Below are positions 1 to 64,000 of a DNA stretch of 64,000 nucleotides, in pieces (the first letter of the stretch is position 1; every line of letters starts with the position of its first letter). The notes below the pieces were generated by a model. It made no database searches. It saw only the letters and a program-made list of their open reading frames with translations, and had not been told where the DNA came from. This DNA is from Ectocarpus siliculosus (Eukaryota > Sar > Phaeophyceae > Ectocarpales > Ectocarpaceae). The stretch is taken from assembly GCA_000310025.1 (NCBI GenBank), contig FN649727.1:3927655-3991654 (forward strand). Direction: 5' to 3'. Position numbers and translations under genes: made by a program.

Positions 1-120
1 ACCGACCCCCCCGGGAAATTAAACCCCCCCCCTTTTTTCCAACCGGTACCCCAACCCCCCCGGAAAAATAGAGGCCATGCGCCCCCCCCCCCCCTCTACC
101 TCCCCCAGAGGATGAGGGTA
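1..120. repeat. C-rich low-complexity edge
   Basis: Several homopolymer C runs of 6 to 14 bases, with one T run, fill the left edge. C-rich runs also follow the 3' end of LINE A and of its truncated relative, so this could be the end of another such element, but no coding sequence is present to test that. Confidence 0.5.
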
Positions 121-921
121 CAGTCCAAAGTAAGCACAAGCTTACCTAAGGTTAATGCCTATTGGTACGGCATTAAAAAAATATACTAAAGTCCCCCATT
201 GGGCGGTGGAGGACTTAGAGTTAAGACACCCCAAAACTCTCCGGAGTGAGATCCAAAATGGATCGGACGATGGAGGGGGGGGGGGTGCTCGTTGCTTGAA
301 GTGGACCAATATAACATAGAGCCATCCAAGCAAAGCTTATTACTCACCTGAACGACCTGACCAACCACGCAAAAACTGCGGAGCTAGATGAGCGGCACGC
401 ACAATGAATTGTTTTCGATTGGAGAGAGGCGAGTACAAAGCAGTAAGGAATTGTTGGCCAAACTTTCGGCAGATAGGTCTACTCGGGAGCGTAAGTGGGG
501 TAGCAACCCATGTACATGAGAAGCTGGACGTTGGTGTACGATCCATCCCGGCGTGTGAGTAGGATCTTAGGCTATGCAAGTCGTCCCTGAACTTATTGTG
601 GTGAAAATGACCTCCCAGGAGGAAAGTAGCCTGTACCGCGGGACTTCGGAGATGATAAATTTGGGTGGTCGGGGGACGTCTGGGTGTTTACTAAGCAGAA
701 CGCCCGGCACAAGACTGGGGTACTTGTGCCAGGAGGTGTGAACTTGGATGTAGACTACGAGCCCATGTTGGAGGCGCTATTTAGCGTCGGTGAGCCGGCA
801 AAAGAACTGAAAGGAACCACAACCCCCACCGGACACTCGGATTGGGAAGGCCGAGTATTCCGTATGCTTTCCTGAAAAAACACGAAAAACAAGTGGCCGC
901 GGTCCAGTTGCTGTAGAGATC
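121..921 (+). other. Leader region upstream of LINE A
   Basis: No gene is recognised. The only notable open frame on the + strand (684-875) starts with GTG and matches no family I know. Its position directly before the endonuclease frame makes it a likely 5' UTR or degraded 5' end of LINE A. The element's 5' boundary cannot be fixed because no target-site duplication was found. Confidence 0.3.
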
Positions 922-2415
922 ATGAGGATGGTGAAGAAGCCGGGAGGATGGAAGCAGAAACTGTGGCAGGGAGACAGGTTGGAGCTGCTGCTGTTTGGAA
1001 TTCCAAGGGACATGACGAGGATAGAGTTCAAGAACTGTTGTGACACGGAGGGACTGCACTGCCTAGCAAGGGGAGAAGTAGGCAGAGAGCATGAACATTT
1101 CCGGGTGAAATTGACCAAGGGAGACAGCCAAGAGTGCCTGGGGGTTGACATCGAGAAGCTGTCGAACTACGTAAGGAAGTTTGGATGGAGGGTTTGCGTC
1201 GCGAACATGATAAAAACAGAGAAGGTAAGGCGACAGGAGGCGAGGGCGATAGAGGCGAAGAAGGGACCGGGCGGGGGAGACGAGCAGGCAAATCAGAAGA
1301 ACGCCGAGAAGAAGCGGAAGGCGAAGGATAGAGTGCGCAAAATCTCCAATAGGGAAAAGCACAAGCTGAGAGTGGGGTCGTGGAACGTGTGCGGGTTCGC
1401 AAGGAGTGAGCGCAAGCGGTTGGAAATAGTGGACCAAGTAGAACAAAGCGATCTGGATGTAGTGGGGATCCAAGAGACGTGGGAATTGAAGGATGGGGAC
1501 GTGGTAAGCAAACTAGGGAAGTACCGGTGGGTAGGGAAGGCAAGAAAGGGCTTAGACCCGAAGAAAAGGGGGGAGGGGGGAGTCGGATTCCTGGTCAAGG
1601 AACACTTGTTTGACGTGGTGGAAGTAGTGGTGAAAACGGAGTTCGAGGAAAGCCTATGGCTTAAGATACCTGGGGAGCGGGGTGAGAAAGATTTGTTTCT
1701 AGGGAACGTGTACGTCCCACCGTCGTCGAAGAAAGTCGCAAGCAAGGCGCAGGAGAACTTCGGACAAATTGGGGAAGACGTCCAGAGGTTCAGTAGGAAG
1801 GGAGAAGTTGTCATGGTGGGCGATTTCAACTCCAGAGTAGGGAAAGCTTGCAGTAGAGGACAGGCGATCGGGCAGCACGGAGAAGACAAAGCGAATGACA
1901 ACGGAGTGAGGATGCTTGAATTCTTGGGAAGCAACGAGCTGATGGTGTTGAACGGTAGGAGGGAAAGCGATAAGCCGGAGTTCACCAGGCAGAGGGCAGT
2001 TTGCAATGAATACTCGATCCTCGACTACATCCTGGTAGATAGGGGGAGCACACAGGTCCCGGAGCTGCACGTAAGTGCGATAGATATAGGTTCGACCGAC
2101 CATTTCCTCATATGGGCAAACATCGGCCGATCTAGAAAGACGGAGAGTAAGAAAAAGAGGAAAGTGTTCCGGTGGAAAGTAGAGCGTTTGGGAGACGAGG
2201 GGACACGCGACGAATTCCAGAAGGGATTGGCTGGTAGTGTAGAACCCTTCAGGAAACTGCTGAGAAGCGTCGAAGACGGAAAGGTAGACGCACAAGCAGC
2301 AGGGGACAGGGTGATTGAAGGGTGGGAGTCCATAGTGAACACAACGGCAGAGAGAGTAGTGGAAAAGAAGGTGGTACGATGTGGGGTATCGGTTAAGCGG
2401 TGGGTGACGAGCTGA
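922..2415 (+). CDS. LINE A ORF, endonuclease half
   Basis: The 497-residue product carries the endonuclease/exonuclease/phosphatase fold used by APE-type LINEs to nick target DNA. Visible motifs are SWNVCGF (WN at about 154-155), VGIQETW (catalytic Glu near 185), GDFNSR, and a C-terminal STDHF matching the SDH block. Residues 100-150 are Lys/Arg rich, consistent with nucleic-acid binding. The start is a true ATG. The frame stops just before the region that normally links endonuclease to RT. That linker (the RW..DELKEEI stretch) continues in the next frame, so the ancestral protein was probably one polypeptide now split by loss of about one base in a G run near 2401-2406, unless programmed frameshifting is used. 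Confidence 0.9.
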   Translation: MRMVKKPGGWKQKLWQGDRLELLLFGIPRDMTRIEFKNCCDTEGLHCLARGEVGREHEHFRVKLTKGDSQECLGVDIEKLSNYVRKFGWRVCVANMIKTEKVRRQEARAIEAKKGPGGGDEQANQKNAEKKRKAKDRVRKISNREKHKLRVGSWNVCGFARSERKRLEIVDQVEQSDLDVVGIQETWELKDGDVVSKLGKYRWVGKARKGLDPKKRGEGGVGFLVKEHLFDVVEVVVKTEFEESLWLKIPGERGEKDLFLGNVYVPPSSKKVASKAQENFGQIGEDVQRFSRKGEVVMVGDFNSRVGKACSRGQAIGQHGEDKANDNGVRMLEFLGSNELMVLNGRRESDKPEFTRQRAVCNEYSILDYILVDRGSTQVPELHVSAIDIGSTDHFLIWANIGRSRKTESKKKRKVFRWKVERLGDEGTRDEFQKGLAGSVEPFRKLLRSVEDGKVDAQAAGDRVIEGWESIVNTTAERVVEKKVVRCGVSVKRWVTS

Positions 2416-4937
2416 AAGAAGAAATAGGGGAACGTAGAGAAGTCTTCAAGCAATACCTGGGTGAGGGGTCTGAAGAGAGTTGGGAAAAGTACAGGGCCAA
2501 GAGGAAACAGGTGAAGGGACTAGTGAAAAAGAAGAAAAAGTGCATTTGGGACGAAGTAGTGCAGAAGGCCAACGGAGGCCTGGAGGGGAACGCCAAGCAG
2601 ATGTGGGAAGGGATTAGTGGGATGGTAAAAAAGACCGCGCAAGGGGGGGATACAGGGGTAGCAACATTGCGAGGTGTGAACGGTGGACTAGTCAGCAGTG
2701 GGAAGGGAAAAAGGGAAGTTCTAGCAGGACACTACAAGAGACTTGGAGTGCCTTCGGAGAATGAAGATTTTGATCAAGTGTTTAAGAAGGAGGTGGACGC
2801 ATGGGCCCAGAAAGAAGAAGAGACATCGAAGGCAGACGTTGGGAACGTAGAACTAGAAAAGGAGTTCACTGAGGACGAGGTTGAGGCGTGTGTGAACAAG
2901 CTGCAGTGCCACAAAGCAGCAGGGGCGGATGGGACAGTCAACGAGTTCATGAAGTTTGGGGGGAAGGGGATGATCCAGCTGATGGTACTCCTGTACAACT
3001 GGGTGTGGAAAAACGAGTATGCGCCAAGTAGATGGAGGGAAGGAGTGGTTGTGAACTTGTTTAAGAAAGGAGACAAGACTGACCCAGGAAACTACAGGGG
3101 TATCACACTGTTGAACACAGTAGGAAAAGTGTTTTGTAAGCTGCTGAACGATAGGATAGTGGGAGTAATGGAGAAGAAACGTAGCATTAGTGAGGGCCAG
3201 GCAGGTTTCCGACAGAAGAGGGGGTGCGTAGACCACGCATTCACGGTAGGGAGAATCATCCAAGGTAGAAAGAGGGCGGGAAAGCGGACGTACTGCTTCT
3301 TCCTGGACGTGAAAAAGGCATACGATACCGTATGGAGAAATGGGCTGTGGAAACAATTGTCCAAGTACGGGATCAAGGGGAAAATGTGGAGAGTGCTGAA
3401 GAAGATGACAGAGTGTACGAAAAGCGCGGTCATGCTAGACGGAGAACTTTCTAAATTCTTCGACATTGAGCAAGGGGTCCCACAAAGTTGCACGCTGTCC
3501 CCAACATTGTTCCAGGTGTTCATCAACGATCTGTTGGAAGTCGTAGAGGCAGTCCGGAAGGGAGTAAAAGTAGGGGACACGGAAACTTCGGTGTCAGGAA
3601 TGCTGTTTGCGGATGATCTTGTTGGTATGTCGGACACCCCTGAGGGACTGCAACTGCAAGTTGACGCGGCGAAGAAGTTTACTGATAAGTGGAGATTGTC
3701 TGCCAACGTTACGAAGAGTGCCGTCATGGTATGCAACGAGGGCAGGGAGGAACCAGTTGAACATAGATGGAAGTGGGGCATCGAGGAGATTGCAGTAGTG
3801 GACCAGTACACATACCTCGGAGTAGAGATCGCAAAAGATTGCTCGTGGAATACACACATGTCCAAGGTAGCGGAAAAGGGCAAAGCACGAGCAGGGAAGC
3901 TGCACCCAATACTCGCAAACCGGCACCTTGATACACGCATCAAATTAACGGTTTTGAAGAGCGTAATCGTACCGCCGCTAGAGTACGCCGGAGAAGTATG
4001 GGAAGGAAATAAGAAGGCAGTGAAAGAACTCGAGGCGGCGCAGATGAAAGCAGCGAAAATCATTCTAGGATGCTCCAAGCGCACAAGTAATGCAGCAGTC
4101 AGGGCAGAATTGGGGATCCAATCCCTACGGTCGGGAAGAGACGCAAGGAAGCTGACATGGCAGTATCGCATGTGCGGGATGGGAGAGGAGAGATTGCCGA
4201 GAATAGTATGGGAGGCGAAGTGGGCAAACAAAAAGAGGGGTAGACAACCCACGGAATGGGTCAAGGTTGTAGAGGACGTATGGAAGGGATTGGACATCGA
4301 CGAAGATGAAACGCTGGAAACGGAGGGTCTACAGGGGTTCAAGAAGAAGATATCTGTTGCTTGTGCCGAGAGAGAAGAACAGAATCTAAGGAAAGAATCC
4401 AAGGATAAGGAGGGTCTAGAAGTGTACGGAATGTTGAAAGAAGGACTAGGGTTCAAGGATTACCTACATGGACCAATGGATGCAGGGACAAAGCTTAAGG
4501 TCAAATTCAGGACCGGGGACATAGGCCTTCGAGAACGTCGACGAAGATATAGGACGGTAGACGACGAAGACGACAAGTTCAAATGTGATTGCGGCTTCGA
4601 ATGCGAAGACAGTGTTCATGTAGTCGCGGAATGTCCGTGGTACGAAAAGGAGAGGTACATGACTGAGCTGGGAAAAATACAAGGGACGTACAGGGAGATG
4701 TTTGAGGCATGGAATAGGGAGGAGAGGACGGTAGCGGTACTGGGGAGTAGAAAGTGGTTTGAAAAGGCGGGAAGGGACATCGTTAGGATAGACAAACTAG
4801 GGAAGACATTTTTGAGCCACCTTTGGCAAAGTAGGAAGGAACGATTGGCCATCGGTGATCGGTCCTGTGGGAACAATGCTCCGTCCTCTCGAGGACGCGT
4901 GGTCAATGGTCTAACCGCTAAGGCATGCAAAACATAA
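2397..4937 (+). CDS. LINE A ORF, reverse transcriptase half
   Basis: The frame encodes about 845 residues of a LINE reverse transcriptase. Ordered blocks are visible: the KAAGADG block, NYRGITLL, GQAGFRQKRGC, FFLDVKKAYDTV (first catalytic Asp), QGVPQSCTLSPTLF, and FADD (residues about 403-406, the catalytic Asp pair). Near the C-terminus a CDCGFECEDSVHVVAECPWY stretch forms a CxC..H..C motif typical of LINE C-termini. There is no ATG at the junction: the frame opens after a TAA at 2394-2396, and its first usable codon in a relaxed start model is GTG. This argues for a frameshifted continuation of the endonuclease frame rather than an independent gene. All RT motifs are intact. Confidence 0.9.
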   Translation, partial: AVGDELKEEIGERREVFKQYLGEGSEESWEKYRAKRKQVKGLVKKKKKCIWDEVVQKANGGLEGNAKQMWEGISGMVKKTAQGGDTGVATLRGVNGGLVSSGKGKREVLAGHYKRLGVPSENEDFDQVFKKEVDAWAQKEEETSKADVGNVELEKEFTEDEVEACVNKLQCHKAAGADGTVNEFMKFGGKGMIQLMVLLYNWVWKNEYAPSRWREGVVVNLFKKGDKTDPGNYRGITLLNTVGKVFCKLLNDRIVGVMEKKRSISEGQAGFRQKRGCVDHAFTVGRIIQGRKRAGKRTYCFFLDVKKAYDTVWRNGLWKQLSKYGIKGKMWRVLKKMTECTKSAVMLDGELSKFFDIEQGVPQSCTLSPTLFQVFINDLLEVVEAVRKGVKVGDTETSVSGMLFADDLVGMSDTPEGLQLQVDAAKKFTDKWRLSANVTKSAVMVCNEGREEPVEHRWKWGIEEIAVVDQYTYLGVEIAKDCSWNTHMSKVAEKGKARAGKLHPILANRHLDTRIKLTVLKSVIVPPLEYAGEVWEGNKKAVKELEAAQMKAAKIILGCSKRTSNAAVRAELGIQSLRSGRDARKLTWQYRMCGMGEERLPRIVWEAKWANKKRGRQPTEWVKVVEDVWKGLDIDEDETLETEGLQGFKKKISVACAEREEQNLRKESKDKEGLEVYGMLKEGLGFKDYLHGPMDAGTKLKVKFRTGDIGLRERRRRYRTVDDEDDKFKCDCGFECEDSVHVVAECPWYEKERYMTELGKIQGTYREMFEAWNREERTVAVLGSRKWFEKAGRDIVRIDKLGKTFLSHLWQSRKERLAIGDRSCGNNAPSSRGRVVNGLTAKACKT

Positions 4938-4975
4938 GAGTACGCCCCCCCCCCCCTCCGCCCCCCGCCCCCAAT
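4938..4975 (+). repeat. C-rich tract at LINE A 3' end
   Basis: Directly after the RT stop the sequence reads GAGTACGCC and runs into a C-rich tract. The truncated copy near 50450 has the same GAGTACGCC followed by a C-rich run when read in the element's direction. This shared boundary suggests the family ends in a C-rich tail. Confidence 0.6.
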
Positions 4976-6491
4976 ATTGCCGGTCTCTAATGAAGACCCC
5001 TCTTTGGTCACGTAAATCTTCAGCGTCCACACCCTGCAGATCATGATTCGATCAGCCTGTCACATAACACGGAAGCTACATAGAGAAAGGCACAAACAAG
5101 GGGCGCGTGCGTGTGGTTTGGACGGAAACGCACACGAGAGAGTAGCATAGACAGGATGTACGAAACACGGTGTGTGTGATGTATGGTTGAGAGAGAATGT
5201 GAGCAGCCTGAGAAACCAATGGCAGCGTGTGGTTTGGTTCGCGAGGGGAACACGAGAGAGAGCGTGCGAAAGCACGAAAGGAACATCAAACACACCGTGC
5301 GGGATATTATTCATTCAGTGAGATAGGTGGAGGTATACCTGATGACAGTTAGTATAGAACGAGTATAACGAAGCATCTATTGAACGCTGAAAGGAAATAA
5401 AACGTAATCATAACGGTTGTTGTCGTTTGTTTCTATGATCGGTCATAAAAATACGGTAACTACCGTTGAGAGGCTGAGAGATGGCACCGGGTGCGATCGT
5501 TTTTGTATTTTGTTTTGCATGTTTTTCTTGTCGTACCCCGATGCGATCTCACCGACCCCGGTGGGGAAATCGTTAACCATGCCTCACCCCGGTGCCATAT
5601 CTACGACCGGTGCCATCTCTTCGCCTTTGACGGTGGTTACTACTCCCTTTTAGTGAAAATGAGGATGGATGTGGAGATCCCCTTATTATATAGCGGCACA
5701 TCTCCCCAAAGCGTCTGGCGAGGACAATCACCCATTATTTACGTCAGCGAAAGTGCTCTTTCTTTTCCCCCACGTTGTGACAACACGACGAGAAAGAAAG
5801 TACGCCAAGAAGCCATTGCTACTACAGCGCGGTATAATCTACAGTGTGTACCTCGGACTCTTATCGATCTGTTGTGAAGAGAAAGAACGAAAGAACCAAA
5901 ACAACTCAGGCGAGGGGTCGAAATCGTCGCCGCCTGCTGCTGCCGCCTCGAAGTCGGGACACGCGGCCGGGCAAGAGCCGCGGTCAACACCCGGCGCGTC
6001 CAACCCCGAAAACGAGGACAGCCATGGGCGCGAAGCAAACGTAAGCAAAACGTACGCCCGCCAGCAGCCGCACCAACAATTCGTTTGGAACGCTTCTAAT
6101 TCCTTTGGAATGCTGCAGCTGGCGGTGACCAACGAGAACGACAAAACGAGGGCGACAGCAGTCACAACAACGTGGCAAAGACCAAACATAGCGACGGCGA
6201 AGATTCTGTCGACGACAACGACAGACAGCGAACCTGACCCGGTGCAGTCAACATCGAGAGCTCTAACACCGTGCGAAGGATTTTGACCTGCCTCGCTGAC
6301 TACCCAAAGGGAGGCGGTGTTTAGTTGTTTGTACAAGTAGATATGAAACGGGTTTAATTGTTCGATGGATCTACAGTATCTGTGTGAACTCACGACTTAC
6401 GGCTGCAAGCAGCAGATAGATGTACACGACATTTTGTATGCGTCCACAGCAAGCAGTAGACTACTACTGCAGTACTCTGTCTCTCTGTCTC

Positions 6492-6522
<31 letters not shown>

Positions 6523-7644
6523 GCTCCCCCGTCAGCCTTTCCTTCCCAACGGCACACACAACGCGTACAGAACGCGCCACCTGCAACACACTCGTTACTT
6601 GCGCGAACGAGGGTAGGTGCAGCATGCCAAATGCAGGTGATGCATTAGATGGGAGTTCTGAGAATTGGCAAGGTTCAAGTTCTTACATTTACTTCGTGAA
6701 CTCTCGAACCCTGCTGTAAATTCTTGACTACTGCCAAGTTCGGCAGACAGGGTTCTTTGAAAATATACGCATAAACTCAAGGTGTTTTGGTGCCTTCTGC
6801 GTTCTAAACGTCGAGGAATTCCTTATTATTTGAGACTACGAACTAGGATTGGAATCTTCAAGGAGGAAGAGAGAGGTAAGTTCTACGCTAGAGGTGAGGC
6901 GTTACTATGTACTGGTACGTGGAAACGAGCGACGGGTTATGCAAAAGGACCACGACCCACGCAAAGGTCTGCTCTGCTACTGCTGTACCTACCAGCAGTA
7001 TAGCTTACACGGCACACACACTGTAAATCATCGTGTGTACTGATGAGTACGCCAACTGGGCCACACGACGTCTCGCTGAGTCCCGAGCCCGAGCCCAGAC
7101 CCACAGAAAGAAACGGTTCCTCCGAGAGTCCGAGAGCACCGGGAACGGGTACAAATAAGATCCAAGATCCGTCATTTTGTGATACCGTTCCGTTTTTCAA
7201 AACAAGTCCACCAATCAGGCAGGATTCATCATCGCCGGATCTATTTTTTTTTTCGAATCTGCAGATCTGCAGGTTGTGCAAGTATCAGAACCAAAAACCC
7301 GTGCCCTGGACCACACTTCATCATACACCAGCTTCATCACAGCACCCCCCACCTGTGCTGGTGTCATATTTCCGAAGAACCTCAGCGGACCAGCAGAACA
7401 AACCCACGACAAAGTAGCTGTGTTTACATACACGCTTGCAGCAACCCGTTGCGCGTGTGCCCACCACATCAGTGTTCCTTTTGCTGCTCGCCAACAAGGC
7501 TCCTTCCTATTTTGTTGGTCGATTCGGATCGCCCCTTTTGGTTGAGGTGCTCGCTCGCACGGCAAAACATCACCACGAGGGAGTCTGTGCGCGACAGCCT
7601 GCCGGGGGCTCGGCTCTCTCTCCCCTTCCCTCGCCGCCGTCGCC
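4976..7644. other. Gene-free stretch
   Basis: No gene is recognised. Open frames here are short, lack family motifs and mostly overlap low-complexity DNA. Two diverged copies of a roughly 45-base segment (GCGTGTGGTTTGG ... ACACGAGAGAG) lie near 5106 and 5223. Two of the TACTGCTG/CAGCAGTA motifs discussed in the findings face each other at 6978-7000. Confidence 0.4.
6477..6524. repeat. CT microsatellite
   Basis: An interrupted (CT)n run with occasional G insertions. No gene context is evident. Confidence 0.85.
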
Positions 7645-10048
7645 ATGGGGCCGCAACAGCAGCACCAGCCCGCCCAGCACCTGCGCCCTGTCGTCGAGCC
7701 TGCCACCATCATGGCCTCGCCGGCAGCAGCAGCAGAAGTAGCAGCGGCGGAGCACGGCAAGCACTGCAGCAGCAGCCGCTACAGCCTCGACGACCAGGCG
7801 CGGCTCCTCCAGCATCAGCACCATCGGAACCGGCTGTTTCTCAACCCTTGGAAGGAGCTGGCCCCCGAGGACTTCGTCATCGGCTACGCGCGCGGGCTGG
7901 GAAGGGTCAGATGCAGCTCCTGCGCTTGCAAGATTTCGGCTGGACAGCTCCAGGTAAAAGGAACCGCAGCAGCGTACAGCAGTGTCGTACACCCCAAATC
8001 TGTTTCCCGCTCATGCATCTAATAGCTATCTATTCTGCGCACGCTTTTTTGTTTCTCCTGATGTACCCGCCCCCCCTAGTCAAAAGCGGAGTATTACCTT
8101 TTGGGCGAGTCAAGTCAACTCATACAACTTTGGGTTTGTTGCTGATCCGGCCTCTGCCCCCCCGTGCCTCGATGATCGTCGTAGTCGCGGACACTTTTCG
8201 GCGTCGCTTCTTGCCTGACCCCAGCCGGCATTCCGGCATTGTTTTGCCCCTGGTTACCCGTTGATGATGGCTTCCATCCGTTATTTCTGTCTTCCACACA
8301 TGGTAAAAAAAAAACGCATCACAACCAATCGACAACTGCGACCGAGCGTGCCGTTTCATGCCAACAATAACCCTCCGGCAGCACCACCACGTAGGATATA
8401 CTGCTGTGTGTATGTGACGAAAAAATCGACCCGCCGCTCTCTTGCCCCCCTTGAAGCCGCAAGTCGTGTACTTTCAGTTCGGCCGTATCCATGTCTTTGT
8501 GAAGGAAGTGTACAGCAGTATTTATTTGTAGTGTTGAGCAAAACCGACATCAGACCACAAGCTGGCCGGTTCGTCGACACACGCGTATGTACGACGTAAC
8601 GCCGGCGGACCGGAAGTTCGCCGGACTCCCCTACAGAATCTCTTCAAAGTATCTGGCGAAATAACTCCAGTAAATTGCGACGACGCAAGCAGTAGCAATG
8701 GCCGTTTCGACCCGCACTTCAACGAGGGGACAGGAAGGCTCATCCACGCGTTGGTCGCGCAGCGTGGGTGCTGTCGTTTTCCGGCACCGGCGATAAATAC
8801 TCTTGCGGCCTGTCGCTCCCGCTCCACTCGGCAGTTTTGTGTAGCGAGTTGGAAGTCGCCAAGGTTCGCTGCGCACCCCACAGCCACAGGGATACTTTGC
8901 TCACCAGTTGGTGGCCGCTTTTATTCTTGTGGATCACAATACCGGGGCACTGACGTGAGCAAGCGATCGTCACCCTTCGGACCGCCTACGCTGGATTTGA
9001 GGATTTTAAGAGTATACAGACCCTAACCCTAACCTCAACCCCGAAGCACGGATTGAATGCTTTATCCCATATGTTTACTTGATCAATTTTGCTGCGGCAT
9101 ACTACCGCACCCTTCGGTGTATCCCGCCCGGTGGTGTTGTTTAAAAAAAAAATATCTCGCCGCCCGTAGCAAATAAAAAACCCAACTTACCCCAACCCAA
9201 CGAGAGATCGTTGAAGTTGTACTTTTGCAGCATCCCCCCATTTTGAGCTTTTGCCCTCACCACCCTCCTTTTCCGATCTAACTTACTTGCTCGTGACCTC
9301 AACAACGGCAGTAGTTGATGGCTTCGCCTGATGTTGCAACGTACTCCTTCTTGTGCGCGGTAGTGAACACGTGAACACCAGCACGGTAGATTATTCACTT
9401 GCGGGGGCGTGTTTTACTGCTGTGGTCAGCACCTTTCGTTTATTTTTTGTGCGTGTGCATGTGTGTATTCGTCCAGTCTATTCGCCTGGCTACGCCGTGT
9501 GAGATATTGGTATGCATATCTTCTGTGTATTCTAGTGTTGCCGCACCAGCAGGGTCCCACGGGAGCAGCGTAAACACTAAAGTTTCGCCTAGAAGTACAA
9601 TTATTTTTCGTTGGCTCTCGGTGTAATCCTGCAAGACATGCACAGAAGCGATACATGCGTACGCGTTAGGGTGCGCACCCCACACGCGCAATCAATCGAT
9701 TCATTCTACAGCAGTATGCCTAGCCTATTGATCATTCATCATTTACGCTGTCAAGTAGTCGGTAATAATGTTTTGTCACGCTCGCTCATTCAACAACCCT
9801 TCGCCGCACCATCCTTTCGCCACCACGATACCGCGCCCACGCAGCTCGGAGCGTTTTACATGCACGAGGACAGGTTCACACTGCTCAGGTGGCACCACCA
9901 GTCGTGCGTAGACGCGCCCGAGTGCCTCACCAGTCCGATGGACCTGTGCGGAATAGAAGACCTGTCGCCCGAAGACGTGGACGAGGTCTGCCGCTGGTTG
10001 GCCCACGGAAGAAGCGGGCCAGTCAAAGACAGGACGTGGACGGCGTAG
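7645..10048 (+). CDS. Small PARP-type zinc-finger protein, 2 exons
   Basis: Exons 7645-7953 and 9845-10048 are joined by a 1,891-base GT-AG intron, phase 0 on both sides, giving 170 residues. The splice reconstitutes a PARP-type (C3H) zinc finger, which in known proteins recognises DNA breaks: Cys90-x2-Cys93 in RVRCSSC, then His121-x2-Cys124 in RWHHQSC, followed by the family's acidic LSPEDVDEVCRWL tail. The 27-residue spacing is close to the usual 28-30. The N-terminal 70 residues are Gln/Ala/His rich and low complexity. No PARP catalytic, BRCT or ligase domain follows, since a TAG ends exon 2. The finger therefore stands alone unless alternative splicing skips that stop. An unseen upstream exon is possible. 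Function in DNA damage sensing is inference from the domain only. Confidence 0.75.
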
Positions 10049-13000
10049 TTTGACAAGAACGAACAACAAATGAAAGAGGAAATTCGGGACGGCACTGCTG
10101 CCGCCGCTGCGTCGTGCGCCGGCTGGTCGGCTAACTTGTGTATAAGCGCAAAGCAGCGGGGAGAGTCTGCACGATAACAAAGAACTGCCCGGTGATATGC
10201 CAGCTTTTTTTTTCTCGCTTATATATTATGTCTTAGCGTAAAGAGCAAGCGTGATGACCGGGGGGGGTTGTTCTGGGCGGGGATGTCGATAGTAGAACCA
10301 AGATACAATAACATTGTTGAGGATTTGGTGTGTTGATAGTTGATAGAGCCAGGAGAAACAAAAAATCGGGTGAGAGTGTGGGTGATGGGTTTTGCTTGTA
10401 GATTGGATGGTGGTGGGTGTGGGAGCACGACGTGGCGATGATGCCGATGCATGTGGTAAAACGACCTTCTGAGAACAAGATATTTGATGCGAGTCACTCA
10501 CGGCCCACCCTTTTTGTGTACCTCCAACTGCTGTTCTTTTTTAGCGAATTTCTTTTTTTGTTCCCCTCCTTTTTTACCTGGATTTCCTCCCCTTCTTTGG
10601 ATGTTCCATGTTTCTGCACCCCTACGCGTGGCTGCCTCGTGGAGACCACGCCCTATATATATATATTGCCGTAGCCTAGATTTCCCTTACTTTTGAGTTG
10701 ATGTTTGTGTGCTGGTGGGTCTTTCCGATATTTGTACTTTTTCGTGCAAGGCGCGCGTGGTTGTGATGTTGTGTCTCGTGCGTGCGCGAGTTAAATCTCG
10801 GGTTCGCGATACACAAGCGCCGCCTTTTTTAGTCCTCGAGTGAGTCTTTTCGAATGGTGTGTGATTTTTTTTTGAGTTCACCACGAGTGTTTTTGTCTTT
10901 GCTGGCGAAGGGGCCCCCGACAGTGCAGGAGTTTGTCGGTGCGTCCATCACACCGGCTGTCTCGTGTTCGCCGTTCGTGTTCGTAAGGGCCGTCCCGTTC
11001 TTGGTGACTGCTGAAGTTTGCATCGGTTGGGGAAGTTCCAACGGAGTACGTAAGCTTTTCGGTAGTTTCGTCCGAGTTTTTTTTTTTTTTTTTCGTGCCC
11101 GCCGCCGCCGGGCCGGTTGTCTTTTCGGAGGAAAAGGAGAGGAGAGTAGACGTCTTCCCAGAAAAAGAGAACGGCAAGCGGCTCCGAGCACCCATGTTTT
11201 ACGCAAGTTTTCTCGGCCTTTTCGTTGCGGTTACCATGGGGGGCACCTGCTTTATTTGATTGAGTGTTAGAAGTGTATTCCACTTGAGCGGCCCTAGTCT
11301 TGGGGAATAGAAGCGTGCGGTTGAGTTGAGAAACTGTTTCTGTTGGCGGACAGCGGCCGAAAAACACAGTTTTGACGAACGTGTTTTACACGCAGAGAGG
11401 ACGGGCGCAGGCGCTGACGGCGCGCATGATCTACTTCTGAGTTTTTTTTTACCCTCGTGTCACGCTTGCAATGGTCTCTGTTGTTACCGAAGTTATAGAA
11501 ATCAGATCAATGGATCACCCTTTTTTAGTCCTCTTCCCCTCGTTTCGGGTATAGACTCTTGCCGTCCGTGCGTATTCGACTGACCCTTTGGTGCAGTTAG
11601 ATAGAAAGAAGACTTGGGCTTGTGGTAATTGGTAGTTTAGATGACATTCATATCGGAGGAAGAGTTTTTTTTTCCCTAGCAGTTTTGGGGTTCTCGTTGG
11701 AACTTGCTGCCGTTGGCGTACACGGCAACCAATTTCTTCTTCCGAGGGAGGAGTGGAAGCTTGTTCTACGACGATCTTACCTCTGCAAGTAGTGCTCTTG
11801 TTCCGGTTGGCGCGTCTTGAGCAGCAAGCAGCTTTTGTAGGGATTATATAGACATCCGCTGGTTACCCCGGTGACGAAGCCTGGGTTGCTTGTGAGACAC
11901 CCTGTGGTAGGCGTTCTCGTCGCCCATCTTGTGAACCACCGATATTTGACGCCTTGTCGAGTCGGGTCATCGAGATTTAGGGTGGGAGGTACATTTTCCA
12001 TAGATAATGAACAGTTCATTTCGTTTCCGTTGTGCGTGTTCTGTACATATGAATACTGAGGGTGGTTTGTAGTATACGAATTTGGGACTTGCGGCGGCAT
12101 GCGCAAAGTCGTTCCCCTTGAGCTGTGTCGGGCAGCTGTTTATCTCTCCCGATGCTCTTTTCTCTTGTCTTCCCCCCCATTCTCCCGGCTGTTTGAAGGG
12201 TGTGTGTGTAAACGTCAAGTCTGTGCTGCACGGCTTTTGTGTGTTGCATTTCACCTGTTGACGGATTTCAGTTCCCGGTGAAGTTTCTGGTGTGCTCGGG
12301 AGACTGAAGTTAAGAAGTGGTGCTTGGTTTGTGTCCCTGGGTTCGAACGGTTATATCATCAGTGCTTTGGTCGAAGAGCATCCATCTGGAATGATTCAGT
12401 GAAGTATATCTCTGTACATAACACATGATGAGAGGGACTGCGTCGGATCTTGCCTGCCTGTGCTACGCCCACGGTGCGCACGGATTCTTCAGAGGGATCA
12501 TCGTGTGTGTTGTAGAATGTGGGGAGTGTGGTCTGTATGTCTTCTGTGCTCGGATGCACATTGTTGTTTATTTCTTTGCGAGACGGCAAGCAAGCTTTGC
12601 CAGATGGCAATCAATCAATCAAAATGGATTCAAAGAGCCTATTTTTGTCCGGAGGATGCCGACACTAATACTTTCGTTTTCGGCCGTCCTCCGTATAGTA
12701 AAGTACAAGAGAGAGAGCAACAAACAAACGTGGCCACCGTAAGCAGTGGTCAACCAGGACGGACCAACCAGCGTTGCTGGGCCTGGCAATCAAACCATTA
12801 GACTATAATAATATAGTAGTGGTTGTTGCAACGCACCGATGGCGACGACGTGTGCAGCAAGCAGAACATGAGAAAAAAAGAGGTTGGAAATTGGTTTCGC
12901 TATAGCTGGTGTATGCACGTTGATTTGTTTGTGTCCGTCCGCAACAGGATGACGACACCACTACTTGGTTGGGTTTTTCGTCCCGCCATCACGGCACCTA

Positions 13001-15606
13001 CCTGTGCCAGTCCGCTTCTTCTCTCAAACATGAAGTAGTTAGACGAGACGACCCGCGCGATGCGGCGCTTCTCCGCCCGGAATAGGTTTGCAGATAATAA
13101 GGACCGTGGCTGGTGATCTCATGTACGGCCACTAATAAACAGGGCAGAGCAGGCTCGCTCGTTGTGTGGCGTAGTATCGATCTTTTGCTTGCTGTGTACG
13201 GTCGTTGCTGCGACCTGGAGAAAAACATCACTTGTCGTATATATATATTTTTCGGCCACGTTTTTGAACGCTCCGCGTGAGTCACAGGAGTTTAATTCCT
13301 ATCCAAGCACTCATCATCATCGTCTTCCCCCGTGTACCACCCCTCCCTCCCTCCCTGTGAGAGCGGAGGGGCACAACACGCTCGACATTGCCAGTGTGTG
13401 AAAGAGAGAAATGGATCCATGGATACTACATCCCGTATCCTGCCAGATGGCATCCTCGAGCGGCAAATACTTGAATACTTGGAAGTTTTTTTTTTCCTTA
13501 CAACGCACACAGACTAATGGTCCTGCAGCCAACGCGTGTTGATGCGTTTACTTTAAACTTCGCTTACCGTCCGTCACCGGCGGCAGAAAATATATGTTGC
13601 GCTTGAAAGTCTCGGGTCACACGTCACACACCAACAGCAGTGCAGCAATGTCTACATGATATCGCCGAAGTACGGTTCACACAGGGTAGTTGGTACGGCT
13701 GGCTCCAGTGCCAGATATCATGTCCATCCATCCATCCACCCATCCATCCATCCATGCACTGACATATAGGAAGGCGGCATGCACATTGAATAAATAAATG
13801 TAATGAATGTGTAGACATACATGCGTATACGTGGAAACCTTTGTGTTGCCAGCAAGCACAGGAGGAAAAGGTGGAGAGCAATCCTTCTGGGTGACCCCGG
13901 CTAGTGCATTGATAAAATTCGACAGGTGTAGAATGCTGTGTGTGGTGTGTGGCTATGGACGGAAAAGAAGGGAACCGGCGAGCTAGCGAGCTATACAGCA
14001 GTGTATTTAGCTACAGGTCGTCCTCCCGGAGGTTATTATAGTACATGACGCGGTGATAGATATGCTGCAGGTTTCGATCTCCTTGCCTCAACCACCGCCT
14101 TAGGACCAACCCTGACCCTTAAGCCCTGGCCCCCAACGAGGGTTGGGAGTTGCTAGGTCGTTGTGCTTACCAGCGCACGCTACTGGTTGTGTGTGATGTG
14201 ATGATCTCAACCAAGATCCGTGGCGCCCGAAAATCTGCCATTTTAGGGAGAGTACGTCTTCGCTGGGGGAAAAAAATACTTGTTCTTTGCGTGGGAAGGA
14301 ATGTTCCACCGTTCCATCGTCGAACAGACTGGAACACCGTAGAACGCCTGTTCCAGTCGTGTGAATCTACGAAAGCAAGCTGCGGACGGCTGCTGGGGAA
14401 GACGGATGACGGTGACGGGGGAGTATGATGAAAGAAATGATCAGGAAGGCTTGACCCTCGCGCGTAGGCTACACAACGCAACAACATAAATATCAACATG
14501 AACCAGTGCACCCAAGCTGGCCCTTCGTACTCTATTGTAGGTAGATAGACGCATGGCGCCTTTCGCTGTCGTTCCGTTGACTCATCAGCAATCCTCTCGG
14601 ACACCACGCACTGCTGTTGGTCTTGTTCCGTTGACATTCCAATTCTCTCGGACACCTGTCTCTCTTTGCTTTGAGCGTGCACATGCGCCGTTAAAGGTGA
14701 AGAGAGCTGTCCTGCGGATGAACCCTACACCCGCAAAGCACAATCAAGCTGCCATTTTGCACGGTTTCTGTTTCACCACACTGACAGCGGCGAAGACAGC
14801 AGCGTTTTTTTCTTCGACAGCAACGAACCTGACAAACAACCTATTCTTGGGTTGTTAAGCGAGGCATCCTTACCCGCAGCTAGCGGCTGGGGCAAACTAC
14901 TGCTGTAGTATGCATACACACAGCAGCAGTGCATCACACAGCAGGACGAGTGCTTTTTTGTATCGGCGTGGTGGCCTGTTGTTGATTCCTCTTATAGCCC
15001 TGTGGCATCCACGCTCGGACCATCCATGTAACATTCGCCTTGATGGCTGTGATATGCATGTATATGTGGTATGACGAAGAGTCTGCACAACGGACACAAC
15101 GAACGCACTGCTCACGCTACAACTACAGCAGCACTGCCGTACATCAGACGTCATACCTATCGAATTGTTGCTCCGAAGAGCGTTCAGCGCGAAGTCAATC
15201 TGCGCGTGTGTACATCTCAGCATTTTTGCTGCTCTCTTTCTATACACGTTCGCTTCCCGCCAGCAGACGGCCGCCGTCGCCGATTCTGTGTTTTCTTATG
15301 TGCACAATGATACCATCTACAGCAGTACATCATGTTCTCACATGATGTAGACTACAATACTGTATCTGGCACAGCAGTGTCCCACCCAAGAACATTATGG
15401 GAGAATTACTCTTGTATGTAGAAGTAGCAGCATGCACAAAGGGACGAAGACCCCCCTCTCAGCACAACAGATAACCTCAAGTACACAAAAAACACAACGG
15501 GTTCATCCATACACGAGACTCCCGCACACACTCTCCTGCAATAAAACGGAGTACCCCAACCTCAAAGACGGCCGCCCCAAAACAAACGTGCACTCCTAGT
15601 CCGCCC
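10049..15606. other. Long gene-free stretch
   Basis: No gene is recognised on either strand over 5.5 kb. Short open frames show biased low-complexity translations and no domain signature. The region holds T-rich and A-rich homopolymers, a short (TA)n near 10651-10664, a CATC microsatellite, and copies of the TACAGCAGTA motif at 14898 and 15318. An unrecognised lineage-specific gene or noncoding RNA cannot be excluded. Confidence 0.4.
13723..13755. repeat. CATC microsatellite
   Basis: About eight CATC units with one CACC interruption. Confidence 0.85.
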
Positions 15607-18600
15607 CTATGCCACTTGTTCTTCTGCCAGCTCCCCCTCGCCGACGACCCAACCGGCGTCGGACAACTTCTGAGCCGCCTTGTCACGATGTGTCAAGTTT
15701 GAGACCGTAATGCCCCTTTCCCGACAAGCCTTCCTTAGTTTGTTACCGCTCCACGTGCGATGTTCATGAGCAGTTAGCTTCCGGTGCTCCACGCCCGTCG
15801 CCGCCCCCGTCGCCGCCCCCGCCGCCGCCCCCGCCGCCGCCGCCGCCCCCGCCCCCGCCCCCGCCCCCAACCGCTCGAACACCGCACCGGCCATCGGTAA
15901 TATGGAGGCAGCCGACATCTCTTCCCAATAACGCTTCAAGTGTGATCGATCGATGGGGTTGAAGCTGTAGTTATACTTGCTGGGTTGACCGGTGGCTGCC
16001 ATGGTGTGGAAGACCTGGCCTAACATGCTGTTGTATTCCGCGGCAGCAGCCTCCCACACCTCTTCGCCTCGCAGACCTGTCGCCTTCGCCGCCCCAAAGG
16101 CAGCGCATGCAAGCTTCTTGTCGTCCGCTGTAGCAGGCATCGCAAACTTATCAGTCAACGCGGAGGCCCTCCTGAACTTGGTTACCCTCCCCTGCCCGTC
16201 TCTCGGTCCAGCCACCTCCCTCACGCCCGCCGTCTGCCCCATCGTAGGTGCGGCGTCATCTCTCGAGGTCCAACTCATCCCGCTCGCTCTCGGCCCAGCT
16301 CGAGTATCTGCTGGGGAGGCCGCCCTTGCTGCCGCTCCTGCGCCAACTGTCCCGCCCGTCCGAGCCGCTGCAGTGGTGGTCAGGGAAGAGGGCAACAGAG
16401 GGAAAATGAAGGGAAGGAAGGTGGGAGGGCATGCCGAATCGTGAGCCGATGGTGAGGCGTGGCGGCGTGAGGGGCGAGACGGAGGGAAAATGGAGGGAGG
16501 GAACAAAGGTGGGAGGGCATGCCGAATCGAAAGCCATTGTACGCTATACGCGACGGTCTCAAACAGATGCCTATCGTCCATCAAAAGCACCTGGTCGCTT
16601 TCCAAGGGCTGTTGCGGATGCCATGGTAGAGCCTGCTCTGGTGCTCCCCGCCCCCATAGAGGCTTCGTTTTCCGTCGTAGTAGCTCTCGGGGCACCTGTT
16701 CCGCTTCCCCCCACAGCGGTGCTGTCCCTTCCAGCAGGTGCCAACCCGGTCACCGCCATCCCGCCCGCACCTGACCTAACATTGCCCCCAGCTCCGGCAA
16801 TGCGTTCGGAACCTCTTCCCCCATGCCGTCCAAAAGATATGGACGCCACACCTGAACTTGTTGCAGGCGCAATCCTAACTTGCGTCTGTTCTCCTTCACG
16901 TTCGAACTTGTTCTCCCCTGACAAAAGCATGGGCAAACACAACGCTAGTTTGTACGTGGACATGGTGCTCTACTCGATGTTGTTTTTGGGTTCTTTCCTA
17001 ACGCCGCCGGCAAAGAAAACGAACCTGGCAAGGGGTCTTCCCCAGACACTGCTGGTAAGGCGGCGGCACTTATCGAACTCCAGTCCATCCGGTACTTCTC
17101 CGCAACCTCCTTCGCAACCTTGTCTTGGTCCAAAGAGAGGTAGTCGTACCCCATCAGCTCCATATCCTTTTCCTCCAACTGGGTTAGCGAAAGAACAAAT
17201 CAGGTTGAATACGGGAACGGACAACAATCAGGTGGTTGCAGACGGGGACGACCTACCGTGAGTGCATTGACTGTGTTTCAACCCTAGTCTGTTTCNNNNN
17301 NNNNNNNNNNNNNNNNNNNNNNNNNNNNNNNNNNNNNNNNNNNNNNNNNNNNNNNNNNNNNNNNNNNNNNNNNNNNNNNNNNNNNNNNNNNNNNNNNNNN
17401 NNNNNNNNNNNNNNNNNNNNNNNNNNNNNNNNNNNNNNNNNNNNNNNNNNNNNNNNNNNNNNNNNNNNNNNNNNNNNNNNNNNNNNNNNNNNNNNNNNNN
17501 NNNNNNNNNNNNNNNNNNNNNNNNNNNNNNNNNNNNNNNNNNNNNNNNNNNNNNNNNNNNNNNNNNNNNNNNNNNNNNNNNNNNNNNNNNNNNNNNNNNN
17601 NNNNNNNNNNNNNNNNNNNNNNNNNNNNNNNNNNNNNNNNNNNNNNNNNNNNNNNNNNNNNNNNNNNNNNNNNNNNNNNNNNNNNNNNNNNNNNNNNNNN
17701 NNNNNNNNNNNNNNNNNNNNNNNNNNNNNNNNNNNNNNNNNNNNNNNNNNNNNNNNNNNNNNNNNNNNNNNNNNNNNNNNNNNNNNNNNNNNNNNNNNNN
17801 NNNNNNNNNNNNNNNNNNNNNNNNNNNNNNNNNNNNNNNNNNNNNNNNNNNNNNNNNNNNNNNNNNNNNNNNNNNNNNNNNNNNNNNNNNNNNNNNNNNN
17901 NNNNNNNNNNNNNNNNNNNNNNNNNNNNNNNNNNNNNNNNNNNNNNNNNNNNNNNNNNNNNNNNNNNNNNNNNNNNNNNNNNNNNNNNNNNNNNNNNNNN
18001 NNNNNNNNNNNNNNNNNNNNNNNNNNNNNNNNNNNNNNNNNNNNNNNNNNNNNNNNNNNNNNNNNNNNNNNNNNNNNNNNNNNNNNNNNNNNNNNNNNNN
18101 NNNNNNNNNNNNNNNNNNNNNNNNNNNNNNNNNNNNNCCCAGTCGGGCGGCGCAGTCGGGAGGTGTGCGCGTACGGACGAATCTCCTGTAGTGGCTGTTC
18201 CCAGCCAGAGCCATAGCCTCCTCTGCGTTGACGCCCCTGTTGTTGATGATGTAGGCCGCCACGCGGTGGACGTCCGGCTCGTGCTTCGCTGCGATGCAGG
18301 TGCCGACCTCCCTGACAAACAGCAAGCGGCGACGTCAAAGAAAGAACGCGAGCAGGGGGGTGAAACGGGCAATCGTGACCTACGTTTGTCGCTACCATCG
18401 ACGTCCGTGGATGGGTCATTGCACCCGTCGTGTGTGCCCTACTACAACACCTCAGTTAGCTTTACCAATCACCGAGACGATACGAATCGCAACATTTCCA
18501 TGCAGTCGAAAATCTATCCCCTTTTCCGCTTTCGATTTACCTGGATAGTGCGGCGTGGAGAGGGTGTGCACTCAGTGTGTGGGTGGAAATAATCTGGACC

Positions 18601-21600
18601 TTGTGAAACAGGTCTGCGAAGGGAGTCCTCTTCACGTTCGGGAAAATGTCGACACACAAGTGAACGGTGACGTCTTTCTTCCCTTCGGAACAGGTGTCCG
18701 CAAACACCTTCACCACATCGTTCAGTGTCCCCAGCCGGTCCAGACGTGCCCTCAGCCTGTTCGTTGGTAAAAGGATGTGAAAACAGGGGAAAAAGGAAAA
18801 ATTATGGGTCTCGAATCCAAGGCCGTCGTTTTCAACTGTGTGTCACCGCCGCAAAGAATGAGATGCCGCTCCAGGTTAGCGCAACAAGCTAGCGTCCATC
18901 TTCAAATATCTCCGATCTTTGGTGCGTCTACACGCCCATCAACATCGCATCGCATGACTCACGCATGAAGCAATGGCAACAAGTTGCTCCACTTGTCGGA
19001 CCGTAGAGCGGCCCATCCAATGATGTGGCCGAACTCTCCCAGCAAGAAGACGATGCAGGAGGCGTCGCCAGTGGCTATTTTCGCCAACCTGAACGTAGCA
19101 TCCACCGAAACCGCTTTCCCTGGTGAGAGGTTGCAAAGCTCTCTCTTCAGAAGTGGCTTGACCTAGCAAGGGGGAAAATTAATGCAAACGATCAACAGCA
19201 AAGGCTTAGCCCATGTTTTGGCCTAGCTCTAGATGTGGATGCACTCTCAGCTCATGTGCAAGCATACCCAACACTCGTAGTTGTTCAAAACTACAGCCCT
19301 CCTTCCAAGCGTTCCTCACCGCCTGGAACGACTTCGAGCAGTACGTCTCCATGTATGCCTGAGAGGGGCCAGATAGAAGGGCGCCGCTCCCCACCACCCC
19401 CAACTTCGGGAACACTCCTGAGCCCTTGTGCATCGCTGCGAACACGTTCCAGCACGTGTGCCTCTGTCTCTGCTTGAAGTCGTATGCCTGCAAGAATAAC
19501 ACATCAATAGACCATAATGCAAAGTAAAACCGAAACTCCAAGCAGAGGCCATCGTTGTACGCAAACCATATGATTTTTTTTTCTGGAGTAGCATCTGGAG
19601 TTGCATCGGGAAAGCACTTTCAAAATAAACCCCGATCCTAGTTTTGCCGAGTTTATAGGTCTACTCTCCGTTCTGCACTTGTAAGATATTATTTATTTGA
19701 CCGCAGGTATTCAGGGCACAACAAACACCCCCTAGCGTACCTCCTTCGCTTGACGGTGCAAAGCCGCTACAGGCTGCGCTCCTGTCACAGTGAGGTCGAG
19801 AAGGGCATGATCGGCGCCACCCTTACCGAAGCACTCGAAGTCGTACTTCGCTTGGACAGCCGCCGGAAGAAGTCTCATGTAACTTCGTGGGCGACAGAGC
19901 AGCGATACCGGGAACAATCGAAACGGTCAGGAATGTTGACGGCACGTGCGAGAATTGTAATAAACAACCAGCTGGACAAACAATAGCCCGAAAGGGAGAT
20001 GCCCCATTGCCATCAACGGCCAATTTATGCGGCACGAGAGAATCACACCTCTGGTCCGAAATCGTGAAAGACACGCCTCCCTTGAGCAGAGTCTTGACAA
20101 GACTCATACATCCTTCCCACTTGATATCACCCCTGCGTAACGCCGCCTTCACAGCGTCGGGTGCACTGTCCACGCTATCCGCTCCCTTCTTCTTGGCTTG
20201 CACCCTCGCCTCCCCACCGTCGTCTCGCCGTTTCATGGCTGCAATCGTGGCGTCCGTTACAGCTCGGCACTCCGGCCCCAAGCATCGGTGGCGGGCTGAG
20301 CAAATGAGCAAATTCTCGCCAGACATGCTGTGAACCGCTCGGATCTGATAGATGTAGAAACGCCGCGAACAGAAACACCTTAACATCAGGTGATTGGCAT
20401 GCGCCCACCGCGTAAAAATAAAGCAATACACAGAAGACATGCCCACCATATTTGCACAGCAGCAACACACAGGGAAATACCAAGACATTCTTACGACGTC
20501 TGCTATTGCACAGCAGCAACTAGCAGGGAAATGCCAACACTCGTCCTCACGTCGCTCCACGAAGCCCAACTCGTGTGGGCGTTGCTCCGGCAGGTCGGGC
20601 AAATCAACCGTGCGCCAACCACCCGGTCACCCCGAATGACTTGAAATTCTTTCGATGCCAATAGGGCTTGTCTGTCGAAAACCTGAACATTCAGCGGTAG
20701 GAAGGAGCAAAATGTAGAATCATCGCGAGTGCTGTTTACATTATACTTAGACACATATTCCCAGATAGGCAGAGATGCGTGGTTTTGGGGGGCGCGTTCA
20801 TTCATCAACGGCGAGGCTCTCATCATCGTACTTGTATACTTCATACAGCAGGAACGTTCGTTGCACACACGACACACATGTCGCTGGAACCTCTGTCCCT
20901 TGACTGTTGGAGCCGCGTACTCGTTCGAAATCCTACTAAACCCCGGGGACAACACTTCGTCGTACAAATCACCGGGTTGTACTCTATGGGGGTGTCTCTT
21001 ATCTCATGTGGGTGTATGATCTTGTGTCGTACTCCCGACTACTGCCGTACTGCTGTCGAGACTAGAGAAGCCTGCACGTGCAGGCATACAAAACTATGTT
21101 CTTCCGACTATTACGACTACTGTTTCGTGCAAATCACCTCAGGCATGACGAACACGACAGTTCCGGTCACCAGGTGGTGTATCCGCGCAAGTTCCTTGGA
21201 CTACGCCGTCCAGTCACCATCCCCTTTGGACCGCATAGCACGTATCCCCGAATCCTCCAGACGCATGTACGCCCCAGGCCATTTGGATTGATCCTTCCAA
21301 GCGTCTCCCCATTTCCCGGAGTCCGACAGTGACCCATCCTTCGTCAGCCTCGGCATCCCTTTCCTGAGCGGATGCACAACCTTCGCCACCGCCTCCCTAA
21401 CCGCTTTATCCGTGAGCTCCGTGTGCCGCTGTGTTCGGGGCGACAACACCCGTGGAGCATCGGCACTCTCCTTCGTGGGGCAGGACTGCCCGTTGAAAAA
21501 CAAGTCCGATAGCCTCTTTAGCTGAACCTCTGCCCCTCCTGGGTGAGGAAAAGTGGCGACCAAGGGAACCTGGTCAATGTCAGCACCCGCACCGCTCGTG

Positions 21601-22007
21601 CTGCTTGCGGAACGTGAGCCGGGTTCAGCCGCGGAAGACGCACCCGCTGCTGCCCCTGCAGTCAGCGGCCGCGCTACCCGGCCTCCGCTCGTGCTTTCCA
21701 TGATTTCAGGCCAGTGCGCTGCGCAATACTGCTCGAAGTGCTTATGATCGTACGTACGGCTTGCCCTCAATTGGCCTGCTGCATGCCACGCTCCACTGTA
21801 GCCTCTGTCACTCCCGTCTGTCCCCTCCGTGCACCCGCTGCGTTCGGCGTACGCGCACTTGAAACAAACCTCTGCGGGCTTCAAGGCATACAAGGCGGCG
21901 TACCCTTTTCTCTGCCTCGGTTTTCGCGGTCCGAGGAGCCGTCTTCGGCCATGAGCACCAGGAGCATTGCCATTGGTCGCGGCGAGAGGGATAGGTGGAT
22001 CTGCCAT
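15607..22007 (-). CDS. DDE transposase-like gene, multi-exon, one in-frame stop
   Basis: Phase-consistent exons (minus strand): 22007-21121, 20983-20551, 20344 to about 19982, about 19887-19741, 19487-19245, 19162-18963, 18756-18541, 18311 into the N gap, then 17178-17025, 16917-16591, 16367-15607. The third/fourth exon junction is unresolved. A zinc-binding block (ICPTCRSNAHTSW ... CSARHRCLGPEC) precedes a transposase-like core: SVDATFRLAKI, then FADTCSE, then FADLFHKVQ, resembling the D-D and xDxFH blocks of transposases that share a DUF6729-like zinc domain. The C-terminus is Gly/Ala rich, encoded by a GC-rich triplet repeat. A TAG at 21203-21201 interrupts exon 1 although coding-like sequence continues in frame to a good donor. 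It could be a decaying transposase, a domesticated gene with one mutation, or an assembly error. Family assignment is inference. Confidence 0.6.
16399..16529. repeat. Imperfect duplication inside an intron
   Basis: A segment of about 45 bases starting GAGGGAAAATG and ending GGCATGCCGAATCG occurs twice (about 16399-16442 and 16482-16529). It lies within the intron between the last two exons of the transposase-like gene (16590-16368). Confidence 0.75.
17296..18137. other. Assembly gap (842 N)
   Basis: A run of undetermined bases inside the transposase-like gene. It removes the end of the exon starting at 18311 and probably the exon or exons with the last catalytic acidic residue. Confidence 1.
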
Positions 22008-22428
22008 GTTCGTTACACTCCTGGCGTGCTCGGTCTGATCATAACCGTGGTCGTTTGTGTCGTATGTGTCCTGGTGCTGATCGCTGTCTTGGCCCCCATT
22101 TGAAAAAGTGCGGTGGAAAAAAGTGTTCCACGCGGCGGAACACGTGGTGGAACAGCAGGTTTTTGGTCAAACTTCACTTGGTTTTATTGTCACGCCCCCA
22201 GCTATAATTTTAGCCCAAATCCCCCGCCTATGATTGGCTGGCCCATTTTCGGGCGCCGAAGATCCGTTGGGGGGGGGTCGTACGCTCAGACAACATTTAG
22301 GTGGGTTTCATTCTACTGTAAACATCCCAGCTGTGTGGCCGCTGCTAGGCTTGGCTAAGGTGCGCGGGGACGACCCACCGGCACCCACCTCCAAAGCCCC
22401 CTGTCGTTGGCCACGGATAGGGAAAACA
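22008..22428. promoter_or_regulatory. Divergent promoter region
   Basis: The transposase-like gene (minus) and the DNAJC7-like gene (plus) start 421 bp apart, back to back. Candidate elements are an inverted CCAAT box (ATTGG, 22234-22238), a TATA-like TATAATTTTA near 22204, and a perfect 7-bp-arm palindrome GTGTTCC/GGAACAC at 22123-22143. Which gene each element serves is unknown. Confidence 0.4.
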
Positions 22429-25400
22429 ATGGCGACGGAGGGGGATTATGTACCGGACTCGGACGATGAGATGGGAGATTCGTCGGAAGACGAAATCAAC
22501 GTGGTGTTGACTCCGCAGGAGTGGAAATCGAAGGCCGGTGATCTGTACAAGGTGTGTTTGTGTGGGAGGGTAGAGAGGTATCTGCTGTTCTCTTCGAGCA
22601 TCCTCTCCTCGTGAGCTGCAAGTATAGATGGCGATACCTCGACCATTGAATAAGAAGAGCGTTGACATCGCTTGTTTCATCACGGTGGGGCTTATTTCGT
22701 GAATAGCTCTTGTGGGTTTACCGGAGGCGAGTGTTGCTGTTTACCTGACGGTCGGCCCATTCTGCTGCTGCTCTGGGTGGACGACGGGAATTTGATTTTC
22801 GCCACGAACACCTTTAAGCAGTGTAGTTTACACAGGGACTTCCACCATCCGTCCGACAATGTGCCGTTGCGTCCGTCATCGGTGCCTGTCGAAGACCATA
22901 TCAAACTCGACTTTTGTCTCCGTAAGGTTGGCGTTCGACTGCTATCGCCGACGTGGTGCACGAAGCTCCGTCAGTCTGGCGAGAGAAAAATTGGCGTCTG
23001 TCGGGGGCCGGATTTCCCCGAAATCTCCGAAGTACTGCATGTTCTAGATATCTCTCGGGAGCGGGGCAGCGGTAGGCACCTGTTGACTGGAGCGCGACCT
23101 CAAAGTGGTGGACCAAGCCTCGGCTCGTGTGCTGATCCCGTACTGCTGTGTTTCGGTCCAAGACATTGAGGTTCATTTGTATGAGATGCTGCTGTGCCTC
23201 GCTCTTGAGTGACAGCCACAGCAGCAGTAGCCTTTTCGCAGCGTGTTGTTTGTATTCAGGAAACAACATTAATTTAGGAGCGCAGTGTCCTTCGCAGAGG
23301 GCGGTCCTGTTAGTAGCCTTCGCAGGGTTTGTTGTACTCCGCATATTCGACAGCCACCATGCTGCCAGACGTTGCTCGGAGTAAGACAGATGAGATGTGC
23401 CTGTCAAGAGGTGAGAGGCGTGTCCAGCTGCCGACTGTCTTGACGTTCACCGACCAGCTTTCGGAGCCGTTTCGACAGGTTGTAAAGGAGATTCACAACA
23501 GCGGCCGCTCCCAAATTGCATGTACCTACAGGAGTCGCTGTGGTTATAGCATATATCTCTCGAATGGCAGTCTTTCTGTGTTTGTACTTCGAAGAATATA
23601 TATTTTTCCTAATACCGTACTATTGTAACCATGCAGCCGTGCCAATGGTTTTTTGTGCGCGGCCGCGTGAAAACGAAGTGAAGTGCGGTTTAGTTATGGC
23701 TCACGCAAGTTCACCTGGTACATTTACATCCATCATCAGTGGAAGTTTTCTGCGGCGCCATGGGTCAATCTCCTCACAAGTAGATACATTGTAGTGAGTC
23801 TCGTCTTTCGGTAACCGTGTGTGTTGGTTGGCGGCTTTCGGGGGTTTCAAACTACTTTAAACATACAGCAATTGAAGACGACTTTTTTCTCATCAAAAAA
23901 GTCCTGATTTTTCAGAGAATATTCGCGACATCTGGAGCAAGAAGAAAAAACAAAGGGTGTTGAGGCGATGCGGTGAAAAACGTTTTCCATAGTCGTCCAT
24001 ATGTAAGCACTTGTAGCGAGATGTTCAGGGGGTTTGCTGCAGGTCGCTTGCTGCAACCGGTGCAGTGCTGGAGGTGGAGATGCGTTCTCAACTGAAAAAA
24101 GTCGAAACATATGGACTGGTCGTGTCAAAAGTGTCGCGAATCTCCACGTGGAGAGGTGGCGTGATAGGAGGGGCACGAAGGGGTCGGGGGGTCGGAATCG
24201 CGACATTCAGCAGTAGTGGTTAAACAGATAGTGCATAATAGAAAAATGAATGGTGTTGAGAGAGTGGCTTTTACCGTCCATGAGAAACACATGAAGTATC
24301 ATTGTATTTGATGCCACGGCGCAAGAGAAAAGCCAGATCCTCGAGAGTGTGTTCATGGCTTGCTCCGACCCTCTCTTGCACCTGTAGCCCTCCTGCATGC
24401 TCACGAGCCATGGAAGACGGCCGGAGGGTAGGCACACACGAGCACATCTTCAACGGCTCTATTTCTCGGAGTCACCCGTCGTGGCTGCCTATGAGCCTGC
24501 AGCTGTTGTCGCAATAAACCCTCACACCAGTCTCACCCATGACGTGCTGTGTACGTCGGCAAGCTCGACCCGAGGCTCTCCTGACGAACCCACCACCCCC
24601 ATGATGCGATACCACGGCGCCGTACCAACCAGGCCAAGGACTACCGCGGGGCGATCGCCGTGTACACCCAGGGCATCGAGGCGTGCCTACAGCAGAGGGA
24701 GGAGCAGGGCGGCGGAGCGAACGGGGGCAACGGCGGCGGCGAGAAGCCAGAAGAAGCCTTCGACGCCGTGGCGGTGGCGGCGCTCTACGGGAACCGAGCG
24801 GCGTCGTACGTGATGATCCTGGGGTACGAGCAGGCGATCCTGGACTGCGACAGGGCCGTCGAGCTCAACCCCAAGTTCGCGAACGCCATCTTCAGAAAGG
24901 CCATGGCGCTCAAGAAGCTGGTGAGGATGCACGCATACATCTATGTTGCAGGGTCTGCTTGTTTGTTTCTTCTAAGCTGGTGAGGATACATCCCTGTGCT
25001 GTATTTTGTTCCGTCTTTGTGAATGATAAAAACAGCGGAGTATCTCAAGGCAGCCGAGGGCGTTGGGGGTCGTACTGGTTCTCTAAGTGTGCCGTTTGTT
25101 TTGGTCCCGGGGTCGGTAGCCCACACCGAGGTGTTATTCGGAACGCTCCCAAGGTTTTCCATTGAAGACGGAGGCGGACAGGTTGTGACTCGGCCCTAGG
25201 CTAGTGTTTGCTCCCCTCCCCCCCCCTCTCTCCGTTCTATGAAACCGCGGTGTTGGTGTTTGGTTTTGTGGTTGTTGATTTTTTTCGTGTCAGGTAAAGC
25301 AAGGAATCGGGCCCGATTTCGGCGGGGTGTACTCTTGAGGAACATTCGTTTTGGTTGCCTTGGAAGAGAGTCGGGGGAAGAGGAGGTGCTGGATGAAAAT

Positions 25401-28400
25401 CTCTACCCATTAGCATGTCAAGACAACATCAACAACTCGACAGCCGCAGCAAGTCAGTGCGTGTGATCGCTGTGGAGTACATCGACAGGCATTGTCTGGA
25501 ATGTTCTGTGGTGTATGGCGTATGTTTTGATTTTGTTTTCCCTTCGGTGGTAACCCCGCTCCTCCTGCCCCCTCCCCCCCACCCACTCCATACCCCATCC
25601 CACCGCTCCGCCTGAAACCAAACGAAACGCAACGCAAACGTGCCTGGCAGGGCCGATTCAAGGAGTCGCTCTCGGCGCTTCAGCAGGGGCTGTTGGTGGA
25701 CCCCAACAACGCGGACCAGATCAAGGAGAAGACCAACACGGAGATGTGCGTGCGCAAGGTGCACCGAGCGACGGATTCGCTGGCGCAGGTGCGACAAAGA
25801 TGGCGGTGGCCGGGAGTGTTTGGTGGTGGTGTTGAGTTATCGATCGTGAAGTGACGGTCGACATAGTGTGATGGTGGCGGTGTTGGTGACGGCAGTGCGC
25901 GAAGCCTCGGGTTGCAGTTAAGGGCGGTGAATTTGGCGTGCTTTGTTGCTACTGGAGGGCGCGATGCAAGAAATCGCCTTGTTTGTCTCATCAGTCTGCC
26001 CTAGGGTCACGAAAGACGGCCTTCCTGGAATGCGTCTATAGAGAAGTGACTATAATAGGGTGTGGACCAACAAGTCAAAAAGCAGGATAGCCCCCGTGGG
26101 GAAATATAGCCCACCGTGGTACCGACGGCCAGCTCTTGCTTTGATTCGGGTATCCCCCGATCCCCCCCCGATGGTGTTTTTTGCTTGCACCCCTGGCGGT
26201 GGTGCTGTTTCTCGTTTTTGCTGCTGCTGCTGCTGCTGTCTGTGCCGTAGCTGTTGCTCTTCCCCTGTTTCGAGTGGTGGTGGTGAAGCCCATCGCTTAT
26301 TTGTTCCTTGACAAACCCAATAGCCTATTCGTTCGCAAAGAGCGCTGTCTCTCTCTCCCCCCCCCTCTCTTTCTCCTCCCTGGTGCTTCGCTCTCTCCCT
26401 TTCGTACGCGTCTTCGTCATTTGTCCCTCCTTCTTTCCATATCTCGCGCCTTCTGTTTTGGTTCTCTCTCTCCTCTCTCTCTCTCTCTTTCTCTCTCGCT
26501 CTCGCTCTCTATCTCTCGCTCTCCCTCTGTGTGTCTCCGTGGTGTTTTCGCAAGAACAGGGCAAGCCCGCGAGAGCGGCCTCGATTCTGGAGGAGTGCCT
26601 CGTCAAGGCTCCGCAGTCGAGGGAGCTCAAGCTGATCAAGGTGGAGTGCCTGATGGGCATGGGCAAGCACGAGGAGGCGTACGCGATGAGCTCGACTCTC
26701 ATCCGAAACAGCCAGAACAACTCCAAGCTCCTCATCACGCGAGCGCGGTGCCTCTACCTCATGGGGAATCTCGACAGTGCGATCAAGCACCTGCAGGCAT
26801 GTAGAGGCAGGAGACCCCTGCCCTCCCCCCCGGAACTAGTACAGTGGTGTACGTTGCTGTGCGAGAAAGAGAGAGAAAACAGCGCCAACGCGAACATAAG
26901 CCTCTGTACTCGTTCCCTTTACCCGCAGTCCACCTGCAGGCATGTAGAGGGAGGAGACCCCCCCCCCCCTCCCCCACGCACTGTCTACAGTGCAGTTTTG
27001 CTGTATGTAGAATGAAGAGGGAAAATATCACAAACGCGAAATTGACGGCCTCAGTGCTCGTTCGCTTCACACGCAGTCCACACGCGCGATCAACTGGCTC
27101 GTGTGTGTCTTTGTCGCGTGCCAACGGTGCGGATACTTTTTTTTTTTTTTGCGGCGTGTTGCGTGTTCCACTCTCTGCAGGAGGCCGCGAGACAAGACCC
27201 GGACAACTCCGAGTACAGAGGGCTCATCAAGAAGTACAAGCTCATGGAGAGCACGAAGGAGGCGGGGAATAAGGCCTTCAAGGCTAACGACCTCGAGGGG
27301 GCCATCAGGTCGTGGGGCGAGGCCTTGACGGTGGACAAGACGAACAAGTCGTTCAACTCTAAGCTTTACTGCAACCGCGCGGCGGCCTACGCGAAGGTGA
27401 CGATGATTATGTATTGTACATGGGTCGATCCGTCTTAGCTTTGGGGTTTGGCGAGGACGATGTACATGGATCGATCCGTCTTGGGGTCGGGATTGTCCGT
27501 AATGTCTCGAGGGTGGGGGTTCTTTTGTTTGTCGCTGGTCATGGTTAAGAGTAGCCGCTTTTTGGTGCCGGCTTGTGGGCCGGCCGGCCGGCCGGCCTCC
27601 GAGCTTTGTCTCTCGTGAAATGTGCGTGTTGCGTTGATTGTGACATATATTCTCGTGTGTTTCTTCCTACAGCAGTATCATGATAGCGAGGCTCTTTGCA
27701 GCAGCAGTGGTTGGTCGATGCCCTGTCTCTTGTCGTTGCCGTGCTGTTATTTCTCCATCCTTTGGCGCTCAGATATTCGGCACCGTGTAGTGACTCCCTC
27801 TTTGTCGTCGTTGCCTGTTGCCGTTGCATAATCGTTGATCCTTGCCGCTCTTGATTATTGATTCCAGTTGTCGAAGCACCAGGAGGCCGTGGCGGAAGCT
27901 TCGCGAGCGTTGAGCGACGACCCGACGTACACAAAAGCCTACGAGCGACGAGCAACCAGCCTGTATGACATGGGTAAGACGGGAGACATGGTTTGTAAAA
28001 AGGCAGGCATTATGTGTCCCGCTCCCCCTCCTGACCACCCCTCTCTCTTCCCGCAGCGTCGAACATGGTACCTGGCGTGTTTTCGCTCCCCTTATCCCTG
28101 ACGTTTTTGTTCTCGCTCTCCCCCCGCCTCCTCTGTCGCTTGTTTCGTATCGTGATGCTCTCTTGTTGATGATGGTTCCGGGTGTGTTGTGATGGCGATA
28201 ACCGATGAAGGCGGAGTCGAGAACCTCGAGGCGGCGTGTCGGGATTACGAGAAACTGATGGATATGATCCCCGACGAGAAGCAGAGGTGCGCGTTCGTTT
28301 CATGCGTCACTAGCACGTTCGGAGCGCCTAGTATGTGATACCTACAATGTCGATGGCTTCTTCCAATGTGTTCAAGTACACGATTGATGAAACTAGAATG

Positions 28401-31179
28401 TTGTCCGTGGTGGTTCCTTTTTTAGCCTCTCCTGCGGTACATTGCTGGCATATGAAGAAAGGTTAAAGATGCATGACACGACGGGCAAGCTGGTTTGAAG
28501 GATTCAACTGTTTGCAATTCATCTGTCTTTGCAAGCGCCAGGGTGCCGAGACGATATTCAAGCTTGTTTTTCCGTTTCCTATGTTGGGCTTGCCGAGAAG
28601 GATTGGAGTCGGTGTGTTGACGCCGTTTTTTGCGTCAGATGTAATGATTACGAGCGTTCCCCCGTGGCTCTTATGAATGTTGTGCTATTGTCAGGGAAAT
28701 CCAGGGGAAAATCCGCAAGACGAAGGCGGCGGTGAAGCAGGCGAAGAGGAAAGACTACTACAAGGTGCACACGCATTGGCACTTGGCATTGCTGCTATTG
28801 CCGTCCCTGTTCTTGCTTTGTTACCTAGCGTTCGCTTGCCCGAATCTCTGGCTCGTATTGTTGTGACTGTAGCCTTCGAATTCTCAATGTTGTTAAACCT
28901 TGATAAGAGGCTTGAAAGGGTGCCACGAGCGCCACTGCTGCGATTGGTTGAAGATGTACGTGTCACGTTCTTTCGTGATCTTGTCGAGCATGCCCTCGCA
29001 ATCCTTTCCCTTCAGTTCTTGGCGCCTGTTTCTCGAGAATCTGAGTTAGAATATCGCGCCCATGGAATGAATTCAAAAACCGAACCAGCTGCTGGGGGTG
29101 TCTAGAAGCGCGGACGACGCGGAGATCAAGAAGGCGTACCGCAAGGCCGCGCTCAAGTACCACCCGGACAGACAGAGCAGCAAGACCGACGAGGAAAAGG
29201 AGCAAGCGGGAAAGGTGTTCCGAGACATTGCGGAGGCATACGAGGTGAGGAGGGCCGGGGAAGGGGGTACACGACAGGCAGGCGGTTGGGGGGGGGGAGG
29301 GGGTACTCATAGCCGTGCATGCCGTAGTCTTTCGACCAATTGACCTCGCATCCCTACAAGGAAGGGACGGAGCACGCCGGGTTCTCACCGGACCAGGCTA
29401 GCGCATTAACAAGCGCGAAGCGCCGTGAGGTGTTCGGCGAGTCGCATGGGGGTTGCGCTTCACCCTGCTAAGGGTGTTCGGCTTCTTGCGCTTACTTTCG
29501 TTGGATACGGATGACAGCTGCTACTGAATTGCTTTATTTTCTGGTGCTTTGACTTCCAGAGACAGTTGTAAACACTGTGTAACTGTCTCGAGGGTGCTTG
29601 ACCAATTTAACATAACATGGTGCGATTCTCCCCTTTTGCGCGGAGTGAGGGTTCTCGACCCCGCCGACGTAATCCACTCGACCACCATTTTTCGGGGAGG
29701 ATAGTGTTGGTATCCCTTTGCTAAAGGGTGGTGGTGTTTTGGCACAGCCTCACCAGTTCTGCTTCTGCCGAGCACCTCCAACTTTCAGACGGAGGAAAGA
29801 CACTTGGTAGTTTATTTCTCCTTCCGGTCCGCTATTTCTACGGGGGTGCAGCTACAGGTTGGTTCAAAACTTGGTTCTTTTTCCCTCCTCCTGCTAAAAC
29901 TCTCGAGCCGCCCTCTCTGCCCCGTCCTCTTTGCCTCAGGTGTTGTCAGACCCTACAAAGAAGGGTCGCTACGACTCGGGAGTGGATCTCGAGGACCTCG
30001 ACAACCCGCACGCGGGTCACGGGCAAGGGCATGGGTAAGCTGAGGGAAGGGCAAGGGGTGTGTGTGTGCGAAGTTTGCAGTGAAGACACTGTTGCGAGCA
30101 GAGGGGCAACGTTAAATACTCGCAGCAGTATAGGTCGTGAGGATCTCGGGGGGTACGTGTTGAGCATTTCGTGTGTTGTGAGGTACCCCCCCGTGAATAT
30201 ACTGGGCCCCTTTTGCGTGGATGACAAGCCTCATCGCACGGATTGCGCTCCTCGGTAGTTGTGTACTGCGAGAGCCACCCCGTGATTCCCCGCGTGACTT
30301 CTTCTCCAACAACCCAAAAATCTTGAGACCTCAACAATCGGAAATTCGTTCGTTTCACCTCTCGGTGTGGGGGGGGTCATTTCGCAGATTGAAATTCTCC
30401 TGTGTGGGCTCACCCCCCAAAGATTGCACTGCTGTCTGTTGCGTGGGGTCTCACGATCGATCGAGATGGCGTTGTTCTAGCGGGTGTAGTGCGAGACCAC
30501 TTGGGAGATTTTTCCCCTTCTATCGGCACATGTGATCAGGTTGCGCGCACAATGCAGAGCGGGCGGGAATATACCGTATGTACGGGCTTTGGAGGCACAG
30601 CGAGTGAGATGCGATCGTGACACGCACAATAATTTTTCTTGGTAGGCGCCGAGCAAGAATTTCCCGACGATTTGACGACTCCGACGTTATTGCCGTAAAC
30701 CACCCTTCGATGGTGGATATATGCGAACGAGTGCAGCAGCTGCTGCCTCGCTCTGCTCCCACCTACAGATGCAGCCCACCTTGTTTATTTTTTCCGCGGA
30801 GAGTCATGGAAGCCGAATCTGTTGAGTCTTGGGTGTAAATGTTGACCTGCCATTGTTTCCACAGATTTGGCGGTGCCCCCGTACCTTCGCTTCAAATCAG
30901 CGCTCGTGTGTCGTTGTTTATTCCATAGAACCACCTTTTGTCTAACATAGTCCCTCTCGTTGAAAGTTTCTCTTAGCACACGTCTCCCCTCCCCCCCCTG
31001 TTCCCCCCCCGGCGCCCCCCCTGTCGACATTCTGTGCGCCTCCTCTTCGCAGCGGCATGGAGATCGACCCTTCGATGCTGTTCCACATGTTCATGCAACA
31101 AGGAGGAGGGGGGATGGGGGGCGGGAGAAGGGGGGGCGGAGGTGGAGGCATGGGGGGCATGCCATTCCATTTCGGGTGA
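22429..31179 (+). CDS. DNAJC7: DNAJC7-like TPR/J-domain co-chaperone, 11 exons
   Basis: Exons 22429-22551, 24633-24920, 25651-25788, 26560-26796, 27181-27396, 27868-27973, 28211-28286, 28695-28764, 29089-29244, 29940-30034, 31053-31179 join in phase to 543 residues (animal DNAJC7 is about 490). Tandem TPR repeats fill roughly residues 30-390, for example [18 protein letters not shown] and the repeats around [14 protein letters not shown] and [10 protein letters not shown]. They are followed by a J domain (KDYYKLLGVSRS, HPD at about 443-445, [12 protein letters not shown]) and a Gly-rich tail ending MPFHFG. In the known family the TPRs bind Hsp70/Hsp90 C-termini and the J domain stimulates Hsp70 ATPase, so this should be a cytosolic chaperone cofactor. 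The N-terminus is acidic. Intron 4 needs a GC donor (26797) to keep frame. The ATG at 22429 follows AACA. Confidence 0.92.
26461..26530. repeat. CT-rich tract before exon 4
   Basis: A polymorphic-looking CT microsatellite ends about 30 bases before the exon 4 acceptor of the DNAJC7-like gene and probably lies in its polypyrimidine tract. Confidence 0.8.
26788..27078 (+). repeat. Tandem duplication spanning an exon-intron junction
   Basis: Two diverged units, about 26788-26930 and 26931-27078. Each begins with CACCTGCAGGCATGTAGAGG, which contains the last nine coding bases of DNAJC7-like exon 4 plus its GC donor, and each ends near CGCAGTCCAC. The interiors are more diverged than the ends. 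The second unit lies wholly in intron 4. Confidence 0.8.
27415..27482 (+). repeat. Short direct repeat in intron 5
   Basis: A 22-base segment starting TGTACATG and ending GATCCGTCTT occurs at 27415-27436 and 27461-27482 with one mismatch. Confidence 0.85.
27578..27598. repeat. GGCC repeat
   Basis: About five tandem GGCC units in intron 5 of the DNAJC7-like gene, self-complementary. Confidence 0.85.
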
Positions 31180-33914
31180 CGAACGACTGGAGACAGAGAC
31201 GTTTCGTACCGTCATGTGGTAAATCATTCGCGCTCACACAGGGGAAGGCGGGCAACTGCGACCATTGGCGCCACCAATCGACCAAATCAGTAGAGGCTTG
31301 GCTCTGGGCTGCCGTCGCTTTCCAGTGGGTTGGCGTGCTGCGCTCCGGTCAACCGATGGTTTTTCATGGCCGCCTGGCCTGACCTGGCTGTGGCCTACCA
31401 TGGCATGTCCCTCGGTTCCGCTTGAAAGATTTGGGAACGCTGCAAGTTTTTAGTCTCTTCTGTTTGGGTTGTTGATGGTGTCTCGGCTCTTGCTCTTGAG
31501 ATGGACCCATCTTTTTTGTGGGGAAGGCAGTCGATCGCGGCCGTACTGCTGTAGTTGCACATTTTTTTTTTTTGTAGCGATGAGCGAGACGTGTGGGGGC
31601 AAGGCGAGGTGTCTGCTGGACCGGATCGGCCGACAGGCATATGGGCAACCAGCCAACACCCCTGTTAGAGATTATAGCCTTCAGCTTAAGAGCCCCCCGG
31701 GCCCCCGGCCCTCCCGCCTCAGAGAGAATCTTGGGTTGGCGTGTTTTTCTCCTTCGTAGGTTGCTTGTTCCTACCCAATATTTTTTGGTGCCTCTTGTCT
31801 CGCGCAACCCAACAGGAAGACACGCAGCAAGTGTTGGCGTGGACGTCTTCATTGTGTTGCTCTGCACTTATTCTTATTCTTATTCTTGGACGTGGAGAAC
31901 AAACTGTAACTCCAGGATGACGGCGGAGAAGGGCGAGGTTGTCATGGTTCTTGAAGCAGTCGTGGTCGGCGGTAAGACGAGGACGTACGTGTCGAGAAAG
32001 TACGTTTTGCCGGTAATTGTTGTGCGGATGGGATTGAGGTGTGGGTACGACCAAGGGTCTCTTTTGCCCTGCGCTCCGAAGCCTTGATTGATCAGTTTGG
32101 GGGAGCTGAGGCCCACGCCATCACATCGCGCGGTGCAACGGTGTGCTTCCACGTAATTGTTGGAGGTCGTTTTTTGTTCGGTACAAGAAGTATTGTAGTC
32201 CTATGTAACCCGCAGCGCTTTGTTTTTTTGTGGGTGCGTCGTTCGTGTTGTTGCATCTTGTCTCGTTCCCTTCGCCTTAGTCTATCTTGGCGGCTGAGTT
32301 TTGTTTATCGTCATGTTCACGCTCGGGAGACGGCAGGAATGAATGGGAACGGAGACCTTTTGCTTTGTTTAGCGTACGGAAGGGGCAGGGTAGCAGTGGT
32401 GTGGGTTCGAGCTATTAATGTCCATCCAGACATGCAACGTACCCACAGCAATGGACATGTCTCACGTTTCATGCCATGATGAGGGAGAAGTTCTGCGGAG
32501 CAATGCGGAACAACAGCGTTGTTTTGTTCCCCTCGATCCGAAAAAATGTGCTGCTTCGGGAGCTTGGAGCGCCTTGCGGAATGGTTTGCTGACAGTACAC
32601 AACAGCGCGACCAGATAAAGGAGCAAATGGATGTCAGGGGCGTTTTAAGGGCGTAACACGGCAGCAGCGCTGCTCCATCACCCAGCACCCAGACAGAGGG
32701 TTCTCCCAGTATTCCTTGTAGCGGGGGGATATTTAAGGGCGTCCCCCTCAAACACACACGATGAGAACATGCCTCCAACCTAATGCTCGTTCGATCTCTG
32801 CGCACGCTCTAAGCGCTGAGCTGCTCACCTCTCTCTCTCTGCTCTCTGTTGGCTAAGACAAGAAGAAGATGAGTCGTAAGCAGCAGGTTCTTGAGCTTTG
32901 CGACAAGGTCCACAGGGATCTCAAGCTCGCCGGCCTTCCAACGGACGGGTGCGCTACTGACGGCACGGAGCACTCAAGCATTGCGGCGATGTGGTCTTCG
33001 GAGCTTGGTTTTGGACCCATGGCAAGTGGCTACATGTCCTACATCGACATCCCAGTCGATACAGTTGGAGGCTTTCTGTGGCGGCTACTTTGGTCTCTCA
33101 CGAAGCGCACACCACCTTCCCCCCCCTCCCACGTCGTTTCATGAACGGTGAACCTGCCTTGTTGTTCAATGTACATGATATTTTGCCTCGTCTACATATA
33201 CCACCCGCGTATCCTTCGAACGAATGAAGTTCCGCCGCAGTTGACCCCGCTGGGTGACCTTCAGTGCAACAGGGGCTTGACCTCACCCCTCACCCCCATG
33301 AATCCTGTCTTGGGTTGAGGCACCCTTCTTTGATTCCTTTTACGTTTCTGACTACTGGTCATTCTGGCCCAGGATAGTAGAAGACCATCGTTACCCGCTC
33401 AATTCCGCTGGCTGCTGTTGTACTTCATCCACCGAAACTGCAACCTGGAAACTGAAGTCTAGGATGCAAGTCTGTAGGTTGCCCTTAGAGACGAAGACGT
33501 ACAAAAACACGACCTTTTCATCTCTTCTTCCACAGATAAGAGTCTGTGGGATATAGTTGGCAGTGAACTCATATTATAGCATGATTTGCTGCATGGTATG
33601 TAGCATGCCCTGGTTGCGGACGACGAAAGGACGGGAACACCCGTTGTACACGTCAGATTGACCCTTCGAGGAAACGGAAAAACAGGTGGTTATCCGGGAC
33701 ACCAACGACGCAGTGTTCACACGGCGAAGTAGCGTGCAGCTGTACAATCGATGCCCTCTCTTGCGAACTGACACCAAGCCCGTCCTCGTCCCCTAGGAAG
33801 CTTCGACCTCTGTACGTATTCATATGGTCGATCGCTGGCAGCAGCAGAGCCCGCCCTCACGCCCGCTCAGACACACCACAACGGCTCACCGAACGAAAGC
33901 CAGACGTACGTACT
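31180..33914. other. Intergenic stretch
   Basis: Between the DNAJC7-like stop and the methyltransferase exons. It contains a short TTATTC repeat near 31868-31889, a TACTGCTGTA motif at 31544, and one coding-like open frame at 32869 (listed separately). Nothing else is supported. Confidence 0.4.
32869..33144 (+). CDS. Possible small protein or first exon, unrecognised
   Basis: A true ATG after a purine-rich AAGAAGAAG context opens a 91-residue frame. The first 50 residues (MSRKQQVLELCDKVHRDLK ...) read like ordinary protein; the last 20 are Pro/Ser rich and look like read-through into intron. Candidate donors lie inside (for example after GACAAG at 32934), so it might be the missing first exon of the methyltransferase gene 1 kb downstream or a separate gene. 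I recognise no domain. Confidence 0.3.
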   Translation: MSRKQQVLELCDKVHRDLKLAGLPTDGCATDGTEHSSIAAMWSSELGFGPMASGYMSYIDIPVDTVGGFLWRLLWSLTKRTPPSPPSHVVS

Positions 33915-36215
33915 TTGTTTACCTTGTTCTCGCAAGAACCGCGACGCCACCCAACACCGGGCGCCCTTCTTTTAACCATTGTCGGGCAGCAGGCGCTACC
34001 GGCGGGGGGGGGTGAGGCGACAGGCACCACCACCCCACCAGAAAAAATCGGCGACAAGTCTGCAAAAGCGCGGCCTCAATCCACAAAACCAGCGTCTAGC
34101 AACAGCACCGGCGGCGACGGCGGTGGCGGAGCAGTGCAATGGTACGAGCGAGCGTACGACTACTGGGAAGACGGCGACAACTGTCCGGTTGATGATGACG
34201 GAGTCCTGGGCGGCTACGGACACATATCCCCCACCGACATAGCTGGCTCGGCGGCGTTTCTGGACGAGCTCAAGAGGATGAGACCTCTCCTTGGCGACGA
34301 AACCGCGGCAGGTGGGCGTTGGGGAGGTTCGGGGGTGGAGGTGGGGGTGCCGTTGATCGGGGTACAGCAGTATTAGATGAAATGGGTCAGAAGTGATCGA
34401 ATGAAATACGTTGAGGTACCGGTGTTTGTTCCCCTTTACTCGTACACAGCAAGTAAGCTAGACACACACATACACACTCACATGTGGGTGATCGATCGAT
34501 CGGACCGACAGGGCACGCTCTTGCTGCTGTCTGTGCGTGGAGGACCTGCACTCGGCAGCACACAAACAAGCCCGCGCTATGAATATGCTAGGGTCTAACA
34601 AAAGTTTGGGGGCCTTCTGCCGCGTACAGAGAGTGTGCAGACACGGACGGAATTTTGTAAGCGTTGAGTTGAGAGTCATTTCCGTCCGCTCCCCTCGTGA
34701 ATGTGGCGTGTTACTTATTCACATAGCGAGCGTGGCCGGAAAGGTTGTGGAATACAGCAGTTTTAACAAGAAACTGAAGGCTGTGCCCGACGACGATTGA
34801 GCCGGAGTTCTACCACCAATTTCTCCGTGGCACGCCTGTCTCCCAATGACGCCCCAACCGAGATGCCTCATTGTTTGCGATCCGCAAGAAATACGGTGCG
34901 TGTTGTCCAAGCTTGACCCCTCAGAATATCTTGGAAGTGATTATTTTCGTATGTATATTTTATATTTTTGACATTTTCGTTGCTGTCGTCGCTGCGTCGA
35001 AAATCAGATTGTGGCGCGGGCATCGGCAGGGTCACCAAGCACTTGCTGCTCGATCGGTTCGACACCGTCGACATCGTGGAGCAGAGCCCGCGGCTCATCC
35101 AGGCCGCGCCCAAGTACGTGGGGCGAGATAGAGATCGCACGACGTGCGTGTGCGTCGGTCTGCAGGTGAGAGAGAGTTGTCCGAGGGCACGCACACACAG
35201 ACGCGAGTTATGATGCTCATGGATGGTGTGCTTGTTCTCGGCGTTCGCGGCGAGGTGACACGTAGGTATGGGAGGAGAAACGGTACTTTATTCTTGGCAA
35301 CGTGGCATCCGATCGCTTGTCCCGCTACATCGTGTGCCGTGAGCAAACACGCGACCCTCAAGTCGTTTTTGTACGATACGACCAGCTGTTTGCACCCGAG
35401 ACCATGAGATGTCGTGGCGTAAACTTTGTGCAGTCCCGTGTGATAGATGTGAGGGGAGGGCGAGAGCCCTCCGGCTGCCATCTTCTTGGCGCTGCTCGCG
35501 GTAATCCCCACTCTGCCGTACTGTGTCAGCTCTCGGTTCCTCTGCTCCTTTGGCACCGCACCCATGCACGACTGTGCAATGATGATGATGCGAGAACACC
35601 CTTCGTGATTGGACGTGTTTGCTACCTTTGCAGGCGTTCAGCCTGGCCACGAGCTGCTTGTCACACCACCCAAACAGGTTTTTAGAGCCCTTCGACACCA
35701 CAAGAAGAACAACACGCAAACCAACTTTCACTATCAGTTTTGTTTGCCTAGAGCAACGAGCTTGGATGCATCCCACGGCAGTCTAGGGTACGTTCGTCCT
35801 CTGCCCAGGACGGCCTCTCTCCTCTTCGCTTGCCTCTTGTTTTCTTGGTCGCCTAAAATTATTACCGCTGCTGCTTCACACCGCGTCGCCGCAGGACTTC
35901 TTCCCCCCGGAGGACAGCTACGACCTCGTCTGGATCCAGTGGGTGGTCGGACACTTCACGGACGTGGACCTCCTCAAGCTTCTCGCCCGGTGCCGGTCGG
36001 CGCTCCGAAAGGGCGGGCTCATCGTGGTCAAGGACAACGTCATCGGGCAAGGGGAGGGGGCCTTCAAGGTGGACAGCGAGGACAGCAGCATGACGCGGTC
36101 GCTGGGCTACTTCCGGAGCCTGTTCAACCACGGCGGGGTGAGGGTGGTGCACCAGACGCGACAGGACGGCTTCCCCGGGGAGCTGTTCCCCGTGTATATG
36201 TTCGCGCTAGAGTAG
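33915..36215 (+). CDS. NTMT1: Protein N-terminal methyltransferase (NTMT1/METTL11A type)
   Basis: Three exons are clear: one ending at 34311, 35008-35165, and 35895-36215 (TAG), with matching phases. Family landmarks are in order: WYERAYDYW and LGGYGHISPTDI (N-terminal substrate region), DCGAGIGRVTKHLL (SAM-binding motif I, created exactly at the first splice), the CVGLQ/DFFPPEDSYDLVWIQWVVGHFTD block, and GLIVVKDN. Known members transfer methyl groups from S-adenosylmethionine to the alpha-amine of proteins beginning X-Pro-Lys after Met removal. The 3' end closes with a hydrophobic strand (FPVYMFALE) as in the family. The start is unresolved: the first exon's frame is open upstream to 33915 but has no in-frame ATG, so the start is in an upstream exon. 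The predicted N-terminal extension is Gly/Thr/Ser rich and probably disordered or partly intronic. Confidence 0.88.
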
Positions 36216-38516
36216 TAGTAGGTCGTAGTGCATGTATCCGTCGCAGCGCGCGGCTAGCCACACACACGCACGTGGTGGGCGTTTCCCATGCTGTGCTATT
36301 ACCTGTAGTATATGCGTACGATGTCTAGGGGGGCGCGGGAGTGGGTACCTTTCTTGTGGTGGGGGGAGAGGTCGGTAACACCGGTGTGGCCCATCATTGC
36401 AGTTTGGTAGGGGTTTTGACAGACACGGAGCGTGTGGAAGAAACTCGCCTCAACAACGCCGACATATTTAATCTCCACCAAAGCCAAAAAATAATAATTC
36501 ATACTTCAACCAAGAGTCGTAGGTTTTTTGTCCGCAGGCACACGAAAATAGACGGCAGGTTCTGGAGGTGTGTTCGAGCGCAACGTCGTCCGAGTCTTTC
36601 GAGGATAGGGAAGGTAGTAGCGATGAGGTAGAAACAATTGGTGCGCAGAACGGACCACTCGCGGCTCACACGTTCCTAGGGTGACCTTGCGCGAATATGT
36701 TGCTGTTGCCTGGCATCTGTGTACCTATCTCATCGATTTGTAGTAGCATGTATTAGTATGTAGGTCACTCTTTTTTGTCACGGTAGTTGGTTGGTTGGTT
36801 GTCGTAAACCGCCAATAACTAACGTGGTTGTTTTACCTTACGAATTGTGCAAAACACGCTTGCGTCTTGAGGACGTTGGCTATACCCTCGCTAGACCCGC
36901 GGGCACATGTAGGTAGCCAGTCTGGAAACATACGCCATCTTCCAAGTGGGGAAAGCAGCCGTGGCACACGGCAACCTACAATCCATCTTCCAAAAGCGGC
37001 GGGGTTTGATTTTGTGTGAGAGGAACTGACACACCTTTAGGTGGCTCATCGAAATCGAAACGAGGTGCACGAATGAGATGAGAGTTGAAGCACAACGCAG
37101 CTCGTTTTTCCACGACATTTGTTCCAGAGACCAAGCGGAAGGGAAAGTAAGTCATGTTTGCCGACGAATGCTTCAGACGCTTGTTCCAGGCCAAGCGGAA
37201 GGGATTTTGTAAGCCATGTTCGCAATCAAAGAAGTCACGACAAAATTGGTGTGTTGGACCCCTTTTCTGACCCCCCAACCGCACACACACTCAGAAAGTT
37301 TCCAAACATGCATGGAAGTGTGACAAAAAAAAAAAAAAACATGTCCACATGAAAAGCCACAATTCCAAAGCGGTGCTTGCTGCCCGACCAAGCGGGAGGA
37401 TTTTGTGCCGTGTTTGTTTGAATCGAATGATGCGTGGGAGGGTCGGCGATCAAGCAAGTCCCGACAAAACTTGTGTGGTTAACCCCCATCTTCCCCCCTA
37501 ACCGCACCCTCAGCTTGAGTTGAAGCGCGGCAGGACGTTCCGAAACCGGTATGGAATTTGGCACATGCGCGAAATCTGGGCCAACACACATGAAACTGCA
37601 ACCCAGGGATATGTATATCCTCGGCGGGAAAAAAGAAACCCACCACTGGCTCCTGTTTCGGAGTTCCAAGGGGTCAACACTCGACAGCGGATGTAGAGCC
37701 GCGCCATGAGTTTGTCAAATTAAAACATCGTAGTTTCCTTTTCTTCCCGTGTGGTGATACACACGATAGGCCAGAAAAGAAGAGCGCCTCCCTCTCCAGG
37801 CGAAACACACACGCGAATGCCGCGGAGCTGAGCATAAGGGGATGTGATCGTCTACGCGAGTGAGAGCAAGAGCAAGCCACAAATACATGCCGCTCTCCAA
37901 ACGAGCACCAAAGGGAGTGTGCATCAACACCTACGCACGGGGCAGCGACACAGCACATCGTGCCTCGTGTTAAAAATTTCCAACGCAGATGGTGACAAAA
38001 CAAACAGCAGGCGCAACGCACAAAAATGGCGAGAACGCGGTTTCCCTGCCAGAACCAGGGCTCAAATTGGACCGAGCGTACTAGCAAAACCTGAAGAATC
38101 GAAAAACTCCGCTTCTTCAGTTGTACAGCCAGCTCGTTAGTGTGGACACCTAAATTAGGCGACGGTATGAGGGCTCAAAAGCCGTCAGCAACAGCATGCC
38201 TCGTTCTCAAAAACGCCGTCCTGCAAAAGGCTTCCCTTGCCCCCCTCCCCTACTCGACTGGTACAAAACAAGGGCCCACAAAAACATTAAAAAAAAAAAC
38301 AAGGGGAGACAGAAACATGACGGATGCAGGGAGGGGTGTTTCTATCTAATCCCATTCCGCTGGAACGGTCGAGCTGGCTGGCCCCATCTCCCCCCTCGGC
38401 CGCACCCCGGGTGGACTCAGAAGGTCAGTCACCACCACCGCCGCACCCGAAGCTAGATACCTGCCGGCCTTAGTAGCGCTCTACGTACGACAACTCGTGG
38501 AGAAAAGACGGACGGC
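36216..38516. other. Intergenic stretch between convergent genes
   Basis: The region lies between the stops of the methyltransferase (+) and light-harvesting (-) genes. No gene is seen; minus-strand open frames are short and repeat-like. It contains the degenerate repeats listed next. Confidence 0.4.
37119..37520. repeat. Three degenerate repeat units
   Basis: Segments built around (G/A)CCAAGCGG, a GATTTTGT-like block and GCCATGTT start near 37128, 37190 and 37387. The second and third are each followed by CGACAAAA, TGTGT and an AACCGCAC-like end. They look like remnants of one repeat family. Confidence 0.55.
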
Positions 38517-41500
38517 TTAGTTGAACTTGTACGCGGCGCCGGCGAGGTCGTTGATGATGTAGGGCTGGTTCGAGAGCTGCTCGTGAACCATCATGGCCAG
38601 GATGCCCATTTGCGCCGCGCGGCCGTTGTTGAGCTCGATCGCGCGCTTGGAGGCCTGGGTCTCCTCCGACATGTTGTCCCACGCCGACTGGAAGATGTTG
38701 CCGCCGGTGGTGCAGTCTCCCGGGAAGGAGCCTTCCACCTAGCATAATAATCAAGTTTCGTCGTTGTTCGGGCAGCGACGGATTCCGATCAATATCGACA
38801 GCGCGCGGGCGGGACGGCAGAAAAAATGGTCACAAGAGTGTGTACGGCATGTGTGGCAACCAACGCAAAGCCCCCCGGTCTACGGCAACGCCCTTGCCCG
38901 CCGAGGACACGAGGTCTCGGTCATACTGTAGCTACGCATCCCGACGCGGACTCCTGCTGGAGCATGAAGGAGTTTTGACACTTCGATTACTTCGACAAGA
39001 ACCTCAAAGAAAATCACGCTCCCGTTTCGAGCCGGCCCACTTCGTACGAGGTTCTTCCTGGCACTAACGTAAAGAGCCGTTATTATGCTCCAGGAGTCCG
39101 TGCTGGGGTGCATAGTTTTGTACCAAGAGCTCGGGCCCTCGGCGGCGCCGTAGACCGGGAGGCGTTTCGCAAGCATGTTTCAAGGAAGCTATAGAGATAG
39201 CGGGCGGCTCGCCTGCTTGATCGAGGGGGTAACGCCGTCTGGACCACATGCACCACAAAACAGCGGGCGGCTCGTGCTCTGCTTGATCGAGGAAAGAATG
39301 CCGTCATGCACCGCAAAACAAACACCAACAGCGGGCGGCTTGTGCTGCTTTGATCACGGGAAAGGCATCTAGACCGCAAAACAAAACACCAGTGAACAAA
39401 TGGCAGGCAGCGGGGTACCGACGAACCTGCTTGACGACGAAGAGCTCGTGAACGCCGATGGCGAGGATGATCTGCAGGGTGCCCAGCGGCGGGATCTTGG
39501 AGAACGCCGCGAGCCCGTTGGGCACGTCCTCGAAGGAGACGTTGTCCTTGAAGGACAGCATGCCGGGGAGGCGGTAGTTCTGCTGGGTGAGGTGGCCCGC
39601 CACCGCGAGCCTTGTGCAACGCAACAACAACGCCGGCAACAAGCATCGTACGAGAGCGGTAACCAGCAAGTAAAAGGACATTCATGTAAGCATGCACGTG
39701 AAACTACGGTGGCGAAACAGGCACCTGCCAACAAACGACAACAACAACGGAGGGAGATCCAGATACCACAACTACGTATCCGCTCCAGCGGCAACGCGGT
39801 AAAAGTATATGACCAACGAGCCAAATCTATCCCACAGAACCGGTTCTCTTCGTGTGCTGCCTGGAAACTTGTCCAAAACTAATCCAAACAAGCTCAAAAC
39901 CCCTCCTGGGCCACACACCCCCCCCTTACATGGCAATGCGGCCGTGCTTGATCTCCACGTAGCGGAGGCGGTCGAACCTCTCCTGGTCCGCGTCCGTCAC
40001 GAGGCCGAGGGGGTCCCAGAACCCGATCGGGGGCTGCGCGCCGATCTCCGACTCGAAGGACATCTTCATCGCGGAGGAAGACTTGGCGGCGGTGGTGACG
40101 GCGGCACCGTTGAAGGCGCTGTTTCGACAGAAAACGCGCCGTGGAGAAGGAGAAGGACACGACCGAGAGAGGGGGGGAAACGGGGCTATTAATGGGGGGG
40201 AATTTACTGAGCATCAAGGGGCTACACTGGGGTACACACAACAATACTTCCAGAGGAGACCCGCGGTCTCTAGAGCCAGACTTTAGGAGGTGGGGTTTTC
40301 GGTTAGGGGTGGGAAGCGGCGGCACACTTGCACGCTTCAACAACTGTTCGAAGACGTGCCGAAAATGACTGGGGACGCGCCCAAGGGAAGAGCGCTCAAA
40401 CAAAGTACGGTATCTCTAAGTACGTGGCGAGACTGCGGTTTTGAACAACAAGAGAGCAAACGGTCAGCACGAAGGTTTTTTGTCGGGAACGGGTGAAGAA
40501 AATGTACAATTAGAGCGTCGCAGGGCGGTTCAACTAGGTTCAACATCAACTTAGGCTGCCAGCCTTCAGAGGGTCGGGAACATGGCCGAGGTTTCTCCCT
40601 CTGGCGGTCGATCCGCCGCAAATGTGGTGCACTCTGGCCATCACTTCATAACCTTTACCTCCACTAGCTGTTTCGCCCGCTTGCGGGCGGTCAGGTTAGG
40701 AAGAGCCAGACCTTCACGTCGAGCAGCACTGAGAATGGGTAGCTATTGTAGGTAGCTCTTGCTGACGAGAGAGGCCAGGCAGGAAACAGGTCTCTGCTTT
40801 TCAGGGCACGTGCGTGACCACCAAGCACTTGAGACCACACCCTCAAAAATACAGCCCCAGCAAACCGCTGAGTGCGTCGGCCGCCCGCCCCCCCCCCTCT
40901 CTCATTGCTCACATCGCCTGTGTGCTTTCTTTGCAACGTTTGCGAGTGTAGAGCAGTACATATATGTGGACGAATGAGCGGAACTCCCGTACCGAGCCAG
41001 GCTGCTAACTGGTGCCATTTGTTGTTCTGATGATTGCTGCCAAATCGAACCAATGAAGGACAAGTTCACTTCGGGTGTCTGTCTGCGGCTACATACCTGT
41101 GATCACTTTTACGTACTGAGGCACTTGGTGCGCGTGGCAGAACCGGCCACAGAGCAGTTAACAGAATTCACATGATGCGCCATTTAGCCCCGCACGTTTT
41201 CTGCGTGCTCTCCCGCTACAGCGCTTCAGGCCGTGAAGTTGTCGCAATGAAACCGCTCTTTAGAGAACCGGGGTACGTGTAGTAGATGTGCTGGTGCGGG
41301 GGTTACTGCGTGAACCATATACTGCTGTGTTGGGTCTGCTATGTATTTGAGTATATATAGTATTGTATAGTGCGGCTGTAGGGGATACTTACTGCTCTTC
41401 GGCCCATTACTCCTTGTATGACCATGAAGCAAAACGAACGCCTTCAGGAAGTAATACCCGGACAACCGAGTACACATGTATCATTTCGTCCGTTCGGATG

Positions 41501-42368
41501 GAGTAGTGTCATGTATTTGCTGTAATGTAGCTGCAAGTTTAGAGATACTTTGTACTGTATGCAGCCTGTTCCCTCAAAAAGAGTGCAGTGTGCTGCAAAG
41601 TGAAAGCTCAGAGGCTACATCCAACTGCTCCATCTCTAAATTGCTGGACGAGCAACCCAAGACAATCGACTACATGGTGTGCCGTGCCATGTCACCAACA
41701 TAAGGTTTATCTGACTTATAGTTTGGAGAGGCAACTGCCGCTGTGAAATTGGCGGCACATCCAACACTCCCCCTCTCTTGTTCTTGGAGGTATGGAGAGG
41801 GTGGGGAGGAATAGTCCATGCATACATTTCGCATGCACACACCGCGTAAACCTGCTGTGTCAGACCGCTAACTCCCGGCGAATACGGCCACAACATACGT
41901 TATGTGGACCACTCCCTTGGCTAGGAAGGAGAATATGTTCAGCTCACACTATGCTACCTTTGACCACGCAGGGCGTCGTGGCCTCATGCGGCACTTATCC
42001 GGTGGCATGTCCGCCCCACTCTCTTGGGTGGGGGGGGGTCACCGGCGGTCATGATCGATTCGATGGACAACAAAACGAGCGCGCATATCTAAAACTCCCA
42101 CCAAGCACACCCCTTCGTCTCCACTGCTGAATAGACAACCACGGACAACAAACACCCTCTGCCGATGCTGGCTCTTGAACCCCGAGGTCTATCACTTGTC
42201 CCAAACACTCAGGGAGGGAGTCAAGGGATGCCACGTACGGGAGGGAGGCAACCAAAACACACGAAAATGAGGGCCGTGCTCATGAAACAAAAACCAAGCG
42301 TACCTGGGAGCCACGAATCCCTGCACCACTCCGGCGCAAGCAACAGCCATGCAGCAAGCGGTCTTCAT
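38517..42368 (-). CDS. Fucoxanthin-chlorophyll a/c light-harvesting protein, 4 exons
   Basis: Exons (minus) 42368-42304, 40118-39930, 39610-39427, 38738-38517 join in phase to 219 residues, the normal size for an FCP/LHCF protein. Exon 1 encodes MKTACCMAVACAGVVQGFVAP, a hydrophobic signal peptide ending in a GF-VAP motif. The splice to SAFNGAAV completes a bipartite plastid presequence of the ASAFAP type used by algae with secondary red plastids. The mature part shows IGFWDPLGL, helix 1 with VEIKHGRIAMLAVAGHL (chlorophyll-binding ExxHGR), helix 2 LQIILAIGVHELF, FPGDC, and helix 3 with AIELNNGRAAQMGILAMMVHE (ExxNGR). It should bind fucoxanthin and chlorophylls a/c in thylakoids. Intron 1 is 2,185 bases. 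Which LHC subclade it belongs to needs a tree. Confidence 0.95.
39198..39370. repeat. Three tandem ~65-base units in LHC intron 3
   Basis: Each unit starts AGCGGGCGGCT, has TGCTTGATCGAGG or a close variant, and continues to an ACCGCAAAAC or ACCACAAAAC block. Starts are near 39198, 39262 and 39329. They are confined to the last intron of the light-harvesting gene. Confidence 0.75.
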
Positions 42369-42545
42369 CTTTCTATTCCGGTGTGAGGTGCTAGAGATAC
42401 GGGTGGGGTAGGTTGGCAGCGGTGCGATGGAATCGTTGTTGCTGGGGTTGGAGAGGTTGCAGGTGAATCCTCTCCTCTCAGATACCCCCGCCTATCCCTC
42501 CCCCGTTTGCGAAAAATGAATCATCGGTGCCCCCTGAAACCGTCC

Positions 42546-42634
42546 ACCTGCTTCAAAGACTATGACTATAATAACGAATAATAAAATAATAGTCATAGTC
42601 TTTGGTTATTATAGTCATAGTCTTTGACCTGCTT
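42546..42634. mobile_element. 73-bp hAT-like MITE with 8-bp target duplication
   Basis: The element occupies 42554-42626. Its ends are perfect 22-bp inverted repeats (42554-42575 and 42605-42626) beginning CAAAGACTATGAC. Exact 8-bp direct repeats ACCTGCTT flank it at 42546-42553 and 42627-42634. Eight-base duplications with CA-starting inverted repeats are characteristic of hAT transposons, so this looks like a non-autonomous miniature. The interior holds a further 17-base copy of the right arm's terminal part (42588-42604). It sits 186 bp upstream of the light-harvesting ATG and about 150 bp upstream of the coiled-coil gene's ATG. Confidence 0.85.
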
Positions 42635-42776
42635 CCGAGAACAAAACGTAGATCTGTATAGAATTGTAGATCCGGTTTGTTGGCAATAATGCGCACACGC
42701 ACATGTGTACGATTTCGGTGTCCTGAGCCGCGTTCGTACAGTCCAACAGATGGCCTGAGAAGAAGACGATAATAAA

Positions 42777-45553
42777 ATGATGGGTGAATGGGATGACGAT
42801 GGGCACCACCTTGTGATCAACCGCGGCGTGACTGTCCTAGCGGACGACCTGGGCAGAGTACTCGACAAACTCCCGACACCGACCAATCGCGGGTGTCATA
42901 AGCATGCCTCGAATCAGGGAAGGCCATTGACTACATCGGCTTGCGTAGCACCGAGGCACGGCCAGGACGTGGTAGTTGACCCTGCCGGCAATGCTTTCAG
43001 CGTGCGGGTGCACTTAGCACAGCATCTCCATCTCACCCAACGAGTGGCGAAGCTGGAAGCAATGGTGGCAGGTGAGATCTGTTTGTAATATTGAAGCGTG
43101 CGGCCCGCAGTGTAAATAAATGCAAATTCTGCACGCATGGCATCAATCCCGGCTTATTGTCTACATGTCTATTTACCGTGTACACCACTACAGCAGCAGT
43201 TGTTCAAAATTCTGCATGGGTTCAACCACAGAGAGTTGTACACTCCTGTGGACTATAGAGCAACGTGAGAAACCCCAAACAACAACTAACTCCGAATCTA
43301 GACTACTCAAATAATACTACCGTTCATTCACAGACACAGATCTTGTGGCGTTACTTACCCTACAGGGAGCCTCTAGGAATATCACGGCCAGCACACACTC
43401 AAAACGTGTCCTAGAAATACACTCATGAGATGGACATTTGTAGGTCACACAATGTAAGATTATGCACACATCTTGTGTAATTACCTGGCACGCAGTGGTA
43501 TTTTTACGTTCTGGTCCACATGCAAACGTCGAAGTCCGAATGGTACTGTAAGGAGCAATATTGTCATTTGGAACTTGTCAGGGCAATATATCATCGAAAG
43601 CAAGTACATCAGCACGCTCCCAATTTGTAACTTCTGTACGTACCGCATTGAGAGCCGTGTGCTGTCAGCTGCTGAGCGTCGTTCCTACTGTAACCGAGGC
43701 CCTATCCGCAACAATATTAATTTCGTGTCCTCGATATTCCAGATCTGCAGGGGCAAGTTGGCACACACCAGAGGCTTATGCACGACATACGCCGAGAAAA
43801 CTTCGTCACGCAGGGGGCCTTTATGGCGGCTCAGCTTTGTAAAGCCGACAAGGGGACTGTCAAATCGCAGCGCGGGAAGCTGGACCTCGTCTGCGAGCTC
43901 CTGATTTCGGCTGGGATTTTCGAAGAAGCGACTGGCGGCGGCCTTTGTGTTCGCGAGAAAGAAGAAGAAACCAAACCGTGCGCGGCGGTAGAACCAGCCC
44001 ACGCCGGAATCGGTCGCACGGCGTTTCTAGAAGAAAGTCTTACTCACGCCGAGGAGGCTATTGCACGCATTGACAGATCGGTGGAGGCGGCGAGTGTCGA
44101 GGCCAAGCGTACCGCAGCGGTGGCGGCCGGCGCAAACTCGAGGTTGGACAAGGTCGCGGCTCGGTGCGGCCTAGTAGAGGAGAGGTGCACGCGAGCGGAC
44201 GAGAGGTGTCGGCAAGTAGACGAGTACTGCACCGCGGCCGTCGAAGAAAACAAAAATCGGTTGGACGAGAGCCTGGAGGAGACCCGGGAACTCATCGAGA
44301 CCAACAGCACGCGAATCTTCCACCTTGCCGCCGAGGTAGAGGGGCTTGTGAGCGCAAGTAAAGCCTCCCCCGCAGCGGCCAGACGCCTTGCCCTAGCCCG
44401 CGAGGAGACGGGGGATATTTTTTCCGTTGAGGTCGCAGACTTCCCACCAGAACAGCAAGAAGGGCATGGGCGGACGACTGCGACCCCTCCCAAAGCAACC
44501 GTCGGAAAGCGCAAGGACACAATCCGCGAAAGGTTGAAGCCGAGGGTTGGCAGAGCAAAGAAAGACCCGGGTAAAACGCCGCATCTGAGCACGTTCGCGG
44601 AGGGTGAGAACCATCACGTCTCTTGCCGTCCTGGTGTTCTCGACGAGCCCGGAAGTTCCCCTCGTGAAGATTCTGCTAAGACTCGTGGTATGGAGTCGAA
44701 CCTACAACACCCCGCGCCCCCGTCTGCACGACGTCGCTGTAACTCAACGTTTTCCGGTCGGCGGGTAGTAGTGGTGTCCCCCGAAATCAAGGACCCACCG
44801 GCGGGTTTGATCGCCGGTCCAGTTCGGCCGCCGGAATACCACGCGGCGCCGGGGGTGTGGTCAAGGGCATCATCGTGGCCATTGCTGTCAAACGCGGCGG
44901 CGACTCGCGGTGAAGGGGGCGGCACTGATACCGGCACGGGCGAGGAGAGAAAAGGAATGATTCTACGGCGAGACTACTCGATGCCAAACCTCGGCCTGAC
45001 GTCGCGAACGCACGACGGGCCTCCAGATGCGACGAGGATCAAACTTGCCGGCACCGCGCCGGCCATCGATCCGTCTCTTGTTTCCGCCGGGGCTGTGGGC
45101 GACGTGCCTCTTCACCCGCACGTAGCTACGGCGATCGCCGACCGCATAGAGGGCTCGGATACAGCCGGAACTCCCCGCGGTGATGAGGAAAACGCCCGGG
45201 AAGCTCTTCCAAGAGACAACTCCCCGATGAAAGCACCAAATCATCACGTCGGGGAAGCTTGTGGCACGGGGAACAAAGATCGACAGCCGCCAGTACCATC
45301 ACAAGCTTTGGCGGCGATGACGGCGCAAGAGGTGGCAGAAGCCTTGGGTATTGCAGCCGTCGCACAAGGCCGACCACACGACACGGCGGCGGCGAAGGCA
45401 ACGGACGACAATTTGGACGGAGGCCTGTCGGGAAGGCTAACGTCTCCCGGCACCCGGCTGGCGTGCCTTGGGAATCCTCTTCACGACTTGGGGGGGAACG
45501 AAGAATTGTCGAGCGATGATGCGTCGAGCACGACAGCAGCGGACGGGCGTTGA
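42777..45553 (+). CDS. Coiled-coil protein of unknown function
   Basis: The main exon (open from 43751, first internal ATG 43778, stop TGA ending 45553) encodes about 600 residues with consistent coding character. Residues about 80-205 of that exon form a long heptad-rich Glu/Arg/Ala helix (ARIDRSVEAASVEAKRTAA through LDESLEETRELIETN), predicted coiled coil. The rest is Pro/Ser/Gly/Asp-rich and probably disordered, with basic patches (GKRKDTIRERLKPRVGRAKK) and a DYSMPNLGL motif. A likely upstream exon starts at the ATG at 42777 and ends at a strong GTGAGA donor (exon end 43071, phase 1). Its phase does not match the 43751 acceptor, so a middle exon is missing from this model. I recognise no family; SNARE-like or kinesin-tail-like resemblance of the helix is only compositional. 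Confidence 0.6.
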
Positions 45554-46367
45554 CTCGATCAACCCAGAGCGATTGGACTGAAAAGAAGTACCCACCACTA
45601 TACGCGGGAAGCAGAAAGCATTGGCATCAGCAAGCACCCAACCTGGTGTTGCCGAGATGTTGGTAATAGCAGAAACTCACCTACTTCGGGCGGCTACGCA
45701 CTGCACGAGACGTATTTTCCTCGAAAGCGTGATGGTGACGATGTCTTGATGTCGTGGTTCCAGCTTACCAAGTGACCGTTGCGAAATTGACTTGAATACG
45801 TCGCGCAGATGGAGTGAATAGTTGTACTGCAACGATTCTTTGATGTAGGCCGATGATGAGTGTAAGTCGGTCTACGACTCGACATGCGCAACTTGACACA
45901 GGAATCAAGTCCTCCGCTGCAACACTAACGCCATCTTTGAGGCTGGCATGCCGTCGAATGCCGGCCGAACGAGAGTGTGTGGGATTGCGTGCGTTTCGTG
46001 GCGTATGGTTTCCGATAGCGTACACCTGGGTATGCAGCACCTGGACCGCTGCCGTACAAACGATTTTCTGTCACGAGGCATCCCTCTATCCTCGCCCCGT
46101 CATCCGTGCGGGCGTAGAGAAATGCTGTAGCGTGGGTTCCATGGCAACGCGGGCCATGCGACACAATTTGGTCCAGTAATCAAACCTGTACTAGAGTTGG
46201 ACGCTGCTTTGACTCTCGCATAAACATCTCGTCTTCGCACGGACCCCGTGGTATCACCGACAACAACAAGGAGGGCGTCATGAGCAAAACCATGCAAACG
46301 GATTGCGCTTTCTCCCGCACAACGCAAACGCAAAAAACGTCAACAAAAATATACACGCACGCGACGT
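45554..46367. other. Intergenic stretch
   Basis: The region lies between the stops of two convergent genes (coiled-coil + and permease -). No gene or repeat is evident. Confidence 0.4.
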
Positions 46368-47916
46368 TCAATTGCCGTACAAGGGCGCATTGTCCGCCCC
46401 GTCGACATCACCCTCGTATCGCGTCGCGGATCGAAACTCGCACCACTTTTCGCGCTTCGCGAGCAGCAGGCCGGGGTAGAGACCTACTCCTATCAGCAGG
46501 GCCACCCCCGACACGACCCAGGTAATGACCGACGAAAAGGCGGCGAGCAAAAGAACGAAGCTCGCCGCCGGCAGCAGCAGCAGGCACACGCCGACGGTGC
46601 CCAGGGGAATCTCGTACGGTCGATGCATATCGCGGTGGGATACTCGGAGCTTGATGAAGGCCACGAACTCCAAAATCTCCGCGAAACAGTCTGGGTTTGT
46701 AAAAACACGAGCGGTTACATGAGGTTGGCAATACACACACACACACATCCAAGGGGAAACGCATCAGCGGTAGGAGAGTAGCAGCCATGTGACAGATGTG
46801 CGGTTACGGGGTCCTGCAATGGTACACGGGGCGTTACATGAACCCAGCCGTTCAAGAGCACATGGGAATCTGCCCCGTTGTCTAGTACGGCAGGATTTAC
46901 AATTTGGTAGTCGCTGATGTACGGTTGTACATAAAAAACACAGACGAAAGGTTGTGTATCTGTTAGTCAGGAAACCGCGTTCACGTTCTACTGCTGTAGG
47001 ATCAACAAACTGCTACCTTGTGGCACCACATGGAGCCCCCAAACCAGTGCCGTCACCCCGTGAAAACGGTGGAGCGGTTATGCCGTGTCGGAGACGCCGT
47101 GTTAGAGCGCCAACGCCAACGACTCTAAGACAAAACCTTGGCCGCAAGTGAGACGCCGTGAAGCATGCCAAGAGTACATACTCACCGCCTTTTCCTCATC
47201 AGAATCACAGAAGATAAAGAGTGCACCCCGTGCAGACTGAAAATACCCACCAGAAACCCTCAGGCTTTCCCTGATTGTTGTACATATGGACATTGTACCC
47301 GGACATCACCACGCACGTGCAAAAACTTCAGAGGCTCACATAAAAGATTCAAAATCTCGACGATGGTCTCGAACCCCAGCAGCCCGAGAAATGCCACGCC
47401 CGTGGAAGAGGCGACGATAGCCAGGGTAGAGATGCCATGCGGCCCTCGCTTTGCAAACACCGCCGGCAGCATCCCTCGTTCCGCCTTTCGAAGGAAAAAA
47501 AAAAGAAGGGGGGCCAGGGTTGGGAACACACGAAAAAGACGGCAACAAAATGGAAAATTGGCGCACCAAGACAGCAGGCGGCATCACAGCAAAAAGCTTT
47601 CCAGCTGGCCTGAGAGAAACTTTTAGACCGTCCGCTCAAGTCTCCGGAGGTGACAAGCGGGCTGCCGACCAGATAAGCACACAAAGCAATCGGCACGGGA
47701 CGCCTGCAAAGTAGTGCTGCAGAGTGCGAAAACACACAAAAACACATCACGCTTTCTAGGTAATAATATTTGGAATTTGAAGTAGTAGAACGGCATACCA
47801 CTCGTTGGGTAGTTGGCTTGTGACCACGAAAGCCGTTCGCGTCAGTTGGACCAATACTATATGGGTACTAGAAGTTACTGAGCGGAGACCGGAATGGTAT
47901 TTAATGCGTCAAGACA

Positions 47917-47957
<41 letters not shown>

Positions 47958-50900
47958 GCCAGAGCGCCCTCACCATTCCCATGAGCTGGAGGGCGTCGGA
48001 AGTCATCTCCGCCTCGAAGAGCCCGATGTTCGCCGCCGCGGCAGCCAGGACCACCCACACCCCGAGCCAACGCCCCGTGATCGCCTCCGCCACCTCCGCA
48101 AAGTACCCGTCCTCCCACAGGGACCACCGGCCCCCCTCGCCGGCGCTAGCCGCCGCCGCCGCAGCAGCAGCAACGGACGCCGCGCCGGTCCCCACGAAGA
48201 TCGGCAAGCCGTAGCACAGGACGACCAGGGCCACGCAGGCGACCAGGGCGCGAGGGTACGTCCTCCCCGGGTTCTCCACCTCCCCGGCGAAAGAAGCCGC
48301 GCTGTCCCAGTAGTTGAGGTTCCTGGGAGCGTTTTCGCGGGGGGAGATCGTCGGTGGCATAGATGAGGGGAACGTCAGCACTACGAAAAAAACATGTCTC
48401 TTCCGTGTGTTAACATTTTTTGGAACGATACTTCTGTACCACCATATTTTCGCCCGGGAACAGAGCAACGTGTCGAACCGGTGCAATATCAGAAAAGCTC
48501 GACCGCAGAGCCAGCCAACCGTCGGAGCGAGAGAACACCCAACCAAGCAGTTTGCAACCAAATGCACGCGTGACGGACACGTCAGATCATCGCGCAGAGG
48601 AAAAGCGCGCTCCAACAGCCTGCCGTAGGGAGACACACGCCGCACGCTCCTCCGGGCGTGCTATTGACCGTTCTACGGGCGGACACTCCCTGCCTCAGAG
48701 CTCGAGCTTGTGTTCTTGTTGGCAAGTGATTGCACACCTTGTTCGCAGGTGGTAATAACTCAGCGTTCGCCTCACCAGAACATGACGTTCAGATACGTCC
48801 CCCATCGTATCGCTCCCCAGCCCCCGTCTGGCGGAGAGATCCACGACTCCGGCATCGTGCAGTCCGGAAGCCCCCACAGCACGAGAACAACGAACGGGAG
48901 CAAACTGAACACCGCCACCGCTATGGCGGTCCGTCCTACCACTCTGGAACGTCAGCGCGTGTTGCAAAACGGTGGCGGCGACGGCGGCGACGGCGGGTGG
49001 AGGGCACGCGAGTGTGGACATTTTATACACCCCAAGCCCATCGGTGAGCATCGGCTATGGTGATGCTGCGCTATAGTCTTAGTATAGTACGCCGAGCGAA
49101 TCACACCGGAGAGTAATGGTGCCGATATATCGCGGTGTAGTAACAGAAAAAAATCACGGCGTTATATCGAGACCTGCGCTATTGGGGGAAGGTCCCTGAA
49201 CAGCTAGGTTGTTGTGCCAAGGAATCATTTCCGCAACACACCCGCGCTACCGTACCTAAGGCCCCTGTAGGCCAAGTAGGAGAGGGCTAGGTTGAGGCAG
49301 ACGACGCAGCCCCACCGGCCTAACCCGTCCTCACGAAGAAAGTTGTCTCTGGGAAGCAGGCTCACAAGGTAGTCGAGGAAGAGAACCGGATCTACCATGG
49401 CGGTTGGGACCGGTTGTTCGCGCAGCGGGAAAGACACCAGGAGGAAGATGGGCAGGGTCATGCTATAGAAGAGGGCAACATGAGACGTTGTAGCGAAAAA
49501 GTCATTTGTCATCTGGCAGCAAGTGGGGCCCACCATTGCGAACGCTTTCGCGACATGCTTCCGGTGCTCTAAACGAAGAAGCAACGCGCTTGAACGACCA
49601 ATGGTAAGACACAAAAAATTGACACCGATTCCACCGTGCGGGCCTAAATGCCAAAGGCATACACAAAAAAATCTTCCCGATGAAAAGCAGCGCACGATTA
49701 AGCCACCGAAACGCCATCAAGGTGAATAGCGGTGCAGACAAGGAGATGGCTGCTCGGCCGCGCGACTCACAAAGACTGTTGTCTGCGACGCCGGACATCC
49801 AGCTGGCGTAGCCCTCCATCCACCCCCAGAACGGGCCGAAAGCTGTTGAGACCTGCAGACCGCCACAAAAGCAGAGAGTGAATAACCGAACAAGGGCAGG
49901 TGCTGACAGCTCGGAGAAACCAGTAGCAACCGGCGTAGCGGTTGTCCTTTGCCAAGAGGGTGCCCTATCTACAACGCGACGAGAAGATACAAAAACCCAA
50001 AGCTTGATGCATCACGTGTACCACACAAGCCATCACCTGGATTGTGCTTCAGCGTCGCTGGTCTTGGGTTGAGAGAAGGTGGGTAGGACGACATGGTTCC
50101 TTTTGTCACGCCACGGCAAAGTCAACGTCAGCGACGGCGGCACACCAAAATAAAGGGACGGCAAACACACGCACACCAAAGACACCCGTATATCGTCAAA
50201 CCCACTCGGGCGGCACGTACCCATGCCACACACCCCGCGGCTTCCGGAAAGGTTGTAGAGAGCTCCGCGGTGACTAGCGCCTCGGGGATCGACCAGACCA
50301 TAGGAAGGAACAGAAAGCCCATGAGAGCTAGAAACGGTCCCGCCGCCGACACGACCGGCTCGACGCCGAAGGGCCCACCGCTAACACCGTAGAAAATAAG
50401 TAAAACTAGGGGCTGCACGTGTGCGTAGGGCAGCGAAGAGAGGGGGGGGGCGGCGTACTCTTTATGTTTTGCATGCCTTAGCGGTTAGACCATTGACCAC
50501 GCGTTCTCGAGAGGACGGGGCATTGTTCCCACAGGACCGATCACCGATGGCCAATCGGTCCTTCCTACTTTGCCAAAGGTGGCTTAAAAATGTCGTCCCT
50601 GGTCTACCTACTTCATGTAACGATATATCCCTTCCCGCCTTTTCAAACCACTTCCTACCCCCCAGAGAGGGGGGGGGGGGGTTAGGGGATCATGAGAGAA
50701 CGTTAGAAAAGGAAAGAGAGGGGGGATGGGAGAAAATGAGACAGAGACACACGGATAGAGATGGAACCGGAGGGGGGGTTCTGTCAGGAGTCATGGCATG
50801 AACGTGTTTCGTTGTTATCGGGAGAGAGCTTCCCTCGAGACAGAAGATCTGCCGCGGCAGCGTTACAACTGACCGATCACCTCATTCATACTCTGCCTTT

Positions 50901-51485
50901 GCCGGCAAGAAAAAGGAGGACCTTAGTTTGAGCAGGGTCCACAAAAGTAGGTCCCTGCGCACCTGGATATGTGTGAGATTGTTGCTGCGGGACCCAAGAG
51001 CCTCTGAGCGTATTCTGCCGCATTGCGAACCGCGACTGCTGCAGCGGACACACGGACACACTTGTATGGCACACAAACGATGCAGCCGTAATTTAGTCTA
51101 TATTTATGTACCAAACAATGAGCTGCTTGCCAGTGATGCTCCGAAAACTTACCCAGAAGGATATCGTTTTTTTTGCCCCCCTCCCGGCGTTGCCCATCGT
51201 CTTTACCCCACCGCCGCCATCACTCCCTCCGCCCGACTCCGAAGACACATCGAAATGGTGCGAGGGTCTGCTGGTGTTGCGTATCAAGGGAACTGGAGAT
51301 CCGTCTGATCCGTTCAGTCCATGACGGCCACCCGACAAAAGCCCGCTCCCGTCGCCGCTAGCGTTGCTGCTGTTTCTGCTGCTGCTGCAGCTGCTGCTGC
51401 CCCTTCGAGTATCCGTCTTGCCGGTCCCTCCGAGGGAGCTATCGAGAGGCCGGTATGGTGTTGGTCCGCAGTCACCAGTCTCCAT
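46368..51485 (-). CDS. APC-superfamily permease, polyamine-transporter type, 8 exons
   Basis: Exons (minus) 51485-51153, 50412-50221, 49852-49771, 49391-49256, 48943-48776, 48322-47974, 47484-47340, 46690-46368 join in phase to 575 residues. The first exon encodes a 111-residue Ser/Gly-rich cytosolic tail. Transmembrane segments follow, starting [20 protein letters not shown], the TM1 helix-break motif of this family. Other landmarks are [84 protein letters not shown], and [17 protein letters not shown]. These match plant and protist PUT/LAT-like transporters that take up polyamines or cationic amino acids with protons at a membrane. A loop after NYWDSA carries an unusual Ala run ([18 protein letters not shown]). 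Substrate is inferred from family resemblance only. Intron 1 contains a LINE fragment. Confidence 0.9.
47917..47957. repeat. CAA microsatellite
   Basis: About 13 ACA/CAA triplets in the permease intron, ending 16 bases from the donor of the 48322-47974 exon. Confidence 0.9.
50450..50664 (-). mobile_element. 5'-truncated LINE A-family copy in permease intron 1
   Basis: Read on the minus strand, the segment matches the last 200 or so bases of LINE A (about 4738-4953), including the RT C-terminus (translated LLCQRWLKN and VRPLTTR on the reverse frame of both copies), the stop region and GAGTACGCC plus a C-rich run. Identity is high but not complete. It is oriented in the same sense as the host gene. 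Such 5' truncation is the usual outcome of incomplete target-primed reverse transcription. Confidence 0.85.
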
Positions 51486-52458
51486 CTTTCGCTTCGACGG
51501 CCGCACCCCGCCGCCACCTTCTGTGCCTATTTCCGGCCGCTTGTGAAGAGAACAAGCCGGTACAGAGAGGCCTGTCCGCAGGGAGGCGGCGGGCGTAACG
51601 AAAGATGTGCTGTACGGCGGGGTCAGCCGCCGTTAGAAGACAGGGTTCTCAATAGATGCAACAGCTGGAAGTTTCTTCACAGGAGATGGTCCAAAGCCGC
51701 TCGTGGGGATGTTCCTGCTGGCGTGTGGCAGGAGGTTCGTGTTTCTCAGCGAAGCAAACCTTCACAGGCTCACGCAAAGAAACAAGTGCGCGCTCGTTCC
51801 CATGATATGCTCTCGAACTCGGCCCTGGCTCGTCACTACTGCTGTCACCGTCTCCTCCGCTGGAGAGAGCTCGCACTCCCCCTTCCCGATCAAAGGAGCC
51901 GAACCGAATTAAGCCGCAGTTTTTGGTTCCGGGGGCGTGAAAAACCGGGGAGATTTAAAACCGTCCCCCCCTGGGCGCCCAGGTTCCCACACGCGTGTGT
52001 ACTGGACCCGCCTGCTGTGCTTCACATACGCAACACACATCGCACAAGTCACTCAGCACACAGTCCGGACAGAGGTGAGGGGCCTCGTGAGCTTGACGTC
52101 TGGGGGCGTTGTACACACAGAAGGAAGATCCGAACAAATCAGCCCGAGACACGATCTCTGGCAACTGTATCTTTGTTGGTGTGTGGTGAAATCCCCCCAC
52201 ACGTCGGGGGTTGTCTACATATACGGTGTTAAAGTTTTTACGAAGCTGCTTGTACAAGGAAGAGTTTTTGCTTGAGGCATTGATTCATCCTCTCAGTTGT
52301 TCGGACCGGCACGCCGCATACTGCTGTGGACAGGTGATACTCGGTTCGCAGCAACCTGCAACATCCCGTCCGTCCGCCATACGCATTTCCCCTTCTTGTT
52401 CATTGTCTCGAACTGCAAAAAAGCGGCAGGGACGGGAGAAATCTGTGGACGCAGCTCC
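51486..52458. promoter_or_regulatory. Divergent intergenic region
   Basis: The 973 bp between the permease ATG (minus) and the ankyrin gene ATG (plus) must hold both 5' regions. No clear TATA or CCAAT pair was identified. A long open frame across it on the + strand overlaps permease exon 1 antisense and looks like a shadow. Confidence 0.35.
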
Positions 52459-53424
52459 ATGGATGCACCCGTCTTCCCCTACCAAGAAACTCGGGGAGGA
52501 GACTTCTCTGCACTCCGCCATTGGCTGAGTCAAGGTGGAACTATCGATGCGCCGTTGCTGCGCTCCGTCGCCGAAACTTGGACCCCTCTTGCGCTAGCCT
52601 GCGCCGAGGGGCGGGTCGAACTTGTCCGCGCGATCGTGGAGATCGGAGGCGCCCGCCCCTCTTTTTCGGCGCAAACGAAAGTGTTGGCTAGTTCGTCACC
52701 TTTACACGTCGCTTCACGCTATGGCCACGCCGGTGTTGCGGCGGTTCTGCTAGAGCTCGGTGCCGTAGTCGATGCCCGCGACACTTTCGGGTTCACACCA
52801 CTCTGCTACGCAGCAGGAAACGGCCACCTGAAGACGATCGAGGTGCTGCTTGAGGCTGGGGCGGACGCCTCCTCGTCCTTTGAAGCACCCTACGCAGCGA
52901 AGGCGCTGGACATGGCAGAGATGGCGGGCTTTGATGACGCCGCGACTCTGCTCAGGAGCCGGGCTCTGGCGGGAGAGGACGGGGGCGAGGCGGTCAGGAG
53001 GAGGAAGACGCTCGCCTCGTGGCTCGGGGTGCTCGGGTGTCGGGAGTTTCTTGGTCGGTTTTTGAGGGCCGGCTACGACGACCTGCAATTCATGGCATCG
53101 CAGGGGTTGACCGAGGCAGACTTGGACTGCGTTGGAGTGCCAGGCGACAAGCTTGGCCTGAGGAAGAAGCTGTTGGCGATGCACGGCGTGGAAGGGTTCT
53201 TGAACGCCGATGGTGGTGGTAGCAGCAGCAGCAGCAGCAAGACAGAGGAGGCCTCGGCGGCGGAGACAGCAAGTGAAGGCGGGAATGAGAGTAGCAGCAG
53301 CGGTGGAAGTAGTGATGATGAAACGGGCGATGAGCAAGATGCATCCAGCAGTGATGGTGGTGAAACTGGTAGCAGTAGCGGCCATGGGAGCGATAGTGGA
53401 AGCGATTCGGAAAGCGACGCATAG
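52459..53424 (+). CDS. Ankyrin-repeat and SAM-domain protein, single exon
   Basis: From the ATG at 52459 the frame gives 321 residues. Ankyrin repeats are visible at TPLALACAEGRVELVRAIVEIGG, SPLHVASRYGHAGVAAVLLELGAVVDARD and TPLCYAAGNGHLKTIEVLLEAGADA (residues about 35-150). A SAM-like domain follows: LASWLGVLGCREFLGRFLRAGYDDLQFMASQGLTEADLDCVGV ... GLRKKLL (about 190-250). The last 75 residues are almost only Ser, Gly, Asp and Glu, a flexible acidic tail. Ankyrin plus SAM proteins act as protein-binding scaffolds; the partner here is unknown. It is intronless, unlike its neighbours. The frame is open upstream of the ATG, but the GC(T)CCATGG context is good. Confidence 0.85.
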   Translation: MDAPVFPYQETRGGDFSALRHWLSQGGTIDAPLLRSVAETWTPLALACAEGRVELVRAIVEIGGARPSFSAQTKVLASSSPLHVASRYGHAGVAAVLLELGAVVDARDTFGFTPLCYAAGNGHLKTIEVLLEAGADASSSFEAPYAAKALDMAEMAGFDDAATLLRSRALAGEDGGEAVRRRKTLASWLGVLGCREFLGRFLRAGYDDLQFMASQGLTEADLDCVGVPGDKLGLRKKLLAMHGVEGFLNADGGGSSSSSSKTEEASAAETASEGGNESSSSGGSSDDETGDEQDASSSDGGETGSSSGHGSDSGSDSESDA

Positions 53425-56279
53425 ATAGCAATGAGAATGCCTACTACGTGCTGTAGTTCCATCGATCGTGCAGCAGCACTGCCACCTGCTATATAATTCA
53501 GGAGTCGCCGCTTTTCCCTGCGACGAACTTGTGCTGGATGAGGAAGGTCATCACGACAACTCTTCGCTATTAGATGATTATCAAAACCGTTCGCTTGTGT
53601 ACGATACCACAGCTTTCATTGGTGCGTCACGGTGTGCTTAACGAGCAGCAATATGAGTTTGCTCGAGGCGAAGGCAGGAGCTGCGGGTTTTGGTCCCTCA
53701 ATCGATCAGTACACAGTCTATCGAGGCCATCACTACCACCCACCCCGTTTCGCACACACGAAACGAAGCGGGGGGGTAGAGATAGTACCTCCGGAGTATG
53801 GCGGCCGTATGTTTGTACCTCGGGCGCATCCACGGGTGGCCTTGTCGCACAAGGTGTGTGTGCAACGATAACGTCTAGCGATCCAACAACATGTAGATGC
53901 TAGATGATACACACACGACATAATCATGTTCAATTCGGTTCCGGAAGGGTCAACGGGTTGTTGAACAAAATACTCATGTCTCGGTCTTCGCCCAACATTC
54001 TTCCACTCACCATCTTGCTTCGAATATACTACTTGTAGAAGCCCAACCAACTCGCGCACAACCTACGCATGCTTGTACGTAGTGGTCAAGCAAAACAAAA
54101 TTCGCGAGAATAGACGCTTGCACACAGGGTGCACAGCTAATTGTGTTCCAACGCCAACAATCAAACACTGGCCTGAAGGCTCCAAGTGTCATGCAAGCCC
54201 GCCTGCAGTGAGATGCGTCTGAAACAGCCTTGCTTTCGACATGAAAAGTGTGCCTGCTGCTACCGGCACAGTGGAACAAAGTAGTATCTATATCTGTGGT
54301 CATTGCGTTGCCTCATAGCGTACGCCGCAGAAGCACTGGGTTGGGAGATGGGGGTACGGAACATTTCCAGGAAATCTCCGAGGGGCCGACAACGGCTACG
54401 CAGGTGGCCAGAGAGCACCACTTATTGCATCCACGATGAGTAGTTCTTGCAATGTAAAGCTGGGTTTTCACACCGTCGGAAAGCTCTGAGGAGCTTGTAC
54501 ACATACATGTACAATACATACAAAGTCTACATATCCCACCTACGAGGGGTTCTTCGCGACCGGAGGGAGCCTCAAAAGCAATATGCCATACAAATTCTCG
54601 GAGAGCGGCGGATAAGGCTATCCCCTCCTTAGTGGAACACGTACGTGTTGTTAGTGAACGCTCGCGGATTTCTGGGACACGGGCACATCCAGAACAATAT
54701 CGTCTCTTCGCCAATGGGCGAAGTTTGGCGGTTCCTGGGTCATCCGGCGAGACTGGGACCCTGCCTGATCATGACCGCGGATTGTATATGCGCATCGGAG
54801 GATTGTACCGACAACACCCCTTAGGCTGCTACGTTGTTGTCCAGGACCGAATTCCTATGCTGTGGTCGTGGGGGTGAGCGGTCAAACCAAGCCCTCGAGG
54901 GTCGGTATGATGGCTTTCGAGGGTCGGTCTGGTGCGTCTCAAAATCGCGCCCGTTGGCGAACTGCTTGCTGCTACTGCCGCCAACCCTGCCCCGAGGGAC
55001 CGGCGATCGGGGATTGTAGCGCTCAGAACCAAACTCGTGAGGGTGGCCGAGCGCATCCATCGGACATTCACGGAGCGGCGAGCGAAGTGGGCGTGCTCAA
55101 ACGAGCTTCGTTGGAGTTGGTGAGCACGGGTTGCGAACTGTACCCGAATGCGGGTTGCGAACCGTACCCGAATGGCCGGTCAGTGGTGATTGCTGTCTCA
55201 AACCAAGCTCGCTAGAGTCCGTACGCTACGGCATCATCAGCAAGAGGAGTAGCATGATGTGTTGCACCGGCACACAACTGCTGCAGGCGACACGCGCGTG
55301 CATTCAGCGGTACTATGTTAACTGCATACGACTAGTCTAGATGGTCTAGATGATATTTTGCGATTGATTCCGAACACCGGGTAGTAAGCACAGAGGAGGC
55401 CTAAGGGGTCCTAGGCAAAATCTGCTGGTGCAGCAGCAGATAACAATGAATCCTGACGACCAACACCATGACACTGCAATGGCGTTACAGCAACAGTGGG
55501 GCGACAGACAATGGGCGGGGGGGCGGAAAAACCGAAAAAGCCACCCATTATTATCTGCCGCCAAAACCAAGTAAATGTGGTATCTTGTTGGTTGAGGGTA
55601 CGCAAGAGGTTTTTTTCTCTCGAGAGCGCACGAGAGGGAAACGAAAAGCACAGGGACAGGATTGCCTGAAGCAAACTCCACGATTGTATGCCCGGACTCG
55701 CATGCTGCCGAGCTTAGATCATCAGGCGGCGACAAGTGTGGGAGTACATACAACACAATCCAACTTCGAAAAGCTGTATCTGGATCCAATGATACATCCA
55801 TACCTGCTCCACTACAATTAACATGCAAACATGCATGCGCGCCAAAACCCAACTTCAACAAGCTGAGCTTTCGGCGAAGAAAAAGGGGGGCTATGTGGAG
55901 GTCAGGATATGGAGATTCAGGGAGCACAGATACACGTACATAAAGAGTAGGATCTGAGAGGATATGTGATAATAGATTATTACCGTTCTTCGAGGGTCTA
56001 TGACTCTTACGATTCCCAACGGCTGCGAAGAGTTGATGAATCTTTAGGAGAATGGGAAAAGGGTCCACGAAGGCTCGCCCACTCTCCTCGCCACCCTAGC
56101 TTGACTGAGTTCGCTCGGTCACGCTTGGCATTCCTCGCCACATTGCACCAAAGGAAATAGCCAACCTCCGGTGGCAGGACATAGCCACCACACTCCCGGA
56201 CTCTCTGCTCAGCCAGAGTAGAGGGCTTCCATATTGGCGTTCGACGACGTGTTCTATCTTTGCAACCCACGTGTGAAAC
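53425..56279. other. Gene-free stretch
   Basis: No gene is recognised. A GTG-started open frame at 54932-55123 has a coding-like Arg/Ala-rich translation but no ATG and no family signature; it may be a transposon remnant. A tandem pair of about 22 bases (GGGTTGCGAAC(T/C)GTACCCGAAT) lies at about 55129-55173. Confidence 0.35.
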
Positions 56280-57251
56280 ATGGGGTCCAAAGGAGGAAAG
56301 AAAAAGGTCGGAGGGTCGCAACAACAGCAGCAACAGCTGAAAAAGCAAAAGTCGCTGATGCCCAAACAGCAGGCGAAGCCGCGTCCCGACGCTGCTGCGC
56401 CTACCCACCACGGCTCGGCTAAGCCCCAAGAGGGACAGCCGACGCCGTCCCAAGCTGGGGACACCGCTGGTGCGGCTTCGAGCGTAGCACCCTCGCAGAG
56501 CAGTCACCGTGGCGGGTACTTCCACGCTTTGGTGGGTGAAAGTCGTGACAGCGACAACAACAGCAGCGCTGGCGATGGCGCCCAGGCTGTCACCACCCGA
56601 CACCACGACACCGACCCGCAATCCGACGACAACGATGACGACAACGACGACGACGCCGTTGGCGGCGACGACGTCGACGACGACCTCGCGCAAGACATCC
56701 TGCGGAACCGCGCAAGCGCCGCAAGTCAGCAGAGTGCCTCGCTCCTGGCAAGCGGCGGGCCGCTGGAAGCCGTTCTCGTCGGAGCGGTCACAAAGGCAGT
56801 GAAGGCGGATAAGACCCCGCCGGCATGGGTCCTCAGCATGCTCATGCCGGGAGCCGTCCACCAGCACGACATTCAGCAGGTGAATCCGCGTTCGCTTGCC
56901 TCAGATCTAGAAGCAGAAAATCGTTCTGGTGGTATGCGCACGACAGCAAGTGTTCAACAGACCCCTGCTCAGAATATGTCTACACCGACAAATTCATCTA
57001 TTAACCCGGTACACCAAAACACGGTAAACCAGGCCTCACCGAACCAGGTAAACCAGCAAACGGTAAACCCAGACAACCCTACCCCGGTAACCCAACCCAC
57101 GGTCAACCAGGACGTGATTAGCACGGCACGGTTTACTTTGAAAGCCAATGACCTACCTCCTGATCTCAAGCTCGAGGGTTGTTGTTGTTGTCTTCACATT
57201 AAAAACCGTTCCGATCTCTCTATACCCAGTACCTTCGTATGTCCGTACTGA
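56280..57251 (+). CDS. Gag-like N-terminal frame in inverted arm 1
   Basis: ATG to TGA, 323 residues. The translation is low complexity: Lys/Gln-rich start, Asp/Asn-rich middle (about 115-140), then an Asn/Gln/Thr/Pro repeat of QxTVN type (VNQASPNQVNQQTVNPDNP, about 240-275), then TARFTLKANDLPPDLKLEG. The last piece resembles the segment that precedes the core of Ty3-type gag proteins, and a gag-core-like frame lies at 61682. I infer this is the N-terminal part of a gag gene cut off from its core. After LKLEG the frame runs into the noncoding inner part of the arm. Confidence 0.5.
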   Translation: MGSKGGKKKVGGSQQQQQQLKKQKSLMPKQQAKPRPDAAAPTHHGSAKPQEGQPTPSQAGDTAGAASSVAPSQSSHRGGYFHALVGESRDSDNNSSAGDGAQAVTTRHHDTDPQSDDNDDDNDDDAVGGDDVDDDLAQDILRNRASAASQQSASLLASGGPLEAVLVGAVTKAVKADKTPPAWVLSMLMPGAVHQHDIQQVNPRSLASDLEAENRSGGMRTTASVQQTPAQNMSTPTNSSINPVHQNTVNQASPNQVNQQTVNPDNPTPVTQPTVNQDVISTARFTLKANDLPPDLKLEGCCCCLHIKNRSDLSIPSTFVCPY

Positions 57252-57464
57252 TCCAACGCTCGACGCGGTCGATTCCCGTGGTCACAGGTTAACTTACCCT
57301 AAAAAGGTACACTCAAATAAACTGGCCCCGAGGGGTCCGCAAGTCAATAGAAATCAACGACAGATATTCTGGAATCCTCCACTCCCTCTTCGCGCTATGC
57401 GAGGTATCAACTGAGACTAGCAGTCACTATCTATCATGGGCCGGAGAGAAAGAGGTACACCCCC
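56296..57464 (+). repeat. Inverted arm 1 (1,169 bp)
   Basis: Nearly identical, in reverse orientation, to 62547-63716. Differences I saw are one single-base insertion in arm 2 and about five substitutions. The outer 880 bp is the gag-like frame; the inner roughly 290 bp is noncoding. The outer boundary falls inside the gag-like frame, 16 bases after the ATG. The inner boundary is a run of five C at 57460-57464. Confidence 0.95.
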
Positions 57465-57812
57465 TTGGTTCAATCTTGGTATTTCACAACGCAAGCAGAG
57501 ACAAGGCCATCTGGCACAGAAAAAGAGAGAAAAAAAAGAAAAAAGAAAAAAAAAATGGAAACCGTACAACAAGGAGAAGAGGAAATAAAATGAAAATAAA
57601 ATGAAAAAGGGCGAGGACAAAGAGGGACCAGGCCGAAAATAACAAGAAGTATGAGGCAGAACAAGGCACACGGTGGAGAGACCACTGACGAACAAGCAAA
57701 CACGCAAACATGGCCACCAACCAGCGATACATTGTAATGGTACGAAATCACTACTACTGGGGGGTTGGTGCAATGGTGCAGCGTTGGGGGGGGGGAATTG
57801 GCTAAAAGAAAT

Positions 57813-59972
57813 TCAATCCGGCACGTGTCGTGCCACTCGGTCCGTCTCTTCTCGTTTGCTTTCTTCCCTCGCCTTCTCGTCCGTCTCCTGCCCCCCTCCC
57901 GCCCCATTGGTTGTTGGCTTGTGGTTTCGTTTGAGCGCTCGTTGTCGGCTGGCCTCTTCTTCCTTCTCGTGCCAGGAGGTCATGAACCTCTCAGCTCCCT
58001 GCAGCACCGCCGCATGCCAGGGTACTCCCTCCTCCACCTTCGCGGCTTCCGTCCACCTTAACTTCGGTGCCGTGTCTTTCGGTACGGGAATTCCGAGACA
58101 ACATGGGTCGGTTTTCGTAGATCCGTGGTCGGCCCCGAATGCCTTCAGGTCGTCGAGCACACACTTCGGCCAGTTCTGTTCCTGTGCCCCCCTACGTGGC
58201 TTCTCCCCCCCCGCCAGCTCGCCGAGCATCAGTCGTTTCGGGAGTCGCCCGTCCGGCTGCCTTGCCAGTGCTCCCGCGAACAGTAGGCGTCGTTGTCGGA
58301 TCGTGGCTTCAACGCTCTGGCATTCGACCCTCTTCAGCGTCTGGGCGTACGAGAGCTGCCGGTAGGTGTCTTTCTTGCGCTTGTACCCGATAACTCGAAG
58401 GAGCAGTCGGTGGTGTGTCGACCGCAGCGTCTGATAGTGGCCGCTGAGTGGTGACCATGTCATGCAGCCGTACAGCAGTGCCTCCATCGCCTCCGCCTGG
58501 AGGAGGCGGATCTTGAGTCGGAATGGCGCTTTCGGTCTGTCGAAGAGCTCCTGGCCATATCGCCTGAGGCACGCCCACGCTCCTCTGCTCCTGTAGCTGA
58601 TCTCCCGGGTGAGGTCGCCATGTGCGTTGACGAGGCCACCGAGGTACCGGAACTCGGTCGTCTGGGCGTATTTCTGTCCCGCGGCTTCAATGGTCAGTGG
58701 TGGAGGAGGCGGGGGGGGCTGTGATGTTGCAGTCGGCTTGTCCTTCGCGCGCATCAGGAGCGTCTCCGTCTTCTCCTCGGACACCGTTAGCCCGAACTCC
58801 CCGAACACCTCAACGATGATAGTCATCATTCTCGCCAGTCCTTCTGCAGACCTCGATACGACGCCGGCATCATCGGCATACAGCATCCCCCATGCTGCCC
58901 TCCGTACTCGGTCAAGGGGTGTCTCCTCCCCCCCCCCCGCTTCCGTCTTCCCCTCCTCCAAGCACACCAGATTCCGCAGGACAACATCATCCTCGCTGAA
59001 TCGGATAACGACGACCTCGAGGACCTCGGCGAAGAAGATGTTGAACAGCAGTGGGGATAGCACATATCCTTGTCGCACGCCCTGTGTGACGAAGAACCAG
59101 TCCGATAGTTCTCCGTCGTCCATGCGCACCCGGGCCCGTATTCCATCGTGGAATTGGCGGATGACTTTGATTAGCGTCGCGGGAATCCCAGCCCTGGCCA
59201 GCACCTTCCATAGCATCTCTCGGTCTACCGAATCATACGCCTTCTTCAAGTCGACGAAGCACATGTAGGGCGGTATTTTCTTTCTCCGCCCCAGCTCCTG
59301 GAGGCGGCGCACGACAAACAGCATGTCGACGGTGGATTGCCCGGGTCGAAATCCGCACTGTTCCTCCGGGAGGATGTTGTTGGCTTCGCAGAAGGCGCTT
59401 AGACGGTTGGTGATGATCTTGATGGGGACCTTGCCTACGTGAGATAGTAGCGAAATCCCCCTGTAGTTGTTACAGTTGGACCGGTCACCCTTCTTGTACA
59501 GCACCTTGATGGTTGCGTCCTTCCACTCTTGGGGGATATCTCCTCCGTTCCACACCTTGACGAGGATGGTGTGGACGTGTCTCAGGACAACGGGTTCGTC
59601 GTCATCGATCTTGAGCAACTCGGCAGGGAGGGAGTCGTGGCCGGGTGCCTTCCAGTTCTTGAGGCCTTTCGCTGCCCGTGCCACCTCCTCGAGGTCTGGC
59701 ACCTCTCCCAACCGTTGAGTGCCACGTGTCGCTGGCCGCTGCGTCACTCGTTCGATGATGTCTGGGTTCAGGGTGGGGGATTTGGTGTTGAGTAGGGTGC
59801 TGAAGAATCTCGCCCACCGTTGGAGGATGTCGTCCCTGTTCCGGAGCAACACGCCGTTCTCATCCGCGACGCACGGCTGTCCCCCCGCTTGTCTCCCGCT
59901 GAGGCCCACTGATCTCTTGAGGTGTTGGTACAGTCCTCTCACATGTCGCGATCTTTGTAGATTGCTTCGAGT
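57813..59972 (-). CDS. LINE B reverse transcriptase
   Basis: About 709 residues from the first relaxed start (GTG at 59942); the frame is open from 59972. Blocks in order: KAPGHDSLPAELL, NYRGISLLSHVGK, EEQCGFRPGQSTVDMLF, FVDLKKAYDSVDR (catalytic Asp), QGVRQGYVLSPLLFNIFF, YADD (about 355-358), and a C-terminal domain with LFAGALARQPDGRLPKRLMLGE and RGAQEQNW typical of RTE/CR1-like LINE C-termini. The frame overlaps the endonuclease frame by 34 bases in -1 phase and has no ATG at its start, so expression needs a frameshift, reinitiation, or an ancestral single frame now broken. Confidence 0.9.
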   Translation of the reverse strand, partial: TRSNLQRSRHVRGLYQHLKRSVGLSGRQAGGQPCVADENGVLLRNRDDILQRWARFFSTLLNTKSPTLNPDIIERVTQRPATRGTQRLGEVPDLEEVARAAKGLKNWKAPGHDSLPAELLKIDDDEPVVLRHVHTILVKVWNGGDIPQEWKDATIKVLYKKGDRSNCNNYRGISLLSHVGKVPIKIITNRLSAFCEANNILPEEQCGFRPGQSTVDMLFVVRRLQELGRRKKIPPYMCFVDLKKAYDSVDREMLWKVLARAGIPATLIKVIRQFHDGIRARVRMDDGELSDWFFVTQGVRQGYVLSPLLFNIFFAEVLEVVVIRFSEDDVVLRNLVCLEEGKTEAGGGEETPLDRVRRAAWGMLYADDAGVVSRSAEGLARMMTIIVEVFGEFGLTVSEEKTETLLMRAKDKPTATSQPPPPPPPLTIEAAGQKYAQTTEFRYLGGLVNAHGDLTREISYRSRGAWACLRRYGQELFDRPKAPFRLKIRLLQAEAMEALLYGCMTWSPLSGHYQTLRSTHHRLLLRVIGYKRKKDTYRQLSYAQTLKRVECQSVEATIRQRRLLFAGALARQPDGRLPKRLMLGELAGGEKPRRGAQEQNWPKCVLDDLKAFGADHGSTKTDPCCLGIPVPKDTAPKLRWTEAAKVEEGVPWHAAVLQGAERFMTSWHEKEEEASRQRALKRNHKPTTNGAGGGQETDEKAREESKREETDRVARHVPD

Positions 59973-61681
59973 TCAGTCACATATCCGTCCAGGTGGGCAT
60001 AAATGCCCGTTTCGACTGCTGTAGCCACTCCCTTACACGCTGCTTTGAGAGTTCTCCACGTTGCTGAGTTCCAGTTGCCCCTCATCGCCCGGCGCGCTTC
60101 CCGCCGTTTGGTAAGGGCCTCCTCCAGTACTGCTCTCGTCTCTGGGGTCTCACACCACTCCTGCGTGCGGCGTCTCCGCGGTTCCTCCCCTAGGGTCGTC
60201 CGCGCTGCTTCGAGGAGAGCATTGGTAAAGTCGGTCGCCGATTCCGCGTCGGTGGTTGTTCGCTCGTCCAGTCGTGTGTCGAGGTTGAGGAGGAACCGAT
60301 TAGTCACCGCACCTCGTGCTGCTTCGAACTGCAATTCCCGTCGGTTGAATTGCTGCTGTTTCGGTTTAGTCCGGACTGCACGGTTGTGGGCAAGCCTGCT
60401 ACCGAGGTTGACGGTGGCTACTACCATGTTGTGGTCTGAGTCTGCTTTGACTGGGCGAACCGGCTGGGGGATGACAACCACGTTAGATACTCGGCCGTGA
60501 TGTGCCTGCCTTGTCAGGATGTAGTCAAGGCGCTTGCAGTCGTTTCCCGACACACCGTTGTATGTGTGCCATATTCCGCCCTTGCGTGTCTCGAAGAACG
60601 TGTTCGTGAGAGCTAGCCTGTTTTCCGTTGCGAAATTCAACAGTAGCATGCCATTGTCGTTGAGCTCATCACGCCCGTACATTCCTATTACCCTTCCGTC
60701 CCCTCCGTCCAACCTATCTCCCGTCCGCGCGTTGGCGTCCAATAGGACATACACACATTCTTTGGAAGGGATCCTCCGCACGAGACTGTCAAGTTTTCCC
60801 CAGAACACGCGCTTGCTGTCGGCGGTTGAAGGTTCGGTTGGAGTATACGCGGCTACGAAGTTGACCGCTCCACGGTGGCCTGCCAACAGAAACCTCATGG
60901 CCATAAGGCGTTCGTCGATGAACTCCGTAGTGAACGTGGATGTCTTGCACAGTGACTCTTTGACGGCTATCCCCACACCATGGACTCCACCAGTCTCCGT
61001 GCCACAGCAGAACACCCGGAAACCCGCTGCTGCAAATTCCGTTCGACCTGCCCTCCATGTCTCCTGTATTCCTACCACCGATACGTTTTGTCTCGCTGCC
61101 TCGTGTAGAATGCTGTAGGCTCGCCCGTATCCATTGGCCCCGTTCACAGCCAAAGTCCGCACATTCCAGGTTGCTACCCTAAGAAGTTGACCCTGCTGTC
61201 TCTTTCGCGCGGCGCGCGTTGCTCTCTTAGCTAGCCTACGCGCCGCCCGACCCCTCCTTCTCCTCCATCTCCCCCTCTTTTTTTGTTTTTTTGCTATTTT
61301 TTTGCGAACACTCGGGCTAAGATGATACAAGTTATCCCGGTTCTTGCCTTGTTTCCCATAGAGTTGTCTTCTTGTCCCGGAGCGGTGTGGCCCTCCATCT
61401 CTGGACTCTCTCCTTTCCTCTCTCTGGGGCATACCCCCACGGCGTGCGGTCACTCCGCCACCCTCACCGTGCTCTCTGCTGCTGCATAACCCCGGTGTCC
61501 AAGCCGGGGCGTTAGGATCCAGCCTTATTTTGCAGCTACCAAACAAAGCTGGCGGTTCACGAGCTACCCCGATCTCACGACGGCAGTAACTCCCAACCGC
61601 CAAACTCAGGATCCCCCTCTCAACAGTGCTAGGGACCGTATATCCGTCTTTGCTGGGTGGTCTTTCGAGGTCTAGATCCAC
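59939..61681 (-). CDS. LINE B endonuclease
   Basis: Endonuclease/exonuclease/phosphatase domain preceded by a very basic segment (about 126-161, RWRRRRGRAARRLAKRATRA). Motifs: RVATWNVRTL (WN about 172-173), VVGIQETW, LLDANARTGDR, the KRLDYILTR block and DSDHNMVVATV. The listed first codon is GTG; the first ATG (61432) gives 497 residues beginning MPQREERRES and keeps the basic region and the full nuclease. The frame ends ...YKDRDM then TGA, exactly where the RT frame takes over. Confidence 0.9.
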   Translation of the reverse strand: MDLDLERPPSKDGYTVPSTVERGILSLAVGSYCRREIGVAREPPALFGSCKIRLDPNAPAWTPGLCSSREHGEGGGVTARRGGMPQREERRESRDGGPHRSGTRRQLYGKQGKNRDNLYHLSPSVRKKIAKKQKKRGRWRRRRGRAARRLAKRATRAARKRQQGQLLRVATWNVRTLAVNGANGYGRAYSILHEAARQNVSVVGIQETWRAGRTEFAAAGFRVFCCGTETGGVHGVGIAVKESLCKTSTFTTEFIDERLMAMRFLLAGHRGAVNFVAAYTPTEPSTADSKRVFWGKLDSLVRRIPSKECVYVLLDANARTGDRLDGGDGRVIGMYGRDELNDNGMLLLNFATENRLALTNTFFETRKGGIWHTYNGVSGNDCKRLDYILTRQAHHGRVSNVVVIPQPVRPVKADSDHNMVVATVNLGSRLAHNRAVRTKPKQQQFNRRELQFEAARGAVTNRFLLNLDTRLDERTTTDAESATDFTNALLEAARTTLGEEPRRRRTQEWCETPETRAVLEEALTKRREARRAMRGNWNSATWRTLKAACKGVATAVETGIYAHLDGYVTELEAIYKDRDM

Positions 61682-62584
61682 TTGCGGAACCTCGGCCTAC
61701 CCCAGGGACGGGGGGGGCAGGCCGGGGAGGACAGTATGCCTCACGAAGATGTTCCGGAAAAAATGGCACTTTACAGGGCACACATCGGTCTGTTGTCCGC
61801 CGACAACGTCTCTCAAAGTACAATCGATCACCGCGCAATCAAACATCTCGCGCTATTCGTGCGAGGTGCAGCAGCTCAAAGCCTCAGCCTCATGATTAGC
61901 TCATCTCTCGAATGGCGACCGCCAGCTCAGCTAAATGCGTTGCGTGCATGTGTGGAAGTGGTCCGCATCACACCTCCGAAAACATGGAAGGAGTGGGTCA
62001 CGGCTTTCACCACATCGTTCGCTCCCGCCAACCGAATTGCTCTTCTTGCACATGATGTCATGAAATTAGAAGCAAAGACTAGCGAATCAGTTGACGTGTT
62101 CGCGCTCCGAGTATCACGCGCGTATGCCAGACTTCTAGCCGAAGCCGAACGCACAGCTCCGCTGAATGAACCACCTCATGAACACGCGTTCAACCAAGCT
62201 CTCACCGCCTCTTTCGAAAACGGTGTACACCTACACATCCGCGTAGAGATGATGCGGGCAGATCCATCCGATTCTTTCATGGAATCTAAAGCGCGTGCTC
62301 GTCGACACGAGTCCAATAAACTGCGCTCGCCCGCTACCCCCATCTCGGCTACCGCCTCCACCGTGTACGGTTCTGCTCGTTCCGGGCAGCTCCAAACGAC
62401 CGCACATGACAACCGCGACCGTATTTCTGCACTGGAAAATTATATTTCCGGGCAGGAGGCGTTTGTGTCCAGCGGTGGAGCATACAGCGCACAACGCGGT
62501 GGGCGTCCTCAGCGGGGGACCGATAAACGGGACCGAGACAGTACCAGGGGGTGTACCTCTTTCTCTCCGACCCATGATAGATAG
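61682..62584 (+). CDS. Gag-core-like open frame joined to arm 2
   Basis: Open frame of about 300 codons; the first codon is TTG, the first ATG is in SMPHEDVPEKMALYRAHIG. The middle part resembles the core of LTR-retrotransposon gag proteins: ALYRAHIG, HLALFVRGAAAQSL, KTWKEWVTAFTTSFAPANR, then KLEAKTSESVDVFALRVSRAYARLL. The C-terminal part is Arg/Ser/Gly rich, and no CCHC knuckle is reached because the frame runs into arm 2 at 62547 and stops within 12 codons. It is therefore a truncated gag fragment. It may be the continuation of the gag N-terminus found in arm 1, separated by LINE B. Confidence 0.6.
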   Translation: MRNLGLPQGRGGQAGEDSMPHEDVPEKMALYRAHIGLLSADNVSQSTIDHRAIKHLALFVRGAAAQSLSLMISSSLEWRPPAQLNALRACVEVVRITPPKTWKEWVTAFTTSFAPANRIALLAHDVMKLEAKTSESVDVFALRVSRAYARLLAEAERTAPLNEPPHEHAFNQALTASFENGVHLHIRVEMMRADPSDSFMESKARARRHESNKLRSPATPISATASTVYGSARSGQLQTTAHDNRDRISALENYISGQEAFVSSGGAYSAQRGGRPQRGTDKRDRDSTRGCTSFSPTHDR

Positions 62585-63716
62585 TGACTGCTAGTCTCAG
62601 TTGATACCTCGCATAGCGCGAAGAGGGAGTGGAGGATTCCAGAATATCTGTCGTTGATTTCTGTTGACTTGCGGACCCCTCGGGGCCAGTTTATTTGAGT
62701 GTACCTTTTTAGGGTAAGTTAACCTGTGACCACGGGAATCGACCGCGTCGAGTGTTGGATCAGTACGGACATACGAAGGTACTGGGTATAGAGAGATCGG
62801 AACGGTTTTTAATGTGAAGACAACAACAACAACCCTCGAGCTTGAGATCAGGAGGTAGGTCATTGGCTTTCAAAGTAAACCGTGCCGTGCTAATCACGTC
62901 CTGGTTGACCGTGGGTTGGGTTACCGGGGTAGGGTTGTCTGGGTTTACCGTTTGCTGGTTTACCTGGTTCGGTGAGGCCTGGTTTACCGTGTTTTGGTGT
63001 ACCGGGTTAATAGATGAATTTGTCGGTGTAGACATATTCTGAGCAGGGGTCTGTTGAACACTTGCTGTCGTGCGCATACCACCAGAACGATTTTCTGCTT
63101 CTAGATCTGAGGCAAGCGAACGCGGATTCACCTGCTGAATGTCGTGCTGGTGGACGGCTCCCGGCATGAGCATGCTGAGGACCCATGCCGGCGGGGTCTT
63201 ATCCGCCTTCACTGCCTTTGTGACCGCTCCGACGAGAACGGCTTCCAGCGGCCCGCCGCTTGCCAGGAGCGAGGCACTCTGCTGACTTGCGGCGCTTGCG
63301 CGGTTCCGCAGGATGTCTTGCGCGAGGTCGTCGTCGACGTCGTCGCCGCCAACGGCGTCGTTCGTCGTTGTCGTCATCGTTGTCGTCGGATTGCGGGTCG
63401 GTGTCGTGGTGTCGGGTGGTGACAGCCTGGGCGCCATCGCCAGCGCTGCTGTTGTTGTCGCTGTCACGACTTTCACCCACCAAAGCGTGGAAGTACCCGC
63501 CACGGTGACTGCTCTGCGAGGGTGCTACGCTCGAAGCCGCACCAGCGGTGTCCCCAGCTTGGGACGGCGTCGGCTGTCCCTCTTGGGGCTTAGCCGAGCC
63601 GTGGTGGGTAGGCGCAGCAGCGTCGGGACGCGGCTTCGCCTGCTGTTTGGGCATCAGCGACTTTTGCTTTTTCAGCTGTTGCTGCTGTTGTTGCGACCCT
63701 CCGTCCTTTTTCTTTC
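62547..63716 (-). repeat. Inverted arm 2 (1,170 bp)
   Basis: Reverse-oriented near-copy of arm 1. The boundary to the gag-core frame is a run of five G at 62547-62551. The outer boundary at 63716 is flanked by sequence unlike that beside arm 1, and no target-site duplication was found at the outer ends. Confidence 0.95.
62760..63716 (-). pseudogene. Gag-like N-terminal frame, frameshifted copy
   Basis: Same protein-coding sequence as arm 1, on the minus strand, but an extra A at about 63361-63363 in the GAC-repeat region shifts the frame. The original ATG lies outside the arm and is absent. The copy is therefore non-functional as a continuous gene. Confidence 0.8.
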
Positions 63717-64000
63717 TGTTGGAGTATTTGTGTACAAGAACGACTGGTTCTACTGCATGGGTTCTGTGCAGTATTGTGAAGGCGTGTTTCCAAGTCTGTA
63801 ACCGTCAGGTGAAGACAGCTTGGGCGTCTGAGTGTGGATAATAAATCACTCTGTGTTTACCCTACCTACACCTCGCATGAACAACGCCAGCAGTTCGAGA
63901 GGACAGCGTCCCTCGCTGCACAGCGTGAGCCACTTCGCCCAAAAGGTTATGAGCCTCGTGGTAGGTATACCACATCGAGTCACAATGTCCTCCGCCAATC
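63717..64000 (+). other. Right edge, possible partial coding region
   Basis: Two + frames stay open to the window end. One begins with an ATG at 63877 (MNNASSSRGQRPS ...). The other, open from about 63823 after an AAGACAG acceptor-like site, reads RQLGRLSVDNKSLCVYPTY and on to QREPLRPKGYEPRGRYTT. Neither is recognised, and at most one is real. Confidence 0.25.

What the first reader, a model, noticed from the sequence alone, without database searches (positions are those of the whole stretch)
56296..63716. Near-identical 1.17-kb inverted arms enclosing a LINE and a truncated gag frame
Arms at 56296-57464 and 62547-63716 match over their whole length in opposite orientation with one indel and about five substitutions seen. 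The 5.1-kb centre holds an intact-looking minus-strand LINE and a gag-core fragment that ends abruptly at the arm 2 boundary. LTRs are direct repeats, so this is not a normal LTR element. Possible explanations are a Foldback-like or other long-TIR transposon that captured gag sequence, an inverted duplication made by template switching or break repair in a nested retrotransposon, or an assembly artefact. High identity means the duplication is recent or kept by gene conversion.
Basis: partly seen in the sequence, partly recalled or inferred. Interest (0 to 1): 0.75.

Follow-up and report, generated by a model that had tools for sequence, protein, structure and literature searches.

The report
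Scrambled nested retrotransposon with inverted duplication
A jumping gene (LINE) landed inside an older jumping gene, and an error of DNA repair or replication, probably at the LINE's own cut, pasted an upside-down copy of the join nearby; it looks like a repair scar and not a new kind of transposon.

Summary
The inverted arms are real and far beyond chance, but they are not the ends of an element. Each arm is the junction between the N-terminal gag of a Ty3/gypsy-type LTR element and the last 287 bp of a LINE that is inserted, antisense, in that gag. No other scored place in the genome has this junction (40 of 2143 candidates scored). Both arms share a LINE base absent from 16 of 16 scored sister copies, and a shorter tail than any of them, so arm 2 is a copy of arm 1. 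Both arms have since gained private mutations, which argues against a misassembly. Arm 2 does not end at 63716: a 2.2-kb LTR element with a 5-bp target duplication sits there, and the arm continues for 167 bp into inverted LTR. A second, LINE-less copy of gag follows, starting within 0-5 bp of the LINE insertion point. Best reading: repair or replication template switching in a nested retrotransposon, probably begun at the LINE's own cut ("adjacent parallel breakpoints", PMC12807874). Foldback transposon: rejected. Artefact: unlikely. Interest is modest.

The parts
55765..55893 (+). B: 3' internal end of the Ty3/gypsy-type element, with a purine tract, just before an LTR
   Evidence: matches copies that carry this stretch before their 3' LTR (L005:8371-8836; LTR edges)
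55894..56234 (+). C: LTR (about 341 bp) with 3' internal sequence on its left and gag on its right
   Evidence: no other match listed spans both sides
56235..57177 (+). D: 5' internal region and N-terminal gag; host of the LINE insertion
   Evidence: 92-95% to L002-L005; contiguous with the gag core in relatives
56133..57464 (+). arm 1 in its true extent (1332 bp): LTR end + D + 287 bp of LINE 3' end
57178..61731 (-). full-length LINE (4554 bp), endonuclease + RT, (AAC)4 3' tail on its sense strand; EN and RT frames separated
57813..59972 (-). LINE reverse transcriptase ORF (719 aa)
   Evidence: RVT_1 E=1.1e-33; nearest solved chains by sequence: 8c8j (RNA-directed DNA polymerase) and LINE-1 ORF2p
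59939..61696 (-). LINE endonuclease ORF (585 aa)
   Evidence: Exo_endo_phos E=1.1e-11
61734..62541 (+). F: gag core continuing after the LINE
   Evidence: 25 (C131) to 42 differences in 807-808 bp to seven relatives, in which it directly follows D; Retrotrans_gag weak, below its cut-off
62547..63716 (-). arm 2, first part: inverse of 57464-56296 (LINE 3' end, then gag N); 62542-62546 is the junction zone
   Evidence: shared LINE base and tail
63717..64000 (+). start of a 2.2-kb LTR element inserted in arm 2 (5' LTR 63717-63942; the element ends at about L001:2423); TSD CTTTC
   Evidence: beyond it arm 2 resumes at L001:2429-2595, then gag copy F' at L001:2596-2722

Best explanation
A LINE inserted by target-primed reverse transcription into the gag of a Ty3/gypsy-type element. 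At that cut, or at a break there soon after, repair did not simply close the gap. Both broken sides exist in two copies: the left side (LTR-gagN-LINE 3' end) as arm 1 and inverted arm 2, the right side (gag core) as F and F'. One right copy (F) is joined to the LINE 5' end. The second left copy, cut back to 1.33 kb, was pasted inverted between the end of F and the start of the second right copy (F'), using short microhomology. This fits replication of the two ends of a LINE-made break followed by joining of the sister ends (breakage-replication/fusion), or an equivalent template-switching repair on the sister chromatid. A 2.2-kb LTR element later inserted into arm 2. Shown: the composition, order and junctions, the single origin of the arms, and later independent mutations. 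Inferred: that the LINE cut started it, that sister chromatids were the partners, and that the right edge of F' (61860-equivalent joined to unique flank) is a further deletion of the same or a later event.
For: The gagN|LINE junction occurs only in the two arms among the matches listed. Both arms have a LINE base absent from 16 of 16 copies and 4 GTT units where the 16 have 5 to 14. Arm 2 runs past the LINE 3' end into gag and LTR. F' starts at the LINE insertion point (0-5 bp, within CGAGG) and has the LINE-less form of that site, GAGGGTCTGCC, as in 6 of 7 relatives printed. F and F' are each other's nearest: 2 differences in 127 bp, against 4-5 to each of the seven relatives that cover at least 124 bp at 96-97%. 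They share three bases that no relative has together; C131 has two of the three. Microhomology CGAGG at the LTR-inverse/F' join; CCA, less cleanly, at the F/LINE join. The flanks of the 16 other LINE copies shown differ, so site preference does not explain two breakpoints at one site. d/L as in PMC12807874 is 5/808 = 0.6%. That paper reports adjacent parallel breakpoints at cuts made by the human L1 enzyme (passages).
Against: The coincidence was noticed after the fact and is one locus; that paper also sets adjacent short insertions apart from parallel breakpoints as a different process. F' is only 127 bp long and then changes to unique sequence, which needs a further deletion or junction. F' is short, so its kinship to F rests on few sites. 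The breakpoint at 56133 in the LTR has no explanation. The F/LINE join has two unmatched bases before CCA and was compared with one relative only (C131). No LINE cleavage motif was sought, and no target duplication is seen at this insertion (three other full-length copies looked at show short ones at best). Simultaneity of insertion and duplication cannot be dated with these data. Among the scored LINE places no comparable inverted copy lies beside another LINE, apart from a 126-bp piece at C489 and shorter ones at C15 and C107.
Confidence: 0.5

Rival explanations
1. Replication-based template switching (MMBIR-like) some time after the LINE had inserted: a polymerase stalled in gag at 62541, copied the LINE end, gag and LTR on the opposite strand (57464 to 56133), jumped to a LINE-less gag template (homologue or other copy) for 127 bp, then to the right flank.
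For: Microhomology at the two testable junctions (5 bp clean, 3 bp less clean), templated pieces of 1332 and 127 bp, local source of the long one.
Against: Leaves unexplained why F' begins exactly at the LINE insertion point and in LINE-less form.
Confidence: 0.33
2. Arm 2 is a second, 5'-truncated LINE insertion with 1.05 kb of 3'-transduced flank (inverse gag and LTR), copied from the RNA of this LINE and inserted at the same site of a neighbouring tandem copy of the LTR element, with a deletion between the copies.
For: Arm 2 read on + is LINE sense 3' end followed by its 3' flank, with 5' truncation in the LINE. The LTR at 55894 has 3' internal sequence on its left, as in tandem or circular copies.
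Against: Needs a second insertion within 1 kb of its source, at the same site, on the opposite strand, by a LINE whose other 16 flanks show no site preference. The transduced end has no tail of its own.
Confidence: 0.08
3. Assembly artefact (hairpin or chimaeric join).
For: No reads are available; an N run begins about 6 kb beyond the window's end (L001:6463).
Against: Both arms carry private substitutions (3 in arm 1, 2 in arm 2), and arm 2 has 4-bp and 1-bp insertions. Arm 2 alone holds an LTR element with a 5-bp target duplication.
Confidence: 0.06
4. Foldback-like or other long-TIR transposon that captured gag.
For: Long, nearly identical inverted arms.
Against: Arm parts belong to an LTR element and a LINE; no second copy of the composite among scored places; the outer ends lie inside an LTR; no transposase match in the four window frames searched.
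Confidence: 0.01

Closest known systems
Breakage-replication/fusion with adjacent parallel breakpoints (Zhang et al., Nat Genet 2026, PMC12807874; abstract and passages seen)
   Same: Two breakpoints of the same orientation within 0-5 bp at a LINE insertion site; short inverted and direct segments of 0.1-1.3 kb chained at the junction
   Different: There: human cells and disease genomes, with read evidence. Here: one locus in the assembly of an unnamed eukaryote, sister origin inferred
L1-mediated fold-back inversion and other L1-associated rearrangements (PMC7058536, PMC10191854; passages seen)
   Same: Inverted duplication next to a LINE insertion; PMC10191854 reports short foldbacks upstream of the target site in 3 insertions (0.3%), and one more with both a foldback and an inversion
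   Different: Those foldbacks lie upstream of the target site, with about 52-220 bp of extra synthesis; here 1.33 kb carrying the LINE 3' junction lies 0.8 kb beyond the LINE 5' end
MMBIR templated insertions (PMC2621351; search listing only)
   Same: Microhomology and local templates
   Different: Does not predict the shared breakpoint at the LINE site
Foldback (FB) transposons (recalled)
   Same: Long inverted arms around a loop
   Different: Arms here are pieces of two other families, one locus

Membership tests
Foldback / long-TIR DNA transposon | Arms are the element's own termini and recur in several copies | tested here: not met
   Composite arm at no other listed place; its parts are gag/LTR and LINE 3' end
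Foldback / long-TIR DNA transposon | Target-site duplication at the outer arm ends | tested here: not met
   Arm 2's outer end runs through an inserted LTR element into inverted LTR and joins gag; arm 1 continues into its LTR
Ty3/gypsy LTR retrotransposon (host element) | LTRs, gag, pol order RT-RNaseH-integrase | tested here: met
   Met in relative L005. The local copy keeps only B, one LTR and part of gag
LINE (non-LTR retrotransposon) | Endonuclease and RT domains, simple-repeat 3' tail, many copies with one 3' end | tested here: met
LINE (non-LTR retrotransposon) | Target-site duplication at this insertion | tested here: not met
   No duplication between CGAGG and F; three other full-length copies show short repeats at best
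Breakage-replication/fusion | Adjacent parallel breakpoints | tested here: met
   F and F' begin within 0-5 bp of each other in gag
Breakage-replication/fusion | Breakpoints come from replicated sister ends in one event | not testable with these tools
   Needs intermediate alleles or population data
MMBIR / template switching | Microhomology at junctions and templated pieces | tested here: met
   CGAGG clean, CCA less clean; 1332- and 127-bp pieces. Outer left and right junctions not testable without the empty site

The most novel reading that the evidence does not exclude
A natural, inherited scar of a LINE-made double-strand break in which both broken ends were duplicated before joining. It would place retrotransposon-triggered breakage-replication/fusion, described in the paper seen from human cells and disease genomes, in the ordinary genome evolution of another eukaryote.
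Probability: 0.4. Interest if true: 0.45.

Novelty: new member of a known kind. Interest (0 to 1): 0.3.

Why it matters
Long inverted repeats in repeat-rich DNA are easily taken for new transposons or for assembly errors. Here family-by-family dissection turns one into a readable history: LTR element, LINE insertion, inverted templated duplication, small LTR insertion. If the LINE cut caused the rearrangement, it is a sequence-level example of how retrotransposition itself makes inverted duplications. That could be tested by scanning LINE insertions for second breakpoints at their target sites.

Tried and rejected
Independent second LINE insertion for arm 2: rejected as a simple explanation, because the same insertion point, the same 4-unit tail and the same rare LINE base are in both arms. 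One exact match to that stretch elsewhere (C10) proved to be a distant relative, 85% over 100 bp.

Site-specific LINE targeting: not supported; the flanks of the 16 other copies shown differ.

Other LINE places with nearby extra pieces (C489, C15, C34, C107) were fetched. C489 has a 126-bp, 94% inverted LINE piece with a different order of parts; C15 and C107 have only shorter inverted matches (up to 73 bp); C34 has none.

Empty site: no second copy of the left flank (54800-55764, 40 of 120 candidates scored) or right flank (L001:2723-4200, 40 of 55 scored) was found, so no empty site could be compared. The two flanks are not alike.

Dating the LINE insertion against the duplication from LINE body divergence was considered and not done: the other long matches differ by about 2-8%, which would mostly reflect source lineages.

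The host was not identified. A paper on Ectocarpus transposable elements (PMC12477816; passages) was looked at on a guess and not used.

Rows dropped: 1 of 17 LINE 3' ends (L015, no anchor). In one search, 10 relatives were entered, of which 9 (F against F'), 7 (F) and 6 (gag N) passed the length filter; one search repeated the key sites with 12 relatives. In one search one of seven relatives (C131) showed the F end by exact anchor. Fetched but not analysed: L027, L029, L036-L040, L048.

It replaced 'at least 5' by 5 to 14 tail units, widened the relatives at the arm differences to 7-8, and showed that C131 shares two of the three F/F' bases, so the kinship of F and F' is put more cautiously.

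Full report
Observation. In 20 shuffles of the 10-kb region the longest exact inverted match was 16 nt. In the whole window, with a 20-nt seed, the only other inverted pair of at least 80 nt is 149 nt long and 45 kb apart.

What the parts are. The window lies at G000:C2:3927655-3991654, in a 189-Mb assembly of 492 contigs. In one search (40 of 2143 candidates scored) the first 884 bp of the arm match nine other places at 92-95% over most of their length, plus partial matches at C458 (95%) and C19 (77%). The last 287 bp match 27 other places at 98-99%. No listed place but the two arms has both. The 287 bp are the 3' end of a LINE: with a longer query, 38 of the 39 other long matches begin at exactly 57178 (40 of 2168 candidates scored), and most matches at its 5' end stop at about 61731. 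Full-length copies at up to 97% exist (37 of 809 candidates scored). The LINE is antisense, with Exo_endo_phos and RVT_1 domains; by sequence its RT is nearest to 8c8j and LINE-1 ORF2p among solved chains, with R2 weaker. Its two frames are separate here, whereas the two other copies looked at read across that point, so this copy is not intact.

The 884 bp are the N-terminal gag of an LTR element. In relatives such as C131, C17, C20 and C492 it is followed directly by the gag core found at 61734-62541. The gag core is thus the other side of the LINE insertion, not a captured fragment. A relative (L005) has RT, RNase H and integrase in Ty3/gypsy order. The local LTR, 55894-56234, is preceded by 129 bp of 3' internal sequence ending in a purine tract and followed by gag. 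No other match listed spans both sides, so it resembles the joint of a tandem or one-LTR circular form. From 54800 to 55764, and from L001:2723 to 4200, the sequence matched only itself among the scored candidates.

Beyond the window. From 63717 a different repeat begins. It is a 2.2-kb element with 226-bp LTRs (one mismatch in the 226-bp alignment; three in 229 when the uncertain last bases are added), flanked by CTTTC on both sides. Two of its frames had no Pfam match. After it, arm 2 resumes as the inverse of 56300-56133, ending inside the LTR. Directly after that comes a second copy of gag core, F', on the + strand, 127 bp with two differences from F. It starts at GTCTGCC, after CGAGG. In the seven relatives printed the uninterrupted gag reads CTCGAGGGT(C/T)TGCC (C in six), and in the window the LINE sits between CGAGG and GT. 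F' therefore has the LINE-less right half of the LINE's own target site, and its left breakpoint is within 0-5 bp of the LINE insertion point.

One origin, then independent mutation. Against 16 other LINE 3' ends (17 fetched, one dropped), both arms share one base that none of the 16 has and 4 GTT units where the 16 have 5 to 14. Arm 1 has one private base there and arm 2 two. A distant LINE elsewhere has the shared base in an 85% match. In the LTR/gag part (1045 bp) the arms differ at two bases. At these, arm 2 has the state of 8 of 8 and 7 of 7 relatives that cover them, so arm 1 changed; arm 2's 4-bp and 1-bp insertions are absent from 8 of 8 covering relatives each. So arm 2 was copied from the LINE-bearing arm 1, and both have mutated since: five substitutions in about 1.33 kb. 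This fits two real copies and gives no sign of continuing homogenisation. F and F' differ at 2 of 127 bases, against 4-5 to each of the seven relatives that cover at least 124 bp at 96-97%. They share three bases that no relative has together, though C131 has two of them. This makes a common local source likely, on few sites.

Mechanism. The locus reads: unique flank - B - LTR - gagN - LINE(-) - F - inverse(LINE 3' end, gagN, LTR end) - F' - unique flank, with one later LTR element in the inverse part. The LTR-inverse/F' join has a clean 5-bp microhomology, CGAGG. The F/LINE join has CCA in common, preceded by two bases that fit neither side, judged from one relative. Simple template switching after the LINE insertion explains this, except that F' begins exactly at the LINE site without LINE sequence. 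Zhang et al. (PMC12807874; abstract and passages) describe adjacent parallel breakpoints, breakpoints derived from replication of one DNA end, and report them at cuts made by the human L1 enzyme; they also link chains of short insertions (0.1-1 kb) and inverted duplications to the process. Their d/L estimate for independent origin is here 5/808, about 0.6%, though they treat adjacent short insertions apart. I therefore favour an origin at the LINE cut, at about even odds. It is one locus, the coincidence was seen after the fact, and the right edge of F' needs a further deletion. PMC10191854 reports short foldbacks at 3 insertions (0.3%) (passages), and PMC7058536 describes L1-mediated fold-back inversion (passages).

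Novelty. Each step is of a known kind. Six literature searches listed, in titles and starts of abstracts, no description of this arrangement in a comparable natural locus. The library is partial, and I saw passages of only four of the papers listed. A Foldback transposon is excluded and an assembly error is unlikely; only long reads can settle the latter.

Noticed in passing
55765-56280: One LTR with 3' internal sequence and purine tract on its left and gag on its right, as in tandem copies or an integrated one-LTR circle; no other match listed spans both sides.
   Followed up: partly
63717 to L001:2423: 2.2-kb LTR element with 226-bp LTRs, 5-bp TSD CTTTC, no Pfam domain in two frames tested; several relatives at 87-98%.
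   Followed up: partly
59939-59972: The LINE's endonuclease and RT ORFs overlap in different frames; two other copies read through, so this copy is probably frameshifted.
   Followed up: partly
L041:1469-1803 (G000:C489): A 126-bp, 94% inverted piece of LINE 3' end lies beside the 3' end of another LINE copy.
   Followed up: partly
4789-4937 and 50462-50610: 149-nt inverted pair, 94% complementary, 45 kb apart.
   Followed up: no
L001:4190-5140: Frame in the right flank reading, by eye, like a GTP-binding (guanylate-binding-protein-like) domain, perhaps with introns; recalled motif, not tested.
   Followed up: no
17296-18137; L001:6463-9946: Runs of N (gap or withheld) in the window and beyond its right end.
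   Followed up: no
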